Below, in pieces: positions 1 through 64,000 of a stretch of DNA of 64,000 nt. The position numbers and the translations under genes were made by a program. The DNA lies in contig JACPPF010000183.1 of NCBI GenBank assembly GCA_016191165.1, positions 51,428 to 115,427 on the forward strand, written 5' to 3'. A model generated the notes under the pieces. That model searched no databases, was not told the DNA's origin, and was given only the letters and a program-made list of their open reading frames with translations. This DNA comes from Planctomycetota bacterium (GTDB taxonomy: Bacteria; Planctomycetota; Planctomycetia; Gemmatales; Gemmataceae). The stretch's first letter is position 1. Each line of letters begins with the position of its first letter.

Positions 1-1
1 T

Positions 2-85
2 TTGCTGACTCCAGGCTTCATGTACGGGGTCGATCGGACCAACGACGGCGGGAACGAGACGATCTTCGAGGCATTCCACGGCTAG
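2..85 (+). CDS. C-terminal end of an unidentified protein (partial)
   Basis: An open frame enters from the left edge and stops at TAG 83-85. It gives about 27 residues ending in ETIFEAFHG. I do not recognise the family and cannot see an upstream start. It could be a chance open frame, but the composition is protein-like and the frame closes cleanly. Confidence 0.3.
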   Translation: MLTPGFMYGVDRTNDGGNETIFEAFHG

Positions 86-702
86 ACGCGCCGTGGTGGG
101 ACGGCGACGGACGGGGGCCTTCGGCGCGCGGCGCCACGGCCATAGTTTGGACCAAAACATGGAAAGATTCCTTCGGCAACCTGGCGACCACCAATGCCGC
201 GGCGGGAAGCGGCAACGTTGGCCCATGGCTTTGCGTCCCCACGTCACCGTGGGTTTGCTCTTGTCGGGAATCAGCAATTTACTGATTCTGACAAAACCAT
301 AGCTCATGACGACTATGCAGGCAAATCCGATGATGCCGATCCGGGCGCAAATGCCGGTAGGATCGACGCACCCGCGCGCCGCACAAGCGTTCAACGGTGA
401 CGATTACGTGGGAAATGCCAACGTTGCAGCCACGTTGGGGGAGATCCATTCCGTTTCCAGGCGTCCTGCCCGCCGAGCGTATTGTACAAATGCACCGTGG
501 TGGGGATATTCTTGAAATGCGGATATTGGCAGAAAATCAAAGAATAGCTTGTCAACGCAATCCGATCACGGGAAGTCTGTCGATTGGGTTCCCGGCGCCG
601 GGCATTGCCTGGCGACAACAACTGCGCTTGCTCGATCCGCGGTTTCCGCTAAATTGGAATAGGGCGCCGGTTCGATTGAACGATAGACTCTGGGGATTGT
701 GA
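86..702. other. 617-base stretch without a supported gene
   Basis: Several short overlapping open frames occur on both strands, but none has a convincing Shine-Dalgarno sequence, recognisable motif or coding-like composition. The longest plus-strand frame (397-702) ends directly against the fmdD start and looks like random translation. The promoter of fmdD should lie here, but I see no certain -35/-10 pair. Confidence 0.5.
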
Positions 703-1041
703 ATGGCGGCAAAGCGTTATTTGATGAATGCAGGCCGAACCACCAAGCAGGGCCAGCAGATCAACATCGGCAAGGACTCCCCGGAATACCTGGCGCTCAC
801 GACCACCATCTTCATGAATGCCGACGACATGAAAGAGGCCGGCATCACTTCGGGCGTGAACGTGCGGGTCGTCTCCGACAACGGCGAGGCGATCTTTCTG
901 TGCAAGGAAGGCAAGATTCCGGCGGGGATCATCTTCGTCGCCTACGGCCCGCCGACCTGCAAGTTGATGGGCCAAACCACGGACGGAACCGGCATGCCAA
1001 CGTCGAAGGGCTGGGAAGTTGAAGTCGAACCCATCGTTTAG
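703..1041 (+). CDS. fmdD: Formylmethanofuran dehydrogenase subunit D-like (molybdopterin dinucleotide-binding)
   Basis: The 112-residue protein matches the small FmdD/FwdD subunit of archaeal formylmethanofuran dehydrogenase. That subunit forms the C-terminal molybdopterin-guanine-dinucleotide-binding beta-barrel completing the catalytic FwdB subunit. Features recalled from the family are the N-terminal GRTTKQGQ segment, the IGKDSPEY segment, and the late GPPTCKLMGQTTDGTGMP segment. Length is normal for a stand-alone FmdD. It lies 1.6 kb upstream of fhcB on the same strand, separated by two unrelated small genes, so the two products probably form one active site. Many bacterial Fhc complexes are described as inactive in redox, so keeping a cofactor-binding subunit argues for a working molybdenum or tungsten enzyme here. 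The ATG at 703 follows directly on a TGA in the same frame. Confidence 0.8.
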   Translation: MAAKRYLMNAGRTTKQGQQINIGKDSPEYLALTTTIFMNADDMKEAGITSGVNVRVVSDNGEAIFLCKEGKIPAGIIFVAYGPPTCKLMGQTTDGTGMPTSKGWEVEVEPIV

Positions 1042-1042
1042 C

Positions 1043-1061
1043 CGCGTGCCTCTGGCACGCG
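1043..1061. repeat. Short hairpin after fmdD
   Basis: A perfect 8-bp inverted repeat (CGCGTGCC / GGCACGCG) with a 3-nt loop begins two bases after the fmdD stop codon. Its 3' arm runs into the GAGGAG ribosome-binding site of the next small gene. It could therefore modulate translation of that gene as well as stabilise the fmdD message. No T-tract follows, so it is not a classical terminator. Confidence 0.6.
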
Positions 1062-1072
1062 AGGAGTGCAAT

Positions 1073-1228
1073 GTGAACCCCAACGAACTCGAAATCAGCG
1101 GCCCCGATCCCAGGCCCTCGCCGGACTTGGCCGACGCGCAAGACGTGCTGGCGTGGGAAGAAATTAGCGCCGGCCGCTACATGCCGCGCCGCATCCGCGG
1201 CAGTTTGCGTGGTCGCGTGCTGGGCTGA
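1073..1228 (+). CDS. Small conserved-looking 51-residue protein
   Basis: A GTG start at 1073 is preceded by a good ribosome-binding site (GAGGAG, 1061-1066). The product begins VNPNELEISGPDPRP and ends with a basic tail, PRRIRGSLRGRVLG. I recognise no domain. The composition (acidic/proline first half, arginine-rich end) and the tight position 31 nt behind fmdD suggest co-transcription with the dehydrogenase subunit, but no function can be assigned. The alternative upstream start inside fmdD would overlap that gene and has no ribosome-binding site. Confidence 0.5.
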   Translation: MNPNELEISGPDPRPSPDLADAQDVLAWEEISAGRYMPRRIRGSLRGRVLG

Positions 1229-1300
1229 ACGTTTCTGGTGCCGCCCGGTCCGGGCGAACAAGAGGTGTTGCGACCTAATCGTTGAAAACCCGGAGAATCC

Positions 1301-2026
1301 ATGAGCACAACTACATCCACTGAATTGGAAGAAGAACTGGAGAGCAAAAAATTCCAAGACGCCGTTCAGGCGGTGGCATTCCTCACGACTCGCTCAGGCT
1401 CTGATCGGAGGATTTCGCTTCCAAACCCATTTTTAGGAGGCCTGGAGGGGCAGTTCTGGAGGTGGAATAGGATAGCCGGTCAGTTCATTAAACAGGACAA
1501 GGCCGACCAAGCACTTGAGGTATGGTCGGCCATGTACCTCTCTCTTCTGGCGATTCAGGGCCGTTACCACCAGCGATTGCACAAGGGGATGGCGTTGTGC
1601 AACATTGGATATGCCCTAGGTAAAATCCACGGGGAAAGGGCTAACCAAGCCAAAAGTTGGATCCTTGGAATTATCGAGGACATTTTCACGGATGTTGACA
1701 GCGTCGAGGAAGGACTCAATCACAAAAACCTCCTGTCGATGCAGAACGTTACGGCTCCACGAATTCGTCAACTCGTTTCCGCAGTTCGCCTTCGTGTCTT
1801 CGATGAGGCGATAACGCCCTTATTCCCAGAATCGTGTGTCGATTTCATTGTGACGCCCGCGGTTGATGCTCCTTCCATCGTTGCTCTCAAGTATATTGGC
1901 GACCTTCAGTCGTGCATCAATAGCGCCTCCCCGGATTTGCCAAGGGAGGACGGAACGTACTGGAACGTGCTCAAGAAATGCTGGTCGTTCCTGGATTGGT
2001 CAAAGGGGGTGATCAGTGACGACTGA
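1301..2026 (+). CDS. Hypothetical protein, 241 aa
   Basis: Soluble, mostly helical-looking protein with a charged N-terminus (ELEEELESKKFQ) and no signal peptide or membrane segment. The middle part (about residues 60-125) has helix-pair character reminiscent of TPR-like folds (QDKADQALEVWSAMYLSL), but no family is recognised. Base composition is visibly more AT-rich than in the flanking fhc genes, which suggests later insertion between fmdD and fhcB. Its 3' end overlaps the next gene by 11 nt, so the two are probably translationally coupled and may work together. Confidence 0.6.
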   Translation: MSTTTSTELEEELESKKFQDAVQAVAFLTTRSGSDRRISLPNPFLGGLEGQFWRWNRIAGQFIKQDKADQALEVWSAMYLSLLAIQGRYHQRLHKGMALCNIGYALGKIHGERANQAKSWILGIIEDIFTDVDSVEEGLNHKNLLSMQNVTAPRIRQLVSAVRLRVFDEAITPLFPESCVDFIVTPAVDAPSIVALKYIGDLQSCINSASPDLPREDGTYWNVLKKCWSFLDWSKGVISDD

Positions 2027-2441
2027 CCCCAGCGCGAAGGCAGCCGGACCGGAAAAACCCAAATCCCAACCGGTTCCACAGCAGGATGGGCCGACTCGGG
2101 CAAACGTTCCTAAACCCCGTGCGCCGAGGCGGTCCCATGCGGAGGCAGTAGAACGGCATCTTGCCGATCTTCAACAAAGACTTTCCAATCGCGAGCAGGA
2201 AATTGAACGTAATCGAAAAGAACTTGCCGATGCACAGGAACGAGAACGTGCACTCCAGAAACAAATCCTACCATTGTCGAACGCACAGGCAGCGAGAACT
2301 TGGACTTCGTTCTGGCTGGGGTTGCTCATTAGTATTGTTACCGTCGCGATGATCATCGGCGGCGCGTTGATAAGAGGGTGTTTTGCAATTGAACGCTTGT
2401 TCACAACAGGCGCTACTTCAATACGATTTTTCCCCTACTAA
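2016..2441 (+). CDS. Coiled-coil protein with one membrane segment, 141 aa
   Basis: GTG start inside the end of the preceding gene, giving a coupled pair. Residues 1-40 are proline/basic-rich. About 45-90 form a heptad-like charged helix (HLADLQQRLSNREQEIERNR and onward) that should be a coiled coil. About 98-120 (FWLGLLISIVTVAMIIGGAL) form a single transmembrane helix near the C-terminus. The layout suggests a tail-anchored cytoplasmic coiled coil, possibly a membrane tether for the 241-aa partner. No known family is recognised. Composition is AT-richer than the neighbours, as for its partner. Confidence 0.55.
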   Translation: MTTDPSAKAAGPEKPKSQPVPQQDGPTRANVPKPRAPRRSHAEAVERHLADLQQRLSNREQEIERNRKELADAQERERALQKQILPLSNAQAARTWTSFWLGLLISIVTVAMIIGGALIRGCFAIERLFTTGATSIRFFPY

Positions 2442-2490
2442 AATGGCCGTTTCCCGGCTCGAAAAGTCGTTTCGATGCGGCAAACTGGGC

Positions 2491-2530
2491 AAGAAATCGA
2501 ATTCAAAAACAAGAAATCGAATTCAAAAAC
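2491..2530. repeat. Two tandem copies of a 20-bp unit
   Basis: The 20-mer AAGAAATCGAATTCAAAAAC occurs twice in direct succession in the AT-rich gap before fhcB (2442-2651). It looks like a recent slippage or duplication event. No gene is supported in this gap. The tandem copies lie 122 nt upstream of the fhcB ATG. Confidence 0.85.
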
Positions 2531-2651
2531 ACCCTCTAAGTTCGGACGCTCAACAGGGCGCAGGTTTTGGGGCCGGTTGGGCATTGATTTGTCTTGGCGG
2601 ACTCATTCAAGTGGTGTTTGGTTGGCTCAAATAGAGCTTCGGAGTACAGGA

Positions 2652-3980
2652 ATGCCTCTAACCATCGTCAAAAACGCCACCTGCACTTTTTGTGGCTGCG
2701 TCTGCGATGACATCGAGTTGCATGCCGACGGTATACGAATCACCGAGACCAAACGAGCGTGCAGCCTCGGCGAATCGTGGTTCAAGAATCACACCGCGGA
2801 ACACCTCTATCCCGACGCGCTGATTGATGGCCATCCCGCCACCGTGGATGACGCGGTTGAGGCCGCCGCCGATTACTTGCTGAACGCGGACATGCCGCTC
2901 GTTTATGGCATGAGCAATATCACCTGTGAGGCTCAGCGGGAAGCGGTGTCGCTGGCCGAGTTGGTTGGCGCGGTTGTCGATAGCCACACCTCGCTCTGAC
3001 ACGGGCCAACCGAGATTGCCGCCCAGTTGGGCGGAAAGGTGACCTGCACGCTGGGCGAAGTGAAAAACCGGGCCGACTTCATGATCTACTGGGGAGGCAA
3101 CCCGGCCGAATGCCACCCCCGGCACTTCACGAAATATTCCCTCACGCAAAAAGGCAAGTTCACGCCCAAGGGACGCAAAGACCGCACCATGGTCCTTGTC
3201 GATATCCGCGAGACTCCCAGCGCCAAGGCGGCCGACGTATTCTTGCAGGTTCGGCCCGGCAAGGACTTCGAACTCGTCACCGCGCTGCGTGCGATCGTCA
3301 AGGGCCAGCGCGTCAACGAGGCCGCCGTCGCCGAGACGGGACTGCCTCTTGAAAAGCTGCACGAGCTCGTCGCCATGATGAAGGCGGCCCGCTTCGGCAT
3401 CATCTTCTTCGGCATGGGCCTGTCGATGACGCGCGGCAAGCACATGAACTCCGCCGCCGTCCTGATGCTCGCCGCCGAGATGAACGCGTTCACGAAATTC
3501 GTGGCCATGCCGATGCGAGGCCACGGCAACGTCACCGGCGCCGATGTCGTCATGCGCTACACGACGGGCTATCCGTTCGGCGTCAACCTGTGCCGTGGGT
3601 ATCCGCGTTTCAATCCTGGCGAGTTTTCGACGGTGGACCTGCTTGTGCGCGGCGACAACGACGCCTGCCTGGTACTCGGCGCCGACCCGGGCGCGACGAT
3701 GCCGCAGCCGGCGATTAACCATCTGGCGCGCATCCCGACGATCACCCTCGATCCCAAGGTTACGCACACGAGCCGGCTATCGCGCGTTCACATCACGACG
3801 GCGGTGACCGGCGTCAGCGCCCCGGGAACCGCGTACCGCATGGACGAGATCCCGCTGCCGTTGCGACCAGCGCTGAAGTCGCCGTACCCGACGGATGAAG
3901 AGGTCGTGCGACGCATTCGCGAGGCAGTCATGCGCCGGCCGGCGTGGCTGCCGGAGCGCAATGCGGAGATGGTGGTGTAG
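2652..3980 (+). CDS. fhcB: Formylmethanofuran dehydrogenase subunit B, predicted selenoprotein (Sec at TGA 2997-2999)
   Basis: Catalytic molybdopterin subunit (FwdB/FmdB/FhcB family, formate dehydrogenase superfamily) that interconverts formate or CO2 and the formyl-carrier. Read with TGA as selenocysteine it is 442 residues. Residues 11-18 (CTFCGCVC) plus Cys37 form the N-terminal [4Fe-4S] motif. Residue 116 is the TGA, in the context TSL-U-HGPT, the Sec/Cys-His-Gly-Pro signature of formate dehydrogenase H and FwdB, where this residue binds Mo or W. The frame continues without any shift for a further 326 codons of clear FwdB sequence (IYWGGNPAECHPRH, FGMGLSMTRG, RGHGNVTGADVV). A SECIS-like hairpin follows the TGA. 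The Methylobacterium FhcB is reported to have lost these residues, so this one should be redox-active. Start at ATG 2652 is chosen because it precedes the iron-sulfur motif by the usual short distance. A nonsense mutation is the alternative but explains neither context nor hairpin. Confidence 0.88.
3019..3034 (+). promoter_or_regulatory. Predicted bacterial SECIS element of fhcB
   Basis: A perfect 6-bp G/C stem (CCGCCC / GGGCGG) carries the 4-nt loop AGTT. Loop base G3026 and the following T match the G-U expected in a bacterial apical loop read by SelB. The first loop base is 26 nt after the last base of the TGA, inside the range usual for bacterial SECIS elements. A weaker outer helix (3009-3011 with 3038-3040) can extend it. 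It lies within the coding region, as is normal in bacteria. Confidence 0.75.
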
Positions 3981-4010
3981 CGCGCGGATAAGATGAAAGG
4001 AGGGTGTTCC

Positions 4011-4367
4011 ATGGTCAGCGAAATCACGCTAATCGATAAGGGCCGAGGACTGCAGCTCTCAACGAGCCGCATTACGGTGATGGACTTGGTCCAGTACTTC
4101 AAACATGATTGGTCCTACGAAGAAATCATGCAGTGGATTCCTTCGCTGACTCGCGAAGAGATCGCTGTGGTCGAAGCATACTATCGCGAACACAAGAACG
4201 AGCTGGACGAGGAAGATCGAAAGATCGACGAGTATCGCGAAGAGCAAGCACGGCTTCAGGCCCTCCGTTTCCCGATTCCCGACGAAACCAGGGAGGAAAA
4301 ACTTGCTCGCTTCCGGAAGTTGCTGAAGGCGCGTGAGGAGAAAAACGGTGAAGGGAATCCTCGCTGA
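4011..4367 (+). CDS. DUF433-type antitoxin, module 1
   Basis: The 118-residue product opens with a DUF433 helix-turn-helix-like domain (about residues 1-60: STSRITVMDLVQYFKHDWSY, then MPS/IPSLTREEI). A long charged helical tail follows (65-118) that is likely to bind the toxin. DUF433 proteins usually act as DNA-binding antitoxins of PIN-like toxins. ATG 4011 is chosen because AAAGGAGGG lies just upstream; an earlier in-frame ATG (3993) lies before this site. It starts 30 nt after fhcB and overlaps the next gene by 20 nt, typical of a coupled toxin-antitoxin pair. A paralogue sits at 11188. Confidence 0.8.
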   Translation: MVSEITLIDKGRGLQLSTSRITVMDLVQYFKHDWSYEEIMQWIPSLTREEIAVVEAYYREHKNELDEEDRKIDEYREEQARLQALRFPIPDETREEKLARFRKLLKAREEKNGEGNPR

Positions 4368-4764
4368 TGCCAACATCACCGGCCCGATCGAATCGCTCGT
4401 CCACCAGATGCAATCCGGTACGTGGGTCGAGTTCTGGACGGCGCTCGGTCTGCAATTCAAACGATTCGACGACTTGGGGCTGTCGCCGGATGCGTCCGAC
4501 TTCACCGTCTGGCAGACTTGCCAATCCGAGCATTTAATTCTGATTACCGCCAATCGCAATAAGAAGTCTGCGGATTCCCTGGAAGAGACGATTCTTCAGT
4601 ACAATCAGCCTGATAGCCTACCGGTGTTTACAATCTCTAATATGGAAGCGTTTGGCGCTAGCCGAACCTACGCGGAAAAGGTTCTGGAGCATCTGTACGA
4701 TTACCTGCTGCGCATCGACGAATTCCGCGGCACCGGGCGGTTGTATTTGCCGCAGAAGCAATAG
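4348..4764 (+). CDS. PIN-like toxin candidate, module 1
   Basis: The 138-residue protein begins VKGILADANI, with an acidic residue early on beta-strand 1 as in PIN/DUF5615-like RNases. The central LILITANRN segment (about residues 68-76) fits the conserved strand with T/S-x-N. It ends with YDYLLRIDEFRGTGRLYLP, which is almost identical in the second module. GTG 4348 is chosen because of GAGGAG at 4337-4342 and because the paralogue uses the same GTG in the same GAGAAAAACGGTG context. Paired with the DUF433 gene it is best read as a type II toxin, but not all catalytic acids can be placed with confidence. Confidence 0.65.
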   Translation: MKGILADANITGPIESLVHQMQSGTWVEFWTALGLQFKRFDDLGLSPDASDFTVWQTCQSEHLILITANRNKKSADSLEETILQYNQPDSLPVFTISNMEAFGASRTYAEKVLEHLYDYLLRIDEFRGTGRLYLPQKQ

Positions 4765-4814
4765 TACAACTCCAGAAAGCTGATTGAAAAACACTTTCTC
4801 ACCAGAACCGAGAA

Positions 4815-5240
4815 ATGACGCATTTCCTTGATGAGTGGCTGATTCGAAAACGTGGTCGTCCGTTGCTCTCGATACGAGAGGCGAGGACATCGCGTTTCAA
4901 GTATACGCGACAACTAGGAGCGCGCGGCCATTTTGCCGTAGTTCAACTTCGAGGTGAGCCAGCCAGTGATTTCGCGTTCCGATCCCGCGTAAACTGGCTG
5001 GTACGAGGAGCGGATTACTCCACCGCCGTGCTGGACGGGATCCTCGACGAACTATTCGCGTCTAACCTTGGGCATGTCGTAGCGAAAGTTCACTTTACAC
5101 TGGAAGCGATCGAATGGCACGAAGTGGATTCCTGCGCGGTCGCGTTCTACCACGCGGCTCGTGGTGCCGTGCGTGAAATCCTCGGACTTGATACCTACAA
5201 AGATCATAACGTAGAATTACCCTACCCAAGGCGAGATTAG
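4815..5240 (+). CDS. Hypothetical protein, 141 aa
   Basis: Soluble protein without signal peptide or transmembrane segment. It is basic at the N-terminus (IRKRGRPLLSIREARTSRFK) and has a mixed alpha/beta central part. No motif is recognised. It follows toxin module 1 by 50 nt on the same strand and ends six bases before the fhcA remnant, so it may be cargo associated with the module. ATG 4815 is the first start in the frame; there is no strong ribosome-binding site. Confidence 0.5.
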   Translation: MTHFLDEWLIRKRGRPLLSIREARTSRFKYTRQLGARGHFAVVQLRGEPASDFAFRSRVNWLVRGADYSTAVLDGILDELFASNLGHVVAKVHFTLEAIEWHEVDSCAVAFYHAARGAVREILGLDTYKDHNVELPYPRRD

Positions 5241-5246
5241 ACCGGC

Positions 5247-5399
5247 ATGCTTCGCATCAAAGGCGGCAAAGTCTACGACCCCGCCCACAATATCAACGGC
5301 GTCGTCCAGGACATCTGCATGGACAATGGCCTTCACGATTCCGTCCCAGCGCGTACACGAAGGTCCTCGCCCGGCACCCTCAATGACCCATTTGCCTGA
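5247..5399 (+). pseudogene. Truncated 5' remnant of a second fhcA
   Basis: The first 28 codons (5247-5330) read MLRIKGGKVYDPAHNINGVV and on to DICMDNG. They match the start of the intact FhcA at 16017-14395 at 21 of 28 residues. After DNG all similarity stops and the frame closes at TGA 5397 with unrelated sequence. This is therefore the left end of a lost fhcA copy on the same strand as fhcB. It implies that fhcB and an fhcA were once neighbours and that the present gene scatter is secondary. The remainder up to the FAD oxidoreductase holds nothing recognisable. Confidence 0.85.
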
Positions 5400-5468
5400 T
5401 AAGGAATTACGTCAATTGGGTGAAGATAATTAATGCTGAAAATCGAATGCCCTCCTCAAAATACCCGC

Positions 5469-6611
5469 ATGAAATCGCACTATGACGTCGCCGTGGTCGG
5501 CGCCGGGGTTCTCGGTTTGGCGCACGCCTACCACCTGGCACGCCGCGGCTTGAAGACCGTGGTCTTCGAACGCACGCCGCACGCCCGGGGCGCGTCGGTG
5601 CGCAACTTCGGCATGTTGTGGCCCATCGGTCAGCCACCCGGCCCGCGCTATCGGCTGGCGCGGCGCAGTCTGGAGATCTGGCGCGAAGTCCTGCAAGCCA
5701 GTGGCCTTTGGTACGATTCGACCGGCTCGCTCCACCTGGCATACCATGACGACGAGGCGCAAGTCCTTGACGAATTCGTCCATCTTGCCGGCGACGATTG
5801 CTCCGTTTCACTCCTTGACGCTTCGGCGGTCACCAGGCGATTCCCCGCGCTAAACCCGGAAGGCCTGCGCGGCGGCATGTGGAGCGACACCGAGGTGACC
5901 GTCGATCCGCGCCAGGTCATCGCCGGTTTGCCAGGCTGGCTAAACCGAACGCTCGCCATCGATTTCGTGTTCGGCACGTCCGTGCTTGGCTATGATCGGC
6001 CGGTAATACGGACCACGGGCCCGGAATGCCGGGCTGACCGCCTGGTGGTATGCACCGGCGCCGATTTTCGTGAGCTGGCGCCGCAGTCCTTCGCCGAGGC
6101 GGGATTGGTCCCGTGCAAGCTGCAGATGATGCGCTCGGCGCCTTATGGTCCCGAATTCCGCGTTGGCACCATGCTCGCCGCCGGCCTGACGCTGCGCCAT
6201 TATCAGGCTTTTTCCGCGTGTCCGAGCTTGCCCGCCTTGATTCAGCGCTTCGATTCCGAAATGCCCGAGTATGGCAAGTTCGGCATTCATGTGCTGCTGT
6301 CGCAAAACGGCCTCGGTGAACTGGTGATCGGCGATTCCCATGAATATGGCGCGGCGATTTCGCCGTTCGACAATTCACGTATCGACGAACTGGTCTTACA
6401 ATACCTGCGGACGTTCATCAACATTCCGGACCTACGCATTGCCGCGCGCTGGCATGGCGTCTATGTCAAGCATCCAACGGACCTCTACGTGGTGGCGCAT
6501 CCCCAGCCCGGGATGATGGCGGTGACCGGCGTCGGCGGCGCTGGCATGACCCTCTCGTTCGGGCTCGCGGAGCAGACCATCCATGCGTGGCTTGGAGATT
6601 CTCATGGTTGA
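5469..6611 (+). CDS. FAD-dependent oxidoreductase of phosphonate gene clusters (HpnW/PbfD-like)
   Basis: A DAO-family flavoenzyme of 380 residues with the N-terminal dinucleotide-binding motif VVGAGVLGLAHAYHLARRG (about residues 9-27) and a C-terminal GVGGAGMTLSFGLAE segment contacting FAD. The size and the partner gene match the phosphonate-cluster subgroup TIGR03364, proposed to oxidise an aminophosphonate (2-aminoethylphosphonate derivatives, for example N-methylated forms) at the C-N bond. The phosphonatase-like gene overlaps its end by 8 nt, so the two are coupled. ATG 5469 directly precedes the Rossmann strand; an ATG at 5433 would add 12 residues. Substrate is inferred from context, not from active-site residues. 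Confidence 0.75.
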   Translation: MKSHYDVAVVGAGVLGLAHAYHLARRGLKTVVFERTPHARGASVRNFGMLWPIGQPPGPRYRLARRSLEIWREVLQASGLWYDSTGSLHLAYHDDEAQVLDEFVHLAGDDCSVSLLDASAVTRRFPALNPEGLRGGMWSDTEVTVDPRQVIAGLPGWLNRTLAIDFVFGTSVLGYDRPVIRTTGPECRADRLVVCTGADFRELAPQSFAEAGLVPCKLQMMRSAPYGPEFRVGTMLAAGLTLRHYQAFSACPSLPALIQRFDSEMPEYGKFGIHVLLSQNGLGELVIGDSHEYGAAISPFDNSRIDELVLQYLRTFINIPDLRIAARWHGVYVKHPTDLYVVAHPQPGMMAVTGVGGAGMTLSFGLAEQTIHAWLGDSHG

Positions 6612-7281
6612 CCTGGTCGTTTTCGATATGGCGGGGACCACGGTATACGACGGTGACGCCGTCAGCGATTCGTTTCGCGCGGCCCTGTCGGCGGTCGGCG
6701 TCGTTCCCGACCCGATCGCGGTCAACAACGTCATGGGCCTCCACAAGCCAGAGGCGATTCGCATCCTGCTCGCGGCGGCTGGCCGTACCGTTTCAGACCA
6801 GGTCGTCGATGCCATTCACGCCGACTTCGTTCAGCGCATGACACATTATTACAAGACCGATCCCGCAGTCCGGGAAGTGCCCGGGGCCGCCGCGGTTTTC
6901 AGACAACTCCGCGCGGCTGGAATCAAGGTCGCGCTCAACAGCGGGTTCAGCCGAGGAATTGTGGACGTGATTCTCGATCGGCTGGGCTGGACGCACGCCA
7001 TCGACGCCAGTGTCGCCAGCGATGAGGTGCCGAAAGGCAGGCCCGATCCCGCGATGATTCGCACGCTGATGCAAAAGCTCAACCTCCAGGACGCGGGCCG
7101 AGTCGCCAAGGTCGGTGACACACCGGTCGATCTGGCGGAAGGTTTCGCGGCCGGCTGCGGCGTGGTGATCGGCGTCACCACGGGAAGCTTCAGCCGAGCC
7201 CAACTCGAAGAGCATCGGCACACCCGCATCCTGGATTCGGTTATCCTGTTGCCGGATTTGCTGCTTCACGCGCCCGCCTGA
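6604..7281 (+). CDS. Phosphonatase-like HAD hydrolase (TIGR03351 type)
   Basis: HAD-superfamily phosphohydrolase of 225 residues. Motif I is VFDMAGTTVYD (nucleophile Asp, with MAGTT as in phosphonoacetaldehyde hydrolases), motif II is the Ser in LNSGFSRG, and the late acidic motif is KVGDTPVDLAEG. It is shorter than PhnX and fits the subgroup seen beside HpnW-type oxidases, proposed to split the C-P bond of the oxidised aminophosphonate and release phosphate. ATG 6604 has GGAG upstream and overlaps the oxidase stop, showing a two-gene operon. The matching HD oxygenase and alcohol dehydrogenase lie 9 kb away on the other strand. Confidence 0.78.
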   Translation: MVDLVVFDMAGTTVYDGDAVSDSFRAALSAVGVVPDPIAVNNVMGLHKPEAIRILLAAAGRTVSDQVVDAIHADFVQRMTHYYKTDPAVREVPGAAAVFRQLRAAGIKVALNSGFSRGIVDVILDRLGWTHAIDASVASDEVPKGRPDPAMIRTLMQKLNLQDAGRVAKVGDTPVDLAEGFAAGCGVVIGVTTGSFSRAQLEEHRHTRILDSVILLPDLLLHAPA

Positions 7282-7450
7282 TGCTCGATTATTCGCGCTC
7301 TCTTTCGTACAATGATCCCAGGTGCGACGCGCGTCCAGTTTTCGCGTCGGCGCGATCCTACACGTTTCCGGCTGCCTCGAAAACGTCACGTCTGGCTACG
7401 AAAAGACTCCGTAACAAGTGTCGCCCGGGCCACTTACCAAGGAGCCAGTG

Positions 7451-8932
7451 ATGTGGACGAAGAAAGCCCTGCACAATCTCATCGAGGAAAAACTCCAGAA
7501 CCACCAGTTGATTGTCGTCGCCAATCGCGAGCCGTACATTCATCGCTTCGCGGGCGATCAGGTCGAGTGCATCAAGCCGGCCAGCGGCATGACCACGGCG
7601 CTGGATCCGATATTGCAGGCCTGTGGCGGGACCTGGGTAGCGCACGGAAGTGGCAACGCCGACCGCCATTCCGTGGACACCAAAAATCAAGTGCGTGTAC
7701 CTCCCGAGAACCCCAGTTATACACTCCGCCGCGTCTGGCTAACCAAAAAACAAGAACAGGGCTACTACTATGGCCTCGCCAATGAAGGGCTTTGGCCTTT
7801 GTGCCACGTCGCGTTTACGCGCCCCACCTTCAATCCGGCTGATTGGGAAATTTATCGGGAGGTCAACCAGCTCTTTGCCAAGGCGGTCCTGGAGGATGCG
7901 AATGACAAACCCGCGTTCGTCTTCATCCAGGATTACCATTTTGCTCTTCTGCCGCGCATGTTAAAAATGGCCAATCCCAACCTCATCGTCGCCCAATTCT
8001 GGCATATTCCCTGGCCCAACCGGGAAATCATGCGCGTTTTTCCCTGGGGCGAAGAGATGCTCGACGGCCTGCTGGGCAACGACCTGCTCGGCTTTCACCT
8101 GCGTCACCATTGCCAAAACTTTCTCGACACCGTTGACCGCGCCATCGAGGCGAAGGTGGATCAAGAGAACTCGCAGATCACCTGTGGTGGAAAGCTGACC
8201 GTCGTCCGCCCGTTTCCCATCAGCATCGACTACGACGCCCACGTTGAGCTGGCACAGACCGCCAAGGTTGAAAACGAAATGGCACGCTGGCGTCTTCGCA
8301 TTGGCCTCAAGGACAAACTCCTCGGGATCGGCATTGAACGTCTGGACTATACCAAGGGCATTCCGGAGCGACTGCGTGCAATCGATTATTTTCTGGAGCA
8401 CAACGCGGAATATCGGGAACGCCTGGTGTTCGTGCAAATTGCCGTGCCCAGTCGGGCGCACATTCCGCAGTATCAACGCCTCGACGAGGAGGTCGATCGC
8501 ATCACCGAGCAAATCAACTGGAAATGGAGCACGGATGACTGGCGCCCCATTTTGCTTCTGAAGGAACACCACAACCAGATCGAAATGATCGCGCTACACC
8601 GGCTGGCGAATTTTTGCATCGTCAGTTCCTTGCACGACGGCATGAACCTCGTGGCCAAGGAGCACGTCGCCAGCCGTTGCGACGAGGATGGCGTGTTGAT
8701 CCTGAGCCAGTTCACGGGGACCGCTCGCGAGTTGACCGATGCCCTGCTGGTGAATCCCTATTCCATGGAGGCCATGGCGGACGCCATTCGCCTGGCCCTT
8801 GAGTTGCCAGAAAGCGAACGGTGTAAACGCATGCAAAAAATGCGCGCCGCCGTCGCAAATAACAACATCTACCGCTGGGCGGGAAAGGTGTTCTCTGCCC
8901 TGGTGCGTTTCGATTTTCCCGAGGATGTTTGA
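7451..8932 (+). CDS. otsA: Trehalose-6-phosphate synthase
   Basis: GT20 glycosyltransferase of 493 residues transferring glucose from UDP-glucose to glucose-6-phosphate. It shows the N-terminal donor loop VVANREPYIH, the HDYH-like segment QDYHFALLPRML, FHLRHHCQNF, the IERLDYTKGIPERL motif and the C-terminal SLHDGMNLVAKE motif that binds the nucleotide sugar. Length is typical. ATG 7451 is chosen because AAGGAG lies directly upstream; an extended GTG start at 7418 precedes that site. It is followed by otsB, so the pair makes trehalose, an osmoprotectant. The 7282-7450 gap should hold the promoter, but no certain boxes are seen. Confidence 0.92.
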   Translation: MWTKKALHNLIEEKLQNHQLIVVANREPYIHRFAGDQVECIKPASGMTTALDPILQACGGTWVAHGSGNADRHSVDTKNQVRVPPENPSYTLRRVWLTKKQEQGYYYGLANEGLWPLCHVAFTRPTFNPADWEIYREVNQLFAKAVLEDANDKPAFVFIQDYHFALLPRMLKMANPNLIVAQFWHIPWPNREIMRVFPWGEEMLDGLLGNDLLGFHLRHHCQNFLDTVDRAIEAKVDQENSQITCGGKLTVVRPFPISIDYDAHVELAQTAKVENEMARWRLRIGLKDKLLGIGIERLDYTKGIPERLRAIDYFLEHNAEYRERLVFVQIAVPSRAHIPQYQRLDEEVDRITEQINWKWSTDDWRPILLLKEHHNQIEMIALHRLANFCIVSSLHDGMNLVAKEHVASRCDEDGVLILSQFTGTARELTDALLVNPYSMEAMADAIRLALELPESERCKRMQKMRAAVANNNIYRWAGKVFSALVRFDFPEDV

Positions 8933-9000
8933 CCGACGCGCTGCTTCCACCGTGGCCCACGCATCTGGGTCCACAATGGTTTCGCTTCAGGAGTGTTGCC

Positions 9001-9855
9001 GTGAGTTTGCCATTCTTTGACGACTTGCCAAATCTGACTGAGCGGCTCGTCAGCGCAGTCCACCTCGACGTTTTTTTGGACTTTGACGGCACGTTGGCTC
9101 CCCTGGTGGAGCACCCGGCGGATGCCAGTTTACCAGCGGTGACCAGGCGCCTGCTCGAAGCCCTTGCCACCGAGCCAAACGTCACGCTTGCCATCATCAG
9201 CGGTCGCGCCATCGATGACGTGGAGCATCGCCTCGGGATCGAGAATATTTTTTATTCCGGCAATCATGGCCATGAAATTCGCGACGCCGCGTTGCGCTTC
9301 CAGGCGCCCATCCCGGCGTCAGCACAGGCGGCTATGCGCGCTTTGGCCGGCACGTTGACGAAACGATTTCAAACCACGTCGGGCGTCCTGGTCGAGGACA
9401 AGGGGCCGACGATTAGCATTCACTATCGGCTGGCGCCGGAAGCCGAGTGGCCTGGCATCGCTCGCATGGTTCAGGAGGACCTGAAGGCGGCGAAACACCC
9501 GTTTCGCATCACCCACGGCAATAAGGTTTACGAAATCCGCGCCAGCACGGAGTGCGACAAGGGGACGGCATGCCGCTGGCTTTGCGAACAAATCGGCCAA
9601 GACGCATTGCCAATCTACGTGGGCGACGACGCGACCGACGAGGACGCGTTCGCCGCGCTGCCCGAGGGCATCACCGTTCGCGTCAAGCCGAGCGGAGTCA
9701 CGCTTGCCACGCATCACCTCGACGACCAGGCGGATGTGAATCGTTTCCTGAGCTGGCTTGCCGCCACGGTCAAACGCGTAGGTGAGCCCAAGACAAGGGT
9801 GCAGAGCAGGCCGGGCCAAGCGGGGACCAGCAACGCCATCGCGAACCTTTTGTGA
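9001..9855 (+). CDS. otsB: Trehalose-6-phosphate phosphatase
   Basis: HAD-type phosphatase of 284 residues. Motif I is FLDFDGTLAPLVEHP with the nucleophilic Asp, then IISGRAIDDVE, SGNHGHEIRD, DKGTACRWL and the acid-rich YVGDDATDEDAF motif that binds magnesium. It removes phosphate from trehalose-6-phosphate made by the preceding otsA product. GTG 9001 is preferred because of CAGGAG at the correct spacing. A TTG overlapping the otsA stop (8929) would add 24 residues lacking family similarity. Either way the genes form an operon. Confidence 0.9.
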   Translation: MSLPFFDDLPNLTERLVSAVHLDVFLDFDGTLAPLVEHPADASLPAVTRRLLEALATEPNVTLAIISGRAIDDVEHRLGIENIFYSGNHGHEIRDAALRFQAPIPASAQAAMRALAGTLTKRFQTTSGVLVEDKGPTISIHYRLAPEAEWPGIARMVQEDLKAAKHPFRITHGNKVYEIRASTECDKGTACRWLCEQIGQDALPIYVGDDATDEDAFAALPEGITVRVKPSGVTLATHHLDDQADVNRFLSWLAATVKRVGEPKTRVQSRPGQAGTSNAIANLL

Positions 9856-9954
9856 ATCCGGTCTGGGAGGTCGTTTTTACTGGCATGACGCAGCTTCTTC
9901 GGTTCTAATAGGTGGAGTTCTGAACATCGCAGGAACCCAACGCGGGAGGTTTTC

Positions 9955-11094
9955 ATGTCGAACAGGTCACGGATTCTATTCGCCAGTCTTTTGTGCATGT
10001 TGATTCTGGCAAACGCCCCGGGCGTCCACGGCCAAGGGCGCGACGGCGGGCGCCGACCGGGTCAAGAAGTGCGCGGGCCGATCAAGTCAATCGATGCGAC
10101 CAGCATCACGCTAACCTTTAGCGCCGGCCGGGATGCCGCGCCCACCGAGAAGACCTATGCGCTGGCCAAGGATGTCGAGATCTGCACGGGCATCGGGGGT
10201 TTCCGCTTCGGCGGGGCGTTCAAGGAGGCCAAGCGTGCCGACCTGAGCGAGGGCGTTCTGGTCGCGCTTGTCTTGAGCGCCGATCAAAAAAGCGTCGAGA
10301 GCATCGTCGCCGAGGAGCCGCTGGTGCGTGGCCAAATCAAGGCGGTTGACGCCAAGAAGAAAACAATTACCGTCACCCTCCAGGGCCGCGGACGCGAGGA
10401 GGCGGCTCCCGAAAAATCCTACACCATCGCCGCTGACGCCGAGGTTGGCATCGATGACGGGCGCGGGCGACGCTTCTCCATCCGCGAGGGCAAGCTCGAT
10501 GACCTGAGCGAAGGCGCCATCGTCACCCTGCGGCTCTCGCTCGATAAGAAGCTGGTCAACAGCATCCAGGCCGAGGGAGCGATGGTGTTTGGCACGCTCA
10601 AGTCGATCGACGCCGCCAAGCGCTCGCTGACGATCACCACGCGCCCGGCGCGCGGCGATGACGCTGCCGAGGAACGCACCGTGTCGGTTGCCAAGGAAGC
10701 CGTGGTCACGATGGATGACGGTCGAGGCCGACGGCTCTCCGTCAAGGAAGTCAAGCTCGCCGACCTTCCGGTCGGCTCAAATGTCATGGTTCGCATGGCC
10801 GTGGACCAGACGTTTGCCATGATGCTGCGAGCGGAAGGCCCGATGCTGAGCGGCATGCTAAAGGGGATTGATGCCGCCAAGAACACGATCACGATCGGCA
10901 TTCCAAAAAGTCGGACCGAGTTTGATGAGAAGACGTACACGCTCATCAAGGGCGCCCGCGTCATGCTCGACGGCAAGGAAACCAAGCTCGGCGATCTCAA
11001 AGTCGAAGACAATGGCCCGTTTTTGCAACTGCGTCTGACGCTCGATCAAAAGTCGGTTCAGAGCGTGCAGGCCCGCCAGCCCGGCTCCCGCTAA
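9955..11094 (+). CDS. Secreted protein with about four tandem beta-rich repeats
   Basis: The 379-residue protein starts with a signal peptide (RILFASLLCMLILANAPGVHG, cleavage near residue 26). It then carries four degenerate units of about 80 residues. Each follows the plan G-x-[IL]-K-[SAG]-[IV]-D-A-x-x-x-[ST]-[IL]-T[IV], a YAL/YTI-A strand, a V-x-[IM]-D-D-G-R-G-R element and a L-S-E-G/LPVG-x-x-V strand. This resembles DUF5666-type small barrel repeats seen in planctomycete exported proteins. No enzymatic motif is visible, and the likely place is periplasm or cell surface. A hairpin repeat follows the stop. It begins 99 nt after otsB and need not belong to that operon. Confidence 0.65.
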   Translation: MSNRSRILFASLLCMLILANAPGVHGQGRDGGRRPGQEVRGPIKSIDATSITLTFSAGRDAAPTEKTYALAKDVEICTGIGGFRFGGAFKEAKRADLSEGVLVALVLSADQKSVESIVAEEPLVRGQIKAVDAKKKTITVTLQGRGREEAAPEKSYTIAADAEVGIDDGRGRRFSIREGKLDDLSEGAIVTLRLSLDKKLVNSIQAEGAMVFGTLKSIDAAKRSLTITTRPARGDDAAEERTVSVAKEAVVTMDDGRGRRLSVKEVKLADLPVGSNVMVRMAVDQTFAMMLRAEGPMLSGMLKGIDAAKNTITIGIPKSRTEFDEKTYTLIKGARVMLDGKETKLGDLKVEDNGPFLQLRLTLDQKSVQSVQARQPGSR

Positions 11095-11097
11095 TCC

Positions 11098-11140
11098 ATC
11101 GAAGCCCGCAGGCGAGCGCGAGCGAGCCTGCGGGATCGAT
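11098..11140. repeat. Hairpin repeat downstream of the repeat-protein gene
   Basis: A 9-bp perfect stem (CCCGCAGGC / GCCTGCGGG) is enclosed by a further 5-bp stem (ATCGA / TCGAT) with a small internal bulge. The loop is purine/CG-rich. It sits 4 nt behind the stop codon and 48 nt ahead of antitoxin module 2. There is no T-tract, so it belongs to the intergenic palindrome class rather than to classical terminators. Confidence 0.7.
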
Positions 11141-11187
11141 CCCGAGAAAGGCGCGCCCTTTCCAGGTGGCCTGCAACAGGAAAAACA

Positions 11188-11565
11188 ATGAAAACCGATG
11201 AAATCCAGATTGTCGATCACGGCCGCGGGCCTCAGCTATCGACCAGCCGGATCACCGTGCTGGATGTGTTTTTCTACCTGCACCGCGGCTACGACTTTGA
11301 TTTCATTCACCGCGCCATGCCGAGTCTGACGGCTGAGGAATTTGCAGCGCTCGTCGCCTATGTCGAGGTTCACCGTGACGAACTCGTGGAGCAAGACCGG
11401 CGTGCTGAGGAATTTCACCGGCGCGGCATGGAGGCCCAACACGCCCGCGGCGGGATCTTCGCGGCGAGCGACGAAACGCTTACCACCGAGGAACGGATTG
11501 CCCGCCTGAAGGAAAAAATGAGGGCGCGCTTGACGGAGAAAAACGGTGCCCGTCATTCTGATTGA
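11188..11565 (+). CDS. DUF433-type antitoxin, module 2
   Basis: Paralogue of the 4011 gene, 125 residues. The DUF433 domain covers about residues 1-60 (GRGPQLSTSRITVLDVFFYL, MPSLTAEEFAALV) and is followed by a charged helical tail. It overlaps the downstream toxin gene by 20 nt, the same overlap as in module 1. The product should bind both operator DNA and the toxin. Two diverged copies within 7.2 kb, both beside fhc genes, suggest local duplication or two independent acquisitions of the same system. Confidence 0.8.
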   Translation: MKTDEIQIVDHGRGPQLSTSRITVLDVFFYLHRGYDFDFIHRAMPSLTAEEFAALVAYVEVHRDELVEQDRRAEEFHRRGMEAQHARGGIFAASDETLTTEERIARLKEKMRARLTEKNGARHSD

Positions 11566-11953
11566 CACAAACATCGAGGGCCACGGCGCTCACATCTGGA
11601 TGCACATGAGAACCGCCACGTGGCAAGATCTGACCGATGCCCTCGGTGTAACGATGCGTCAATTTTGCGATGTCGGTCTCGACGCAGCCTCCCCTGACGA
11701 TGTCGTATGGCGTTTTTGCCAGGCAGAAGAGTTCTATTTGCTGACCAGCAACCGTAATGAGGAATCGGATAATTCTCTTGAAGCAACGTTGCGTCGCGAA
11801 GGTACGCCGACGAGCCTGCCTGTGATCACACTGCCATTGCCTGACCGCGTTTTCCAAAGCTCCTCCTTTTGTGATCGTGTGGTGGAAAAACTCTTCGACT
11901 ACTTGCTATACGCCGAGAACATCCGCGGAGCGGGAAGACTTTATTTGCCATGA
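11546..11953 (+). CDS. PIN-like toxin candidate, module 2
   Basis: The 135-residue protein begins VPVILIDTNIEGHGAHIWMH: the acidic LIDTN motif at the very start is a PIN-domain hallmark. The LLTSNRNEESDNSLEATL segment matches LITANRNKKSADSLEETI of module 1, and the end YLLYAENIRGAGRLYLP is also shared. GTG 11546 is used, with GGAG 11 nt upstream. It converges on fhcC, whose stop is only 30 nt away, so it lies tail to tail with the C1 gene. Predicted to be an RNase toxin neutralised by the DUF433 partner. Confidence 0.68.
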   Translation: MPVILIDTNIEGHGAHIWMHMRTATWQDLTDALGVTMRQFCDVGLDAASPDDVVWRFCQAEEFYLLTSNRNEESDNSLEATLRREGTPTSLPVITLPLPDRVFQSSSFCDRVVEKLFDYLLYAENIRGAGRLYLP

Positions 11954-11983
11954 ATTGGCCTTGTCCACAAAGGATCGTGCAAA

Positions 11984-12790
11984 TCATCCGACATTCCACA
12001 CCAAAATCTCCCCATGCCCCGGCACCGACGAGTCGCCGCAGTAACGCTCGTACATCCCGTCATGCGGAATCGAAAGCCCAAGCAACTTGAGGTGTTTGGC
12101 ATACAGGCCAAGGAACGTGGGATCGTAAGAACACGAATAGGAGAAGGTCGGCAACAGCTTGAGCGGCTTCATGGACACGATGGTGCCGCGAAACATCCAG
12201 GCGCCGGTGCGGATCTCGGCGCCGCTCATGAGGAAGATGGTCCCGCCCTTCATTTGCAGGCCGGCGAAGTCACGCGCCACGCCGCCGATGACGATGATGC
12301 CGCGTTTCATGCGCATGCCGACTTCGAGCCCCGCGGCCCCGCCGACGAGGATGGCGCCGCCGTTCATACCGGCCAAACTGCCGCGATAGGCGGCGCCGAC
12401 CTGCCCGCCGGCATTGCCCGCGATGCGGATCAGGCCATTCCTCATCTCGGCGCCGACCCAGTCCGAAGCGTTGCCGGTGACCTCGATGGTCCCGCCTTTC
12501 ATGTAAGCACCCAGGTGCATGCCCACGTTACCGTGGATCTTGATGTGGCCGCGCGTCATGGCCCGGCCGATCCACTTGACCTTGGCGAGGTCGCCGTGGA
12601 TTTCGAGGTGATCGCTGGCGGCGCCATCCACGTCGAAGAAATCATCGAGCCGAACCTGGCGCTTGCCGAGGAAGACGGGCAACGCGCGGATGGCGTCGTT
12701 GGCCAGGCCGACCATGTGATCGGGGTTGATGTGCTCGGCTTCGAGCGGGACGTTCGGTTGTTGTTTGAGGGTGAGGGTGATGCTGCTCAT
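11984..12790 (-). CDS. fhcC: Formylmethanofuran dehydrogenase subunit C
   Basis: The 268-residue protein has the repeated G-x-x-x-x-x-x-G-x-x-x-x-G pattern of the right-handed beta-helix found in FwdC/FhcC and the GltB C-terminal domain. About seven turns are visible between residues 70 and 200 (MTRGHIKIHGNVG, MKGGTIEVTGNA, MRNGLIRIAGNAG, MNGGAILVGGAAG, MKRGIIVIGGVARD, MKGGTIFLMSGAE). In the archaeal and methylotroph complexes this subunit is the scaffold holding A, B and D. It lies downstream of an antitoxin-like gene (11 nt gap) on the minus strand in the same direction as fhcA. Five genes now separate A from C. Confidence 0.88.
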   Translation of the reverse strand: MSSITLTLKQQPNVPLEAEHINPDHMVGLANDAIRALPVFLGKRQVRLDDFFDVDGAASDHLEIHGDLAKVKWIGRAMTRGHIKIHGNVGMHLGAYMKGGTIEVTGNASDWVGAEMRNGLIRIAGNAGGQVGAAYRGSLAGMNGGAILVGGAAGLEVGMRMKRGIIVIGGVARDFAGLQMKGGTIFLMSGAEIRTGAWMFRGTIVSMKPLKLLPTFSYSCSYDPTFLGLYAKHLKLLGLSIPHDGMYERYCGDSSVPGHGEILVWNVG

Positions 12791-12800
12791 ACGCTACATC

Positions 12801-13067
12801 TTACGGATGTGAACGATGGCGAGATGCATCATCTTGAGTGAGGATCTCCGCGATTTGGGCCCCGGTCAAATCCACGCTGCCCGGTTGATCGCAGTGAACA
12901 AGAGGAAACTGAATGCGTCGCTTTTCGCCGGCACGTTTCGGCTGCGCTTGAGCCGGATAAGTGACGGTGACTGCAGCGCCCTCCGGCAAGGGGAGCGAAC
13001 CTTCCAAAACCACGACGCCGTGGTGAACGTGACCTTGAATTACCATACTATCATTATTCTCGTTCAA
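12801..13067 (-). CDS. Small antitoxin-like protein (AF2212-like), orphan
   Basis: 88 residues with an N-terminal beta-strand pattern VIQGHVHHGVVVLEGSLPLP followed by EGAAVTVTYP. This is the typical start of DUF104/AF2212-like antitoxins paired with PIN toxins. A basic linker and a C-terminal segment (GAQIAEILTQDD) follow. No PIN-domain gene is adjacent, so it is an orphan or regulates in trans. It precedes fhcC by 11 nt and is probably co-transcribed with it. The start could be 13067 or the ATG at 13046, which begins the first strand. Confidence 0.6.
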   Translation of the reverse strand: MNENNDSMVIQGHVHHGVVVLEGSLPLPEGAAVTVTYPAQAQPKRAGEKRRIQFPLVHCDQPGSVDLTGAQIAEILTQDDASRHRSHP

Positions 13068-13105
13068 TCGTTGGAATCAAGTGCAATGTGATTTCCGGTA
13101 GTTTC

Positions 13106-13642
13106 TTAATTTCGTGTTGCAACGATTGGTTCGGCCGGGAGTTTCGCTTTCGCAATTGCCTTCCATATTTCGGGGACGATTTCTTTGGCAGCCCAATCCT
13201 GATTCGCCTGATCACAAGCCGCTTGCCAATCCGCCGTGTGAACATCTGCCTGAAGGGCCGTTTTGTAGAACGGGACGACCTCGAAGTGATTGTCCGAAGC
13301 AAGCTCCCATGCACGCTCCCATGTTGGGTGATTAGGGGCGAGGCGCGTTGCACCAACGATCACCAGGCATTTCCTCAGAATCAGCGGTTTCAGGCATCGG
13401 TCCAGATGTTCGGGTGTGTCGCCCGGACTGGCGAAGCCGACCAACACGTCGTCGATCCTTAGAATGAGTCCCCAGACCTCGGGCGGACCACTCCCCCTTT
13501 TGCGCGGACGCCTTTCTCCCTGGGAGTAAACTTGAGTGCAAGCCTTCCCCATCTGCTTAATCATCTGCTCGTAGGCAAAGCTGATTGCTGCCGACTTGCC
13601 GTAACTGGGATTGCCCCGAATAATGATCATCGTCTTTTCCAT
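13106..13642 (-). CDS. P-loop protein of unknown function, 178 aa
   Basis: The N-terminus MEKTMIIIRGNPSYGKSAAI holds a Walker A motif (GNPSYGKS) directly after the first hydrophobic strand, so it should bind ATP or GTP. A later hydrophobic strand LVGFASPGDTPEH and KCLVIVGATRL could supply Walker B-like or sugar-kinase-like elements, but no family is certain. There is no membrane segment. It lies among antitoxin-like genes and would suit a small kinase or a toxin of zeta type. ATG 13642 is chosen because it sits immediately before the P-loop strand; an extension to 13684 has no similarity. Confidence 0.55.
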   Translation of the reverse strand: MEKTMIIIRGNPSYGKSAAISFAYEQMIKQMGKACTQVYSQGERRPRKRGSGPPEVWGLILRIDDVLVGFASPGDTPEHLDRCLKPLILRKCLVIVGATRLAPNHPTWERAWELASDNHFEVVPFYKTALQADVHTADWQAACDQANQDWAAKEIVPEIWKAIAKAKLPAEPIVATRN

Positions 13643-13715
13643 CGCCGTTCCTCCACACCTCTTGATTGCCGCGAAGCCCGTCAACTCAACCCGCGGTCGT
13701 TTGACAATAGCGGCA

Positions 13716-13958
13716 TCATTTTCTCCTGGAGCGCTCCCCGATGCGATCGGCTTTGCGATCCGCGGCCTGCGACTCTTCGAAGCCTTTCAATTCGGCACCC
13801 CACTCGCCGCTGATGAACTTCTGTGCGATCTCATGGCGACGTTTCAGCATGAGCGCATCGAGGACGAATCTGCGAATTGCCCGGGCCTTCTTCTTTTCGC
13901 CCGTCATGCGGCAGATATCTTTGACGTCGGATTCCGGTAATTCGATAGTGATTTTCAT
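13716..13958 (-). CDS. Small VapB-like antitoxin candidate, 80 aa
   Basis: Begins MKITIELPESDVKDICRMTG, a ribbon-helix-helix-like start with one beta-strand (KITIELP) followed by a helix. KKKARAIRRFVLDALMLKRR then gives a basic helix and an acidic-to-basic tail. Similar small proteins act as VapB-type antitoxins. No toxin gene lies next to it; the downstream neighbour is the P-loop protein, 73 nt away, which could be its partner. Function is inferred from the N-terminal pattern only. Confidence 0.55.
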   Translation of the reverse strand: MKITIELPESDVKDICRMTGEKKKARAIRRFVLDALMLKRRHEIAQKFISGEWGAELKGFEESQAADRKADRIGERSRRK

Positions 13959-14026
13959 ACTCTGATGGCTTTGGACTTATTTGACCTAAGAACAATCAAT
14001 TACGTTTCTTTTCGGCACATTACGTT

Positions 14027-14239
14027 TCATTTGTGCGGCGGTTTGTCGTCGATCCAATCCCACAAGACGGAACCTTGGTGCCCGTCGTCCCATTTCACGA
14101 ACGCGCCCCATTCGTTGCGCACGCCGGTGACTACGCCAGATTGTTGCCCGTCTGGGCGGTTCAGGGTCTTTCGGCCATCCTTGCCACGGCTCAAATAGTA
14201 AATCCTGGTTCCTACTGGATACGTTACTATCATCGCCAC
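14027..14239 (-). CDS. Hypothetical protein, 70 aa
   Basis: Small protein with a likely single beta-barrel: VTYPVGTRIYYLSRGKDGRK, then GVVTGVRNEWGAFVKWDDG, a Tudor/SH3-like alternation with conserved-looking Trp and Asp residues. It may bind nucleic acid or a peptide. No family is recognised. It is oriented like fhcA and fhcC and fills the space between them. Nothing else is supported in 14240-14394. Confidence 0.4.
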   Translation of the reverse strand: MAMIVTYPVGTRIYYLSRGKDGRKTLNRPDGQQSGVVTGVRNEWGAFVKWDDGHQGSVLWDWIDDKPPHK

Positions 14240-14394
14240 GGTCCTTTCAGGTTGGGACGCCCAAACGAAAACAGGACGAATGATTCGCCCTGTTATTATC
14301 TGTCCTCTTGCGAATTACGCAACCAAATTCAAGCCTGAATCATCGGCAACAATTCCCGGCATTCTTCTTATCAGATTGCCTTGCCCGGCGAATG

Positions 14395-16017
14395 CTACAA
14401 ATCCCGCACCTGCATCCCATGCACGCGCTCTGCCTCCACCGGGTAATTCTCGAACGACATCGTGTAGTATTGCTGGAACCACGGCTTCAAATAATCCTCG
14501 ATCGTTTCATCGTAGGCCGGCTTGACGACGAACTCCCGGCCCTGGCGCACATTACGGATATCGCCTTCCTCGACGACAATCTCGCCATCCTTGATGACGT
14601 AACGCGGATAGCGGAACATGTGCTCGCCGTCAGGATTTTGGTTGAAGATTGCGATATCCGCGTCGGCCCCAATGCCCAGATGCCCCTTGTGCGGCAACCC
14701 CAGCGCGCGGGCTGGGCCGGCGGAGGTGATGATGGCGATTTCGTAAAGCGAATACTCCCGATTCAGATCGGCGAGCACGATGCGCGACAGCGCCTTGGGC
14801 GGCAGCTTCTTGACTCGCTCCTTGCGGAAATCAGCATTCATCAAGAGGTGTACGATTTCCGGGTAACGCCAAAAGCAGGCGCCGTTGGGGTGATCGGTGG
14901 TCAGGAAGATGCGCCAGGGATCGTCGATCAACAAGAGCAACTCCAGGCCGACCGCCCATTGCACGGCATTGACGAGGTTCGAGCCCTTGTAGGTATAGGG
15001 GACGATGCCGCAGCCGGTCTCGTTTTCGACATCGAGGTTGCCCCACTTGCGACCCGTGAGTTGATAGAGCAGGTGCTGCCACGGTCCGTCGGCGGTGATG
15101 GTGACGGCGTTGCCGAAGAGGACGGCGCCGGCGTCGCAGGTGAGGTTCTTGTGTTGGTTGAAGTAGTCGGCGATCTGGGTCGCCTCGGAGCGCATCGAAT
15201 GCCAGTCATCGCCGCCGTAGGCGTGAAATTGCAAATGGGCCATGTGGGCGCGATGCCCTTCGAGGACCTTCATGGTTTCGAGTGTGGTTGCGACGTTGCC
15301 CGGCGCGCCCAGGTTGTTGCAGTGCAGATGCAGCGGGTGCGGCAGGTTCATCTCGTCGATCATCCTGGCGAGATTGCCGACAATCATCGACGGGGTGAGC
15401 TTGCCATAGCCATGAACGGGCTCGGCCATCTGCTTGGCGTCCTTGCCCCACTTCCAGGCGGTGACGCCGCCGGGGTTGACGGCCTTGACGCCATAGGCCT
15501 TGGCCGCCCAGATCATCCAGGCGACGACGTGCTTGGCCCGCTCGTAATCGCCGGCCTCCAGAAGATCCATCACGATCTCGTTGTTGGCCATCAAAAGGCA
15601 ACAGGTCTTGTCCACGATGGGCGTGTCGCGCAACTCCTCGTGCGTGTGTTTGGCGGAGAGCACGGGCACGGCCGCCTCGTTGACCGTGGTGTAGCCCATG
15701 CCCGCGTAGAGGTAGCCGGTCGCGAATGTGGTCGGCGTCGGTCCGCCAATGCCGGCGCGCGTCTCGGCGGTGCGCATGAACTTGGCGGCGACGCGCTGAT
15801 TCTCCGGCGTCATCGCCCGCGCGAAGTTGAGCGCCCCGCCCGCGACATGCGTGTGAATATCGACGCCGCCGGGGAAGACGATCATGCCGGTGGCGTCGAT
15901 AGTGCGTCCGCCCTGGGCATCGGCGACGATCTTGCCGTTGTCGATGAAGATGTCCTTGATGACGCCGTCGATGTTATTGGCGGGGTCGTAGACTTTTCCG
16001 CCGATGATGCGAAGCAT
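14395..16017 (-). CDS. fhcA: Formylmethanofuran dehydrogenase subunit A (amidohydrolase)
   Basis: 540-residue metal-dependent amidohydrolase, the subunit that hydrolyses or forms formyl-methanofuran-type amides using formate from subunit B. It shows MLRIIGGKVYDPANNIDGVI at the start, the binuclear-metal motif PGGVDIHTHVAGG, HLHCNNLGAPGN, and the late TTDHPNG motif carrying the catalytic Asp/His. The C-terminal GHLGIGADADIAIFNQNPDG segment is typical of the family. ATG 16017 is chosen because the conserved MLRI start aligns with archaeal FwdA and with the fragment at 5247; a longer frame to 16080 adds unrelated residues. With FhcB, FhcC and FmdD in this window, the formyltransferase subunit FhcD is the member not seen. 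Confidence 0.92.
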   Translation of the reverse strand: MLRIIGGKVYDPANNIDGVIKDIFIDNGKIVADAQGGRTIDATGMIVFPGGVDIHTHVAGGALNFARAMTPENQRVAAKFMRTAETRAGIGGPTPTTFATGYLYAGMGYTTVNEAAVPVLSAKHTHEELRDTPIVDKTCCLLMANNEIVMDLLEAGDYERAKHVVAWMIWAAKAYGVKAVNPGGVTAWKWGKDAKQMAEPVHGYGKLTPSMIVGNLARMIDEMNLPHPLHLHCNNLGAPGNVATTLETMKVLEGHRAHMAHLQFHAYGGDDWHSMRSEATQIADYFNQHKNLTCDAGAVLFGNAVTITADGPWQHLLYQLTGRKWGNLDVENETGCGIVPYTYKGSNLVNAVQWAVGLELLLLIDDPWRIFLTTDHPNGACFWRYPEIVHLLMNADFRKERVKKLPPKALSRIVLADLNREYSLYEIAIITSAGPARALGLPHKGHLGIGADADIAIFNQNPDGEHMFRYPRYVIKDGEIVVEEGDIRNVRQGREFVVKPAYDETIEDYLKPWFQQYYTMSFENYPVEAERVHGMQVRDL

Positions 16018-16159
16018 GCGTTTGGGTTCTCGCCATGATGAATCAGGGAAATTCGACGCTGTAATTGTAGTAGTTGTCACGTCCTCGGATTCTTCAAACG
16101 GCGCCCGCTGCCGTTATCAAATGGAACCCCGCGAGAATCCGTACTGTCTCGATTTGACC

Positions 16160-16211
16160 GTAGACCTCATGCTCCACGTGAGTATCTCCTCACGCGGAGC
16201 GTGAGGTCTAC
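16160..16211. repeat. Palindromic element, family 1 copy a
   Basis: Two 23-bp arms starting GTAGACCTCATGCTCC (16160-16182) and ending GGAGCGTGAGGTCTAC (16189-16211) pair with two mismatches around a 6-nt loop. The same element, perfectly paired, occurs at 35128-35179. It lies in the 231-nt gap between the 3' end of the HD gene and the 5' end of fhcA, where no gene is supported. Confidence 0.9.
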
Positions 16212-16248
16212 GTTCTCAGCCCCCACGACCCCTCGACAAACGGGCCTG

Positions 16249-16800
16249 CTAGCATTTCCTCAAAACCACGGATTCCAGGATGGCGCGATAGGATTCCAGC
16301 GCCGGCACGGCCAATCCAGGGACCTTGGCTGAGTCATCCCAACGGCGAAGCGCGACGGCAGCCGTGAAATGCGGGTCCATCTCGAATTGGGCAATTTCAC
16401 TTGCGCTGAACGGTCCACCCTGCAAACGCAGACTCACCTGCGATGCAGCGGACAATGCCTCAAGGTATGGTGGGTCAACCGCACACAGGTATCGCTTGGC
16501 CGACACGTGTAGACGGACCGGCGCCGCGACCGCAAGGGAAAAATGCTGCTCCAGCCAGGCGGCCCCGACGGCCTCGTGCGTGTCGTTGATTCCGCGCTGG
16601 GCCGCCTGCTCGGGCAAGCCGCATAGCAGATGGCCAACGTCATGCAACAGGGCCGCGGCAATCAACTCGGCGTCCACGCCGGCAGCAAGCGCAAGCCGAG
16701 CGGTCTGCAGCGCGTGTTCGGTCTGCGAGACCGCCTCGCCATGATACGCGGCTTGTCCGGCGCCGGCGAAGAGACTCATGATTTCGCTTACCAGGTCCAT
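16249..16800 (-). CDS. PhnZ-like HD-domain oxygenase of phosphonate clusters
   Basis: 183-residue HD-domain protein like the phosphonate-operon group TIGR03276. PhnZ is a di-iron oxygenase that cleaves the C-P bond of 2-amino-1-hydroxyethylphosphonate. Metal-binding residues are visible as His29, His53-Asp54 (LLHDVGH) and His57. Tyr19 and Glu22 in AYHGEAVSQ keep the spacing of the PhnZ induced-fit pair (Tyr24/Glu27). Later HVSAKRYL and a SEIAQFEMDP segment also fit. It is the third gene of a minus-strand run behind the MFS carrier and the alcohol dehydrogenase (10 nt gap). ATG 16800 follows that gene closely. The exact phosphonate is unknown. Confidence 0.8.
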   Translation of the reverse strand: MDLVSEIMSLFAGAGQAAYHGEAVSQTEHALQTARLALAAGVDAELIAAALLHDVGHLLCGLPEQAAQRGINDTHEAVGAAWLEQHFSLAVAAPVRLHVSAKRYLCAVDPPYLEALSAASQVSLRLQGGPFSASEIAQFEMDPHFTAAVALRRWDDSAKVPGLAVPALESYRAILESVVLRKC

Positions 16801-16810
16801 CGATTGGGCC

Positions 16811-17896
16811 TCACGGCCGGACTGCCACGCGAAAACCTGGGGTTCCGTGCGCGTGTTCAAAAGCCTGTTCAATCTTGTCAAGCGAGAACGTTTGACCCAC
16901 GAGCGTCTCAAAAGGGAATGCTCGCCCGGGCCCGGCCAGAAAATCAAGGGCCGCCGCCAAGTCTTGCGGGGCGTAGTTGTGCATGCCGCGAATCGTCAGC
17001 ATGCGTCGCACCAGCTGCTCGGGATCAAGAGGTACGGCGGGCGTGGGAAGCACGGTACCTGCGAGAAGGATCGTTCCGCCAATTCGCGCCAACGTCAGTC
17101 CGGCTTCCACCGCGGAGGCAACGCCGGCCAACTCCAGCACAACACCCACACCGCGCCCGCCGGTCGCCGCAGCGATGCCAGCGGCCAGCTCGTCGGGCGA
17201 ATAGGCGGCGGTAGCGCCGAACGCCCGCGCCCGTTCCCGGCAAACGGGATCGGGATCGCACACCAGCACCGCCGACGCACCCGCCGCGCATGCCATGGCC
17301 GATGCCGTCAAGCCAAGCACACCGGCGCCCAAAATCAAGACGTTACGGTCGGCCACGCCTCCAGCGGCGCGCAACATGCCGGCCACGGTGGCCGTCGCGC
17401 AATTCGCACACGCGGCGACCTCATCGGGGACCGCATCGGGAACATGAAAACACGCCGTTCCTTCCCGCAGCACTACCCAGTCCGCCAGCCCGCCTACAAA
17501 CGGCTGCTCGGGACCCATGCGCTCGTGACCGTATTTGAACAGGGTCTCACACTTCTGCGGCAACGCTTCCTTGCAAAAAAAGCAGGTCCCGCAACTGGCC
17601 GTCAGGGTCCAGCTAATCCGAGCGCCGATCGCCAGCGCGACGCCGCGAAAATCCCTACGTTGGGCGCGCGGGCCAAACGCCTCGATGCGGCCGACAATTT
17701 CGTGGCCAAGGACGGTGGGCAGCGGCTGGGTGCGGCGTCCGGCATGGGTATGGAGGTCGCTCTTGCACAGAGTGCAGCAGGCGACGCGCACCAGGATTTC
17801 CGCGCCAACGGCGGTCGGCCTTGGGAAGCGGGCGATCTCCAGCGGACAATTCGGACCATGAAAGATCACCGCGCGGCCCATGACGTTTCCGATCAT
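16811..17896 (-). CDS. Zinc-binding alcohol dehydrogenase of phosphonate clusters
   Basis: 361-residue medium-chain dehydrogenase. Catalytic zinc ligands are in VACCTLCKSDLHTHAG and GHEIVGRIEAFG. The structural zinc site is CGTCFFCKEALPQKC (C-x2-C-x2-C-x7-C), and the NAD fold contains VLILGAGVLGLTASAMACA. The operon partners match the TIGR03366 subgroup, the putative phosphonate-catabolism alcohol dehydrogenase, whose substrate is unproven. Start at 17896 overlaps the stop of the upstream carrier gene as ATGA, a sign of translational coupling; an ATG 15 nt further in is also possible. Confidence 0.82.
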   Translation of the reverse strand: MIGNVMGRAVIFHGPNCPLEIARFPRPTAVGAEILVRVACCTLCKSDLHTHAGRRTQPLPTVLGHEIVGRIEAFGPRAQRRDFRGVALAIGARISWTLTASCGTCFFCKEALPQKCETLFKYGHERMGPEQPFVGGLADWVVLREGTACFHVPDAVPDEVAACANCATATVAGMLRAAGGVADRNVLILGAGVLGLTASAMACAAGASAVLVCDPDPVCRERARAFGATAAYSPDELAAGIAAATGGRGVGVVLELAGVASAVEAGLTLARIGGTILLAGTVLPTPAVPLDPEQLVRRMLTIRGMHNYAPQDLAAALDFLAGPGRAFPFETLVGQTFSLDKIEQAFEHAHGTPGFRVAVRP

Positions 17897-19191
17897 GACT
17901 GGATCGGCTCCAATTCGACGACCGCCGCCGTGGCAGGGTGCGTTGCAAAGTACCACCAGCAAGGAATCATTAGCAGGATACCCGCCCCTGCCACGATCCA
18001 GCTCAACAGGATGAAGAAATCAAGGAAACTCTCCCGATCGCCGAACAGATTCTTGGCCACCATGACGGCGACGACGCCGAGGTAGCCGAACGCGTCGGCA
18101 AGGTACATCAAATAGCCGATGTTGCCCCGATCGCGCGTCAAGGCGATCAGGCGTTCAAACACCGTCGTATGAAATACGACGTAGGGGAGGTAAAGTCCCA
18201 GACCGTGCAGAATCATGAAACCAAGCGGCGAAAGAATCCCCGCGCTCAAACCGCCGAGCGCGGCGCCAGCCAGAAGCGCGCCGACGAGCGCCAGACTCAG
18301 CGCGCCGAAAAATGCCAGGCGGTGAGCACGCACGAAAACGATCAGGCCGCTTGCCAGCATCACCAACACGCCGACCGCGATTTCCGATATGGTAAAGATG
18401 GCTGGCTCATCCGTGGTTCCCAATCCGGCCCATATCTCCGGCGCGAAATCAGCTCGCACCGTGCGCAAGATCGTCAGCAACAGATAGAGCAAGATCAGCA
18501 TCACCAGGCCGGCCGCGTAACGGGAAAAAAACTTGCCGCGCTCCTGGCGATTCATCGGCAGCCGTTCGCACCGCTCTGCCACATCCACTCGCGACGGCGG
18601 CGGAATCCTTGACAGCATCCACAGCGAAAGAAGGAACGGAGGTGCGAAAAAGATCCCCGCGACGAACGGCATCCACGATTCCGTCACGCCGCTGAGCAAC
18701 AGTTGAGACCCAATCGTCTTGCTAAAACCGTCGGCCACGATGAAACTCACGCACAAGCCAGCAGTCAAGGCCTCCGTGTGCCGACGCCCCTCCAGAAAAC
18801 CAAGCACCAGGCCAAAAACCATGCCCAACGGCAGGCCATTCAGGAAAAGAAAGAAGCAACTCCAGGGCCGCGGCACGATGGCGAACATCAACAAGGCGGC
18901 TTCCGCGGCGCCGATCAAGGTGAACAACCAAACAACACGCCGGACCGGCGGCATCTCGGCGATCACCTTGATGCCGATGAACTTCGAAAGCGTATAGCCC
19001 AGCACCTGGGCCGCCAGCAGCACGGTTTTCCAGGAAATCCCCCCTACGTCGTAATCGTCGTACAAGCCCGCCGTGAACGGCTTGCGAAAACCGTACATGC
19101 AGAAGTAGGCCCCAAAGGCAGCGACAACGCACCAGGCCGACAGCCCAAGTCCACGCCGGGGCGTCACCGAATCCAAACTGGGGTCCGCCAT
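17893..19191 (-). CDS. MFS transporter (DUF5690-like)
   Basis: 432-residue integral membrane protein with about twelve hydrophobic segments. The first helix is preceded by RRGLGLSAWCVVAAFGAYFC and followed by MYGFRKPFTAGLYDD, resembling sugar-phosphate/phosphonate-type MFS carriers of the DUF5690 group. It is translationally coupled (ATGA) to the phosphonate-cluster alcohol dehydrogenase, so uptake or export of a phosphonate or its breakdown product is the simplest role. That substrate is inferred from position only. The gene starts 42 nt downstream of mnmG on the same strand. Confidence 0.75.
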   Translation of the reverse strand: MADPSLDSVTPRRGLGLSAWCVVAAFGAYFCMYGFRKPFTAGLYDDYDVGGISWKTVLLAAQVLGYTLSKFIGIKVIAEMPPVRRVVWLFTLIGAAEAALLMFAIVPRPWSCFFLFLNGLPLGMVFGLVLGFLEGRRHTEALTAGLCVSFIVADGFSKTIGSQLLLSGVTESWMPFVAGIFFAPPFLLSLWMLSRIPPPSRVDVAERCERLPMNRQERGKFFSRYAAGLVMLILLYLLLTILRTVRADFAPEIWAGLGTTDEPAIFTISEIAVGVLVMLASGLIVFVRAHRLAFFGALSLALVGALLAGAALGGLSAGILSPLGFMILHGLGLYLPYVVFHTTVFERLIALTRDRGNIGYLMYLADAFGYLGVVAVMVAKNLFGDRESFLDFFILLSWIVAGAGILLMIPCWWYFATHPATAAVVELEPIQS

Positions 19192-19233
19192 TCAGTTTCT
19201 CTTGAGGCGACGATGGAGGCGCGCCGCCACGGG

Positions 19234-21156
19234 TCATTCGATGTCATCGACGCCCTGGTCTCCCCGCGCTCGTCGCGGCTCCGCCAGGTACAGCAAAAGC
19301 ACCGCGAGGTCTGCCGGGTTGATGCCGCTGATTCGGCTCGCTTGCCCGAGGCTGGTGGGCCGAATCGTGCTCAGCTTTTCCTTCGCTTCGTTCCGCAGTT
19401 GCGGAATGGTGACGTAGTCGAAGGTTGGCGGGATGGGTTTTCCCTCCAGCCGATGGAAGCGCTCGACCTGCGCCGCCTGCCGATCGATGTAGCCGGCATA
19501 TTTCGCCTCCAGTGTTACTTGCTCGATGACGTCGGCCGAGAATGACGTGACCCACGGACACCACGCGGCGACTTCGTCCCACGTCGTCGGCGTGCGCTTG
19601 AGCCATTTCTCCAGCGTATCCCCTTCGTGCTTTTCCTCTTGCAATCGGCAGCTCAACGCGGCAATTGCCTCCTCTTTGCGCTGAAGCCGTGCCCAGTCGG
19701 CGTCGTTGACCAGTCCGACGCGCCGGCCGATCGGGGTCAGGCGGCGGTCGGCGTTATCGTGCCGCAGGAGCAGGCGATACTCGGCGCGCGACGTGAACAT
19801 GCGATACGGCTCGTCGACCCCCTTGGTAACGAGATCGTCGATCAACACGCCGATGTAGGCCTGGCTGCGGTCCAGAAGCAGCGGCGGTTCGTCCTTGACC
19901 TTCAGGGCTGCGTTGACGCCCGCCATCAACCCTTGAGCCGCGGCTTCCTCATAGCCGGTCGTGCCGTTGATTTGCCCCGCGAAATACAGGCCCGCGACCG
20001 ATTTCGTCTCCAGGGTTGGCAGAAGTTGCGTCGGCGGCGCATAGTCGTACTCCACCGCGTAGCCCCAGCGCATCACCTCCGCGTTTTCTAGCCCGGCAAT
20101 GTTCCGCAACATCTCGGCTTGCACGTCGTTGGGCAGGCTGGTGCTTATGCCATTGCAATAATACTCCCGCGTGTTGCGGCCTTCAGGTTCGAGAAAAATC
20201 TGATGGCGTTCCCTGTCCGCAAAACGAACGACCTTGTCCTCGATCGACGGACAGTAGCGCGGCCCGCGCCCCTGGATTTGGCCAGAATACATCGGCGCAC
20301 GGGCCAGATTGGCGCGAATCAGCTCATGCACCTTTTCGTTGGTGTAGGTGATATGGCAGTGCAACTGCGGCTGCGTGATGCCTGCGGTCGAAAAGCTGAA
20401 CGGCCGTGGGTCGGCGTCGCCCGGCTGGTCTTCGCATTTCGTGAAGTCGATGGTGCGGCCATTCAGCCGGCAGGGGGTTCCGGTTTTGAAACGCGCGAGC
20501 TGAATGCCGCAGGCGCCGAGGCTGTCGCTCAAACCTTCCGCCGACTGGTCCCCTGCCCTGCCGCCGCGCGACTTCGCTTCGCCCATGTGCATCAGGGCTT
20601 TGAGAAACGTGCCCGTGGTGAGGATGATGGCCGGGGCGCGGTAGAGCGTATCGCCCGCGACCCTGACGCCAACGACCCGGCGAACGGCCGTCGTAAGCCG
20701 GCTGGCGCCATCGTCACTCGGGACCCTTTGCGCACTGGGGGGTTGACGCTCCTCGTTCGCCTCGATCAGGATGCTTTCGACCATCTCCTGCCGAAGCGTA
20801 AGCAGCGGTTGCGACTCCACGATATTCTTCATCGTGAATTGATAAAGCTTCTTGTCCGCCTGGGCGCGCGGCGAGTGCATCGCGGGCCCCTTGGTGCGAT
20901 TGAGCATCCGGAACTGAATCCCAGCGGCATCGATCACCTTGCCCATCTCGCCGCCCAGCGCGTCGATCTCGCGGACAATCTGCCCCTTGGCGACGCCGCC
21001 AATCGCGGGATTGCAACTCATCGCGCCGACCGTGTCGGCATTCATGGTGAGCAGAATCGTGCGCAGCCCCATGCGCGCCGGCGCCAGCGACGCTTCAATG
21101 CCCGCGTGCCCGGCGCCGACGACAATCACGTCATAATCGTAGATAAGGTTTGCCAT
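19234..21156 (-). CDS. mnmG: tRNA uridine 5-carboxymethylaminomethyl modification enzyme MnmG (GidA)
   Basis: 640-residue FAD protein that with MnmE installs the cmnm5 group at the wobble uridine. The N-terminus [21 protein letters not shown] is the FAD motif, followed by the CNPAIGG motif, then [45 protein letters not shown], the [11 protein letters not shown] segment and the [18 protein letters not shown] motif. It uses 5,10-methylene-tetrahydrofolate as carbon source. A stretch around residues 137-160 ([20 protein letters not shown]) appears longer than in most homologues and may be a lineage insertion. ATG 21156 is the standard start. Confidence 0.95.
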
Positions 21157-21198
21157 GGCTCACGCCGTATGATGGGAACGCCAAGCCGCATCCGCCCA

Positions 21199-21930
21199 TT
21201 ACTTCACATCCAGCCGATAATCCACGTCGCCCAGTTCGTCCTTGATGCGGCGCAAGCGAAACTTTTTGCCGAAAACCCTGGACACCTGCCAACCGGCGGC
21301 GCGCTGAGCCGGCTCATAATCGTCCTCGCCGTGAATGAGGATATCGAACTCGACCTCGTCGCCGCGAGCATCGATCAGCCAATATTCGGAGATGCCGGCG
21401 CGGTGGTAGCGTTTGCGCAACGTTTTCTTGTCCTTGGTAACGGAACTCCGGCTAACAACTTCGAGAATCCAATCCGGCGTGCCCTCAAGTTCGATGTAGT
21501 CGTCGTCGTCCTTGGTGGGCACCAGAATGATTTTGCCGTTCTTGAACGACTCCCACAGGGCAAATACTCCGTCCGGCTCGTTCGACAAACCTGCGGCCAC
21601 GTTGACGACTCGGGTACGGTCGAAATACAGTTTTCCTTTCTTTTTTCTGAAAACCAGGGGGATAATCGTGCCGCTCACCGCGGTTTTCACCGACCCGTGC
21701 GATTGCAAACGTTCCGGGCTCATATCGATGAATATCTCCTTTCCGATGTACGCGATCGAACCGGTCCTCGGGAATTCGTCCGAATAGGTCCACGCGCGAA
21801 ATGCTTCAAGTGTCATACCCATGGTCGGCATGAAGAACGATGCCGAACGATCTTCCTCCAGCGGTTCACGTACGCTCGGCTTCTGGCCATTCATCTTGGC
21901 AGATCGATTTTTCAAGGTAGCGGCGGCCAT
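21199..21930 (-). CDS. Uma2-family (DUF820) restriction-endonuclease-fold protein
   Basis: 243 residues. The central part shows the PD-(D/E)XK layout of Uma2 proteins: DGVFALWESF, GTPDWILEVVSRSSVTKDKK (Asp, then Glu-Val-x-Ser) and RAGISEYWLIDARGDEVEFD. These proteins are abundant in cyanobacteria and planctomycetes, usually of unknown cellular role and often linked to mobile regions. It is a single gene upstream of mnmG (42 nt apart) and divergent from the phosphohexomutase. ATG 21930 is the first start; a Met at residue 13 is an alternative. Confidence 0.82.
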   Translation of the reverse strand: MAAATLKNRSAKMNGQKPSVREPLEEDRSASFFMPTMGMTLEAFRAWTYSDEFPRTGSIAYIGKEIFIDMSPERLQSHGSVKTAVSGTIIPLVFRKKKGKLYFDRTRVVNVAAGLSNEPDGVFALWESFKNGKIILVPTKDDDDYIELEGTPDWILEVVSRSSVTKDKKTLRKRYHRAGISEYWLIDARGDEVEFDILIHGEDDYEPAQRAAGWQVSRVFGKKFRLRRIKDELGDVDYRLDVK

Positions 21931-22016
21931 GGCAAACCTCTGATTTCACGCGGTTGATTATTGGTAGGATACCAGAAGGGCCGCCAGGTTACCACGCAAA
22001 GAACGAGGGACAAAAA

Positions 22017-23927
22017 ATGGACCGCTTGCAACAAGCCATCGCCGGTTTTCAAACCATCGACGCCGACGCCGCCTACAAGCAACAGGCTGCCAGGAACCTC
22101 GAGCGCTGGCTGACCGAAGCGGAATTCACGGCGTACCGGCCGCAGATTGAATGGCTCATCGACGAAAAGAAATGGGCCGGGCTGCTGGATCGGTTCTATC
22201 AGATTCTGCCGTTTGGCACCGGCGGCCGGCGCGGCGCGGTGGGCATCGGCCCGAATCGCATGAACCTCTGGACCCTTGGCGCGTCGGTCCAAGGGCACGC
22301 TGAATATCTGAAAGAACGCTTCCCTAACACGCCAGGCCTGGCCGTGGCGCTCGCCTATGACGTGCGGCGTTTCGAGGACCAGCGCAAGAGCTACAACCCC
22401 GCTCTGTCCAACCCCGTGTTGCACCTGTCATCCCGGCGTTTTGCCCAGTTCGCTGCCTGTGTTTACGCCGCCAATGGCATTCACTCCCACATCTTGCCGG
22501 AAAATAGCAGCCGCTATCTTGCCACGCCCGAGTTGTCTTTCGTGATCCGGCATCTTCGGGCCCAGGGCGGCTTGAATATCAGTGCTTCGCACAATCCACC
22601 CGATGATAATGGCGGGAAGTTTTACGACGAGCGTGGCGGCCAGCCCGTGCCGCCGGACGATCAGATCATGGCCGACATCGTCGACCAGGTGGCCGAGATC
22701 AAGGAGATCTCCTGGCCCGATGCGATCCGCGCCGGGAAAATCCACTTTCTCGACGACACTTCCCACAAGGCCTACATCGATTTGTGCCGCAAGCAAAGCC
22801 TGGTGAAAGCACCTCGCTTCGATGAGGTCAAGATCGTGTTCACGCCGCTGCACGGCGTCGGCGGCATGACGGCGCTGGAGGTGCTGGTGCAGCAGGGCTT
22901 CCGGGTCGCTCCCCTCGAAGAGCAGATGGAGCCGAACGGGCAGTTTCCCAACGTCACGCAGACGCCGAATCCGGAATTTCCCGTATCGATGGACAAGGCC
23001 GAGGCACTGGCCAAGAACCTGAAAGCCGACCTGGTCCTCTCGACCGATCCCGACGCCGACCGCCTCGGCGCCATGGCCCCGGACGCTCAGGGGAACTTTC
23101 ATTTCCTCAACGGTAACCAGATCGGCGCCCTGCTCACGCATTTCAAGTTCGCCAAGCTGACGGAGAACGGCATGATGCCGCGGCGACCGATCATCGTCAA
23201 GACCCTGGTGACGACCAACCTCATCTCGCGCATCGCCCGCCACTTCAAGGCCCAGCTTGTCGATAACCTGCTCGTCGGCTTCAAGTACATTGCCGAGGTC
23301 CTTTTTCAACTTGAACACGGCGGCAAGTACGAAGACATCGAGGGCACGCCGGACGATTACGTTCTCGGCTGCGAGGAAAGCCACGGCTATCTGGTCATGC
23401 CCGGCATCCGCGACAAGGACACCGGCGGCGCCGCCCTGTTAATGGCGGAGTTGGCGCTCGACCTGAAACGCGCGGGTTCGACCATTCCGGCGTACCTTCG
23501 GCAAATCGAAAAGCAGTTTGGCTACTTCAAAAACGATGTCACGAACATCATCATGCCCGGCATCGAGGGCAAGACCCTGATGGTCCGTATGTTGAATCAA
23601 CTCCGACAAGCGCCGCCCAAAAAAATCGGCGAACTGGCCGTGACGAAGTTTGACGACCTTCAAGACGAAAACGGCTGGATGGGACCGTACCAAGGCGCGA
23701 CCGACAAGGCGGCGCGCAATTTCATGATTTTTCACCTCGGCGACAATGCCCGCATTTCCCTGCGCCCAAGCGGCACGGAGCCGAAGGCCAAAGCCTATGT
23801 CGAGGTTTGCTCCCCACCCTGCCCGCACGGCATGAGCGATGCCGACTGGAAGAAGTCGTGCGCCGAGGTGGACGCAACCGCGAAGAACGTTGCCGCGGCG
23901 TTCCTGGCGTTATGCAAATCCGCCTGA
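22017..23927 (+). CDS. Alpha-D-phosphohexomutase (phosphoglucomutase/phosphomannomutase family)
   Basis: 636-residue enzyme interconverting hexose 1- and 6-phosphates. FGTGGRRGAVGIGPNRMN is the N-terminal substrate loop; NISASHNPPDDNGGKFYDE carries the catalytic phosphoserine (Ser in SASHNP); STDPDADRLGAM is the magnesium loop; GCEESHGYLVMPGIRDKD is the sugar-binding loop; and ISLRPSGTEPKAKAY is the phosphate-binding loop. Length exceeds the 450-550 of many homologues and matches the long PgcA-like type. ATG 22017 is chosen because the upstream 21 codons include intergenic sequence and the start has GAGGGA before it. Confidence 0.9.
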   Translation: MDRLQQAIAGFQTIDADAAYKQQAARNLERWLTEAEFTAYRPQIEWLIDEKKWAGLLDRFYQILPFGTGGRRGAVGIGPNRMNLWTLGASVQGHAEYLKERFPNTPGLAVALAYDVRRFEDQRKSYNPALSNPVLHLSSRRFAQFAACVYAANGIHSHILPENSSRYLATPELSFVIRHLRAQGGLNISASHNPPDDNGGKFYDERGGQPVPPDDQIMADIVDQVAEIKEISWPDAIRAGKIHFLDDTSHKAYIDLCRKQSLVKAPRFDEVKIVFTPLHGVGGMTALEVLVQQGFRVAPLEEQMEPNGQFPNVTQTPNPEFPVSMDKAEALAKNLKADLVLSTDPDADRLGAMAPDAQGNFHFLNGNQIGALLTHFKFAKLTENGMMPRRPIIVKTLVTTNLISRIARHFKAQLVDNLLVGFKYIAEVLFQLEHGGKYEDIEGTPDDYVLGCEESHGYLVMPGIRDKDTGGAALLMAELALDLKRAGSTIPAYLRQIEKQFGYFKNDVTNIIMPGIEGKTLMVRMLNQLRQAPPKKIGELAVTKFDDLQDENGWMGPYQGATDKAARNFMIFHLGDNARISLRPSGTEPKAKAYVEVCSPPCPHGMSDADWKKSCAEVDATAKNVAAAFLALCKSA

Positions 23928-23932
23928 TTCGT

Positions 23933-24418
23933 TCAGCGCTTCCGCGCCGCCGCGCGCCCGAAAAACCAAAGCATCGCCAGGCCGACGCACGCCGCGATGC
24001 CAAACCACCGACTCCACCCACGCGCAAAAACCACCGTGGCGTTGAACGCGATGAAACCCATGAACCCGTCCAGCGCCCAGGCGAGGAAACGCGATCGGTG
24101 CGAATGGGATTCGACACTCACCCACCACCAAAGGGCGTCGGCAAACCACACCAGCGTGAACGCATAGTTGACGTACAACCCGCCGCCCCAGTCGAGGCCG
24201 ACGACTTGCGCCGTCTGTCTCGCGGTGGCGGCATACGCCTCCACATGGCTCCACTGGTGAAAAAACTCAAAAGCAAGCGCGACGTGAAGCAGATAAAACC
24301 CGCAACCGGCCGTCCACGCCAACCTGCTCCAGCGCCGCGACCAATCGCGCGACGCCAGGCTCGCCACGTAAAGCACCAAAGCGATGCGGATGGTCCAGCG
24401 TGTGACAAGGTCGCCCAT
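23933..24418 (-). CDS. Hypothetical integral membrane protein, 161 aa
   Basis: Strongly hydrophobic protein with about five transmembrane helices and many Trp/His residues (FEFFHQWSHVEAYA, YVNYAFTLVWFADALWWWVS). No family is identified. Start is put at ATG 24418, after the kinase stop at 24433, which gives a 14-nt gap and probable co-transcription with the kinase. A longer frame back to 24622 would overlap the kinase gene and lacks membrane character. It converges with the phosphohexomutase, whose stop is only 5 nt away. Confidence 0.65.
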   Translation of the reverse strand: MGDLVTRWTIRIALVLYVASLASRDWSRRWSRLAWTAGCGFYLLHVALAFEFFHQWSHVEAYAATARQTAQVVGLDWGGGLYVNYAFTLVWFADALWWWVSVESHSHRSRFLAWALDGFMGFIAFNATVVFARGWSRWFGIAACVGLAMLWFFGRAAARKR

Positions 24419-24432
24419 GATGCTGGCGCTGG

Positions 24433-26511
24433 CTACGCACCGGTAACAAGAACGAGGAAAACCAGACCCAGGAAAATCAATGGCGTAACGATCGCCGGAT
24501 AGCCCAGTAGGTCTTTCACGAAGCGAGGGAGCAAGAAAAACAGGGAAATCGCCAGCACAAAAGAATACGGAACCAGCGACGCCGGCCCATCGGCCGGCTC
24601 GCCCTGCGCGTAGAACGCCCATGCCAAGAAAAACGCGACGCCCAAAATCAACGGATCGGTCACTGCCGGATGGAAGGCAAACGAACCCGGCGGCTCGGCG
24701 CAGTTGTGCGGCAACCGCGTCCCTTGCTGGGCGCCGCCCTGAAGCACGACCGCCACCGCGGTGATCTCGGCCGCGTGCACGGTACTAAAGTATCTGACCA
24801 CGCAAAACGCCAGCATGGCCGCGAAGCTAGTCAGGAACAACAAGATCAAACCACCTCGGCCATCCGTTGCCAACCGATAATGAGATTCCGTTGACGCGCC
24901 GGAGCAAACGAGCACCACCAAGGGCAAGCCGAGGAGCGCGAACGCAATCCAGCGAAACGCCGGTTGGTCCAGCCAGGAAGATGGATGCTTGGCGCAGATC
25001 GGAACCGCGACCGAAACGCTCCGCATCAGGCCGCCCATCCAGCGGAAGGCGGCCAAAAGCGCGACGGCGCCGCCGATGAGGCCCCAGGGGCGTACGCTCG
25101 GAACCTCGGACAGGCCAGCAAGACTACAGGCCAGCAGGAGCGCGGCGGCCAGCAAAACCTGAATGTCCAGGGCGTACCAGAACAGGGTCAATTCGCGGCG
25201 ATTGGGCGTCGCCTCAGCGCAGAGAACGCAAGCCTCCCAGCGTATGGTTGCCTCCATCTCGTCGCCGGCGTCGATTTCCGTCAATTCCAGGGGCAAGGTA
25301 GGCCGACGAGCCAAACCGCTTTTCTGCAAGCTGGGCGCAGCGCCGCCCAGGCCCGCCCGCGCACCTGTCTCGCCAACCTCGCCCGGCTGTTCCGTCTTCT
25401 CCACCAGAACCGGGAGCGTCGTGCTTGAACCACTAGTTGCCGGCGGAAACGAGACCCCGAGAATCGTCCGCAAACGGCCCGCCAATTCCGTTGCCGTGGC
25501 AACCCGATCCTCCGGCTTCTTCTCCAGGCATTTCAGGCAGATTTCTTCGAGCTGGGGATCCAAATCAGGAAACATCGCCCGTAAAGGGACGGGCCGCGTC
25601 TCGGTCACCTGGCGAATGGTTTCATAGGTGTTTTTTCCTACGAACGGCGGCCGTCCCGTCAACAGGTAATAAAAGATGGCCCCCAGCCCGTAAAGGTCGG
25701 TCGTCGGCCCGATGTCGCGCAGCCTGCCCTCAGCCTGCTCGGGGGCCATGTAGCTGGGGGTGCCCAGCAGATCGCCCGTTCGCGTCAGCCCCGGGCTCGC
25801 GTCCAGCCGCTTGGCCAAACCAAAATCGGTGATGCGCAGCCGGCCATGCGTGTCAAAAAGAATATTCTGCGGCTTCAAATCGCGATGGAGAATGTTGCGC
25901 GCATGCGCATACGCGATGGCCTCGGCCAATTCCAGAATCAGCCGTCCGGCCTCCTCGGCGGGGAGTGGATTGCCGCCCACTTTCTGCGCCATGGTCGGGC
26001 CGTCGATGTATTCCATGACGAAGTACGGTCGGCCATCGGAGGTCTCGCCGGCGTCGAGCAAGCGGACAATGCCGGGATGGTGCAGATCGGCGAGCGCTTG
26101 TTGTTCCTTGACGAATCGCAAATGCGCGGAGGCGCCGGTCACCGTCTGCCGCAGAATCTTGATCGCGACCCGCATGCGAAACGGAACGACGCGCTCGGCA
26201 AGAAAGACATCTCCCATGCCCCCGGCGCCGACCAACGCTTGAATTTTGTAGGGGCCGAGCATCGTGCCGATCATGGCCGCCGCCTCACCCGACGGAGCCC
26301 GAGTTACGATCCCGGCCTGCGGGTTGACCTCCACCAGGCAAAGCAGATTGTTGGAAGCCGCTTCTTCGTAGGCCGCAAGCAAATTCATGACCTCGCCCGC
26401 CATCAACTCATCGGGCGCGCACATGCGGCGCACCAGCGCCTCGCGTTTTTCGGCGGGCACCTGCTGCGCCGCGGTGAAGACCTCATATTTTTTCTGCCAG
26501 GCGTCAGTCAC
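24433..26511 (-). CDS. Membrane-anchored serine/threonine protein kinase
   Basis: 692 residues. The Hanks-type kinase domain covers about 88-345, with the glycine loop VGAGGMGDVFLAE, catalytic Lys in RVAIKIL, catalytic loop HRDLKPQNILFD, DFGLAKRL and GTPSYMAPEQAEG. A long linker follows, then at least six hydrophobic helices in the C-terminal third (for example VLLAAALLLACSLAGLSEV). The N-terminal 80 residues resemble the short helical region in planctomycete kinases. It lies directly downstream of an ECF sigma gene, the common planctomycete pairing, so a membrane signal may be relayed through phosphorylation to sigma activity. Confidence 0.9.
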   Translation of the reverse strand: MTDAWQKKYEVFTAAQQVPAEKREALVRRMCAPDELMAGEVMNLLAAYEEAASNNLLCLVEVNPQAGIVTRAPSGEAAAMIGTMLGPYKIQALVGAGGMGDVFLAERVVPFRMRVAIKILRQTVTGASAHLRFVKEQQALADLHHPGIVRLLDAGETSDGRPYFVMEYIDGPTMAQKVGGNPLPAEEAGRLILELAEAIAYAHARNILHRDLKPQNILFDTHGRLRITDFGLAKRLDASPGLTRTGDLLGTPSYMAPEQAEGRLRDIGPTTDLYGLGAIFYYLLTGRPPFVGKNTYETIRQVTETRPVPLRAMFPDLDPQLEEICLKCLEKKPEDRVATATELAGRLRTILGVSFPPATSGSSTTLPVLVEKTEQPGEVGETGARAGLGGAAPSLQKSGLARRPTLPLELTEIDAGDEMEATIRWEACVLCAEATPNRRELTLFWYALDIQVLLAAALLLACSLAGLSEVPSVRPWGLIGGAVALLAAFRWMGGLMRSVSVAVPICAKHPSSWLDQPAFRWIAFALLGLPLVVLVCSGASTESHYRLATDGRGGLILLFLTSFAAMLAFCVVRYFSTVHAAEITAVAVVLQGGAQQGTRLPHNCAEPPGSFAFHPAVTDPLILGVAFFLAWAFYAQGEPADGPASLVPYSFVLAISLFFLLPRFVKDLLGYPAIVTPLIFLGLVFLVLVTGA

Positions 26512-26630
26512 AACAGTTACTCACGGTGGCCAGGGCGTCGGCCAGACAAGTTTGGACAACGCCCCAGGCGTCCATACAACCATTCTAAAAAGCATCGAGG
26601 CGGTATACACATCGTCTTCGTCCCTTGAGC

Positions 26631-26692
26631 GTAGGTCAGGGTTTCCGGCCTGACGTTACGCAAGGGCTGTCAGGCATGAAAGCCTGACCTAC
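26631..26692. repeat. Palindromic element, family 2 copy a, overlapping the sigma-gene 3' end
   Basis: Arms GTAGGTCAGGGTTTCCGG... (26631-26654) and ...GAAAGCCTGACCTAC (26669-26692) are inverted copies. Each arm is also a small hairpin (GTCAGG/CCTGAC type). A related element lies at 61522-61582. The right arm carries the last codons and the TGA of the ECF sigma gene. The rest of the 26512-26669 gap holds nothing else recognisable. Confidence 0.88.
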
Positions 26693-27248
26693 CTATCAGC
26701 CTTTGGTGTAATAGCGCGGCTGTGAATCGCGAGTCGTCCAGAACGATTCGTTCAGAAATATCCAGTTCCGCGGCCACATCGTGAGCGCTCATGCCGCCGA
26801 AAACTCGCAAGGTCACCACGTCGCCCCAGCGTGGATTCAACTCGTGAATTCGATCCAGTTCGTGATGAAACGCCAGAAGGTCGACCGATTGGTCCTTGAA
26901 AAACTGAAGCAGTGCATCAAGCGGCTCCTCGTGGCGCGTCTTGCCGAGGCGTTTGGCCTGGGCATGGTCCACAAGGATTTGTCGCATGATGCGCGCAAGC
27001 AGGAGGTAGAAACGCCGCCGATCCGCCACGGAGACGTCAAGACCGGTATGCAACAGTCGGGCATAGGCCAGGTGAATGAGGGACGTGGCGCCGATCGCGG
27101 CGCCCGAGCGTTCCTCAGCCAGAAGCCCGTCGGCAATCTCGCTTAGTTCTTCAACCACCAAGGGCCTGAGGTGATCAAAGGCGGCCTGATCCCCGCCCCT
27201 GGCGGCGTTGAGTAGGCGTGTAATATCTTTGGACCGCTCGGAATCCAT
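26670..27248 (-). CDS. ECF RNA polymerase sigma factor (planctomycete class)
   Basis: 192-residue sigma-70 family protein of the extracytoplasmic-function type common in planctomycetes (TIGR02999-like). Region 2 is DITRLLNAARGGDQAAFDHL through ATSLIHLAYARLL, with the characteristic RRRFYLLLARIMRQILVDHA segment. Region 4 is NPRWGDVVTLRVFGGMSAHDVA. The recognition helix, normally VERDWR..RAWL, here reads RIVLDDSRFTAALLHQRL, with unusual acidic residues. The last seven residues and the stop come from a palindromic repeat. ATG 27248 is chosen by family start; upstream codons are unrelated. It precedes the kinase gene. Confidence 0.85.
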   Translation of the reverse strand: MDSERSKDITRLLNAARGGDQAAFDHLRPLVVEELSEIADGLLAEERSGAAIGATSLIHLAYARLLHTGLDVSVADRRRFYLLLARIMRQILVDHAQAKRLGKTRHEEPLDALLQFFKDQSVDLLAFHHELDRIHELNPRWGDVVTLRVFGGMSAHDVAAELDISERIVLDDSRFTAALLHQRLIGRSGFHA

Positions 27249-27332
27249 GTTTCGTATCCTCAACAGGATGACGGCGGAATTCTCGCATGGTCCCGTGTCG
27301 ATCACAAGGAAAAAATAACGTGCTCTGAAAAG

Positions 27333-27358
27333 AAAACCCAGGGGCAAAAGTCCCTGGG
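27333..27358 (-). terminator. Intrinsic terminator of the PQQ-propeller gene
   Basis: On the minus strand a 7-bp G/C stem (CCCAGGG with CCCTGGG) with an 8-nt loop is followed by TTTT-C-TTTT. It starts 17 nt downstream of the stop codon at 27375. This is one of the few classical rho-independent terminators in the window. Confidence 0.75.
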
Positions 27359-27374
27359 CCTGGTTGACACCGGA

Positions 27375-28790
27375 CTACTTCTTCCCGATGCAGTATAGAT
27401 ATTCGTTCGATCGCACGAACAACCGCCCATTGCTGATGGCGGGGCTGGCGTTGAAGATGCTGGAATCGCCTTTGAAGCTGAGTTGGCCAACCTTCTCGAA
27501 AGTTGCGCCGGCCGTGAAGACGAACAGGCCGCTATAGCGTGTGAGCGCGAAGATCTTGCCGTCGGCCGCCACGGCGGAGACGTATTCGCCGCCAGCATCG
27601 TAGAGGCGCTCCTTGTAGGCGACCTCACCGTCGGAGGCGTTGAGCGAGGTGACCGTGCCATCGACCCAGCAGAGGTGCCCGTTGGCGAAGACGGGCGAGC
27701 AGGAACTGGAGCCGGCTCTCTGCTTCCAGACGACATGCGTTTTGGTGACGTCCCCCTTGCCGCCGGTCTTGACCGCGAGCGAGGTTTTGGCGGAGCGTCC
27801 GCCGCCGCCCATGACGTAGACAATGCCATCATGAGCCACGGGCGTGGAGGCCGTGTAGGCGCCGAACCCGCCGAATCCACCGCCGCCGCCGAATCCACCG
27901 CCACCGCCGCCGCTCGCGCCGATGCCCTGACAGTTCCACAGATCTTTGCCGGTCTCCGGGTCATAGGCCACCAACTTGCCCGGCAGGCTCAAGACGAGCT
28001 CGTGCTTGCCCGCCTTGTTCTCGGCCACGATGGGGGAGCTCCAGCTCGTACCGAGTCCGCGTCTGCGCCAAACCTCTTTGCCAGTGTTCTTGTCCAAGGC
28101 GATGAGCGATTTGCTCTCGATGGAAGCGTTGACGACGACGAGGTTTTTGAAAAGAACGGGACTGGCGGCGGACCCCCACATGTGAGTGCCGTCGCCGGCG
28201 TCAGCCGACCAGATTTTTTTGCCTTGTAGGTCGAAGGCATGGACCCCGGACTTGCCAAAGAAGACGTAGACGTATTTGCCGTCGGTCACGGGCGTGCTGG
28301 AGGCGTAGCTGTGTTCGCGCATCATGCCGGTGAACCGGACTTCGGGGAGTTTGGGCTGGATTTCTTTTTGCCAGACGATGTCCCCCTTGGCGCGATCGAT
28401 GCAGACGACGAGGAGAGTAAGCTTTTTCTGATCGCCGGCATCGGGCCCGCCGAAGCCGCCTTTGCCGAACCCGCCTTTGCCCTTGCCGCCTTTTTTGAAT
28501 CCACCTTTGCCGAAGCCGCCAAAGGTCATGCCCTTGGAGATCGCGGTTCCATAGCCAGCATTGCAGGTGAGAAAAATCTTGTTGCCGGTGACGATTGGGC
28601 TCGACGTGCCAGCGCCGGGCAGTTTGATTTTCCAAAGGATGTTATCGGTGGACAACTTCGCGGGCAGGTCCTTGTCGTCGGCGACGCCGCCGCGCGCGCC
28701 GCGAAAGCCAGGCCAGTCGGCCGCCGTCAGCGCGCCGAGGGTAAAGGTGCAAGCAATCAGGGCCGCGGTCAAACGTGTCATGGAAGTCAC
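27375..28790 (-). CDS. Secreted PQQ-type beta-propeller protein with glycine-rich inserts
   Basis: 471 residues. A signal peptide (about 1-22, LTAALIACTFTLGALTAA) is followed by WPGFRGARGG, the usual opening of planctomycete quinoprotein-like propellers. Blade motifs such as GDIVWQKEIQ, GKEVWRRRG, GKDLWNCQG and YVYVFFGKSGVHAFDLQGK are repeated. Two low-complexity inserts are unusual: Gly/Lys/Phe-rich FGKGGFKKGGKGKGGFGKGG (about 90-120) and a long Gly run (about 290-315). No PQQ-binding catalytic residues can be identified, so a structural or BamB-like role is possible. A terminator follows the gene; the start region opens on a 400-nt divergent gap. Confidence 0.82.
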   Translation of the reverse strand: MTSMTRLTAALIACTFTLGALTAADWPGFRGARGGVADDKDLPAKLSTDNILWKIKLPGAGTSSPIVTGNKIFLTCNAGYGTAISKGMTFGGFGKGGFKKGGKGKGGFGKGGFGGPDAGDQKKLTLLVVCIDRAKGDIVWQKEIQPKLPEVRFTGMMREHSYASSTPVTDGKYVYVFFGKSGVHAFDLQGKKIWSADAGDGTHMWGSAASPVLFKNLVVVNASIESKSLIALDKNTGKEVWRRRGLGTSWSSPIVAENKAGKHELVLSLPGKLVAYDPETGKDLWNCQGIGASGGGGGGFGGGGGFGGFGAYTASTPVAHDGIVYVMGGGGRSAKTSLAVKTGGKGDVTKTHVVWKQRAGSSSCSPVFANGHLCWVDGTVTSLNASDGEVAYKERLYDAGGEYVSAVAADGKIFALTRYSGLFVFTAGATFEKVGQLSFKGDSSIFNASPAISNGRLFVRSNEYLYCIGKK

Positions 28791-29190
28791 CGGAGATCTC
28801 CTTTTCGCAAGAGACGTGACGGAGAAGTTTCGTCATGCCGATTGGGGGACAGGGTTTTTTGCAATTTAACCCTTGGACGACTGGAATGCCAGAGCGTTAA
28901 ATCGTTCTCCTCAAGTTTTAATAATCGCGCCATCCCGGTGCGGTACATTTCAAATCGAAAACGGGGAAGCTGGCATGGGATGTGCATTGGTTTGCCCGGC
29001 ACGCTTACGGTGATCCTCTCCCTTACCTGCGCTCCTCTCCTTTTTCTCTGCTTCTTTTTCGGTTTTTCGGCCCGTTGGTCGGGCGGGCGGCGTCTTCCTT
29101 TTGGGATCGACGGTAATAAATCCCGCCGGTATTTGTGCAATTCATGCACAAACTTTGGGCAGCGATGGCGCCCGTCAGGAGAACTGGCAA
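28791..29190. other. Divergent intergenic region between the PQQ propeller and the 29191 gene
   Basis: 400 nt without a supported gene, AT-richer around 28860-28960. It must hold the promoters of both divergent genes. The only specific element I can point to is the inverted repeat at 29132-29152. Confidence 0.5.
29132..29152. promoter_or_regulatory. Operator-like 8-bp inverted repeat
   Basis: Perfect inverted repeat TTTGTGCA-ATTCA-TGCACAAA, ending 38 nt before the ATG at 29191. Size and spacing (about two helical half-turns between arm centres) suit a dimeric helix-turn-helix regulator. No regulator gene lies next to it, so the assignment rests on symmetry alone. Confidence 0.4.
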
Positions 29191-29658
29191 ATGAATCGTC
29201 TGGCAATTTTTCTCACGCTGGCCTGTGTTTCGAGTCTTGTCGCTGTGAACCTCATCGATTTCTCTCATTCAGAACCTGATCGGGCCTCGCCCATCCAGAA
29301 CGCCAATTTTCATGACGAGTACGTGAGCTACTTTTGCTTCAAAAACACCTTCGACACAGCGATTGTCAAGCTCCGCCGGGGTGACATACAACTGAAGGAT
29401 GCGTGCATTCAGGTCGAGGTTGCGGCGCATCGCTGGCATCCCAAGTACCTCGGCAACCTCCACCACTCCGAACAGGGAAAAACCGACCGGGAGCGAATCA
29501 CTCGCAACCTGATTGGCCACCTGCGGATGAGCGAGGACCTCTACCCGGGGTGCCCGTTGCGCGTTCAAGCCCTGGAAGCGCAATTCCGCGCCCTTTCGGC
29601 AAGATTCCTGAGTGATGAATTCGCGCCTTCCGGACATGCGATGGAGAACGAAGGGTAG
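29191..29658 (+). CDS. Exported or membrane-anchored hypothetical protein, 155 aa
   Basis: Starts MNRLAIFLTLACVSSLVAVN, an uncleaved anchor or signal peptide, followed by a polar domain with no recognised family (DACIQVEVAAHRWHPKYLGN, SEDLYPGCPLRVQALEAQF). ATG 29191 is chosen because CAGGAG lies upstream and the hydrophobic segment begins at once; earlier in-frame starts cross the operator-like repeat. Several His and Cys residues are present but form no known motif. Confidence 0.6.
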   Translation: MNRLAIFLTLACVSSLVAVNLIDFSHSEPDRASPIQNANFHDEYVSYFCFKNTFDTAIVKLRRGDIQLKDACIQVEVAAHRWHPKYLGNLHHSEQGKTDRERITRNLIGHLRMSEDLYPGCPLRVQALEAQFRALSARFLSDEFAPSGHAMENEG

Positions 29659-29757
29659 GCGCCCACGACGTCCCACTCAAAAAAATCTTCTGGCGTTCCG
29701 CGCGGCGTTGGTATATGTTTGGCGTTCGCACTCCCCCCATGGATTGAGGACGTCGTC

Positions 29758-31062
29758 ATGAATGCGCCGACCCGCCGCCAGTTTTTTGGCGCCGCTGCCA
29801 CCGTTCCTTTTTTGGGATGCGACCTGCCCGCGAATCAACCCGCGCGCCGGCCGCGCGTCGCGGCAATCTACACCGTGTATCGCTTCCGCTCGCACGCTCA
29901 CAACATCCTTGAGAACTTTCTGTGTCCCTACCTCTTCAACGGCCGACGCGCGAATTCACCGTGCGAGGTCGTCTCGTTCTTTGCTCATCAACGTTCACCA
30001 ATGGGCGACACCACGGACACGGTCGCCCGGCAATACCGAATTCCCGTGTTCCCGACCATCGAGCGTGCGCTGACCCTGGGGGGCAAGGACCTTGCCGTCG
30101 ACGCGGTGCTGCTGATTGGCGAGCATGGGGAATATCCCCATAATCGGCTCGGGCAGCACCAGTATCCGCGCAAGCAGTTTTTCGACGAGATTGTAAGAGT
30201 AATGCGCCGCTCGAATCGTTTCGTGCCAATCTTCAACGACAAGCATTTGTCCTACCATTGGCCCTGGGCGCGGGAGATGTATGACACGTGCGTGAAGCAT
30301 CGCATTCCATTCATGGCCGGCAGTTCGGTGCCGCTGGCACAGCGCCTGCCCGCATTGGAAATCCCCACGGGCACACGGATTGAGGAGGCCGTTTCCATCC
30401 ATGCCGGCGGCGTGGAGTCTTATGACTTTCATGCCCTGGAAGTGCTGCAATCGATCGTCGAGGCGCGGCGCGGCGGCGAGACCGGCGTTCGCAGCGTCGA
30501 GTTTTTGGCCGGCGACACGCTCTTTGATGCTGCACGCCAGGGGCGCTGGTCGCTCCGCCTTGCCGAGGCGGCGATGAGCGCGGAGCTTGGCAGGAACGTG
30601 CCTGACCTACGGCAACCGATCCGCGGCGAGCGCGCCGCCGAACCGCATGGCCTGATAATCACCTATCACGACGGATTCCGCGCCACGATGTTGAAGATCG
30701 GCGCCAGTTCCAATCGCTGGAACTTCGCCTGCAAATACGTCGGTGACGCTCGCCTGCGGCCGACCCGATTCTACAATGGCCCGTATGGCAACCGGTGCCT
30801 GTTCATGGGTTTGTCCCACGCGATCCAGGATCACTTCGTGAACCGCCGTTCGCCCTATCCAGTGGAACGCACGTTGTTGACCACGGGCTTGACCGACGCG
30901 GTCATGCAAAGCCGGGCTGCGGGAACGCCGATCGAAACGCCACACCTGAGTATTCGCTATGCCGCCCGTGATTTTCGGCCGATGCGCGAAATGGGCGCAT
31001 CGTGGCGCGTCCTGGGCGACCAACCCGAGCGGCGAACCGTCGGCATGCTCGCGGACGGGTAA
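29758..31062 (+). CDS. Tat-exported planctomycete protein of unknown function
   Basis: 434 residues beginning MNAPTRRQFFGAAATVPFLG, a twin-arginine signal (RRQFFGAA) with a possible lipobox cysteine (FLGC, residue 22). The mature part has DAVLLIGEHGEYPHN, a Rossmann-like early half (RVAAIYTVYRFRSHAHNILE) and FYNGPYGNRCLFMGLSHA. Such proteins are frequent in planctomycetes and sometimes annotated as dehydrogenase-like, but no cofactor motif is certain here. ATG 29758 is chosen because it starts the Tat signal. Confidence 0.65.
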   Translation: MNAPTRRQFFGAAATVPFLGCDLPANQPARRPRVAAIYTVYRFRSHAHNILENFLCPYLFNGRRANSPCEVVSFFAHQRSPMGDTTDTVARQYRIPVFPTIERALTLGGKDLAVDAVLLIGEHGEYPHNRLGQHQYPRKQFFDEIVRVMRRSNRFVPIFNDKHLSYHWPWAREMYDTCVKHRIPFMAGSSVPLAQRLPALEIPTGTRIEEAVSIHAGGVESYDFHALEVLQSIVEARRGGETGVRSVEFLAGDTLFDAARQGRWSLRLAEAAMSAELGRNVPDLRQPIRGERAAEPHGLIITYHDGFRATMLKIGASSNRWNFACKYVGDARLRPTRFYNGPYGNRCLFMGLSHAIQDHFVNRRSPYPVERTLLTTGLTDAVMQSRAAGTPIETPHLSIRYAARDFRPMREMGASWRVLGDQPERRTVGMLADG

Positions 31063-31116
31063 CATTCCGATTTGCGACGGCTCGGAGAAGCGCCGTTTCC
31101 GTTTCAAGGAGAAATC

Positions 31117-31683
31117 ATGGCCAAGTCCCCCGAAGAGATGCTCGCGTCGATGATTCAGAACCTGAAGGAAAAAACGGGCAAATCGCTCGACGATTGGCTC
31201 AAAATCGTCAAGACCAGCAAGGCGGCCAAACACGGTGAAATCGTGAAGTTCCTCAAGGAAAAACACGGGGTCGGGCACGGCTACGCGAACCTGATTGCCC
31301 AGAAATCCTTGCAACCTGCGGACGCGCCGGCGCCCGAAGGGGATGACCTCGTGGACGCTCAATACGCCGGGGCCAAGGCCGATTTGCGGCCAATCTACTC
31401 GGCCCTGATTGCCGCCATTCAGAAGTTCGGCGCCGATGTCGAGATTTCGCCCAAGAAGGCCTACGTCAGCCCGCGCCGTTCCAAGCAATTCGCTCTCATT
31501 TAGCCATCGACCGCGACCCGGCTCGACGTTGGCATCAACCTCAAGGGCGCAACGCCGACCGGGCGACTGGAAGCCTCGGGCAGTTTCAACGCCATGGTCA
31601 GCCACCGCGTGCGCCTGGCGTCGGTCACCGAGGTTGACAAGGAGTTATTGGGCTGGCTTCGGCAAGCGTATGACGCCGCCTAG
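31117..31683 (+). pseudogene. DUF4287/DUF5655 protein gene interrupted by an amber codon
   Basis: From ATG 31117 the frame gives a DUF4287 domain (MAKSPEEMLASMIQNLKEKT, VKFLKEKHGVGHGYANLIA). It then enters DUF5655 (DLRPIYSALIAAIQKFGADV, SPRRSKQFALI) and meets TAG at 31501-31503. The same frame continues with exactly what the family has next: PSTATRLDVGINLKG, SGSFNAMVSHRVRL and WLRQAYDAA, ending at TAG 31681. Homologues as I recall them have Gln at this point, so one CAG to TAG change explains it. The first 128 residues could still be made. AAGGAG before the ATG is intact, which suggests recent inactivation. Confidence 0.85.
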
Positions 31684-31720
31684 CATGGGCGAGCAATACG
31701 GCGAGCGGCAGATATTGATT

Positions 31721-31792
31721 TGCCCACGAGCCGCGACCGTCAGGGAGCGGGATGAACGTGAACCCGCTCCCTGACGGGCGCGGCTCGTGGCA
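31721..31792. repeat. Long palindromic element after the interrupted gene
   Basis: Arms of 30-31 bp: left begins TGCCCACGAGCCGCGACC (31721-31751), right ends GCGCGGCTCGTGGCA (31763-31792). Pairing is nearly perfect around a loop of about 11 nt. It lies between the DUF5655 remnant and the sulfotransferase gene. Confidence 0.9.
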
Positions 31793-31838
31793 GGTCAATT
31801 TTTTCCCGTGCCTGTTCGAACAACCACAAGGCGATCCG

Positions 31839-32666
31839 ATGCGGCTGATTCCAAGGATTCCGAATTGGCTAAGACCGTGGCGCAATCCTGCCGGCGCCGG
31901 CGTTCGGCATCGCTCGCGATTTCAGAATATTTACCATTGCACAGTTCAGAAAAGCGCCAGCCAGTGGGTACGTCGGATCCTTTCGGATCGGCGTATTCTC
32001 TCCTTTGGCGCCTTGAGCCACCTTGCGCTTCCGGACGAGGTGGGGCGGCGCAAGCCTATTGAACAAACGTTCGCGGAGCCGTTTCCTGAACGGACCATCT
32101 TGTCGCCGCTTTACGTTAGTTACGAGCGATTCGCCGAAATACCGAAGGCGCCCCCCTATCGGGCTTTTTTCGTGATGCGGGATCCGCGCGACGTGGCGGT
32201 GTCCTGGTATTTTTCCGCCAAGTTTTCTCATGCGACCCATCCCGAAATTGAGCGCATCCGCGTGCAACTTCAATCCTGGTCCGAAAGCGACGGGCTGCTT
32301 TTTGCGATCGATTTCTTGCAAGCCTTTGGCCTCTTCGCGGCTCAACTTTCCTGGATTGACGCCCCGGCACGAGATCCGAACGTGCTGTTGACCCGCTATG
32401 AAGATTTGACCGGGCCGCGACAGGTTCCCTGTTTTCAGCAACTGCTAAATCACTGCGACATACGATTGCCAGCCGCGGAGCTTGTGGAATTACTGCACGA
32501 AAATAGCTTCGAGCAACTCAGCGGGCGGCGACGAGGCGAAGAGGATGTGAACGCCCATTATCGCAAGGGAGTGGCCGGTGATTGGCGCGCTCATTTCGAC
32601 GATCGCGTTCACGCACGATTTCTGGAGGCCGCGGGCCAAACGTTGTCGCTGTGGGGCTATTCGTAG
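31839..32666 (+). CDS. Sulfotransferase-domain protein
   Basis: 275-residue cytosolic sulfotransferase-like enzyme using PAPS. The 5'-phosphosulfate loop is IYHCTVQKSASQWVRRIL (compare the canonical PKSGTTW). The 3'-phosphate site is VMRDPRDVAVSWYFS, and a late YEDLTGP and RRRGEEDVNAHYRKGVAGDW match the C-terminal GxxGDWKNHF motif. The acceptor is unknown; a polysaccharide or lipid is possible. ATG 31839 is chosen because the upstream in-frame extension lies inside the palindromic element. Confidence 0.85.
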   Translation: MRLIPRIPNWLRPWRNPAGAGVRHRSRFQNIYHCTVQKSASQWVRRILSDRRILSFGALSHLALPDEVGRRKPIEQTFAEPFPERTILSPLYVSYERFAEIPKAPPYRAFFVMRDPRDVAVSWYFSAKFSHATHPEIERIRVQLQSWSESDGLLFAIDFLQAFGLFAAQLSWIDAPARDPNVLLTRYEDLTGPRQVPCFQQLLNHCDIRLPAAELVELLHENSFEQLSGRRRGEEDVNAHYRKGVAGDWRAHFDDRVHARFLEAAGQTLSLWGYS

Positions 32667-32762
32667 AAGGGGCGGCCCGGGGATTTGCCGGTCGGTACGG
32701 TAAAGGATCGATGATCGCGTGCCTTTCGGCCACCGATCTCTTGACGCTTGAGAAATTGCAGG

Positions 32763-34070
32763 ATGAAAACGCCGCCCTCTCGTCGCATGGTCATCGAAGC
32801 GGTTGTCGCCAGCACCGTCGGCACCACCATCGAGTGGTACGATTTTTTCCTTTATGGCACCGCGGCGGCGCTGGTTTTTCCCAGGCTCTATTTCCCGCCG
32901 GACCTGGATCCCGTCGTTGCGACCCTACTTTCGTTTGGCACGTTTTCGATTGGCTTTCTGGCTCGACCGCTTGGCGGCGTGATCTTCGGGTACATGGGCG
33001 ATCGCGTCGGGCGCAAATCGATGCTCGTGACAACGCTTCTGCTGATGGGCGTCAGCACGCTGGCGATTGGTTTTTTGCCCGGTTATGAACGAATCGGGAT
33101 CGTCGCGCCGATTCTGTTGACGCTCCTGCGTTTCTTGCAGGGTCTGGGCGTCGGCGGCGAGTGGGGCGGCGCGGTGCTGCTTGCGCTCGAGTACAGTCAC
33201 GCGGGCAAACGCGGCTTCTACGCGAGCTGGCCGCAGGCGGGCGTGCCGCTCGGGTTGCTGGCCTCCAACGGCGCGATGTGGCTTTGCCAGGCGGCGCTGG
33301 CGCCGGACGACTTTGAATCGTGGGGCTGGCGCATCCCGTTCTATTTCAGTGGCCTGTTGATCGCGGTCGGGTTCCTGATTCGCATGAGGATTCAGGAGAC
33401 CCCGCTCTTTGCCGCGGTGCAGGAGCGCAACGAGATCGCCGACGCCCCGGTATCGGACACCCTGCGTTATCACTGGCGCGACATCTTGCTCGTCGCCGGG
33501 ACGCGCATCACCGAGAATGCGAGTTTCTACTTATTCACCGTCTGGGTCATGTGGTATGCCACCGAGGTGCTTCATGTCGGCACGGAGGTCCTGCTGCAAT
33601 CGGTCAACCTGGCGGCGGCGATTGCATTCGTCACGATTCCCCTGTTCGGCTTCCTCTCCGATCGCCTGACACGCCGCAGCGTCTACATGACTGGCTGCCT
33701 TTTCTTCATCCTTTTTGCGCTCCCCTATTATGCGCTCCTGGAATCGCGCAGCACCACGGGGATCGTACTCGCCACCGTGGTCGGCGTGTCGCTGGGACAT
33801 GCGCTTCTCTACAGCGTGCAGGCGTCGCTCATTCCGGAGTTGTTTGGCACGAGCATCCGTTGCACGGGAGCGTCCATCGGCTATCAGCTCGGCGGGCCTC
33901 TGGCGGGCGGCGTCGCGCCGTTGATCGCCACCGGCCTGGTCAAGCTGTTTCCTGGACACTATTGGCCGCTCGCGGGGTACATCATCGTCAATTCGGTCAT
34001 CTCGCTTGGGTGTGTGATGTTGCTTGCGGAAACGTCGCGGAAGGATCTTGGCGCCGCCGAATCGAATTAA
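32763..34070 (+). CDS. MFS metabolite:proton symporter (MHS family)
   Basis: 435-residue membrane carrier with twelve predicted helices. Family signatures are IEWYDFFLYGTAAALVF in helix 1, RPLGGVIFGYMGDRVGRK (loop 2-3 motif), LQGLGVGGEWGGAVLL and the GFLSDRLTRRS motif in the second half. MHS members carry organic acids, amino acids or osmolytes such as shikimate, oxoglutarate and proline. The substrate cannot be told from sequence. ATG 32763 has the sequence CAGG just before it. A palindrome follows the stop by 2 nt. Confidence 0.9.
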   Translation: MKTPPSRRMVIEAVVASTVGTTIEWYDFFLYGTAAALVFPRLYFPPDLDPVVATLLSFGTFSIGFLARPLGGVIFGYMGDRVGRKSMLVTTLLLMGVSTLAIGFLPGYERIGIVAPILLTLLRFLQGLGVGGEWGGAVLLALEYSHAGKRGFYASWPQAGVPLGLLASNGAMWLCQAALAPDDFESWGWRIPFYFSGLLIAVGFLIRMRIQETPLFAAVQERNEIADAPVSDTLRYHWRDILLVAGTRITENASFYLFTVWVMWYATEVLHVGTEVLLQSVNLAAAIAFVTIPLFGFLSDRLTRRSVYMTGCLFFILFALPYYALLESRSTTGIVLATVVGVSLGHALLYSVQASLIPELFGTSIRCTGASIGYQLGGPLAGGVAPLIATGLVKLFPGHYWPLAGYIIVNSVISLGCVMLLAETSRKDLGAAESN

Positions 34071-34072
34071 CG

Positions 34073-34162
34073 TTTAGCCGCGACCCGAAGGTGAGCGCGG
34101 GCGGAACGTCGCGCTTTCCGTTTGGCAATCGCCCGCGCTCCCCTTCGAGGCGCGGCCAAACT
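34073..34162. repeat. Palindromic element, family 3 copy a
   Basis: 32-bp arms (left begins GTTTAGCCGCGACCCGAAGG, right ends GAGGCGCGGCCAAAC) pair with about four mismatches around a 26-nt loop. It lies between the convergent stops of the MHS carrier and the lipase. A shorter relative sits at 47265-47330. It may act as a bidirectional transcription block. Confidence 0.88.
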
Positions 34163-34184
34163 GGCTTCGGTAACCCCGTGATGG

Positions 34185-35015
34185 TTATTTGCCCAGGATT
34201 TGCTTCTTCGCCTTCTCGACCCGCTCCAGCGACCAGCGCGGCTGGCGTTCGCAGACGAGGGGCGCGAGTTGCTCCGCGAGTTTCTTGTCGCGCACGATGA
34301 GGAGATGACTTGCGACCACCGGCACGGCCGGGATGCCCTGCTGGCGCAAATCGGCGGTCCACTGGGCGTCGCATTTCACGACCCCGTCCCCTTCGGCCGT
34401 CTTCTTGGATCGTGCCACCACACAGACAAACTCCACCTTGTCGGGCACCCGTTTGAAGGACCGCAACTCCAGACAGCGCCGCCGATGCTCGATGCTCAAG
34501 CACTGAAGAAATACTTTTTGCGCCTTGGATACCGTGAGTTTCGCGAGCGGCGAGCCGCCATTGGGAGCGCAGACCTGGATGACGCGCGTCACGCCTGCAT
34601 CGGGGTTGTCCTCGACGAAGTGCCGGGCGATCAAGCCTCCTGCGCTATGGCCGAACAGGACGATTTCGGAATATCCGAGCTGACGAAGGGCGGCGATATT
34701 GCGCCGGAGCGAGCTGGTGGCGACGATTTGCTCGAGGGGAACGTTTTGGCCATAGGCGAACGCGAAGACGTCGGAGTCCTTCGCCAGCGTCTTCACGAGC
34801 GGGCTGTCTTTTTTTTGCCAACCGCGCAATTCGGCCTTGGGCACGCTGGAACTACGGACATGGTAGTGGAACCCGTGAATCAGCAAGACCGCCCGTGACT
34901 GCCCGGGCGAGCGGGTCCACTTGACGTTGGGCGGCGCCGCCTGGGCGCACACCGATTCCACGCCCGGCGCGCCGGCCAGGGCTAATGTGCAAGCGACGGA
35001 GAAAATGGAGAACAT
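34185..35015 (-). CDS. Exported alpha/beta-hydrolase (lipase-like)
   Basis: 276 residues. The signal peptide is MFSIFSVACTLALAGAPGVE. The oxyanion strand is VLLIHGFHYHV, and the nucleophile elbow is VLFGHSAGGLIARHFV (Gly-His-Ser-Ala-Gly). A possible acid follows in the segment before CAPNGGSPLAKL, which resembles triacylglycerol-lipase lids. The catalytic His is probably in VVASHLLIV. It is secreted and probably cleaves esters. ATG 35015 is chosen because the upstream frame runs through a palindromic repeat and lacks a signal peptide. Confidence 0.82.
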   Translation of the reverse strand: MFSIFSVACTLALAGAPGVESVCAQAAPPNVKWTRSPGQSRAVLLIHGFHYHVRSSSVPKAELRGWQKKDSPLVKTLAKDSDVFAFAYGQNVPLEQIVATSSLRRNIAALRQLGYSEIVLFGHSAGGLIARHFVEDNPDAGVTRVIQVCAPNGGSPLAKLTVSKAQKVFLQCLSIEHRRRCLELRSFKRVPDKVEFVCVVARSKKTAEGDGVVKCDAQWTADLRQQGIPAVPVVASHLLIVRDKKLAEQLAPLVCERQPRWSLERVEKAKKQILGK

Positions 35016-35127
35016 GGCGATCTCCGATTCTTGGGACCGACAATACGACTTGAATAGAATGATACCAAGTTTTTCGCATATACAAAAGAGGAAAAGCGAG
35101 CAGCGTCTCATTCTGCTTCGACGCATG

Positions 35128-35179
35128 GTAGACCTCACGCTCCGCGTGAGGAATTTCTCACGCGGAGCGTGAGGTCTAC
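35128..35179. repeat. Palindromic element, family 1 copy b
   Basis: Perfect 23-bp arms (begins GTAGACCTCACGCTCCGCG at 35128, ends GGAGCGTGAGGTCTAC at 35179) around the loop GAATTT. Same family as 16160-16211. It lies in the 344-nt divergent gap 35016-35359 between the lipase and the next secreted-protein gene. Nothing else is recognised there, though both promoters must be present. Confidence 0.92.
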
Positions 35180-35359
35180 AATCAAACTGAGACCTTACCG
35201 AAAAGCGAGCAGAATGATGGCGGTCTCGTCGAACCGCGTGAGGCGGCGATCCTGTCATCTTGCGCCCTTGCGACACAATTCCGAGGATGCTCCTTTCGCG
35301 GCTACCGGTTTTGGCGTATCATGTTTTTTCATGCTGAACGTGTCAACGCGGAGACCCCC

Positions 35360-37180
35360 ATGCGAAACCTCATAACCGGCGTTCTCATTGCATTTTCTTT
35401 TTCGATCTGCAATGTAAACGCGCAAACCAAGCCCGTTGTCATCACCACCCCCGTCTCGCCCCCCGCCTGGGCGTTGCTCCAGCGCCAGCTTCTTGACGCC
35501 AACGCCAGAGCCTGCCGCGAGTTTTACGCCAAGTATTTCGACGAGCGCGGCTGGCTCCTCTGCGTCGAACGCTGGGGCGGCGATGACGGGCCGGACGACG
35601 CCATCGAAAATTGCACCGACTGGCCCATCCTGCACGCCCTCGGCGGACATGCCGACGTGCTCAAGATGTACAAACAAGCCTGGGAGGGCCATTTACGGCA
35701 ATACACGCTGGCGAAGACCAAGGACGTGCCGTTCGCGCGCGACGGCATGTACTACAAGGAATTCCCCTGCATGTTCGACTGGCTGCACAACGGCGAAGGC
35801 CTGGTCGTCTTCAACCTCCAGGGCCTTTCCGATCCGTATGATCGCAAGTTTCAGATACGCGCCCGGCGTTATGCCGGCTTCTATCTCAACGAAGATCCCG
35901 ACGCGCCCAACTGGGACCCCAAACACAAGATCATCAAGAGCATGTTCACCGGCTCACGCGGGCCGCTGCTGCGCAAGGCCACTGGGCTCGACTGGGCGGG
36001 CGATCCATTCGAGGTCGGCAATCGCTTCAAGCTCGGACACGGCGAACGCACCTACCAGGAGTGTCTCGACCACTTCAAGGATTACAACGACATCATCGGC
36101 GATCACCCGCAAAACATGCTGGCCACGGTTTTAGGTGTAAACGCCTATATGCTCCCGGAATCCGAAAAAGAGACGCAAAAGAAATACAAGACCTGGGTCC
36201 TCGAATATGCCGACGCCTGGCTCCAACGCATGAAGGACAATGGCGGCATCATTCCCACCAACATCGGGCTCGACGGCAAGATCGGCTCCGCCGCCGGCGG
36301 GAAATGGTACGGCGGTGTCTATGGCTGGGGCTTCTCCGTCATCGTTCCCCAGACCGGCAAACTCGCCCACCGCAACTTGCACTCCTTCGGTCTTGTCGGC
36401 TTCATGAACGCCTATCTCCTCACCGGCAATGACAAATACCTCGACGCCTGGCGCAAGCAAATCGACCTGATCAACACCAAGAAAAAAACGATCGACGGTA
36501 TCGCCCAGTATCCCACCATGTTCGGCGACAAGGGCTGGTATGCTTACACGCCCAACGCCTATCAACACGGCGGCCTTGAAATCTACTGGCTCTCCCTCAA
36601 GGCCGCGGACCGCAAACGAATCGTGCACAACGCTTGGCTCAATTTCCTCGAAGGCAAAAATCCCAAATACGCCGAGCAGGTCCTCCGCGCCGACCTGGAA
36701 CGCATTCGCACCCGTGTCGCCGGCATGCGCAAGGACACGACGACGCCCGATACCCGGCTCGCCGACGACCCGCTCCGGTTCAACCCCGCCAGTGTGGATT
36801 CGATGATCGAGCTGACGATGGGGGGGCTGCCTCCCAAGAATCGCGGAAAGCTCCTGTTCGCCCAGTTACGCTATTTCGATCCCGCCAAACGCCGCGCCGG
36901 CTTGCCCCAGGATGTGGCCGCGCTGATTCACAAGATCACCCCCGAAGGCGTCGAGGTAACGCTGGTGAACACCGATGTCGTGGACGGCCGCAGCGTCATC
37001 GTGCAAGCGGGTGGGTATGCCGAGCATCAGTTTGGTGAAATGACGATCGACGGCCAGACGACGAAGATCGACAACCCCCGGGTGACCGTACGCCTGGCTG
37101 CCGGCTGCGGCGCCCGGCTCACGTTCTCGATGCGCCGCTTCGTCAACCAGCCGACGCTGGCGTTGCCGTGGCGGAATTGA
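35360..37180 (+). CDS. Secreted hypothetical protein, about 606 aa
   Basis: Signal peptide MRNLITGVLIAFSFSICNVN, with cleavage likely after VNA. The mature protein is rich in aromatic residues and helices (WPILHALGGHADVLKMYKQA, GGKWYGGVYGWGFSV, GLVGFMNAYLLTGNDKYLDA), an arrangement like an (alpha/alpha)6 barrel of polysaccharide lyases or glycosidases. A beta-rich C-terminal domain follows (about 500-606). Conserved catalytic residues cannot be assigned. ATG 35360 is chosen because the 13 codons upstream precede the signal peptide. Confidence 0.7.
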   Translation: MRNLITGVLIAFSFSICNVNAQTKPVVITTPVSPPAWALLQRQLLDANARACREFYAKYFDERGWLLCVERWGGDDGPDDAIENCTDWPILHALGGHADVLKMYKQAWEGHLRQYTLAKTKDVPFARDGMYYKEFPCMFDWLHNGEGLVVFNLQGLSDPYDRKFQIRARRYAGFYLNEDPDAPNWDPKHKIIKSMFTGSRGPLLRKATGLDWAGDPFEVGNRFKLGHGERTYQECLDHFKDYNDIIGDHPQNMLATVLGVNAYMLPESEKETQKKYKTWVLEYADAWLQRMKDNGGIIPTNIGLDGKIGSAAGGKWYGGVYGWGFSVIVPQTGKLAHRNLHSFGLVGFMNAYLLTGNDKYLDAWRKQIDLINTKKKTIDGIAQYPTMFGDKGWYAYTPNAYQHGGLEIYWLSLKAADRKRIVHNAWLNFLEGKNPKYAEQVLRADLERIRTRVAGMRKDTTTPDTRLADDPLRFNPASVDSMIELTMGGLPPKNRGKLLFAQLRYFDPAKRRAGLPQDVAALIHKITPEGVEVTLVNTDVVDGRSVIVQAGGYAEHQFGEMTIDGQTTKIDNPRVTVRLAAGCGARLTFSMRRFVNQPTLALPWRN

Positions 37181-37266
37181 AACAGGTGGTTGGGTTTCCA
37201 CCTTGAGCACCCGGATAGGGTTGCCGTGCGGACAGGCCCCCGCGAGCGAAGGAGCGACGGATTGCC

Positions 37267-37344
37267 CGGCGAGCGGGCGGGCTTGTCCCGCCCGTGCGGA
37301 CACCACACGGATCAAACCGACGCGACAAGCCCGCCGGCTCGCTG
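37267..37344. repeat. Imperfect palindrome upstream of the TTG-start gene
   Basis: Left arm begins CGGCGAGCGGGCGGGC (37267-37287) and the right arm ends GCCGGCTCGCTG (37324-37344): 21 bp with few mismatches. Inside is a second small hairpin around GGGCTTGTCCCGCCC. It fills most of the 210-nt gap after the secreted-protein gene. Confidence 0.75.
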
Positions 37345-37390
37345 ATAGCGGTGGACCTTGGTCTACAACGCTTAATAAAGGAGGCATATC

Positions 37391-38374
37391 TTGGGCTCGC
37401 TCATTGCCTGCCCTGGTTGCCAGCACAAGCTCACGATGCCCGACGATTTTGCCGGGCGGCGCGTGCGGTGTCCGATGTGCGCGCTCGACTTCACGGCTCC
37501 CGTTCCCGGCGTACCTTCGATGGAAGTGGAACTAGGCGAGAAATCCCAAACGGCGCCGCCGACCACGTCAGTCGGAGCTGAGCCATCGGTTCCCAGCAAT
37601 GTGCCGCGGACGGCCTATGAGCGATCGGATGTCGTCAAGAGACGCACGACGGCATCATCATCGAATCCGTCGATTTATTGCCAGGAATGCGGGACCAATT
37701 ATCCCCGGGGTGACGACGTCTGCCCCGCGTGTGGGTATTCCGGTCTGGACGAAGCAATCGCCAGGCAGGGACGACACGGGCGCTTTCGGCGTTTGACCCC
37801 GATTTCGGGGCTCCTGCCGATCCTGGGGGTCATTCTCTTCCTCCTTGGCCTCGCGTTCTGCGTCGTCGGTCCGATTGTGTATGGCTCGGTCCCGCGGCGC
37901 ATGCGCTGGGTCGGGGAACTTGCCACGGCCGTCGGTTGCACTGCGGGCGGGCTGGCGGTGATCGGCGCCCTGGTTTGCATCACCGCCTGGCTTTACCAGG
38001 CCTGGCGGCTGGTCTTGTCCGAAGACGAGGAATACTCGCCCGGACTGATGGTCGGCCTACTCTTCATCCCGTTTTTCAACCTTTACTGGATATTTCGCGC
38101 CATCCCCGGCCTATCCCTGGCGATCCAGAATGAACTATGCCAGTTGGCGCCGGCACGAAGCCACAACGCTGGTTGGGTCGTTGGCCTGCTCGCGTGCATT
38201 TTCGTGTTGATCCCCTACTTCCAACCGGTCGCATTCTGCCTTTTCGTCGCCTGGATGCTTTTGGCGAACAACGCGATTCAGCGCCTGCTTCGCTATCACG
38301 AGCGCTTGCGGGAAGAAGGGCAGCATGAAGGGGCACAGACCAGTGCCTTGCCGTCCGGCCCGCGGCCCGATTGA
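37391..38374 (+). CDS. Zinc-ribbon membrane protein with a DUF4328-like domain
   Basis: 327 residues. The N-terminal ribbon is CPGCQHKLTMPDDFAGRRV followed by CPMC (MJ0042-like, common in planctomycetes). A second ribbon is CQECGTNYPRGDDVCPACG (about residues 97-115), and four to five transmembrane helices occupy the rest (ILGVILFLLGLAFCVVGPIV and others) with a DUF4328-like plan. Function is unknown, possibly sensing or protein quality at the membrane. The start is TTG 37391, decided by the strong AAAGGAGG at 37377-37384; there is no nearby ATG in frame. Confidence 0.78.
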   Translation: MGSLIACPGCQHKLTMPDDFAGRRVRCPMCALDFTAPVPGVPSMEVELGEKSQTAPPTTSVGAEPSVPSNVPRTAYERSDVVKRRTTASSSNPSIYCQECGTNYPRGDDVCPACGYSGLDEAIARQGRHGRFRRLTPISGLLPILGVILFLLGLAFCVVGPIVYGSVPRRMRWVGELATAVGCTAGGLAVIGALVCITAWLYQAWRLVLSEDEEYSPGLMVGLLFIPFFNLYWIFRAIPGLSLAIQNELCQLAPARSHNAGWVVGLLACIFVLIPYFQPVAFCLFVAWMLLANNAIQRLLRYHERLREEGQHEGAQTSALPSGPRPD

Positions 38375-38602
38375 TGTTTTCACGGCATGTCGGCATTCTG
38401 CCCCCGCTGGTTGTCCAGGCTGCGATTCGGGTCGGAATCAACGCGGCCTGCGCTTGCGAATCTGTTACCACCGAAACATCCGCGTCCACCTGGTTCGCAA
38501 TCTCTCGTCGCGCGATGGGTCCACGCTTCATGCAGGTGCCAAATCGGTCGATAAAGGGATGCCCACTCATCTTTCCCGTGTTGACCCCCACGAGAGCCGA
38601 GC

Positions 38603-39142
38603 ATGAAAATAGCTTCGCGATTTTGCGATGTTCGAACCATTCTTTTCCTGGCCCTGGCATATGCCGGTCCGGCGTTCGCGCCGGTGACGGCATTCGCGCA
38701 AACTTGTCCGTTGACGTTTGCGGACTTGAAGAAACTCAATCCATGCGAGCTGGATCGGCTCTTCGAGCAAGCGAAACCAGGCGAGCTTCCGGTCGGGTAT
38801 TGCCGCGGCCAGGTCCTGTTGATGACTGAGGCCAGACATCCGAAGCTGCGGGCTCGCTTTGCCAGCACAGCCTGGAAGGGCAAGCATTTCGAGCCTGGTG
38901 GGGACTTCATCAACCAGTGGCCCGGGTTCACCGCCTTGCGCGGCACGAGCGCGCGCGGCGAGAGCTGGCGTGACGGCAAGCCGTGCTGGGTGCTTCAGTA
39001 TCCCCCCGGGACGCCGGTGTTTGGAAACACACGCGACGAACTTCGTGAAATCGCGCCAGGGTTGTTTCTGGCGCGCCTGTATGAGCGGTGCCCGTGCCCA
39101 CGTTTTCGAGGCTACTTCGCCATACAGCGCGAATGTGAGTGA
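38603..39142 (+). CDS. Secreted hypothetical protein, 179 aa
   Basis: A signal peptide (ILFLALAYAGPAFAPVTAFA, cleavage near residue 33) is followed by a compact domain with several cysteines (TCPLTFADLKKLNPCELDRL, YCRGQVLL, RCPCPRFRGY). No family is recognised; the WPGFTALRG and GESWRDGKPCWVLQYPPGT segments suggest a beta-rich fold. It lies 103 nt before the substrate-binding lipoprotein gene. The 38375-38602 gap holds no recognisable gene. Confidence 0.6.
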   Translation: MKIASRFCDVRTILFLALAYAGPAFAPVTAFAQTCPLTFADLKKLNPCELDRLFEQAKPGELPVGYCRGQVLLMTEARHPKLRARFASTAWKGKHFEPGGDFINQWPGFTALRGTSARGESWRDGKPCWVLQYPPGTPVFGNTRDELREIAPGLFLARLYERCPCPRFRGYFAIQRECE

Positions 39143-39245
39143 CCGAGAGTTCCGAGCTTCGTCTCGTTGCCAAGATCTTGGGGTTTGCACCGGCATTCCG
39201 CTACAATGGTTGTCAATGCCACTGCGAATCCGAGGAACGCACTCC

Positions 39246-40430
39246 ATGAGACGAGGAACCTTTGTTGCCGGTTTGCTCTGCTTGATCATCGGTGTGACCG
39301 GCTGCCACCCCGGCGCGCCGCCGCCCATCTTGATAGGCCACGTTTCGGACAACGCCCGGCCCGACAAGGCGGGGCAACAAGCCGAGCGCGGCATCCGCCT
39401 GGCGCTTCACGAACTGGCGAAAGGCGATGCGCTTGCCGAGGAGTTCAACGGCCGGGGACTCGAGGTACGCCACACCGACACGCGCGGGCAGGTTGACGCC
39501 TTTGAATCGCAGGCCGTTCGACTGGACAGCGTGAACCGATGTCTGGCCCTTATCGGCGGGTTGTCGGTTCCGGAAACGGTGGCGCTCAATGGTGCGAAAG
39601 TTCCGGTCTTGACCCTGCAAGGCCAGCCCGCGCCGGGCGCGACGAACCTGGTCTTCTACATCGGTGTGTCCCCCGGCCGACAGGGCACGGTGCTGGCGAG
39701 TGTGGTGGCCGACGATGCCAAAGTGAAGAAGATCACGATCTTGATGAATGACAAACGCCCCGATGCCGTTGCCTTCGTCGACGCCTTTCAGAAGACCTTC
39801 CTGGCCACGACAAAGAACCCGACTGCCGCGACGATCCAGTCAATCCGTTTCAGCGATGAAGTCAATCCGCCGATTCGTCTTGGCGAAGATCTCCGCTGGC
39901 GCGAGATGATCGAACGCATGGTCAACCAGGAGCCCCAGGCGGTGGTGTTTGCCGGTTCCGTTCACGATTTCAACCTCTGGCGCAAGGTGTTGCGCCGGGA
40001 GTTTCCCGATTTCAAGCCCCGGGTCATTTACGCGGGCGGCGACGGCGACCATCGGCTATTCGACCTTCATGCTGGCGAGACCAAGGCGATTCTCCTGGCG
40101 AGTGCCTTTTACGCCGACGCAGCCGATCCGAAAATCGCGGCATTCATGAAAGCCTATCAAACCGCGTTTGCTCTGGAGGCCGACGTTCACGCCGCCAACG
40201 CTTATGACGGGATGCGGATCCTGGTCGAGGCTATCAAGGCGTCCGGCCCGACTCCAACGCCGGAACGGGTGCGCGAAAACCTCTTGAAGATCAAGGATTT
40301 CCCTGGCCTGACTGGCTTACTGACGGTGACGGGCGAACGAAAGGTTCAGCGCCCCGTGTTCGTGGTGGGCTGGCAGAATGGCGCGTTGAAGCTGGTGAAG
40401 ACCTTCGGGTCGGGCCACCAAGGAAATTGA
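39246..40430 (+). CDS. Periplasmic-binding lipoprotein (branched-chain amino-acid type, Peripla_BP_6)
   Basis: 394 residues. The lipoprotein signal is TFVAGLLCLIIGVTGCHPGA, with the lipobox cysteine at about residue 22. The mature protein shows the type I periplasmic fold: LIGHVSDNARPDKAGQQAER, IGGLSVPETVALNGAKVPVL, VVFAGSVHDFNLWRKVLRRE and VHAANAYDGMRILVEAIKAS. Such proteins bind amino acids or other small ligands for ABC uptake or for sensing. No permease or ATPase gene lies beside it, so it may feed a distant transporter or a receptor. ATG 39246 begins the signal; earlier in-frame starts overlap the preceding gene. Confidence 0.85.
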   Translation: MRRGTFVAGLLCLIIGVTGCHPGAPPPILIGHVSDNARPDKAGQQAERGIRLALHELAKGDALAEEFNGRGLEVRHTDTRGQVDAFESQAVRLDSVNRCLALIGGLSVPETVALNGAKVPVLTLQGQPAPGATNLVFYIGVSPGRQGTVLASVVADDAKVKKITILMNDKRPDAVAFVDAFQKTFLATTKNPTAATIQSIRFSDEVNPPIRLGEDLRWREMIERMVNQEPQAVVFAGSVHDFNLWRKVLRREFPDFKPRVIYAGGDGDHRLFDLHAGETKAILLASAFYADAADPKIAAFMKAYQTAFALEADVHAANAYDGMRILVEAIKASGPTPTPERVRENLLKIKDFPGLTGLLTVTGERKVQRPVFVVGWQNGALKLVKTFGSGHQGN

Positions 40431-40599
40431 CTGGGACGAAACGGGAATCCGCTCCAAGCCTGAGCAGCGCCACCGCAGGGCACGAAGCAACAGCGCCTGG
40501 CCCTTTGCCGGCGTCCAGGCGCGGACTGAATTTGCCGCGCTTGCAATTCCGGATTGACCGCGTTATGCTGAGGTTATTGTCATCCCACCGGGACAAGCC

Positions 40600-40860
40600 A
40601 TGGCACAAGGGACTCCTCCTGACGCGCCCGCACGGGTCAGTTTGCATGACGAGCCGCCCGCGTCGCGCGTTCAGCGGCGCTTGCTGCAGATTGCGCTCGC
40701 GGCGGGCACGGTTTGCGCAACGGCGTGGTGCTACCAACTTCACATCGCGCTGGGCCTGACGGCGACCTTTCTGGCCAAACACATTCTCGTCGCGATCCTG
40801 GCCGCGGGCATGCGCTTACCCATTCGCGAGATCAAGACTCTTGCAGATCCCGACGCCTGA
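40600..40860 (+). CDS. Small membrane protein, 86 aa
   Basis: A polar N-terminus (about 30 residues) is followed by two hydrophobic helices separated by a short turn (LLQIALAAGTVCATAWCYQL and ALGLTATFLAKHILVAILAA) and a short polar tail. No family is recognised. It converges with pyruvate kinase, ending 23 nt before the pyk stop. The 40431-40599 gap shows no clear element. Confidence 0.5.
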   Translation: MAQGTPPDAPARVSLHDEPPASRVQRRLLQIALAAGTVCATAWCYQLHIALGLTATFLAKHILVAILAAGMRLPIREIKTLADPDA

Positions 40861-40883
40861 TTCGACTTCGCACGACCTGGGTT

Positions 40884-42311
40884 TCACGGCTCGCACGAAC
40901 CGCCGTCCGGGCCGACGCGCACGACGCGTATGGTGGGGAATCCTTCACCCCCTTCAATCGGGTGCCCGGCCAGCACGACGACGATGGCGCCTGGCACCAG
41001 GACGCCGTTGAGGAACGCCGCGCGCACCGCCGCTTCCAGGCGATCGTCGCCGCGTTCGATTCCGAAGGGAACGCCAACGGCCTGCACGCCCCAGACCAAA
41101 GCGAGTCGTTGGACAACCGTTTCCTCGGTGGCAACGGCAATGATGTTCGCGCTGGTGCGATGCCGGGCCACGAGCCGCGCGGTCCGCCCCGTGAGCGTGG
41201 GTGTGATAATCGCCGCGGCGCCGGTCTCCCGGGCCAGATCGCACACCGCGTGGGTGATGTGGTCACACAACTCGCCGCGCGGCACGGTCAGGTGGCGCGG
41301 GCCATCGTCGGCTTGATGGGTCTCCGCCTCGAGCAGGATGCGGTTCATGCACGCCAGGGCCTCTACCGGAAAATCACCGATCGCGGTCTCACCGGAGAGC
41401 ATCACGGCGTCGGTTCCGTCGTAGACGGCGTTGGCGACATCGCTGGCCTCGGCGCGGGTGGGGCGCGGGTTGTTGCGCATCGAATCGAGCATGTCCGTTG
41501 CCGTGATGACAGGCTTGCCGGCGGCCCGCGCTTCCTGGATCAAGCGTTTCTGGACGTGCGGCACCCTCTCGAGCGGAATCTCCACGCCGAGATCGCCGCG
41601 CGCCACCATGATGCCGTCAAAGGCGTCAATGATCTCGGCCGACCTCTTGACTGCTTCAGGTCGCTCGATCTTCGCCAGAATGGGGATCTCGGCGTTGTAG
41701 CCGCGAATGACGCCCCGCAGTTCATGCGCGGCGGAGGCATCACGCACGAAGGAAAGGGCAATCCAGTCGGCCTGGGCTTCAACGGCGACGGCAATCGCCT
41801 CGCGATCCCGCTTGGTCACGGCGGGGATCGTCAATTCGGTGTCGGGAAGGTTTAGCCCCTTGTTGGGCAGCAAGGTTCCGCCGACCTCCACGCCAAGCGT
41901 CACGAGTTCCCGGGTCACGCCCAGGACACGGGCTTGCAGGCGGCCATCGTCAAACAAAACGCGGTGGCCTGCCTTGATCTTTGCCAGCGCTTCAGGTTCC
42001 GTCAGTTGGAGGTCTGCCGGCACCGTCGGCTTGAGTGCGACCGTCAGCGTATGCCCGGTCTCCAACTTCATGGGTTCATGCAAAATGACGCGCAACTTCG
42101 GGCCCGGCAAATCCGCCAGAACGGCAACATTACGCTTTCGCTCGCGCGCCAGCTGCCGCAATTGCTTGATGCGATGGCGTGGCTCCTCCGCTGCGCCGTG
42201 GGAAAAGTTGATGCGCGCCACGTCGAGGCCAGCGTCGATGAGTTTCTCCAGGACCCCGGGCCGATCGGTCGCCGGGCCCAGCGTTGCCACGATCCGCGTG
42301 CGCCGGTGCAT
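40884..42311 (-). CDS. pyk: Pyruvate kinase
   Basis: 475-residue glycolytic enzyme making ATP and pyruvate from phosphoenolpyruvate. The N-terminus is RTRIVATLGPATDRP and GLDVARINFSHG. Active-site Lys/Glu lie in ILAKIERPEAV, and metal binding is by DGIMVARGDLGVEIPLERV. The nucleotide/PEP loop reads KPVITATDMLDSM, with ATD where most enzymes have ATQ. The AEASDVANAVYDGTDAVMLS segment is canonical. The C-terminal regulatory domain is present. A normal full-length enzyme transcribed alone. Confidence 0.95.
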   Translation of the reverse strand: MHRRTRIVATLGPATDRPGVLEKLIDAGLDVARINFSHGAAEEPRHRIKQLRQLARERKRNVAVLADLPGPKLRVILHEPMKLETGHTLTVALKPTVPADLQLTEPEALAKIKAGHRVLFDDGRLQARVLGVTRELVTLGVEVGGTLLPNKGLNLPDTELTIPAVTKRDREAIAVAVEAQADWIALSFVRDASAAHELRGVIRGYNAEIPILAKIERPEAVKRSAEIIDAFDGIMVARGDLGVEIPLERVPHVQKRLIQEARAAGKPVITATDMLDSMRNNPRPTRAEASDVANAVYDGTDAVMLSGETAIGDFPVEALACMNRILLEAETHQADDGPRHLTVPRGELCDHITHAVCDLARETGAAAIITPTLTGRTARLVARHRTSANIIAVATEETVVQRLALVWGVQAVGVPFGIERGDDRLEAAVRAAFLNGVLVPGAIVVVLAGHPIEGGEGFPTIRVVRVGPDGGSCEP

Positions 42312-42446
42312 GAGTTGGTTCCTTGATAATTCGGACGCATTCCGTTATTATTTAGGCGCAGCCCTCGGTCCGCGCCGGTGGCGTTGTGACCGCACGCGGA
42401 GCAACCTCGGCGGCATGATTTTCGCCACGTGAATCAGGTTTACTTT

Positions 42447-43658
42447 ATGAAAACGGGCACGATCCTGCTGTGCGCGGGCTTCGGGTACGCGGTGGGTTTT
42501 TGGTCTCCGGCTCATGCCCAGGAAAAGCCGATCTGGCACGCGGATTGGCCGACCGCGCAGCGCATCGCCCGGCAAACGAACAAGCCAATCTTCGCGGTTT
42601 TGGTTTGTCGACACTGACGCGACGACCAAGGTTTTGACGGGCAGGTTGTTCGTCTCCATCCCGAAATACGCGCCGCCGCGCAGGAGTATGTGTTGCTTCG
42701 CATTGGCAACCTGCGCGGGATCGATTTGTCCTGGTTTGAAGTCGATTTCGACCTGACCTGGAATGCGCTCTTTCTCGCGCCGGAAGGTCAGACGCTGGGC
42801 CGATTCGGTGGCCGCGATGCCCACACGCCGCAAAAATACCACTCGCTCCCGGCTCTCAATCTCGCTCTGAGGCAGGCCCTCAAACGTTTCCGAGCCGGCG
42901 AGGTCCCGAAACCCGCTCCGCGCAAACCCGAGCGCGCGGAAAACTATCCAGCCGCCGCAAAGCTGCCGTTCAACGCGTGCATTCACTGTCATCACGTCCA
43001 CGAATTCCGCCGCGATGCACTTCAGCGCGCCAGGCGCTGGTCACTTGATGATGTTTGGATCTATCCCCAGCCGGAGAATGTCGGACTGACTCTCGACATC
43101 AACCAGGGCGACCGCGTCTTGAGCGTGAAATCGAAGTCCCCGGCGGCTATCCTGGGTATTACGCCGAAGGATGTCTTGCGAAAAATCGGCGGCGTGCCCA
43201 TCGCTTCCATCGCGGACGTGCAGTACGCTCTGAACCAGGCGCCAACAACGGGCGAAATCCGGGTCGAATGGCAACGCAATGGTGTGCGGAAAGGAGGCGA
43301 TCTAAATTTGCCCAAGGACTGGCGCAAGACCGACGTCTCATGGCGCTGGTCGCTCAAGAGCCTTTCGCCCAACCCCAGCCTCATCGGCGACGATCTGGAA
43401 CCCGCGGAACGTGCGAAACTGGGGCTCACGCCCAAACGTCTGGCGTATCGTCAAATGAATTTCCTGACACCGACGGCGCGACACGCCGGCCTCCGCGCAA
43501 ATGACGTGATCATCGGTATCAACGATCGGCCGCTGACAATGACGGCACGCCAGTTTGAGACCCACATACGGCTGTATCATCGCGTTGGAGAGGAAATTAC
43601 GTTAAACGTGTTGCGGGGAAAGGAGTCTGTGCGGGTCAAGTTGAAGTTGCCGGAATGA
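42447..43658 (+). CDS. Secreted thioredoxin-like/PDZ protein, predicted selenoprotein (Sec at TGA 42615-42617)
   Basis: Read through TGA this is a 403-residue protein. The signal peptide covers residues 1-24. A thioredoxin-like segment KPIFAVLVCRH-U-RDDQGFDGQVV places Sec57 three after Cys54, a CxxU redox motif where family members as I recall them have CxxC. A heme- or metal-like CIHCHH motif lies at 178-183, followed by two PDZ domains at about 215-290 and 320-395 (GLTLDINQGDRVLSV, GLRANDVIIGINDRPLTM). The frame continues without any shift from RDDQGFDG into QEYVLLRIGNLRGIDL. The protein should be periplasmic and handle thiol/disulfide or peroxide chemistry. Two broken fragments would be the alternative, but the motif position and the hairpin at the same spacing as in fhcB argue for recoding. 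Confidence 0.82.
42636..42654 (+). promoter_or_regulatory. Predicted bacterial SECIS element of the thioredoxin-like gene
   Basis: A 7-bp stem (GACGGGC / GTTCGTC, with two G-T wobbles) carries the loop AGGTT, containing the GGU core typical of SelB-binding apical loops. The first loop base (42643) is 26 nt after the last base of the TGA, identical to the fhcB element. It lies in the coding frame. Confidence 0.75.
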
Positions 43659-43668
43659 TGACAGGTAT

Positions 43669-43716
43669 GTTTACGTTTAGCGCTCGCGCGGCGCCATGCG
43701 GGCGCTAAACGTAAAC
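43669..43716. repeat. Palindrome between convergent genes
   Basis: Perfect 15-bp arms GTTTACGTTTAGCGC (43669-43683) and GCGCTAAACGTAAAC (43702-43716), 18-nt spacer. It starts 10 nt after the selenoprotein stop and ends 7 nt before the dnaK stop. Its place between two convergent stops suits a two-way terminator or mRNA stabiliser. Confidence 0.9.
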
Positions 43717-43723
43717 CGGTTCT

Positions 43724-45652
43724 TTATTTCTTGACCTCGAATTCCGCATCGATCACGTCGTCGCTCTTGGGGGCGCCGGTGGGGGGTGGTTCGGACGGCC
43801 CGCCGCGACCGACATGTTGTGCCATCGCGTGGGCGGCAGTATGCAGGTTGTTGACGGCATTGCGAATGGCGTCAAGGTCGTGCCCGTCCTTGGCCTGCTT
43901 GACCTTTTCGACCGCCGCCAGCACGGGCGCCTTGTCGCCCTCGGACAACTTGTCGCCCGCCTCTTGGATCGCCTTCTCGACCTGCCAGACGGCGGCGTCC
44001 GCTTCGTTCTTGGCGTCCGCCAGCTCCTTTTTCTTCTTGTCCTCATCGGCAAACTTCTCGGCATCGCGGCGCATCTTCTCGACTTCGTCGCTGTTGAGCC
44101 CGCTCGATTGCTCGATCTTGCGGTTGACCTCCTTGCCGGTCTTCTGGTCGCGCGCGGTGACGTTCAGGATGCCGTTCTTGTCGATGTCGAATGACACCTC
44201 GATTTTCGGCATGCCACGCGGCGCCGATTCGATATCCACCAGGTCAAACTGTGCGAGCAACCGATTGTCCGCGGCCATCGCGCGTTCGCCCTGATAGACC
44301 TTGACGGTGACGGCGCGCTGATTGTCATCAGCGGTGGAAAAGATTTCCTTCTTGGTCGTCGGAATGGTCGTGTTGCGCTCGACGAGTTTCGTGAACACGC
44401 CGCCCAGAGTCTCGATGCCCAACGACAGCGGCGTCACGTCGAGCAGGACGACGTTTGACAGGCTGCCGAGCAAGATCTGCGCGCCTTGAATGGCGGCGCC
44501 GATCGCGACGACCTCATCGGGGTTGACGCCCTTGTGACCCTCCTTGCCGAAAACTTCCTTCACGAGTTGCTGAACGCGCGGCATGCGCGTCATGCCGCCG
44601 ACGAGGACCACCTCGTCGATATCGCTCGGCTTCATCTTGGCATCCTTGAGCGCCTGCAGGACGGGGCCCTTGCAGCGTTCGATCAGGTGCGAGACGAGTT
44701 GCTCGAACTGCGAGCGCGTGATGGTTTTCTGCAAGTGCTTGGCGCCGGAGGCGTCCGCGGTGATGAACGGCAGGTTGATGTCGGTCTGCGTCTGCTGCGA
44801 CAGATCCTTTTTGGCCTGTTCGCATGCTTCCTTGAGGCGTTGCAGGGCCATCGGGTCCTTGCGAAGGTCGATGCCGTTGTCCTTCTGAAACTCGGACGCA
44901 ACGAAGTCGATCAGCACCTGGTCGAAGTCGTCGCCGCCCAGATGGGTGTCGCCGTTGGTGGCTTGCACCTCAAATACCCCGTCGCCGACTTCGAGGATGG
45001 AGATGTCGAACGTGCCGCCGCCGAGATCGAAGACGGCGATCTTCTCGTCCTTCTTTTTGTCGAGCCCATACGCCAGCGAGGCCGCGGTCGGCTCGTTAAG
45101 GATGCGCATGCGCTGCTTTTCTTTTTTGCCCGACTTGGGATCCTCGATTTCCCATTCGCTGTCAAAGCCCGCGATCTGGGCGGCGTCGATCGTTGCCTGC
45201 CGCTGGGCGTCGTTGAAATAAGCCGGGACCGTGATGACCGCCTTGCGAACGGTGTAGCCAAGGTACGCCTCGGCCGCTTCTTTCAACTTGCGCAGGACCA
45301 GAGCGGAGATCTCGGGAGGCGTATAGGCTTTGCCGTCGATATCGACCTTGACGAGTTCGTTGGCGCCGCCGACGATCTTGTAGGGAACGAGCTTTTCCTC
45401 GGATTGCACCTCGGTATGCCGGCGTCCCATGAAGCGCTTGATCGAATAGACGGTGCGGCGCGAGTTTGTGACGGCCTGGCGTTTGGCGGGATCACCCACG
45501 AGCCGTTCGCCCTTGTCCGTGAACGCGACAATGCTGGGCGTCAGGCGGAGCCCCTCCTGATTGGCGATGACTTTCACCTCGCCGCCTTCCATGATTGCCA
45601 CGACGGAGTTGGTGGTGCCCAGGTCGATGCCGATGATTTTTTCTTCAGCCAT
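43724..45652 (-). CDS. dnaK: Chaperone DnaK (Hsp70)
   Basis: 642 residues. It begins [20 protein letters not shown]. Further ATPase motifs are [40 protein letters not shown] and [19 protein letters not shown]. The linker [17 protein letters not shown] leads into the substrate-binding domain, and the end [11 protein letters not shown] is the conserved C-terminus. An insertion [12 protein letters not shown] in the nucleotide domain (about residue 160) is longer than in the E. coli protein. ATG 45652 matches family starts. No grpE, dnaJ or CIRCE operator is seen beside it, so this is a stand-alone copy. Confidence 0.96.
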
Positions 45653-46121
45653 TTTCGCGATCCTTTCCGGAGTTTTCGCCGGTTGGTTGGGACATGGGTG
45701 GGCTTGAGCCAACGACCATAATATTAGGACTTCCCTGGGACTTTGCTCTGCCGGTTATCCGATTCAGATAGATTGGAGCCCCAGTACAAATTTCTTCGCT
45801 TTTTGCCAAAAACTCTGAGCAAGAAGTGTGCCGGGCACGTTGGCGGAGGCAAACTTGGTTTAACCTGTTATAAAACAATGGGTTAAGAACTTTTTTAGTG
45901 ATAGTTCCCCAACGGCGTGGCCTGGATGCCATGCACCAGACTGTCAAAATGGCATCCGAAATGGCACACGACGCGGCCGCTGGCGAGCTAATAGGGGGTA
46001 ATTTGTAAAAATAAGCCCAAAACCTTGATGTAATAGGGGTTTCCTTGTTGACGCCGCTTTGTCGGAGACCTAAATTGAGACGAAATCCGCGCATTGCCGT
46101 TCCTCCACGAGATCCTTTTCC
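45653..46121. other. 469-nt divergent intergenic region between dnaK and pheA
   Basis: Relatively AT-rich and without a supported gene. It must carry promoters for both directions. AT-rich blocks near 45860-45900 (TTATAAAACAAT) and 46000-46050 are candidates for -10 regions. I find no CIRCE operator and no clear riboswitch. Confidence 0.45.
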
Positions 46122-47246
46122 ATGGCGCGCAAACCTGAAAGCGAATCCACCGTATCGGCGAAGACGTTGGCACAGCTCAAATCGTTGCGAACCGCCATCG
46201 ACAAGCTCGATTTGCAAATCTTGAAGCTCGTCAACGAACGCGCCGCCGCCGCAGGCGAGATTGGCAAGCTCAAAAGCGAGAGCAGTTCGGAGGTGTTCAA
46301 CCCCGTTCGCGAGGAAGAAGTGCTGCGCAATGTCCTGGACGCCAGCAAGGGACCGCTCGACGAGGTCACGATCCGCGCTGTGTTCCGGGAGATCATCAGC
46401 GGGTCGCGCGCCTTGCAAAAAATCATCAAGGTCGCATACCTTGGCCCTGAATACAGCTATAGCCATCTCGCCGCTGTCGAGCGGTTTGGCCACGCGGTCG
46501 AATATATGCGCGTCGGGAGCATTATGTCGGTGTTTGAGGAAGTCAATCGCAGCCACGTCGATTTTGGCGTCGTGCCCCTGGAGAACTCGACCGACGGCGG
46601 CGTCTCGGACACTCTGGAAATGTTCATGCGCTTGCCGCACTTGAAGATTTGTGCCGAGGTGAGACTGCGCATCCACCACAATCTGCTGGCCAATTGTGAT
46701 CAGGAGCAGATTCGCCGCGTGTATTCGAAACCCCAGGCGCTGGCCCAGTGCCGCAACTGGCTGGGCAAGAACCTGCCCTTCGCAGACCTGAAGGACGTAT
46801 CCAGCACCGCGGTCGCAGCCCAGTTGGCGCAACAGGAGCCCGGCGCCGCGGCAGTCGCCAGCCGGCAGGCAGCGGTGAAATACGGCCTGCGCATCCTGTT
46901 CAGCGATATCGAGGACTATCCGCACAACGAGACTCGCTTTGCCATCATTGGCCAAAACGAGGCCTCCCGATCCGGAACCGACAAGACGGCCTTGATGTTC
47001 AAGGTCCCGCACCACCCCGGCTCTCTGGTGGATGCCCTCGACGTTTTCAAGAACAACAAGCTGAACCTGACCTGGATCGAGTCCTTCCCCGCGAAGACGG
47101 AGAGCGATCAGCTCGAGTACATGTTCTTCGTCGATTTCGAGGGGCACATCGAGGACCCCAAAGTAAAACGGGCACTCCAGGCTTTGGAAAAGCACTGCGA
47201 GCAGCTGGTGGTGCTGGGGTCGTTTCCGATTGCGACCGTGAGTTAG
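46122..47246 (+). CDS. pheA: Bifunctional chorismate mutase / prephenate dehydratase
   Basis: 374-residue P-protein. The chorismate mutase domain is about 15-95 ([30 protein letters not shown]). The prephenate dehydratase domain is about 105-285 ([57 protein letters not shown]). The C-terminal ACT domain is about 295-370 ([18 protein letters not shown], with TWIESFPAK in place of the usual ESRP). It makes phenylpyruvate from chorismate, and the ACT domain should sense phenylalanine. The next gene encodes DAHP synthase, so first and late steps of aromatic synthesis are adjacent. Confidence 0.94.
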
Positions 47247-47264
47247 CCCCGTCTCGTTTGGCCT

Positions 47265-47330
47265 CGACCCGAATGGGAGCGCAAACCGCAAGCCGCAGGC
47301 CTTGACGCGGTTCGCGTTCCCTTCGGATCG
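47265..47330. repeat. Palindromic element, family 3 copy b
   Basis: Arms CGACCCGAATGGGAGCGC... (47265-47289) and ...CCCTTCGGATCG (47307-47330) pair over about 24 bp with a few mismatches. The left flank GTTTGGCCTCGACCCGAA resembles the element at 34073. It lies in the pheA to DAHP synthase gap. Confidence 0.78.
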
Positions 47331-47358
47331 CATCCCTACGCCCCCAAGGGCTCTTCCC

Positions 47359-48372
47359 ATGATCATCGTTCTCAAACCCGATTCCACCCCGGCCGAGATC
47401 GACCACGTCATCGAGCGAATCCAGGACCTCGGACTTAAACCGCACGTCTCCACCGGCGAACATCGCACGATCATTGGCGTCATCGGCGATGAGAGCAAGA
47501 TGCAGGCCCAACCGCTCCAAGCCATCGCCGGCGTGGAGCAGGTGCTGCCAATCATGAAGCCGTTCAAGATGGCAAGCCGGGAGTTTCACAAGGCGGACAC
47601 CGTCGTCAACGTCGGCAAGGTGAAGATAGGGGGCGGTCATCTCGGCATGATCGCCGGGCCGTGCGCGATCGAAAGCGTCTGGATACTCGACGAGATCGCC
47701 GGCGCGGTCAAGAAGGCCGGCGCCAACATCCTCCGCGGCGGCGCATTCAAGCCGCGGACCAGTCCCTACAGTTTCCAGGGACTGGGCGAGGACGGCCTCA
47801 AATTCCTGCAGGACGTGGGCCAAAAGCATGACATGCCCACCGTCACCGAGGTAATGGATCCGCGCCAGATTCCGCTCGTTGAGAAATATGCCGACATGTT
47901 CCAGATCGGCGCGCGCAACATGCAAAATTTCGATCTTCTGAAAGAGATCGGCCAGACCAAAAAACCGGTCCTGATGAAACGCGGCATGAGCGCGACCGTG
48001 AAGGATCTCCTGATGTCCGCGGAGTATGTGCTTTCCGAGGGAAACCCGAATGTGGTCTTGTGCGAGCGCGGTGTCCGTTCCTTCGAGGATTCGACGCGGA
48101 ACATGCTCGACATGAGCGCCGTGCCAAACGTTCAAGGCCAGAGCCATTTGCCCATCATCGTCGATCCGAGCCATGCGACAGGCCGGACCGACCTGATTCC
48201 GCCCATGGCGTTGGCATCGATCGCGGCCGGGGCGGACGGCGTTCATATCGAAGTCCACAGTTGCCCCGAGAAGGCGCTCTCGGACGGCCCGCAAGCTCTG
48301 TTGCCCCCCAAGTACGCGGAAGTGATGGCCCAGATTCGTAAGTTGGCCGAGGTGCTCGGGAAGGTGTTTTGA
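47359..48372 (+). CDS. aroF: 3-deoxy-7-phosphoheptulonate (DAHP) synthase, AroF type
   Basis: 337 residues. An N-terminal ferredoxin-like regulatory domain (about 1-70, [20 protein letters not shown]) is followed by the TIM-barrel of the KDO8P/DAHP synthase family: [70 protein letters not shown] and [11 protein letters not shown]. It condenses phosphoenolpyruvate and erythrose-4-phosphate, opening the shikimate pathway. The extra N-domain is the feedback module of Thermotoga-type enzymes. ATG 47359 starts that domain; the upstream codons overlap a palindrome. Confidence 0.94.
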
Positions 48373-48374
48373 TT

Positions 48375-48459
48375 CCAAGCCCCGCCCTGAGCGCAGCGAT
48401 TGGCGGGGGTTCTCGCGCGGACGACCCCCGCCAATCGCTGCGCTCATGGCGGGGCTTGG
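48375..48459. repeat. Palindromic element, family 4 (intergenic copy)
   Basis: 36-bp arms (left begins CCAAGCCCCGCCCTGAGC, right ends GGCGGGGCTTGG) pair with a single mismatch around a 13-nt loop. It starts 2 nt behind the DAHP synthase stop. A half-element with the same TGAGCGCAGCGATT core lies in frame inside valS at 54435. Confidence 0.92.
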
Positions 48460-48470
48460 GCACGACACCC

Positions 48471-49946
48471 ATGCAGCAAGTCCACCTGCGCGTCAACGAC
48501 GCCGAAACGGGCAAACCCACGCCCGTGCGCTTGCGCATCACCGATGCCGATGGAACCTACTACGCCCCCTATGGCCGACTGACCGAATTCGCCACCGGCG
48601 CCAATCAAGACGTCGGCGGCAACGTGCTGATCGGGGCGAAAAAGTGGTGCTACATCGACGGCGCCTGCGAAATCCTGCTCCCGCCCGGTCAACTGCAAAT
48701 CGAAATCACCAAGGGATTCGAATACAAGCCGCTTGACGAGACCATCACGCTCTTGCCCGGCAAGATGGCCCTGCGCTTCACCATGGAACGCTGGTGCGAC
48801 CTGCGCAAGGAAGGCTGGTATTCCGGCGACACGACCGTACATATGTTATCCCCCGATGCAGCGCTCCTGGAGGGGCAGGCCGAGGATGTGGCCGTTGTCA
48901 ACCTGTTGGCGGATGAGAGATATCTTGCCGACAAGAATGGAAACTGGCACCCGGCGATTCCGAACATCCTGTCGTTTAGTGGCCAGCAATTCGCACGCCA
49001 GGGGCCGGGTTGTGGAGTGGCGGTCAACACGCTCAATGTTCATCATTGGCACGGCAACCTTGCCCTTCTGCATTGTCATCGTCCCGTGTATCCCTTGACA
49101 CTGGGACTTGATCGCGGGGATAACTTCGCGCTGGCCGACTGGTGTGACCAGTGTCATCGCAAGAACGGGCTCGTGGTCTGGACCGGACCTCATCGAACTT
49201 TGGCTTTAGGGCCGGGCGAACCGCTGGCGGACCTGATCCTCGGCAAATTCGATGCCTTTGACGTGCGGGAATCAAGCGAAATCGCTTTCTATTTTGCGCT
49301 GTACTCCTGCGGCCTTGCCGTCCCTCTCGTTGGCGGGAGCCGCAAGGGGACCAACGCTCAGGTGCTCGGATCGATGCGCACCTATGCCCACGGGACTCCA
49401 GGAAACGAATTCGGCTACGCGGCCTGGATCGAAGCCGTCCGCGCAGGACGCACGTTCATTAGCACCGGGCCGATGCTGCACTTTACGATTGACGGCGAGG
49501 TCCCATCGACGGCGCCGGCGCGGCCGACGGCGTCGCAGCCCCGCAAGGTGCGCGTGGAAGCGAAGCACTCGAATAGGATTTCATGCGTCGAATTGCTGTG
49601 GAACGGAAGCGTGGTAGCGGAGGTCCATCCACCTGCCGATTCTCCCTGCGTGGCGGTCCTTGAACATGAGCTGATCGCCAGGGAGAGCGGCTGGGTCGCG
49701 GCCCGCTGCGTGGGAGTTCGTGACGACGAAACGAATGTGTTTGCGCACACCTCGGCAATCCCGTTTCAGGGCGCCGACCCGCTCGGATGGGCGGAGCCGC
49801 GCCGCGTCAACCTGGCCCTCAACGATCTCGATGCCATGCTCCGCTGGGCGAAAGAACAAGCCCGTTGCGACACATCGGCCCAGCGTGAGCGGCTGTGCGG
49901 AATTTTCGAGGAAGCGCGAACCATGCTGGCGAAAAGGCTCTCCTGA
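48471..49946 (+). CDS. CehA/McbA-family metallohydrolase-like protein
   Basis: 491 residues with an N-terminal beta-sandwich (MQQVHLRVNDAETGKPTPVR, carboxypeptidase-regulatory-like). A PHP-like metallohydrolase domain follows, in which GWYSGDTTVHMLSPDAALLE corresponds to the family WHSGDTHVH motif, and LHCHRPVYPL and VVWTGPHRTL could supply further ligands. Replacement of His by Thr in the motif (TTVHM) may alter metal binding. Members hydrolyse carbamates or are uncharacterised. ATG 48471 is chosen because the upstream frame is the palindrome. A normal stop is followed by the cimA leader region. Confidence 0.78.
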   Translation: MQQVHLRVNDAETGKPTPVRLRITDADGTYYAPYGRLTEFATGANQDVGGNVLIGAKKWCYIDGACEILLPPGQLQIEITKGFEYKPLDETITLLPGKMALRFTMERWCDLRKEGWYSGDTTVHMLSPDAALLEGQAEDVAVVNLLADERYLADKNGNWHPAIPNILSFSGQQFARQGPGCGVAVNTLNVHHWHGNLALLHCHRPVYPLTLGLDRGDNFALADWCDQCHRKNGLVVWTGPHRTLALGPGEPLADLILGKFDAFDVRESSEIAFYFALYSCGLAVPLVGGSRKGTNAQVLGSMRTYAHGTPGNEFGYAAWIEAVRAGRTFISTGPMLHFTIDGEVPSTAPARPTASQPRKVRVEAKHSNRISCVELLWNGSVVAEVHPPADSPCVAVLEHELIARESGWVAARCVGVRDDETNVFAHTSAIPFQGADPLGWAEPRRVNLALNDLDAMLRWAKEQARCDTSAQRERLCGIFEEARTMLAKRLS

Positions 49947-49981
49947 TTGACATGCCGCGTGATTCGCCGTATGATTTCTCC

Positions 49982-50071
49982 ATGCCACAAATAGTCCCAA
50001 ACCTGATCGCCATTTACGCAGCGCAGGGAGTGCGCGTCGGCGTAGTAACAGGTGAATCACTTCGGGGCTGA
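49982..50071 (+). CDS. Possible leader peptide upstream of cimA
   Basis: A 29-codon frame beginning MPQIVPNLIAIYAAQGVRVG and ending GESLRG is rich in branched-chain residues: three Ile, five Val and two Leu. It ends 28 nt before an intrinsic terminator, and citramalate synthase, the first enzyme of a pathway to isoleucine, follows. This arrangement resembles a translational attenuator. The ATG has no strong ribosome-binding site and the count could be coincidence, so the call is tentative. Confidence 0.35.
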   Translation: MPQIVPNLIAIYAAQGVRVGVVTGESLRG

Positions 50072-50098
50072 ATCGGCGTCCATTGGCGCAAGCGAGCA

Positions 50099-50129
50099 AA
50101 CCCCGGAGAATGGTCTTCGGGGTTTTTTT
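50099..50129 (+). terminator. Intrinsic terminator / possible attenuator before cimA
   Basis: An 11-bp stem (AACCCCGGAGA with TCTTCGGGGTT, one G-T pair) with the loop ATGG is followed by an uninterrupted run of seven T. It lies 85 nt upstream of the cimA ATG. It either ends the preceding transcript or, with the leader peptide at 49982, attenuates cimA. Confidence 0.8.
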
Positions 50130-50135
50130 GTTTCG

Positions 50136-50205
50136 ACCAGCCCCACGCGCAAGTGTGGGGAATTTTCCGCTCACCCAAAACCCCACGCTTGCGCGTGGGG
50201 CTGGT
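50136..50205. repeat. Palindromic element just upstream of cimA
   Basis: 25-bp arms (left begins ACCAGCCCCACGCGCAAG, right ends GCGTGGGGCTGGT) with one mismatch and a 20-nt spacer, ending 8 nt before the cimA ATG. If transcribed it would hide or expose the start region. Confidence 0.9.
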
Positions 50206-50213
50206 AAGGCTCC

Positions 50214-51842
50214 ATGAAACGCATCCAAATCTACGACACAACCTTGCGCGACGGCAGCCAGGGGGAAGGCATCAACTTCTCCCTGCAAGACAAGCTGCTC
50301 ATCACGCGCCGCCTTGACGAGTTCGGCGTCGATTACATCGAGGGCGGCTATCCGCTCTCTAACCCAAAAGATTTCGAGTACTTTCAGGAAGTTCGCAAGC
50401 TGCCATTGAAACACGCCAGGGTCGTTGCCTTCGGCATGACGCGCCGCAAGAACTGCGATCCGGCTACCGACACGTGCTTGAAGGCTCTGGTCGATTCGCA
50501 GGCAGCCGTCATCACGATCGTCGGCAAGACGTGGGACATGCACGTGACCGACGTGCTCGGGGCCACGCTCGACGAAAACCTGAACATGATCGCCGACTCC
50601 GTGCGTCACTGCAAATCGCAGCCGCACGTGGACGAGGTGATCTACGATGCCGAGCATTTTTTCGACGGCTTCAAGGCCAACGCCGATTACGCCATCAAGA
50701 CTTTGCTGGCTGCCCTCAGCGGTGGCGCCAGCATGGTGGTCCTGTGCGACACCAACGGCGGCACGTTGCCTGAGGACGTCGCCGAGTGCGTTGCCAAGGT
50801 GAAATCCGCATTGCCTGGCGTTGATCTGGGCATCCATTGTCATAACGATAGCGACGTCGCCACCGCCAACTCGCTCGCCGCGATTTACCAGGGCGCCGTG
50901 CAAGTGCAGGGCACGATCAACGGCATCGGCGAGCGCTGCGGCAACGCGGATTTGGTGGCGATCATTGCCAATCTCGCACTCAAACGCGGCTACGACATGC
51001 TAAAGCCTGGCAGTTTGCAGCACCTGACGGAGTTGTCCCGTTATGTCTACGAGATCGCGAACATGAACTTCCGCAACGGCCAGCCGTTCGTTGGCACAAG
51101 CGCCTTCGCCCACAAGGGCGGCATGCATGCGCATGCCGTCGCGCGCGTTTCCGCAAGCTATGAGCACATTGACCCGACCCTTGTCGGCAACGAACGCCGC
51201 ATTCTGATTAGTGAATTGTCCGGCCAGGCGAACATCTTGACCAAGACCGCGAAGTATGCGATTGAGAACAACAGGGAATTCAACATCAAGCTGCGCGACA
51301 CGGTGCAGGACCTCGAAAACCAGGGCTACGAATTTGAAGCCGCGGAGGCGTCGTTTGACCTGCTTGCCAAAAAGGCGCTCGGCGTCTATCGCCCGAAGTT
51401 CGAGCGCTTGGCGTATCGCGTGAATGTGGAGACCGGCCTGCCGTTCGCCGGACGCGCAAGCGACGGACAGGCCGATCCGTCGCTTGCGCGTCCGGCTAAC
51501 GAACGTGTGCTGACGACGGAAGCAACTGTCAAGGTGCGCATCGGCGACCTCGTGCAACATACCGTCGCCGAGGGGGACGGCCCCGTCAACGCCCTTGACG
51601 CCGCGCTGCGCAAGGCGTTGCAGCAAACGTACCCGCGCCTGGCGGAAATGCAGCTTGTCGATTACAAGGTGCGCGTCGTCAACGCCCGCGCCGGAACTGC
51701 GGCGCGGGTGCGCGTCGTCATCGAGTCACGCGATCACACCCACGTGTGGGGCACCGTCGGCGTCAGCGAAAACATCATCGAAGCAAGCTGGCTGGCGTTG
51801 GCCGACAGCTTTGAGTACAAATTGTTCAAGGATGAGGAGTAG
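50214..51842 (+). CDS. cimA: (R)-citramalate synthase
   Basis: 542-residue enzyme of the LeuA family condensing pyruvate and acetyl-CoA to citramalate for isoleucine synthesis. The HMGL-like barrel starts IQIYDTTLRDGSQGEGINFS. Metal and catalytic motifs are VDYIEGGYPLSNPKD, the LGIHCHNDSDVATANSLAAI segment and GTINGIGERCGNADLVAII. The GTSAFAHKGGMHAHAV motif and the LeuA regulatory domain (about 430-535) follow. Residues about 411-431 (FAGRASDGQADPSLARPANE) are not part of the family and are encoded by a palindromic repeat in frame. Citramalate rather than isopropylmalate synthase is preferred from overall motif pattern. A leader/terminator precedes it. Confidence 0.92.
   Translation: MKRIQIYDTTLRDGSQGEGINFSLQDKLLITRRLDEFGVDYIEGGYPLSNPKDFEYFQEVRKLPLKHARVVAFGMTRRKNCDPATDTCLKALVDSQAAVITIVGKTWDMHVTDVLGATLDENLNMIADSVRHCKSQPHVDEVIYDAEHFFDGFKANADYAIKTLLAALSGGASMVVLCDTNGGTLPEDVAECVAKVKSALPGVDLGIHCHNDSDVATANSLAAIYQGAVQVQGTINGIGERCGNADLVAIIANLALKRGYDMLKPGSLQHLTELSRYVYEIANMNFRNGQPFVGTSAFAHKGGMHAHAVARVSASYEHIDPTLVGNERRILISELSGQANILTKTAKYAIENNREFNIKLRDTVQDLENQGYEFEAAEASFDLLAKKALGVYRPKFERLAYRVNVETGLPFAGRASDGQADPSLARPANERVLTTEATVKVRIGDLVQHTVAEGDGPVNALDAALRKALQQTYPRLAEMQLVDYKVRVVNARAGTAARVRVVIESRDHTHVWGTVGVSENIIEASWLALADSFEYKLFKDEE
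51443..51504. repeat. Palindromic element in frame inside cimA
   Basis: Arms GCCGGACGCGCAAGCGACGG (within 51443-51467) and its complement (within 51476-51504) share a perfect core of 20-plus bp with an 8-nt loop. The right arm is flanked by TAACGAAC, mirrored by GTTCG on the left. It encodes about 21 residues in the linker before the regulatory domain without breaking the frame. Confidence 0.9.
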
Positions 51843-51846
51843 GGAT

Positions 51847-51940
51847 TAGGGGTTGGGGGTTAGGGGTTCGCAAATCCCACCCGGCCAACTCTTATCCCGA
51901 TCCCAAAACCTAACCCCTGACCCCCAACCCCTAACCCCTA
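51847..51940. repeat. GGGGTTA-type palindrome between cimA and valS
   Basis: TAGGGGTTGGGGGTTAGGGG (from 51847) is mirrored by CCCCTGACCCCCAACCCCTA and further CCCCTA units up to 51940. The telomere-like G-runs on one strand can form a hairpin with the C-runs, or a G-quadruplex. It separates the cimA stop and the valS start. Confidence 0.88.
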
Positions 51941-51946
51941 TTCAAC

Positions 51947-54900
51947 ATGGAACTCGCCAAAGCCTACAACCCGCAGGAAGCCCAGGAGAAGTGGCTCAAA
52001 TTCTGGAACGATCAGGGCTACTTCCACTCCAAGCCCGATTCGCGGCAGCCGTTCACCATCGTCATCCCGCCGCCTAACGTGACTGGCGCCCTGCACATGG
52101 GGCACGCCCTCAACAACACGCTGCAAGACGTGCTCATCCGCTGGCGCCGCATGCAAGGCTTCAACGCCCTGTGGATCCCCGGCACCGATCACGCCGGCAT
52201 CGCCACGCAAGCCGTGGTCGAACGCCTCATCATGCAGCAAGAGAAAAAGTCACGCCACGACATCGGCCGCGACGAACTGGTGAAACGTATCTGGGAGTGG
52301 AAAGACAAGTACGAGGCCCGCATCCTGGGCCAGCTTCGCCAGCTCGGTTGTTCATGCGACTGGGAACGCACCCGCTTCACGCTCGATCCGATCTGCGTGC
52401 GGGCCGTGCGCGAGACCTTCTTCAAGATGTTCAAGGACGGCCTGATCTTCCGCGGCAAGCGATTAGTCAACTGGGACGCCCACCTGCAAACGAGCGTGGC
52501 CGACGATGAAACCTACACCGAGGACACGAGGGGCGGCTTCTGGACGTTCAAGTATCCGGTGACGTCTGCTGAGCCGGGGGTGTCAACCCCCGGTGAAACG
52601 AACCAGAACTCGGGCGCGCCCACCGGGGGCTCACGCCCCCGGCTCGGGGAATCAGATTACATCCGCTTCTCCACCACCCGCCCCGAAACCATGCTCGGCG
52701 ACACAGCCATCTGCGTGCATCCGTCCGACGAGCGCTACAAGCACCTCATCGGCAAGAGCGTGCACATTCCGCTCGTGAACCGCGATATCCCGATCATCGC
52801 CGACGGCTTGCTCGCCGACCCGACGCTCGGCACCGGCTGCGTGAAGGTGACGCCCGCGCACGATCCGAACGATTACGCATGCTACCAGCGCAACCCGCAC
52901 ATCGGCATCATCAACATCCTCAATCCCGACGGCACCATCAACGAAAATGGCGGCAAGTACCAGGGGCTCGATCGATACAAGGCGCGTGAAGCCGTGGTCG
53001 CCGACATGGCGGCGCTGGGCCTGTTCGAAGGCAAAGAAGACCGCGTGATCCCACTGAAGTACAGCGACCGCTCGAAGACGCCGATTGAGCCGTACCTGAG
53101 CGATCAGTGGTTCGTGAAGATGGGTGACCTCGAGCCGAGCCCTCGGCGTGAGCCGGGGGTGGAGGGCGAATCACCCCCGGCTAACGCCGGAGGCTCGCCA
53201 AACGCTGGATTGGCGCGCATGGCGATGGAAGCCGTCGAGAACGGCCAGGTTACGTTCTTCCCGGAGCGCTACAAGAATTCGTACCTCGATTGGCTCGCCG
53301 AAAAACGCGACTGGTGCATCAGCCGCCAACTCTGGTGGGGGCATCGCATTCCGGTGTGGACGAAGCGCGTCACCATGCAAAGCGCCATCGATAAAGACCC
53401 CTCGGTCGGATTTTCTGCAATCCCATTTGGGGACACCGGTAAGCCCGATTTGCCAGGAACGAAAATCAAGTCAGAATTCCAAGATAGGCTGTCTTTGAAC
53501 ATCAGAGCGACTGAAGACGGATATCTGGAATTGTACTACTGCGTCGCACCGGGCAATGACATCATTGAAAATCAGTTGAACGATGCCGGTTTCACCCAAG
53601 ACCCAGACGTGCTCGACACCTGGTTTAGCTCCATGCTCTGGCCGCACTCGACGCTCGGGTGGCCGGAGAAGACGCCGGAGCTGGAGTTCTACTACCCGAC
53701 CAGCGTGCTGGTGACGAGCCGCGATATCATTACGCTCTGGGTGGCGCGCATGGTGATCGCGGGGTTGTACAACCTTGGCAACGTGCCGTTCCATCAGGTC
53801 TATATCACCGTGAAGCTGATGGACGGCTTCGGCGAGACGATGTCGAAGTCCAAGGGCAACGGCGTCGATCCGCTCGACATCATCGACCGCTACGGGGCCG
53901 ATGCGCTGCGCTTCCTCGTCATGCAAATCTCCACCGAGACGCAGGACGCCCGGCTCCCCGTCGCGAACGTCTGCCCGCATTGCGATACGCTGGTGCCGGT
54001 GAAGCAAGAGCACATGTACATGCGAACGAAGAAGCTCGCGTGCCCCAATTGCAAGCAGCCGTTTCGTCCCGGGGGGCCGTGGCCGAGCGATGATCCGGAC
54101 CTCAAGACGGCCAAGCAGGCGTCGGAGCGGTTCGAGATTGGCCGAAACTTCGCGAACAAAATCTGGAACGCGGCTCGTTTCATATTGATGAATTTGGAGG
54201 GCTACACGCCGCACGCGATCACCCCCACCCCACCCCTCCCCCATCAAGGGGGGGGGGGTATGCTGGCTTTGGAGGATCGCTGGATATTAAGCCGGCTCGC
54301 GTCGGCGACGAAGGACGTGACCGAGCAGCTTGAGGGATATCGCTTCAGCGACGTGGCCCGGACGCTGTATGACTTTGTGTGGTCGGAATTTTGCGACTGG
54401 TATCTGGAGATGTCGAAAGGCCGTTTGAAAGAATCCCCAAGCCCCGGGATGAGCGCAGCGATTCCCGGGGGGCAGCCCTCACCCCCGGCCCCTCTCCAAG
54501 AGGGAGAGGGGAGAAAGACGGTGCAGCGCGTCCTCGTCGGCGTACTCGATGCAATCGTGCGCCTTATTCACCCCATCATGCCGTTCGTGGCCGAGTCAGT
54601 CTGGAGCGCGCTCAACGAAGTCGCGTTCGAGCGTGGCTTGCCCAAGCCCGACCCGGCGACCGAGAGCGTGATGATCGCAGCATGGCCGGAGTTTCCGGCG
54701 GACTGGCGCGATGCGAAAATGGAGACGAGCATCGCACGGATGCAGGAGCTAGTACGATCGGTGCGCGAGGTTCGCAATCGCTACAACATCGAGCCGAAGA
54801 CGCCGCTCGACGCGTTCGTCCGCTGCCAGGATGCGGTGGCGGGCGATTTCCAGACCCTGACCCCGTTTATCAAACAGCTCGCGGGCATTGGCAACCTGGA

Positions 54901-55189
54901 ATGCGGCCCCGCCGTCACCAAACCGCCGCAACCCGCGAGTCACGTGACGCCGGAGTTCGAGGTGTACGTGTCGCTCAAGGGCCTGATCGATCCGGTCGCG
55001 GAGATCAAACGCCTGGAGAAGCAGCTCGTGGAAAAACGCAAGTCGTTGCAAGGCGCGGAGGCGAAGCTCGGCAACGCGAACTTTGTCAAGAATGCGCCGG
55101 CGGAGATTGTCGAGCAGCAGCGCGCGTCGATTGCCGATTTGCAGAAACAGATCGCGGCGATTGAAGGGAATATCAAGAATTTACCGTAG
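51947..55189 (+). CDS. valS: Valyl-tRNA synthetase, expanded by in-frame repeats and a zinc ribbon
   Basis: 1080 residues, against about 870-950 in most bacteria. Class I motifs: PPPNVTGALHMGHALNNTLQ (HIGH) and DGFGETMSKSKGNGVDPLDI (KMSKS). The editing domain motif TTRPETMLGDTAICVHP, the anticodon-binding domain and the C-terminal coiled coil (KRLEKQLVEKRKSLQGAEAK) are all present. The excess comes from palindromic repeats at residues about 209-233, 397-417, 758-771 and 830-856, and a Cys4 zinc-ribbon-like insert at residues 676-702 (CPHC...CPNC) shortly after KMSKS. All lie between conserved blocks and keep the frame, so the enzyme is probably active. It is essential for charging tRNA-Val. 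Confidence 0.95.
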   Translation: MELAKAYNPQEAQEKWLKFWNDQGYFHSKPDSRQPFTIVIPPPNVTGALHMGHALNNTLQDVLIRWRRMQGFNALWIPGTDHAGIATQAVVERLIMQQEKKSRHDIGRDELVKRIWEWKDKYEARILGQLRQLGCSCDWERTRFTLDPICVRAVRETFFKMFKDGLIFRGKRLVNWDAHLQTSVADDETYTEDTRGGFWTFKYPVTSAEPGVSTPGETNQNSGAPTGGSRPRLGESDYIRFSTTRPETMLGDTAICVHPSDERYKHLIGKSVHIPLVNRDIPIIADGLLADPTLGTGCVKVTPAHDPNDYACYQRNPHIGIINILNPDGTINENGGKYQGLDRYKAREAVVADMAALGLFEGKEDRVIPLKYSDRSKTPIEPYLSDQWFVKMGDLEPSPRREPGVEGESPPANAGGSPNAGLARMAMEAVENGQVTFFPERYKNSYLDWLAEKRDWCISRQLWWGHRIPVWTKRVTMQSAIDKDPSVGFSAIPFGDTGKPDLPGTKIKSEFQDRLSLNIRATEDGYLELYYCVAPGNDIIENQLNDAGFTQDPDVLDTWFSSMLWPHSTLGWPEKTPELEFYYPTSVLVTSRDIITLWVARMVIAGLYNLGNVPFHQVYITVKLMDGFGETMSKSKGNGVDPLDIIDRYGADALRFLVMQISTETQDARLPVANVCPHCDTLVPVKQEHMYMRTKKLACPNCKQPFRPGGPWPSDDPDLKTAKQASERFEIGRNFANKIWNAARFILMNLEGYTPHAITPTPPLPHQGGGGMLALEDRWILSRLASATKDVTEQLEGYRFSDVARTLYDFVWSEFCDWYLEMSKGRLKESPSPGMSAAIPGGQPSPPAPLQEGEGRKTVQRVLVGVLDAIVRLIHPIMPFVAESVWSALNEVAFERGLPKPDPATESVMIAAWPEFPADWRDAKMETSIARMQELVRSVREVRNRYNIEPKTPLDAFVRCQDAVAGDFQTLTPFIKQLAGIGNLECGPAVTKPPQPASHVTPEFEVYVSLKGLIDPVAEIKRLEKQLVEKRKSLQGAEAKLGNANFVKNAPAEIVEQQRASIADLQKQIAAIEGNIKNLP
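52571..52645. repeat. Palindromic element in frame inside valS (1)
   Basis: 25-bp arms GAGCCGGGGGTGTCAACC... (52571-52595) and ...CACGCCCCCGGCTC (52621-52645) with three mismatches; each arm is itself a GGGGG/CCCCC hairpin. It encodes GVSTPGETNQNSGAPTGG between the KYPV strand and the TTRPET block of the editing domain. Confidence 0.88.
53137..53196. repeat. Palindromic element in frame inside valS (2)
   Basis: 25-bp arms GAGCCCTCGGCGTGAGCC... (53137-53161) and ...AACGCCGGAGGCTC (53172-53196), three mismatches. It encodes about 20 Pro/Gly/Glu-rich residues (SPRREPGVEGESPPANAGGS) right after QWFVKMGDLE. Confidence 0.88.
54220..54259. repeat. C-run/G-run palindrome in frame inside valS (3)
   Basis: ACCCCCACCCCACCCCTCCC is followed after a short ATCAA loop by a run of eleven G and T. 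It encodes TPTPPLPHQGGGG after the NLEGYTPHAI segment. The same C-then-G pattern is a frequent intergenic repeat type. Confidence 0.75.
54435..54513. repeat. Compound repeat in frame inside valS (4)
   Basis: First part CCAAGCCCCGGGATGAGC through AGCGATTCCCGGGG shares the TGAGCGCAGCGATT core with the intergenic palindrome at 48375. The second part (54476-54513) is a CCCTCACCCCCGGCCCCTCT / AGAGGGAGAGGGGAG hairpin of the same type as 58743-58779. It encodes about 26 residues after LEMSKGRLKE. Confidence 0.85.
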
Positions 55190-55194
55190 TAACT

Positions 55195-55259
55195 ACGCCC
55201 GCGGCCGAGAGGCTGCGGGATGCTGCGACATCATCCCGCAGCCTCTCGGCCGCGGGCGT
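55195..55259. repeat. Perfect 28-bp palindrome after valS
   Basis: Arms ACGCCCGCGGCCGAGAGG... (55195-55222) and ...CTCTCGGCCGCGGGCGT (55232-55259) pair without mismatch around a 9-nt loop. It lies 5 nt behind the valS stop and 11 nt before the next gene's ATG. Confidence 0.95.
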
Positions 55260-55270
55260 CGGGAAATCAA

Positions 55271-55636
55271 ATGACCCCAGAAGCCGCCATGCAGCGCATC
55301 AACTTGCTCACGTCCCATGCGTGGATGGTTCGCCAGTTTTTGAAACATGCGGAGGAAGTGCAGGAGGACGACGAGATGCTCGACGTCCACCGCATGATCT
55401 ACGATTATCTTCGCGCCGTGGAACCGAGCTTTCAGCGCGGCGACGCGGCGGAGTACTTGCGGCGAGCGAAGGGCAAGCTGGCGAAACTTCGCACGCAGGC
55501 CGAGTTCTTCGCGGCAAACTATCAGCGCGTTTCGGACCACACCAATTTCCAGATGGCGGCGATCTCGCTCAAGTTCGTGGTAGGGCAAATTGAAGAAGTG
55601 CTGGCGCAAGTGGACAAGGCCGAGCCTGAAGCGTGA
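55271..55636 (+). CDS. Hypothetical helical protein, 121 aa
   Basis: All-helical, charged protein (MQRINLLTSHAWMVRQFLKH, EVQEDDEMLDVHRMIYDYLR, EFFAANYQRVSDHTNFQMAA) with no signal or membrane segment. The helix-bundle look and the His/Asp/Glu content could suit a four-helix bundle, but no family is recognised. ATG 55271 is chosen because earlier in-frame codons are the palindrome arm. Confidence 0.6.
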   Translation: MTPEAAMQRINLLTSHAWMVRQFLKHAEEVQEDDEMLDVHRMIYDYLRAVEPSFQRGDAAEYLRRAKGKLAKLRTQAEFFAANYQRVSDHTNFQMAAISLKFVVGQIEEVLAQVDKAEPEA

Positions 55637-55671
55637 GCGAAGACCGTGCCTCGGGTTCGGATGGCCGGCGT

Positions 55672-56766
55672 CTAGCCGGCTCGCTCAAAAGGGAGTTTGG
55701 GGACGATTCGAAATACGCACTTGTTGCGCCCCGTTTTCTTGGCCTCGGAAAGTGCGGCGGCGGCGAGGTCCTTGATGGTCTCGAAATCGGTCTCAATCCC
55801 CGCCGGCGCGATGGCGAAGCCAATACTGACGCGGACATCCACCACGTCGGCCTTGTAAGTGAACTGCGTCTTCTCCACGGTGGAGCGAATGCGTTCAGCC
55901 AGGACGACCGCTCCCTCCAGATCGGTCTCCGGCGCAATCACCATGAACTCCTCGCCGCCGATGCGACCCAGAAAATCAACCGTGCGCACCGAGTGACTCA
56001 GGCAACGGGCCAAATCAATGAGTACTTTGTCCCCGCCGGGCAGGAGGTGCTTGTCGTTGATCTGCTTGAAATGATCGACGTCGATAATGGCGATGGCCAG
56101 GGCGCCGGCAAAACGCTCGCGGCGGCGCATTTCGCGCTCGGCCAGGCGATCCATGGCCCGGCGGTTCGGCAGGTTGGTCAAAGGATCGGTGAGGGCGAGC
56201 TTCTCCAGCATCTTGTTTTTGTGTTCGAGGTCGTGATACGCTTCCTCAAGGGCCCTGGTGCGCTCGGCCACCCGGTTTTCCAGTTCCAGATTCATTTCGC
56301 GAAGCCGATCGTTCAGCTGGCGTAGCTCATCCAGCAGCTGCTCGTGGCTTCGTTCCAGGACGAACGTCTTGGCGGCCGTCCGCAAGGCTTCGAGGAGATG
56401 ATCAGAATTCCACGGTTTCAGGATGAAACGGAAGACCTGGCTCTTGTTGATCGCGTTGATGGTCTCTTCAAGTTCGGCGAACCCCGTCATCATCAGCCGA
56501 ATCGTCTTTGGCGAGTGCTCCTTGACCCACTCCAGAAGCTGCCCGCCGCTGACCCTGGGCATTTTCTGGTCCGTGAGAACGATGTCAATCTCGCGAGAGG
56601 CAAAATGTTTTTGCGCGGAATCAGCGCAGTCGGCCGTCAAGACGTCGAACTCAGAACCAAGGAAGATCTTCAAAGTATCCAGGATGGACGGCTCATCATC
56701 CACCACCAGAAGAGAACATTTGTATCGAATCACCGTGAAAACTGGCTCCATCAAAAAAGGGAACAA
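55672..56766 (-). CDS. Response regulator with GGDEF (diguanylate cyclase) domain
   Basis: 364 residues. The REC domain is about 15-130: acidic pocket VVDDEPSILD, phosphoacceptor Asp in IDIVLTDQKMPRVSG, Lys in FRFILKPW. A coiled coil runs to about 195 (RLREMNLELENRVAERTRAL). The GGDEF domain follows (LALTDPLTNLPNRRAMDRLA, IDVDHFKQINDKH, IGGEEFMVIAPET, with GGEEF as the active-site loop). It makes cyclic di-GMP on phosphorylation. The REC domain resembles the RpfG/HD-GYP-type receiver with MTGFAELEETINAIN. No partner histidine kinase is adjacent. Confidence 0.93.
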   Translation of the reverse strand: MFPFLMEPVFTVIRYKCSLLVVDDEPSILDTLKIFLGSEFDVLTADCADSAQKHFASREIDIVLTDQKMPRVSGGQLLEWVKEHSPKTIRLMMTGFAELEETINAINKSQVFRFILKPWNSDHLLEALRTAAKTFVLERSHEQLLDELRQLNDRLREMNLELENRVAERTRALEEAYHDLEHKNKMLEKLALTDPLTNLPNRRAMDRLAEREMRRRERFAGALAIAIIDVDHFKQINDKHLLPGGDKVLIDLARCLSHSVRTVDFLGRIGGEEFMVIAPETDLEGAVVLAERIRSTVEKTQFTYKADVVDVRVSIGFAIAPAGIETDFETIKDLAAAALSEAKKTGRNKCVFRIVPKLPFERAG

Positions 56767-56894
56767 ATTCCACTTTTCACTAATTTAACCCTACCTCAAA
56801 ATCCAGAAAAAAGCCAATCCTTGAATTGACTTCCTGGTGGAATCCAATTTGCCCGCCCGGGCTTGCTGACTCAGAAGGCCTGAAGGCGACGAAA

Positions 56895-57857
56895 TCAACG
56901 CCCCGCCTGAAGCTTTGCCTCGGTTGCCGACTTTCGAGCCCACCGAAGCTTGGCCGACCGAGAACGCGGGTTTTCCTGCCGTTCCGACCATGAAGCGCGG
57001 ATCGGATCGTCCGAGGTGGCCTGATATGCACCTGCCTCTCGTCCGGCGCGAAAGGCTGACTTCGCCAGGCGGTCCTCGCCGCTGTGGAAGCTGATGATGG
57101 CAACGGCGCCGCCGGGCGCCAGACAGGTCGGCGCGAGCCGCAGCAGGTGTTCCAGACTGGCCAGCTCACGATTGACCAGGATACGCAAGGCCTGGAAGGT
57201 TCGCGCGGCCGGGTGCGTTGTCCATTTTCCCGGCGCCGGGCGTAGCCGCCAGTTCAACTGTTCGGTAGTTTCCTGGATTAGGCCGGCCAGCTCCCTGGTC
57301 GTGGCAATCGGAGTTTTGGTGCGCGCGTTCACGATGGCCGCGGCGATTTTTCGGGCATGGGGTTCATCCCCCTGTTGCAATACCTGCGTCAGCTCGCCCT
57401 CGGCAACGGTGGCGAGATACTGGGCCGCGGTTTGCCCGCGCGAGCGATCCATGCGCATGTCGAGCGCGCCGTCGCGCGAATACGAGAAGCCGCGGGCCGG
57501 ATCATCGACTTGCATCGACGACATACCGAGGTCGGCCAGAATGGCATCGACCTGATCCAGTCCGTGCGCGGCGAGAACCTGTTGCAGGCCCGCGAAGTTC
57601 ATGTGATGCAGGTGAAACGGATGACCGACCGCATCGAGCCGTGCGCGCGCCTTGGGCAGATTCTCGGCGTCCATGTCCAGGCCGACGAGCATTCCGGTCG
57701 GTCCGATGCGCGTGAGGAATTCAGCACTGTGTCCCGCCCAGCCGACGGTGCAATCGACGACCGTCATGCCGGGCCGGAGATCGAACAGGTCCAGGATTTC
57801 GCGGAGCAGCACCGGGCGATGTTCGCCGGCGGGAGTGCTGCGGGGTTTAGGTTTCAC
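56895..57857 (-). CDS. rsmH: 16S rRNA (cytosine-1402-N4)-methyltransferase RsmH
   Basis: 320-residue SAM-dependent methyltransferase (MraW). HRPVLLREILDLFDLRPGMT starts the fold, the SAM loop is VDCTVGWAGHSAEFL (usually GxGGHS), DAILADLGMSSMQVDDPARG and FSYSRDGALDMRMD are the conserved substrate motifs, and AIISFHSGEDRLAKSAFRA is the C-terminal motif (usually SFHSLEDR; here Gly replaces Leu). It methylates the P-site of the small ribosomal subunit. It is not in a division cluster here, as is common in planctomycetes, which lack ftsZ. The 56767-56894 gap shows nothing further. Confidence 0.94.
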   Translation of the reverse strand: MKPKPRSTPAGEHRPVLLREILDLFDLRPGMTVVDCTVGWAGHSAEFLTRIGPTGMLVGLDMDAENLPKARARLDAVGHPFHLHHMNFAGLQQVLAAHGLDQVDAILADLGMSSMQVDDPARGFSYSRDGALDMRMDRSRGQTAAQYLATVAEGELTQVLQQGDEPHARKIAAAIVNARTKTPIATTRELAGLIQETTEQLNWRLRPAPGKWTTHPAARTFQALRILVNRELASLEHLLRLAPTCLAPGGAVAIISFHSGEDRLAKSAFRAGREAGAYQATSDDPIRASWSERQENPRSRSAKLRWARKSATEAKLQAGR

Positions 57858-57866
57858 GTCGGTCCA

Positions 57867-58289
57867 TCAAGAATTTGGCCCAGCCAGGAACGGATTGACC
57901 AGGGCCAAGGAATCAATCTGCCGAGGGGCGCCCATGTCTTCAGTGTATAGGACGTTGACGCCGCCAAGAATACAAGCGGCGACCATTAGGGCGTCCCAGA
58001 ACGAGAGCATATGCCTGGCTTGCAGCAACCGCGCTTCTTGCCAGAGTTGAGGAACTGGCATCAGTACGACGACCGACATGAGTTGCATGTCGGCGAGCGC
58101 GTTCCAGGCCGTCGCTTCGTCAAACCCGATTGGCGCAAGCTTTCGGCTGGCGGCGATGAACTCGCAACCCACCTGCCACGGAAGAGCAAGCGGCCCAAGG
58201 ATCGATAGGAGATTCTTCGCCGCGAGTTGCTTCTTCGGGTCGCGCGTATCGTGGCGGTAGATCCAGATATTGGTGTCAAGGACGTTCAT
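57867..58289 (-). CDS. VapC-like PIN-domain toxin
   Basis: 140-residue PIN RNase. The first acidic residue is in MNVLDTNIWIYRHD, the second is in GCEFIAASRKL, and later ones are in LSFWDALMVAACILGG and VLYTEDMG, the full acidic set of a VapC toxin. It overlaps the 3' end of the antitoxin-like gene, the classic order antitoxin then toxin. ATG 58289 gives the family start MNVLDTN; ATG 58298 would add three residues. It ends 9 nt upstream of rsmH on the same strand and may be co-transcribed with it. Confidence 0.88.
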   Translation of the reverse strand: MNVLDTNIWIYRHDTRDPKKQLAAKNLLSILGPLALPWQVGCEFIAASRKLAPIGFDEATAWNALADMQLMSVVVLMPVPQLWQEARLLQARHMLSFWDALMVAACILGGVNVLYTEDMGAPRQIDSLALVNPFLAGPNS

Positions 58290-58521
58290 GCAATTCATCA
58301 CGCGATGGATAAGGGCCCGTCGAGCAGAATGTGGAGGCGTCGGCACGTTCCTGAAAACGTCTGCGGGCTTCTTCGCGTTTGCGTTCCTCTTCCGCCAAAT
58401 CTGCGCTTTCCGTCAGAATGAGGACGATCGCCTCCACGCGATCCCCCTTACGGCAAGGCAATTGGGTGAGGTGAAGTTCGCCGTCGTCTTGCACCGTGGT
58501 TTCGATTTTTGTGGCAATCAT
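58276..58521 (-). CDS. VapB-like antitoxin
   Basis: 81 residues. The N-terminal half (MIATKIETTVQDDGELHLTQ) has the beta-rich AbrB/AF2212-like character of antitoxins. The C-terminal half is a charged helix with a disordered end that should thread through the PIN toxin. It overlaps the toxin start by 14 nt. It probably represses its own promoter in the short gap 58522-58572. Confidence 0.75.
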   Translation of the reverse strand: MIATKIETTVQDDGELHLTQLPCRKGDRVEAIVLILTESADLAEEERKREEARRRFQERADASTFCSTGPYPSRDELHERP

Positions 58522-58572
58522 TCGCCAGTCCCCGTCAGGTTGAAAACATCCGATTCGGAACGTGCAGTTACT

Positions 58573-60555
58573 CTATCCTTTTCGCAGCCGATCCACAATC
58601 GCGTCCACGTCATAAACGCAGCCGCCCCAGGTGCCGCCGCCGGCATGTTGCAGAGCCGCCCACAGGCGCGTGTCATCAGGAAGCGCCGGGTCGGGCGCGA
58701 GGTCGTCGCGCAAAGAACGCTCGGCCAAAATGCGTGCGCCATCCCTCACCGCCGACCCTTCTCTTGGAGGGAGAGGGGACGTAGCGTCGCCAATCAGGTC
58801 GATCGATCCTTCGAGGCGATTGCGATCGATGATGATCTGAATGCGGTCGCCGTCGCGCACCTTGCCGATCGGCCCGCCCGCGAGCGCCTCGGGGCCGATG
58901 TGCCCAATGCAGGCGCCCGTTGAGACGCCGGAGAAGCGGGCGTCGGTCAGAACCGCAATCTGTTTGCCGAAGCTAAGGTGCTTGAGGGCCGAAGTGATCT
59001 GGTAAATCTCTTCCATGCCGGCGCCCATCGGCCCTCGGCAGATCAACACGAGGACGTCGCCAGGTTTCAGGCGATCCTCGCCCGTGCTCTTGATGGCGTG
59101 AATGGCCGCTCGCTCCGTCAAGAATACGCGGGCGGGCCCAATCTTCCGATAGACGCCATCCGCGTCAACAACGCTCGGATCGATGGCGGTGCTTTTGATG
59201 ACGGACCCCTCCGGCGCGAGGTTGCCGCGCGGGAACGTTACCGTCGAGGTGAGCCCCCGTTCGCGCGCCCGCTCTGGCGACATGATGACGTCATCGGGAT
59301 CGATGCGGTCTTGCCTGTGCAAGGTTTCGCGCAAGATTGTGCGGCGTTCGGATTTTTCCCACCAGTCGAGCGTGCGGCCCAGCGATTCGCCGGTCGCGGT
59401 CAGCACGGTTTCGTCGATAAGGCCAAGCCGGCGCAGGTGCAGCATCACTTCGGGCACGCCACCGGCCAGGAAGACGCGTACGGTCGGGTGGCCGACCGGG
59501 CCGTTTGGGAGAGCATCAACGAGACGTGGAACCTTGAGGTTGATCTCGTGCCAGTCTTCCACGGTGGGTCGGCGCCGCCCCGCGCAGTAAGCGACCGCCG
59601 GCGTATGCAGAAGCAGATTCGTGGACCCGCCGAAGGCCGCGTGAACGGCCATCGCGTTTTTGAAGGCGGCATCGGTAAGGATTTTCCCCGTCGGAATTTT
59701 TCGCCGGGTCAACTCGACGAGCGCCCGCGCCGAACGACGCGCCATGTCCAGCCAGATCGGCTGGCCTGAGGGCGCAAGTGCGGAATGCGGCAAACAAAGC
59801 CCAAGCGCCTCCGCGACGACCTGCGAGGTCGCCGCCGTGCCGAGAAACTGGCACCCACCGCCCGGACTGCCGCACGCCCGGCAACCGAGCTCCGCCGCCT
59901 GCTCCAGCGTCAGTTCGCCATGCGAGAAACGAGCGCCGATCGACTGCACCTTGCCCGCGTCTTCGCCTTCAGTCGGCGGCAGCGTCACGCCGCCGGGGAC
60001 AAGAACGCACGGCAGATCGCGCATCCCCGCCAGGGCCATCATCATCGCCGGCAACCCCTTGTCGCAAGTCGCCACGCCGAGCACGCCCTTGCGCGTCGGC
60101 AGCGAGCGGATCAGCCGGCGCAGCACCATGGCAGCATCGTTGCGGTAAGGCAAGCTATCCATCATGCCGACCGTGCCCTGCGTTCGGCCGTCGCACGGAT
60201 CGGTGACGAAGCCCGCGAACGGCACCGCGCGCAGCTTGCGCAGCTCTTCCGCGGCCGCCTTCATGAGCAACCCGACCTCCCAGTGCCCGGTATGATAGCC
60301 GAGCGCAATTGGTGAACCGTCTGGCGCCCGGATGCCGCCCTGCGTGCTGAGGATCAGGAATTCCTGCCCGGTGAGATCGTCGGGCTTCCAGCCCATGCCG
60401 ACGTCTTGCGTCAGTCCAAAAATGTCGCCCGACGGCGCCTCGCGCAGCATCTCCGCCGTAAGTGGCAGGCTGCCCGCCGGGCCGGCTCCGTGCGTGCGTA
60501 GTTCGTAAATACTCTTATCGGTAGTTTCAACTAACGAGGCAAATTCGGTTGGCAT
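58573..60555 (-). CDS. YjhG/YagF-type dehydratase (D-xylonate dehydratase-like, IlvD/Edd family)
   Basis: 660 residues. Family motifs include [37 protein letters not shown], iron-sulfur Cys in [15 protein letters not shown] and [32 protein letters not shown] and [20 protein letters not shown]. The match to YjhG over IlvD rests on length and the CGSPGGGC pattern; the natural substrate is likely a sugar acid such as D-xylonate. Residues about 593-605 ([11 protein letters not shown]) come from a repeat in frame. ATG 60555 is chosen by the MPTEFASL start. Confidence 0.9.
58743..58779. repeat. CCCTCACC-type hairpin in frame inside the dehydratase gene
   Basis: CCCTCACCGCCGACCCTTCT runs into TTGGAGGGAGAGGGG, a hairpin of the same design as 54476-54513 in valS. 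It encodes part of the [15 protein letters not shown] loop near the C-terminus, where homologues vary in length. Confidence 0.75.
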
Positions 60556-60860
60556 GGCTTTTTTGCTCAGAGACCCAAGTAAACTAGAGGCCGCGGCCAG
60601 GGCTATCTTAATCGGACCACCCTCATTTGTCCCCCGCGACGTCGAGCGGAGCCACCTGGCGGTGGCGGGATTGCGATGCGACCCTACCAACCACTGCGCG
60701 TGGAGTGCAACCCTCGGTGTAGGCTGTGAGCACGCGGCGCAAGCAAGTGCGCACTTGCGCGCGCCGCGTGCTCTGTGATTTCACATTTCGCGGGACCATT
60801 GCAAGCTGGTTGGCCGGACGCGCAGCCGATGGAAGCCGCTATCGTCGGATGGGTGACCGG
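60556..60860. other. Intergenic region with a 46-bp palindrome (60728-60773)
   Basis: 305 nt between the dehydratase start and the stop of the next minus-strand gene. GAGCACGCGGCGCAAGCAAG (60728 onward) is followed without spacer by its near-complement ending GCCGCGTGCTC at 60773, with two mismatched positions. No gene is supported. The dehydratase promoter should be near 60560-60640. Confidence 0.8.
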
Positions 60861-61451
60861 CTACTGGGCCACCGAGAACGTGAGGCGAAGCTCGGTCGAT
60901 TTCCTGGCGGCGGGACGTTCGTCCTTGGGCCAGTTGATAGGCTGCGCCTTGCCGTCGCCATCGAATTTCGTGAATACCAGCGACTGCGTGATACACTTCA
61001 CGTCGTACTTGCCGGGCTCCAATTTACCCAAATTCAGACCAAGGACCTGATAATAGGTGAAGTTGCGGAAGTACTTGCCTTGCCACTTCGCCTGTTTAGC
61101 GATTACGGTGATTTGTTGACCCCGCCGCTCGATGCGTTCGACCCACACGCGATCGTTATCGTCGAGCTGGGCAGTACGAAAGATGAGCCAGCTCTCGTCC
61201 TTGCTGGCCACATCGACCTGTTTCTTTAGAAGTAGATCGGCCCAGGCGTCAAGCGACAACTTGGCGGGCTTTTTTCCAATCGGCGGCGCGTGCTGTAGGA
61301 TCGCGTGATCGTTCCACTTGCCGCTGTCGCCTCGCACCATTTGTGAGGCGCCATGCAAGGCGGCGCGTTTGGCGCGGTCCTTGGATTCCCTCGTCCAATC
61401 CTGGGCGTGCAGGGCCAAGGGTGCAAGGATCAACGCGATGATTCTTGTCAT
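60861..61451 (-). CDS. Secreted hypothetical protein, 196 aa
   Basis: The signal peptide MTRIIALILAPLALHAQDW is followed by a mixed domain (RAALHGASQMVRGDSGKWND, WLIFRTAQLDDNDRVWVERI, FTYYQVLGLNLGKLEPGKYD) with no identified family. The late beta-strands and the WPKDERPA segment suggest a small periplasmic binding or structural protein. It lies in a same-strand group with the PQQ propeller and esterase upstream, but a palindrome separates it from them. Confidence 0.6.
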   Translation of the reverse strand: MTRIIALILAPLALHAQDWTRESKDRAKRAALHGASQMVRGDSGKWNDHAILQHAPPIGKKPAKLSLDAWADLLLKKQVDVASKDESWLIFRTAQLDDNDRVWVERIERRGQQITVIAKQAKWQGKYFRNFTYYQVLGLNLGKLEPGKYDVKCITQSLVFTKFDGDGKAQPINWPKDERPAARKSTELRLTFSVAQ

Positions 61452-61521
61452 GCCATTCCCTCCCTGACATCCGAACGTGAGCGCCAGCGAAGAACGCGAA
61501 TCGACGCAAGGGCCGTTCGCT

Positions 61522-61582
61522 GTAGGTCAGGCTTTCCAGCCTGACGTTTCGCGGCTGCGGTCAGGCAGGAATGCCTGGACCA
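61522..61582. repeat. Palindromic element, family 2 copy b
   Basis: GTAGGTCAGGCTTTCCAGCC (61522-61545 arm) and GTCAGGCAGGAATGCCTGGA (61560-61582 arm) are inverted with small differences; each arm is also a small hairpin. The spacer GTTTCGCGG resembles that of the copy at 26631. It lies in the gap between the 196-aa gene and the PQQ propeller. Confidence 0.88.
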
Positions 61583-61593
61583 CTCGGCTCGGG

Positions 61594-62910
61594 CTAGGTT
61601 TTTTTCTGTAGCCGATACAATTTGGTGTAGGTCCGAATAAACAGGCTGCCGCGCGCAATGGCGGGCGTGGCCCAGGCGAAGTCGTCAAGTTTGTTTTTGC
61701 GAAGAAGCTTGAATTTGGGCCCATCCTCGACCACCCAGGTCGTGCCGTCCTCGTTGAGGAGAAAAACGTTGCCGTTGTAGGCCCAGGGGGATGCATAGAA
61801 GCGGCCGCCGCCGGTATTCAAGCGTTCACGCGGAAAAATGGTGGCGCCCGTCTTGGCGTTGGAACAGGCCAGGAGGCCCGCATCGAAGAGAACAAAAAGC
61901 CGTTCGCCGCTGATCAAGTAGCCTGGATGAATACTCGACCCGCGTGGCTGCGACCAGGCGATCCATTTGTTGCTGGTCGCGCCCTCCTTGAGACTGATGT
62001 CGCCCGAGGCGCCCGGGCGTATGGCGTAGAGCGGTCCGTAATGGTAGCCGGCGCCGAGATACAGCAGGCCGTGCTTGGACATCGGTATCTGGCTGACCAG
62101 GCCCGAAGTGCCCGCCAGTTCCCACAACAGCTTTCCATCAAGATCATAGGAACGGGCCCGGTTGGTTCCGATGGTCACGATCTCGGTGCGAAAATCGTTT
62201 TGCCAGATAAAAGGAGTGGCCCAGTTGCTTTTCTCGGCGCGTTCGACGCGCCAGATTTGTTTGCCCGTCTTCTTGTCGAGAGCCACCATGAAGGACGAAT
62301 TTTCATTGTCGTTGACGATGAAGAGGCGATCGCGGTGAAGCACGGGAGAAATCCCGGTGCCCCAGCCGCCACGAATGCGATAGCTGTCCCAGCGTTTTTC
62401 CCAAAGCGGCTTGCCGGCCAAGTCGTAGCAGAAAACGCCGATGTCGGCGAAGTAGGCGTAAACGCGTTCGCCGTCGGTGACGGGAGTTTCGGATGCGTAG
62501 GAGTTGCGCGGATGGCGCGGCTGCGGCGGCGCGCCTTGGTGCGCCTCGCGCTGCCAGACGATTTTTCCCGTGTCGAAATCGAGGCAAAAGATCATCCAGC
62601 GATGCACGTCGGTCGGCTTCACGAATCCGCCAGGATACCCGCCGGCAAACATCTTGTCGCGCGGGCCATCGTGAACCGCCGCGGTGACGAATACGCGCTT
62701 GTCCCAGATCACGGGCGACGACCAGCCCCACCCAGGCAACTCCGTTTTCCAGACTACGTTCTCGATCGTGCTCCACTTATCCGGCAGCGTGACGCCTTGG
62801 CCCAGACCGTCAACCTGCGCGCCGCGGAACTGCGGCCAGTTCTCGGTTTGGGCGGCGGCGATAGGAGCCAAGGCCAAGTACAACAGGCCAGCAAAGAAAA
62901 GTTGCTTCAT
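61594..62910 (-). CDS. Secreted PQQ-type beta-propeller protein
   Basis: 438 residues. The signal peptide MKQLFFAGLLYLALAPIAAA is followed by ENWPQFRGAQVDGLG, the characteristic WPxFRG opening. Propeller blades show GKIVWQREAHQG, GKPLWEKRWDS, KKTGKQIWRVERA and DLDGKLLWELAGTSG. It is of the same general group as the 27375 gene but without glycine-rich inserts. ATG 62910 is chosen because AGGAG precedes it (minus strand) and the signal peptide begins there. The upstream esterase gene is 73 nt away on the same strand, so the two are likely co-transcribed. Confidence 0.85.
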   Translation of the reverse strand: MKQLFFAGLLYLALAPIAAAQTENWPQFRGAQVDGLGQGVTLPDKWSTIENVVWKTELPGWGWSSPVIWDKRVFVTAAVHDGPRDKMFAGGYPGGFVKPTDVHRWMIFCLDFDTGKIVWQREAHQGAPPQPRHPRNSYASETPVTDGERVYAYFADIGVFCYDLAGKPLWEKRWDSYRIRGGWGTGISPVLHRDRLFIVNDNENSSFMVALDKKTGKQIWRVERAEKSNWATPFIWQNDFRTEIVTIGTNRARSYDLDGKLLWELAGTSGLVSQIPMSKHGLLYLGAGYHYGPLYAIRPGASGDISLKEGATSNKWIAWSQPRGSSIHPGYLISGERLFVLFDAGLLACSNAKTGATIFPRERLNTGGGRFYASPWAYNGNVFLLNEDGTTWVVEDGPKFKLLRKNKLDDFAWATPAIARGSLFIRTYTKLYRLQKKT

Positions 62911-62983
62911 AGGATCTCCTGGCGCCCGGCAAGCCATCCGCTTTGCCGGCCTGATTGCCGCTCGGCTGCTCACGAAAAGATGC

Positions 62984-63814
62984 TCAGCGCTCGCTGATTT
63001 CTTTGATGAACGCCCGCGTCTCCTTGATCACGCCCACCGTAATGCGCATGTGCCCCTTCTTCTTGTGGATCGAAAGCCGATGTACCGCTTTGGCCGCCTT
63101 CAATGCCTCGGCCATTTCCACTGCTTGCTGCACCGGCACGGAGCCGTCGTTGTCGGAATGCAGGATCAGCATCGGCGTGGTCTTGGCAGTGATGTGCCGG
63201 ATTGGGGACGCAAGTTTCCGCGCCGCCATTGGATCGCCTGTGGCGGGCTTCCAGAGCTTGCCCCAAGACAACTTCTCAAGGTCGTAAGGGCCTGAAAGGC
63301 TGATGACGCCGCGGATCTTGTTGGAGTGTTTCTGCCAGCCTCCCGTGCGCGGGAAAGGTCCATCGCCAAGGGTAGCCGACAGCGACACCAGGTGTGCGCC
63401 CGCCGACATGCCAAACAGAAAGATCCGCTCGGTGTCAATCGGATACCTGTCCTTGTGGGCATGAACCCAGCGGATCGCGCATTGCACATCCTGGTAACAA
63501 GCCGGCGGCGGCGAGCATCCCACCAGCCGGTAATCGATCGACATGGCGAAGAACCCAAAGCCCGCCCATTGCTTCACATCGATGGTGCCTTCACCCGGAT
63601 CGCTGCGATGGCTGGCGACCCAGCGCCCGCCATGCACCGACAGGATGACCGGGAACGGCCCCTCGCCCTCCGGATGGGCGACGTCGGCCAGCAAGCCAGC
63701 GCCATGCACTTGTCCATAAACGACGTCTTTTTTGACAAATACCTTGGCTGGCTGAGCGTCAACAGGCGAAGCCGGTAAAAGGCAAAACAGAAAAGCAAGC
63801 ACGAGGAAGCGCAT
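62984..63814 (-). CDS. Exported alpha/beta-hydrolase (BD-FAE/esterase type)
   Basis: 276 residues. The signal peptide is MRFLVLAFLFCLLPASPVDA. Family motifs are VILSVHGGRWVASHRSDPGE (oxyanion HGG), WVHAHKDRYPIDTERIFLFG and the nucleophile GMSAGAHLVSLSA. The catalytic Asp is probably in LHSDNDGSVPVQQA and the His in KKGHMRITVG. It is a secreted esterase, substrate unknown; such enzymes often deacetylate xylan or act on aryl esters. Followed by the PQQ propeller gene. Confidence 0.87.
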   Translation of the reverse strand: MRFLVLAFLFCLLPASPVDAQPAKVFVKKDVVYGQVHGAGLLADVAHPEGEGPFPVILSVHGGRWVASHRSDPGEGTIDVKQWAGFGFFAMSIDYRLVGCSPPPACYQDVQCAIRWVHAHKDRYPIDTERIFLFGMSAGAHLVSLSATLGDGPFPRTGGWQKHSNKIRGVISLSGPYDLEKLSWGKLWKPATGDPMAARKLASPIRHITAKTTPMLILHSDNDGSVPVQQAVEMAEALKAAKAVHRLSIHKKKGHMRITVGVIKETRAFIKEISER

Positions 63815-63947
63815 CGAAGCACCTTTCGTTCGGAAGGTTCCGAATGGTCTGGCCCTATCTTAGAGTCTATCCGGGAAGTAGCAGATGTCATAAACCATTC
63901 TAGGGCGAATTCTTCCACGAACGCTCTAGCTCAAGGACGGGCAGCTG

Positions 63948-64000
63948 ATGAACAAGGTCTACCCAACGGATGTCACGGACGAACAGTGGGCGATTGTCGA
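63948..64000 (+). mobile_element. 5' end of an IS5-like transposase gene (cut by window edge)
   Basis: From ATG 63948 the frame reads MNKVYPTDVTDEQWAIVE, the usual start of IS5/IS1182-group transposases (YPSDLTDEQW motif). The window ends after 17 codons. The left terminal repeat should lie in 63815-63947; GAGTCTATCCGGGAAGTAGC at about 63862 is a candidate end, but the partner end is outside the window. Confidence 0.75.

What the first reader, a model, noticed from the sequence alone, without database searches (positions are those of the whole stretch)
2652..3980. Selenocysteine-containing bacterial formylmethanofuran dehydrogenase (FhcB) with intact catalytic signature
The frame runs through TGA 2997-2999 at residue 116, and the next residues are His-Gly-Pro-Thr. 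Formate dehydrogenase H and methanogen FwdB have Sec or Cys followed by His-Gly-Pro at this Mo/W-binding position. An N-terminal [4Fe-4S] Cys motif and a separate FmdD subunit are also present. The best-known bacterial FhcB (Methylobacterium) is described as lacking these residues and acting only in hydrolysis. This planctomycete enzyme therefore looks like a true Sec-dependent dehydrogenase or CO2 reductase within an H4MPT-type C1 system.
Basis: partly seen in the sequence, partly recalled or inferred. Interest (0 to 1): 0.93.

Follow-up and report, generated by a model that had tools for sequence, protein, structure and literature searches.

The report
Bacterial selenocysteine formylmethanofuran dehydrogenase subunit
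This bacterial gene has a UGA codon and a following RNA hairpin that its close relatives keep; it is predicted to make a selenium enzyme that likely turns the last one-carbon intermediate of formaldehyde breakdown into carbon dioxide, and a gene of this kind was already reported in a related bacterium.

Summary
Frame 2652-3980 reads through TGA 2997-2999 (codon 116) as a full-length FmdB/FwdB (TIGR03129, 503 bits). The Sec reading is strong. All 80 named relatives returned (best 80 of 167 found) have TGA there. The downstream hairpin is the most synonymously constrained stretch of the gene (CAG, TTG invariant in 81 of 81). Codons after the TGA are under purifying selection. The genome holds SelA, SelB and tRNA-Sec(UCA); SelD is missing from this assembly but present in all six genus mates. 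Metal-site and FeS residues and FmdD, FmdA, FmdC are kept; Fae, a methylene-H4MPT dehydrogenase, Mch and Ftr are elsewhere in the genome. Best reading: a catalytically competent Sec-dependent formylmethanofuran (methylofuran) dehydrogenase ending formaldehyde oxidation at CO2. Activity, direction and electron acceptor are inferred; no ferredoxin gene lies nearby, and an FdhF/YdeP-family protein could alternatively oxidise released formate. It is not new in kind: a planctomycete fmdB selenoprotein with operon D-B-A-C was reported in 2016 (PMC4807772). Added here: SECIS evidence, clade-wide constancy, FmdD tracking the metal ligand, decay of the ligand to Thr/Ser/Gly in kin, and loss of the FmdA gate lysine.

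The parts
2652..3980 (+). fmdB (FwdB/FhcB family) with in-frame UGA
   Evidence: TIGR03129 503 bits when TGA is read as U; solved relatives 9sfi_Q, 8rja_B, 5t5i_B aligned over nearly full length
2997..2999 (+). UGA codon 116, predicted selenocysteine; aligns with Cys118 of 5T5I B and with X (unnamed residue, which I take as Sec) of 9sfi_Q
3018..3035 (+). predicted bacterial SECIS hairpin, stem 3018-3024 / 3029-3035 (outermost pair G-A in the window), loop AGUU 3025-3028
   Evidence: 98.5% of stem cells paired in 76 unique Sec sequences, 28.8-56.8% when slid by 1-3 columns; codons 125 and 126 invariant in 81 of 81
2682..2762 (+). four Cys (C11, C14, C18, C37) of the predicted [4Fe-4S] site
   Evidence: aligned with solved FwdB chains
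3516..3518 (+). Arg289, aligned with Arg288 of 5T5I B
703..1041 (+). fmdD, molybdopterin-dinucleotide-binding subunit
   Evidence: NF042908 E 3.9e-22, below its cut-off; PF01568 over cut-off; 5t5i_D E 1.4e-16
11984..12790 (-). fmdC
   Evidence: TIGR03122 258 bits, over cut-off; 5t5i_C, 9sw6_K and others
14395..16080 (-). fmdA amidohydrolase subunit; metal-ligand residues kept (H76, H78, K199, H251, H253, H282, H286, D396), Ala83 at the place of gate Lys64; true start may be further in
   Evidence: TIGR03121 703 bits, over cut-off; alignments; residue tally

Best explanation
The frame 2652-3980 is an fmdB gene whose UGA codon 116, present in all 80 named relatives returned, is very likely read as selenocysteine, and its product would work with FmdA, FmdC and FmdD as a formylmethanofuran (methylofuran) dehydrogenase that likely ends formaldehyde oxidation at CO2. 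Shown by sequence: the open frame on both sides of the UGA, its conservation, the constrained hairpin, the presence of tRNA-Sec, SelA and SelB, the metal-site and FeS residues, the D, A and C subunits, and Fae, a methylene-H4MPT dehydrogenase, Mch and two Ftr genes in the same genome. Inferred: SelB with Sec-tRNA binds the hairpin and inserts Sec at the UGA; Sec116 ligates Mo or W held between FmdB and FmdD; Ftr hands the formyl group to the furan carrier; the FmdA binuclear site hydrolyses it to formate; formate passes inside the complex to FmdB and is oxidised to CO2; electrons leave by the [4Fe-4S] cluster to an acceptor not yet known.
For: TGA at the same codon in 80 of 80 named loci returned, and a TGA-containing copy at 77% identity or more in 46 of 102 genomes of the order (position checked at codon 116 for 34 of the 46). 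Synonymous constraint peaks in the hairpin: codons 125, 126, 124 and 123 rank 1, 2, 3 and 8 of 226, and the lowest of 92 six-codon windows is 123-128. Purifying selection is alike before and after the UGA: median dN/dS 0.142 and 0.155 over 172 close pairs. tRNA-Sec 73 bits with anticodon TCA, SelB 362 bits, SelA 560 bits. In the 46 Sec genomes SelB is over cut-off in 44 and SelD in 41 (my count over). The site aligns with Cys118 of 5T5I and with X of 9sfi. FmdD adjoins Sec copies in 48 of 48 loci with enough flank, Cys-HGPS copies in 14 of 14, and decayed or HAPS copies in 0 of 21 (my tally over). H4MPT genes. In 26 of the 46 Sec genomes no non-Sec FmdB copy is listed (my count over).
Against: No SelD over cut-off in this 95%-complete assembly; the three weak hits read as ThiL, HypE and PurM. 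No ferredoxin-like partner gene near FmdB in 80 loci, so the acceptor is unknown. The FmdA gate lysine of archaeal FMD is Ala or Ser in 65 of 65 Sec-locus FmdA that adjoin fmd genes. The genome has an FdhF/YdeP-family oxidoreductase over cut-off (678 bits, C106) that might oxidise released formate instead. The hairpin is only modestly better than synonymous recodings (median fraction as stable 0.098; 13 of 76 at 0.05 or less), the window alone folds no better than shuffles, and Rfam has no match. No protein, activity or metal data exist here.
Confidence: 0.75

Rival explanations
1. Sec is inserted, but the complex still works like Methylobacterium Fhc: FmdA hydrolyses the formyl carrier, formate is released, and FmdB is a scaffold or a slow side activity; another enzyme oxidises the formate.
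For: Bacterial FhcB is described as lacking Mo/W-bisPGD and serving as scaffold (PMC10100899 passages). No electron partner gene lies nearby. The gate lysine is lost. Kin at 62-70% identity have lost the ligand. An FdhF/YdeP-family protein is in the genome.
Against: In the order's genomes, copies that lost the ligand have no adjacent FmdD (0 of 21), whereas Sec copies keep it in 48 of 48. A UGA that needs Sec insertion is kept in 80 of 80 named loci returned, which makes little sense for a dead site. FeS and Arg residues are kept.
Confidence: 0.16
2. It runs in reverse as a CO2 reductase that feeds formyl-H4MPT for carbon fixation or biosynthesis.
For: The chemistry runs toward CO2 reduction in methanogen FMD (PMC11656701 section read). 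The assembly holds hydrogenase-maturation ORFs that I read as HypA, HypB, HypD and HypE (locus L020).
Against: Reduction needs a donor near -0.5 V such as ferredoxin (PMC11656701 section read), and no ferredoxin-like partner lies near FmdB in 80 loci. Fae and a methylene-H4MPT dehydrogenase sit together, which fits formaldehyde oxidation.
Confidence: 0.06
3. The TGA is a real stop, a sequencing error or a pseudogene mark, and no full-length selenoprotein is made.
For: SelD was not found in this assembly. TGA is the ordinary stop of 15 of the 26 window ORFs that I took as genes.
Against: TGA in 80 of 80 named loci; dN/dS of 0.06-0.12 after the TGA; hairpin constraint; SelB and tRNA-Sec present.
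Confidence: 0.03

Closest known systems
Planctomycete P2 (Rhodopirellula) fmdB selenoprotein and Lake Washington fosmid homologue (PMC4807772; section 17 and passages seen)
   Same: Predicted Sec at the FmdB metal site in a planctomycete; operon fmdD-fmdB-fmdA-fmdC; Gly homologues in other planctomycetes noted there.
   Different: P2 is said to carry Sec and Cys forms; here only the Sec form was found. In that main text the word formaldehyde does not occur and tetrahydromethanopterin is counted once, seen in a reference title. Here the operon is split: D and B near each other, C and A about 8 kb further on, on the other strand.
Archaeal FwdB/FmdB (5T5I with Cys; 9sfi with X at the site)
   Same: Ligand position, the following His-Gly-Pro, Arg289, FeS cysteines, and A, B, C, D subunits.
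   Different: No polyferredoxin nearby; FmdA Ala/Ser in place of gate Lys64; hairpin just downstream of the UGA in the reading frame, whereas archaeal SECIS lie in the 3' UTR (PMC1088965 passages).
Bacterial formyltransferase/hydrolase complex Fhc (Methylobacterium; PDB 6S6Y by recall)
   Same: H4MPT-linked formaldehyde oxidation; homologous A, B, C and Ftr (FhcD) subunits.
   Different: FhcB is described as lacking the Mo/W cofactor (PMC10100899 passages); 6S6Y_B matches the query only at E 2.7e-12. Here the ligand codon and FmdD are present.

Membership tests
Formylmethanofuran dehydrogenase FmdB/FwdB (TIGR03129) | Full-length match over curated cut-off | tested here: met
   503 bits, cut-off 327.8, model 1-421
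Formylmethanofuran dehydrogenase FmdB/FwdB (TIGR03129) | Sec or Cys metal ligand followed by His-Gly-Pro | tested here: met
   UGA then HGPT, aligned with Cys118 of 5T5I and X of 9sfi
Formylmethanofuran dehydrogenase FmdB/FwdB (TIGR03129) | FmdD, FmdA and FmdC partners | tested here: met
   FmdD is below its NCBIfam cut-off
Formylmethanofuran dehydrogenase FmdB/FwdB (TIGR03129) | Electron-transfer subunit (FwdG/FwdF type) | tested here: not met
   No ORF with two ferredoxin motifs in 80 loci of 3.2-17.3 kb; 5 of 80 have a single-motif ORF, none a likely partner by my reading. Genes elsewhere in the genome were not searched.
Formylmethanofuran dehydrogenase FmdB/FwdB (TIGR03129) | Mo/W-bisPGD bound, CO2/formyl redox activity | not testable with these tools
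   needs protein
Bacterial selenoprotein | In-frame UGA conserved in relatives | tested here: met
   80 of 80 named loci returned, of 167 found
Bacterial selenoprotein | SECIS hairpin just downstream with a G in a small apical loop | tested here: met
   loop AGUU, stem 98.5% paired; criterion as in PMC1088965 passages
Bacterial selenoprotein | SelA, SelB, SelD and tRNA-Sec in the genome | tested here: inconclusive
   SelA, SelB, tRNA-Sec found; SelD not found in this assembly but over cut-off in 6 of 6 genus mates
Fhc formyltransferase/hydrolase complex | FhcB without metal ligand and no FmdD-type subunit | tested here: not met
   ligand codon and FmdD present

The most novel reading that the evidence does not exclude
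A planctomycete-centred FmdB lineage swapped Cys for Sec inside bacteria, evolving its own bacterial SECIS, while FmdA lost the lysine gate, giving a third kind of complex: an oxidative, polyferredoxin-free formylmethylofuran dehydrogenase that makes CO2 where methylotrophs' Fhc makes formate. Its sister lines decay the ligand to Thr, Ser, Gly or Arg, so many steps from dehydrogenase to scaffold can still be seen.
Probability: 0.43. Interest if true: 0.68.

Novelty: new member of a known kind. Interest (0 to 1): 0.5.

Why it matters
If the activity is as inferred, planctomycetes oxidise formaldehyde fully to CO2 on H4MPT with a selenoenzyme, rather than releasing formate as Methylobacterium does. 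That bears on how archaeal-type C1 genes are used in bacteria and on how the scaffold-only FhcB arose. There is also a practical warning: of the 120 best database proteins listed (of 6265 found), 92 begin after the Sec codon, so this enzyme is often annotated as a truncated fragment.

Tried and rejected
Real stop or pseudogene: rejected on conservation, selection and hairpin. General reassignment of UGA: rejected, since TGA ends 15 of 26 window ORFs taken as genes. A Sec copy without Sec machinery in G050 looked odd, but its TGA is at codon 435, the end of the match, as are those of G018 and G092 (codons 428 and 427); the second copy of G019 shows no in-frame stop in that alignment. Rfam search for SECIS: nothing. 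Folding of 60 nt in the window alone: z -0.57, uninformative; the signal appears only in the comparison. Loss of the gate lysine as proof of oxidative direction: rejected, because 8rja (recalled to be the oxidative ethanotroph enzyme of PMC11656701) keeps Lys, and Lys is also kept beside two FmdB copies that lost the ligand (L189, L200). 'No formate dehydrogenase in the genome': dropped, because an FdhF/YdeP-family protein is over its cut-off. Sec ancestral to the whole bacterial group versus one Cys-to-Sec gain: the tree favours one gain by parsimony, but the sister group's support is weak (81/29) and the root was drawn at the midpoint.

Full report
Observation. Window 2652-3980 (+) is one frame of 442 codons with a single internal TGA at 2997-2999, codon 116, followed by His-Gly-Pro-Thr. 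Read with TGA as U it matches TIGR03129, formylmethanofuran dehydrogenase subunit B, at 503 bits against a cut-off of 328. ARAGORN finds no tRNA gene in the window. TGA is otherwise an ordinary stop here: it ends 15 of 26 window ORFs that I took as genes.

Sec machinery. The genome (G000, 7.2 Mb, 183 contigs, 95% complete) has tRNA-Sec at 73 bits, which ARAGORN calls tRNA-SeC with anticodon TCA; SelB at 362 bits; and SelA at 560 bits. SelD is not found: three hits below cut-off read as ThiL, HypE and PurM from their ORFs and neighbours (my reading). All six genus mates have SelD over cut-off, so a gap in this assembly is the likeliest cause; that is an inference. Over 102 genomes of the order, 46 carry a TGA-containing FmdB at 77% identity or more. 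For 34 of the 46 I checked that the TGA is at codon 116. Of the 46, SelB is over cut-off in 44 and SelD in 41 (my count over); the two genomes without SelB (G014, G049) are 65% and 75% complete. SelB is also over cut-off in 41 of the 56 genomes without such a copy (85 of 102 in all), so the machinery alone does not predict Sec-FmdB.

Conservation. In GTDB species genomes 175 stretches matched a pattern and 167 encode a relative; the best 80 were returned and the other 87 were not seen. All 80 have TGA at codon 116, with motif HTSL-U-HGPTE in 79 and HSSL-U-HGPSE in one, L090. Titles are mostly Planctomycetota (Gemmataceae, Pirellulaceae, one Phycisphaeraceae); five contigs are labelled Acidobacteria and two Candidatus Kuenenia, by record title only. 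dN/dS for the window against seven relatives is 0.045-0.105 before and 0.063-0.122 after the TGA; over 172 close pairs the medians are 0.142 (pairs with a value) and 0.155.

SECIS. In 81 genes the third positions of codons 125 (CAG) and 126 (TTG) never vary, although CTG, CTC and TTG are all common for Leu elsewhere in these genes. Among 226 testable sites codons 125, 126, 124 and 123 rank 1, 2, 3 and 8 in synonymous constraint, and the lowest of 92 six-codon windows is 123-128. These codons form a seven-pair hairpin at +21 to +38 from the U of the UGA, with loop AGUU. Stem cells are 98.5% paired in 76 unique sequences, against 28.8-56.8% when slid by 1-3 columns and 54.5% in 38 unique non-Sec relatives. 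The 24-nt folding energy is -13.4 against -4.7 kcal/mol (p 5e-18, without correction for relatedness). Changes in the stem are nearly all one-sided G-C/G-U swaps, so there is little true covariation. Against the reading, a synonymous-recoding null is only modestly exceeded (median fraction 0.098; 13 of 76 at 0.05 or below), the window alone has z -0.57, and Rfam has no match. A small apical loop containing G is a stated bacterial SECIS feature (PMC1088965, passages). In the non-Sec relatives that keep Leu at codon 126 the codon is CTC or CTT, never TTG.

Active site. Solved relatives are 9sfi_Q, 8rja_B, 5t5i_B, 9sw6_J and 7bkb_H, all aligned over most of the protein. Codon 116 aligns with Cys118 of 5T5I and with X in 9sfi (which I take as Sec; the file does not name it). 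Arg289 aligns with Arg288, and the four N-terminal cysteines align. FmdA (14395-16080, minus) keeps the aligned His, Lys and Asp ligands, as do all 66-67 FmdA matches in Sec loci. It has Ala at the place of Lys64, the proposed formate gate (PMC11656701, section read). At that place Sec loci show Ala in 48, Ser in 17 and Lys in 1 of 66 matches; the one Lys is a second, 46%-identical copy in L053, so the 65 adjoining FmdA are all Ala or Ser. FmdA beside five Cys-type FmdB have Lys in 5 of 5; of the rest, Lys is also beside two FmdB that lost the ligand (L189, L200), Gly is beside a Ser-type (L173), and Ala is in L168, L181 and L195. That the gate is open for an oxidative flow is a guess; 8rja, recalled to be the oxidative ethanotroph enzyme, keeps Lys.

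Genes. FmdD is at 703-1041, FmdC at 11984-12790 (-), FmdA at 14395-16080 (-). In 48 Sec loci with at least 3 kb upstream and 5 kb downstream, D is present in 48, A in 45, C in 43 and Ftr in 19, mostly ordered D-B-A-C (the script passed over L055 and L061, whose tandem copies merged). By residue, adjacent FmdD goes with Sec 48 of 48, Cys in the HGPS context 14 of 14, and none of 21 copies with Gly, Thr, Ser, Asn, Ala, Glu, Gln, a gap, or Cys in the HAPS context (my tally over; Fisher p 4e-20, which ignores relatedness). Of the 40 fetched stretches five were left out of that tally: L168, whose contig is short, the tandem loci L177, L195 and L196, and the Sec locus L181. A divergent or distant D could have been missed. 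No ORF with two ferredoxin motifs was found in any of 80 loci of 3.2-17.3 kb; five have a single motif, and none looks like a partner to me.

Pathway. The genome has Fae beside a PF09176 methylene-H4MPT dehydrogenase, Mch beside an MptN-like ligase (below the MptN cut-off), and two Ftr genes. No formate dehydrogenase alpha (TIGR01591) is over cut-off. The best such hit (566 bits, cut-off 666) has no His-Gly-Pro after its Cys and looks like a nitrate-reductase type by reading. But an FdhF/YdeP-family oxidoreductase (678 bits, over cut-off, C106) is present, and a DMSO-reductase-like protein below cut-offs (C69); the first could oxidise formate if formate were released. In 26 of the 46 Sec genomes no non-Sec FmdB copy is listed (G093 has parts of a second Sec copy); 20 also have a non-Sec copy (my count over).

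Relatives and evolution. Among the 120 best of 6265 database proteins, 92 align only after the site; of the 28 others 11 have Cys, 9 Thr, 5 Ser, and one each Gly, Arg and Tyr (the last with the next residues missing). In a 97-row tree the bacterial Sec rows form one group with the Arg and Tyr rows nested inside (96/96), beside a Thr/Ser/Cys/Gly/Gln group (81/29), with Cys rows and a Gly-rich group outside; the archaeal row with X falls with archaea. One Cys-to-Sec gain in bacteria is the shortest history but not proven.

Prior art. PMC4807772 (section 17 and passages seen) reports fmdB as a predicted selenoprotein in Rhodopirellula P2 and two unclassified bacteria, with operon D-B-A-C and Gly homologues in other planctomycetes. 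Searches for other reports (one search showed 25 of 56 papers) listed no other paper that, from its title or the start of its abstract, treats bacterial Sec-FmdB; the 2026 review PMC13188914 (passages) speaks of methanogens for FwdB. PMC10100899 (passages) counts 149 bacterial FwdB (27% of that family) and ascribes them to transfer from archaea.

Verdict. The Sec reading is close to certain (about 0.95, my estimate); a functional dehydrogenase is likely (about 0.8); oxidative direction is likely. It is a new member of a known kind.

Noticed in passing
L055 6619-7872, L061 6547-7848; P0004, P0007-P0009, P0011, P0031, P0035, P0036, P0055, P0067, P0076, P0083 and others: FmdB relatives at 52-70% identity carry Thr, Ser, Gly or Arg at the metal site; two loci have a Thr copy in tandem before the Sec copy. 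A Thr ligand would be unusual for this superfamily (recalled).
   Followed up: partly
L062 2011-3309 and 3487-4779: Sec copy followed directly by a Cys copy of FmdB, which could be a selenium-responsive isoenzyme pair.
   Followed up: no
window 14395-16080, residue 83 of FmdA: Gate lysine (Lys64 of archaeal FwdA) is Ala or Ser in the 65 FmdA adjoining Sec copies but Lys in 5 of 5 beside Cys-type FmdB.
   Followed up: partly
P0001 (417 aa): Sec-clade FmdB lacking about 25 residues from just after the Sec position through the SECIS region; a deletion or an annotation artefact.
   Followed up: no
order genomes: SelD occurs in two forms even within the genus: about 365-390 aa frames with one internal TGA, and about 760-810 aa frames without (likely a fusion).
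   Followed up: no
window 1301-2441: Two ORFs without a family match over cut-off lie between fmdD and fmdB; in the nearest relative L022 the two genes start 628 bases apart, so this looks like an insertion.
   Followed up: partly
window 3993-4764 and 11188-11953: Two DUF433-type ORFs, each overlapped by a small ORF (DUF5615-like, just below cut-off, in the first; no family in the second), perhaps toxin-antitoxin-like pairs, flank the split fmd genes.
   Followed up: no
window 4815-5240: Stand-alone ORF matching only EF-G domain IV (PF03764).
   Followed up: no
window 5433-7281: TIGR03364 FAD oxidoreductase followed by a HAD hydrolase, possibly phosphonate use; trehalose genes (GT20, trehalose-phosphatase) follow at 7418-9855.
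   Followed up: no
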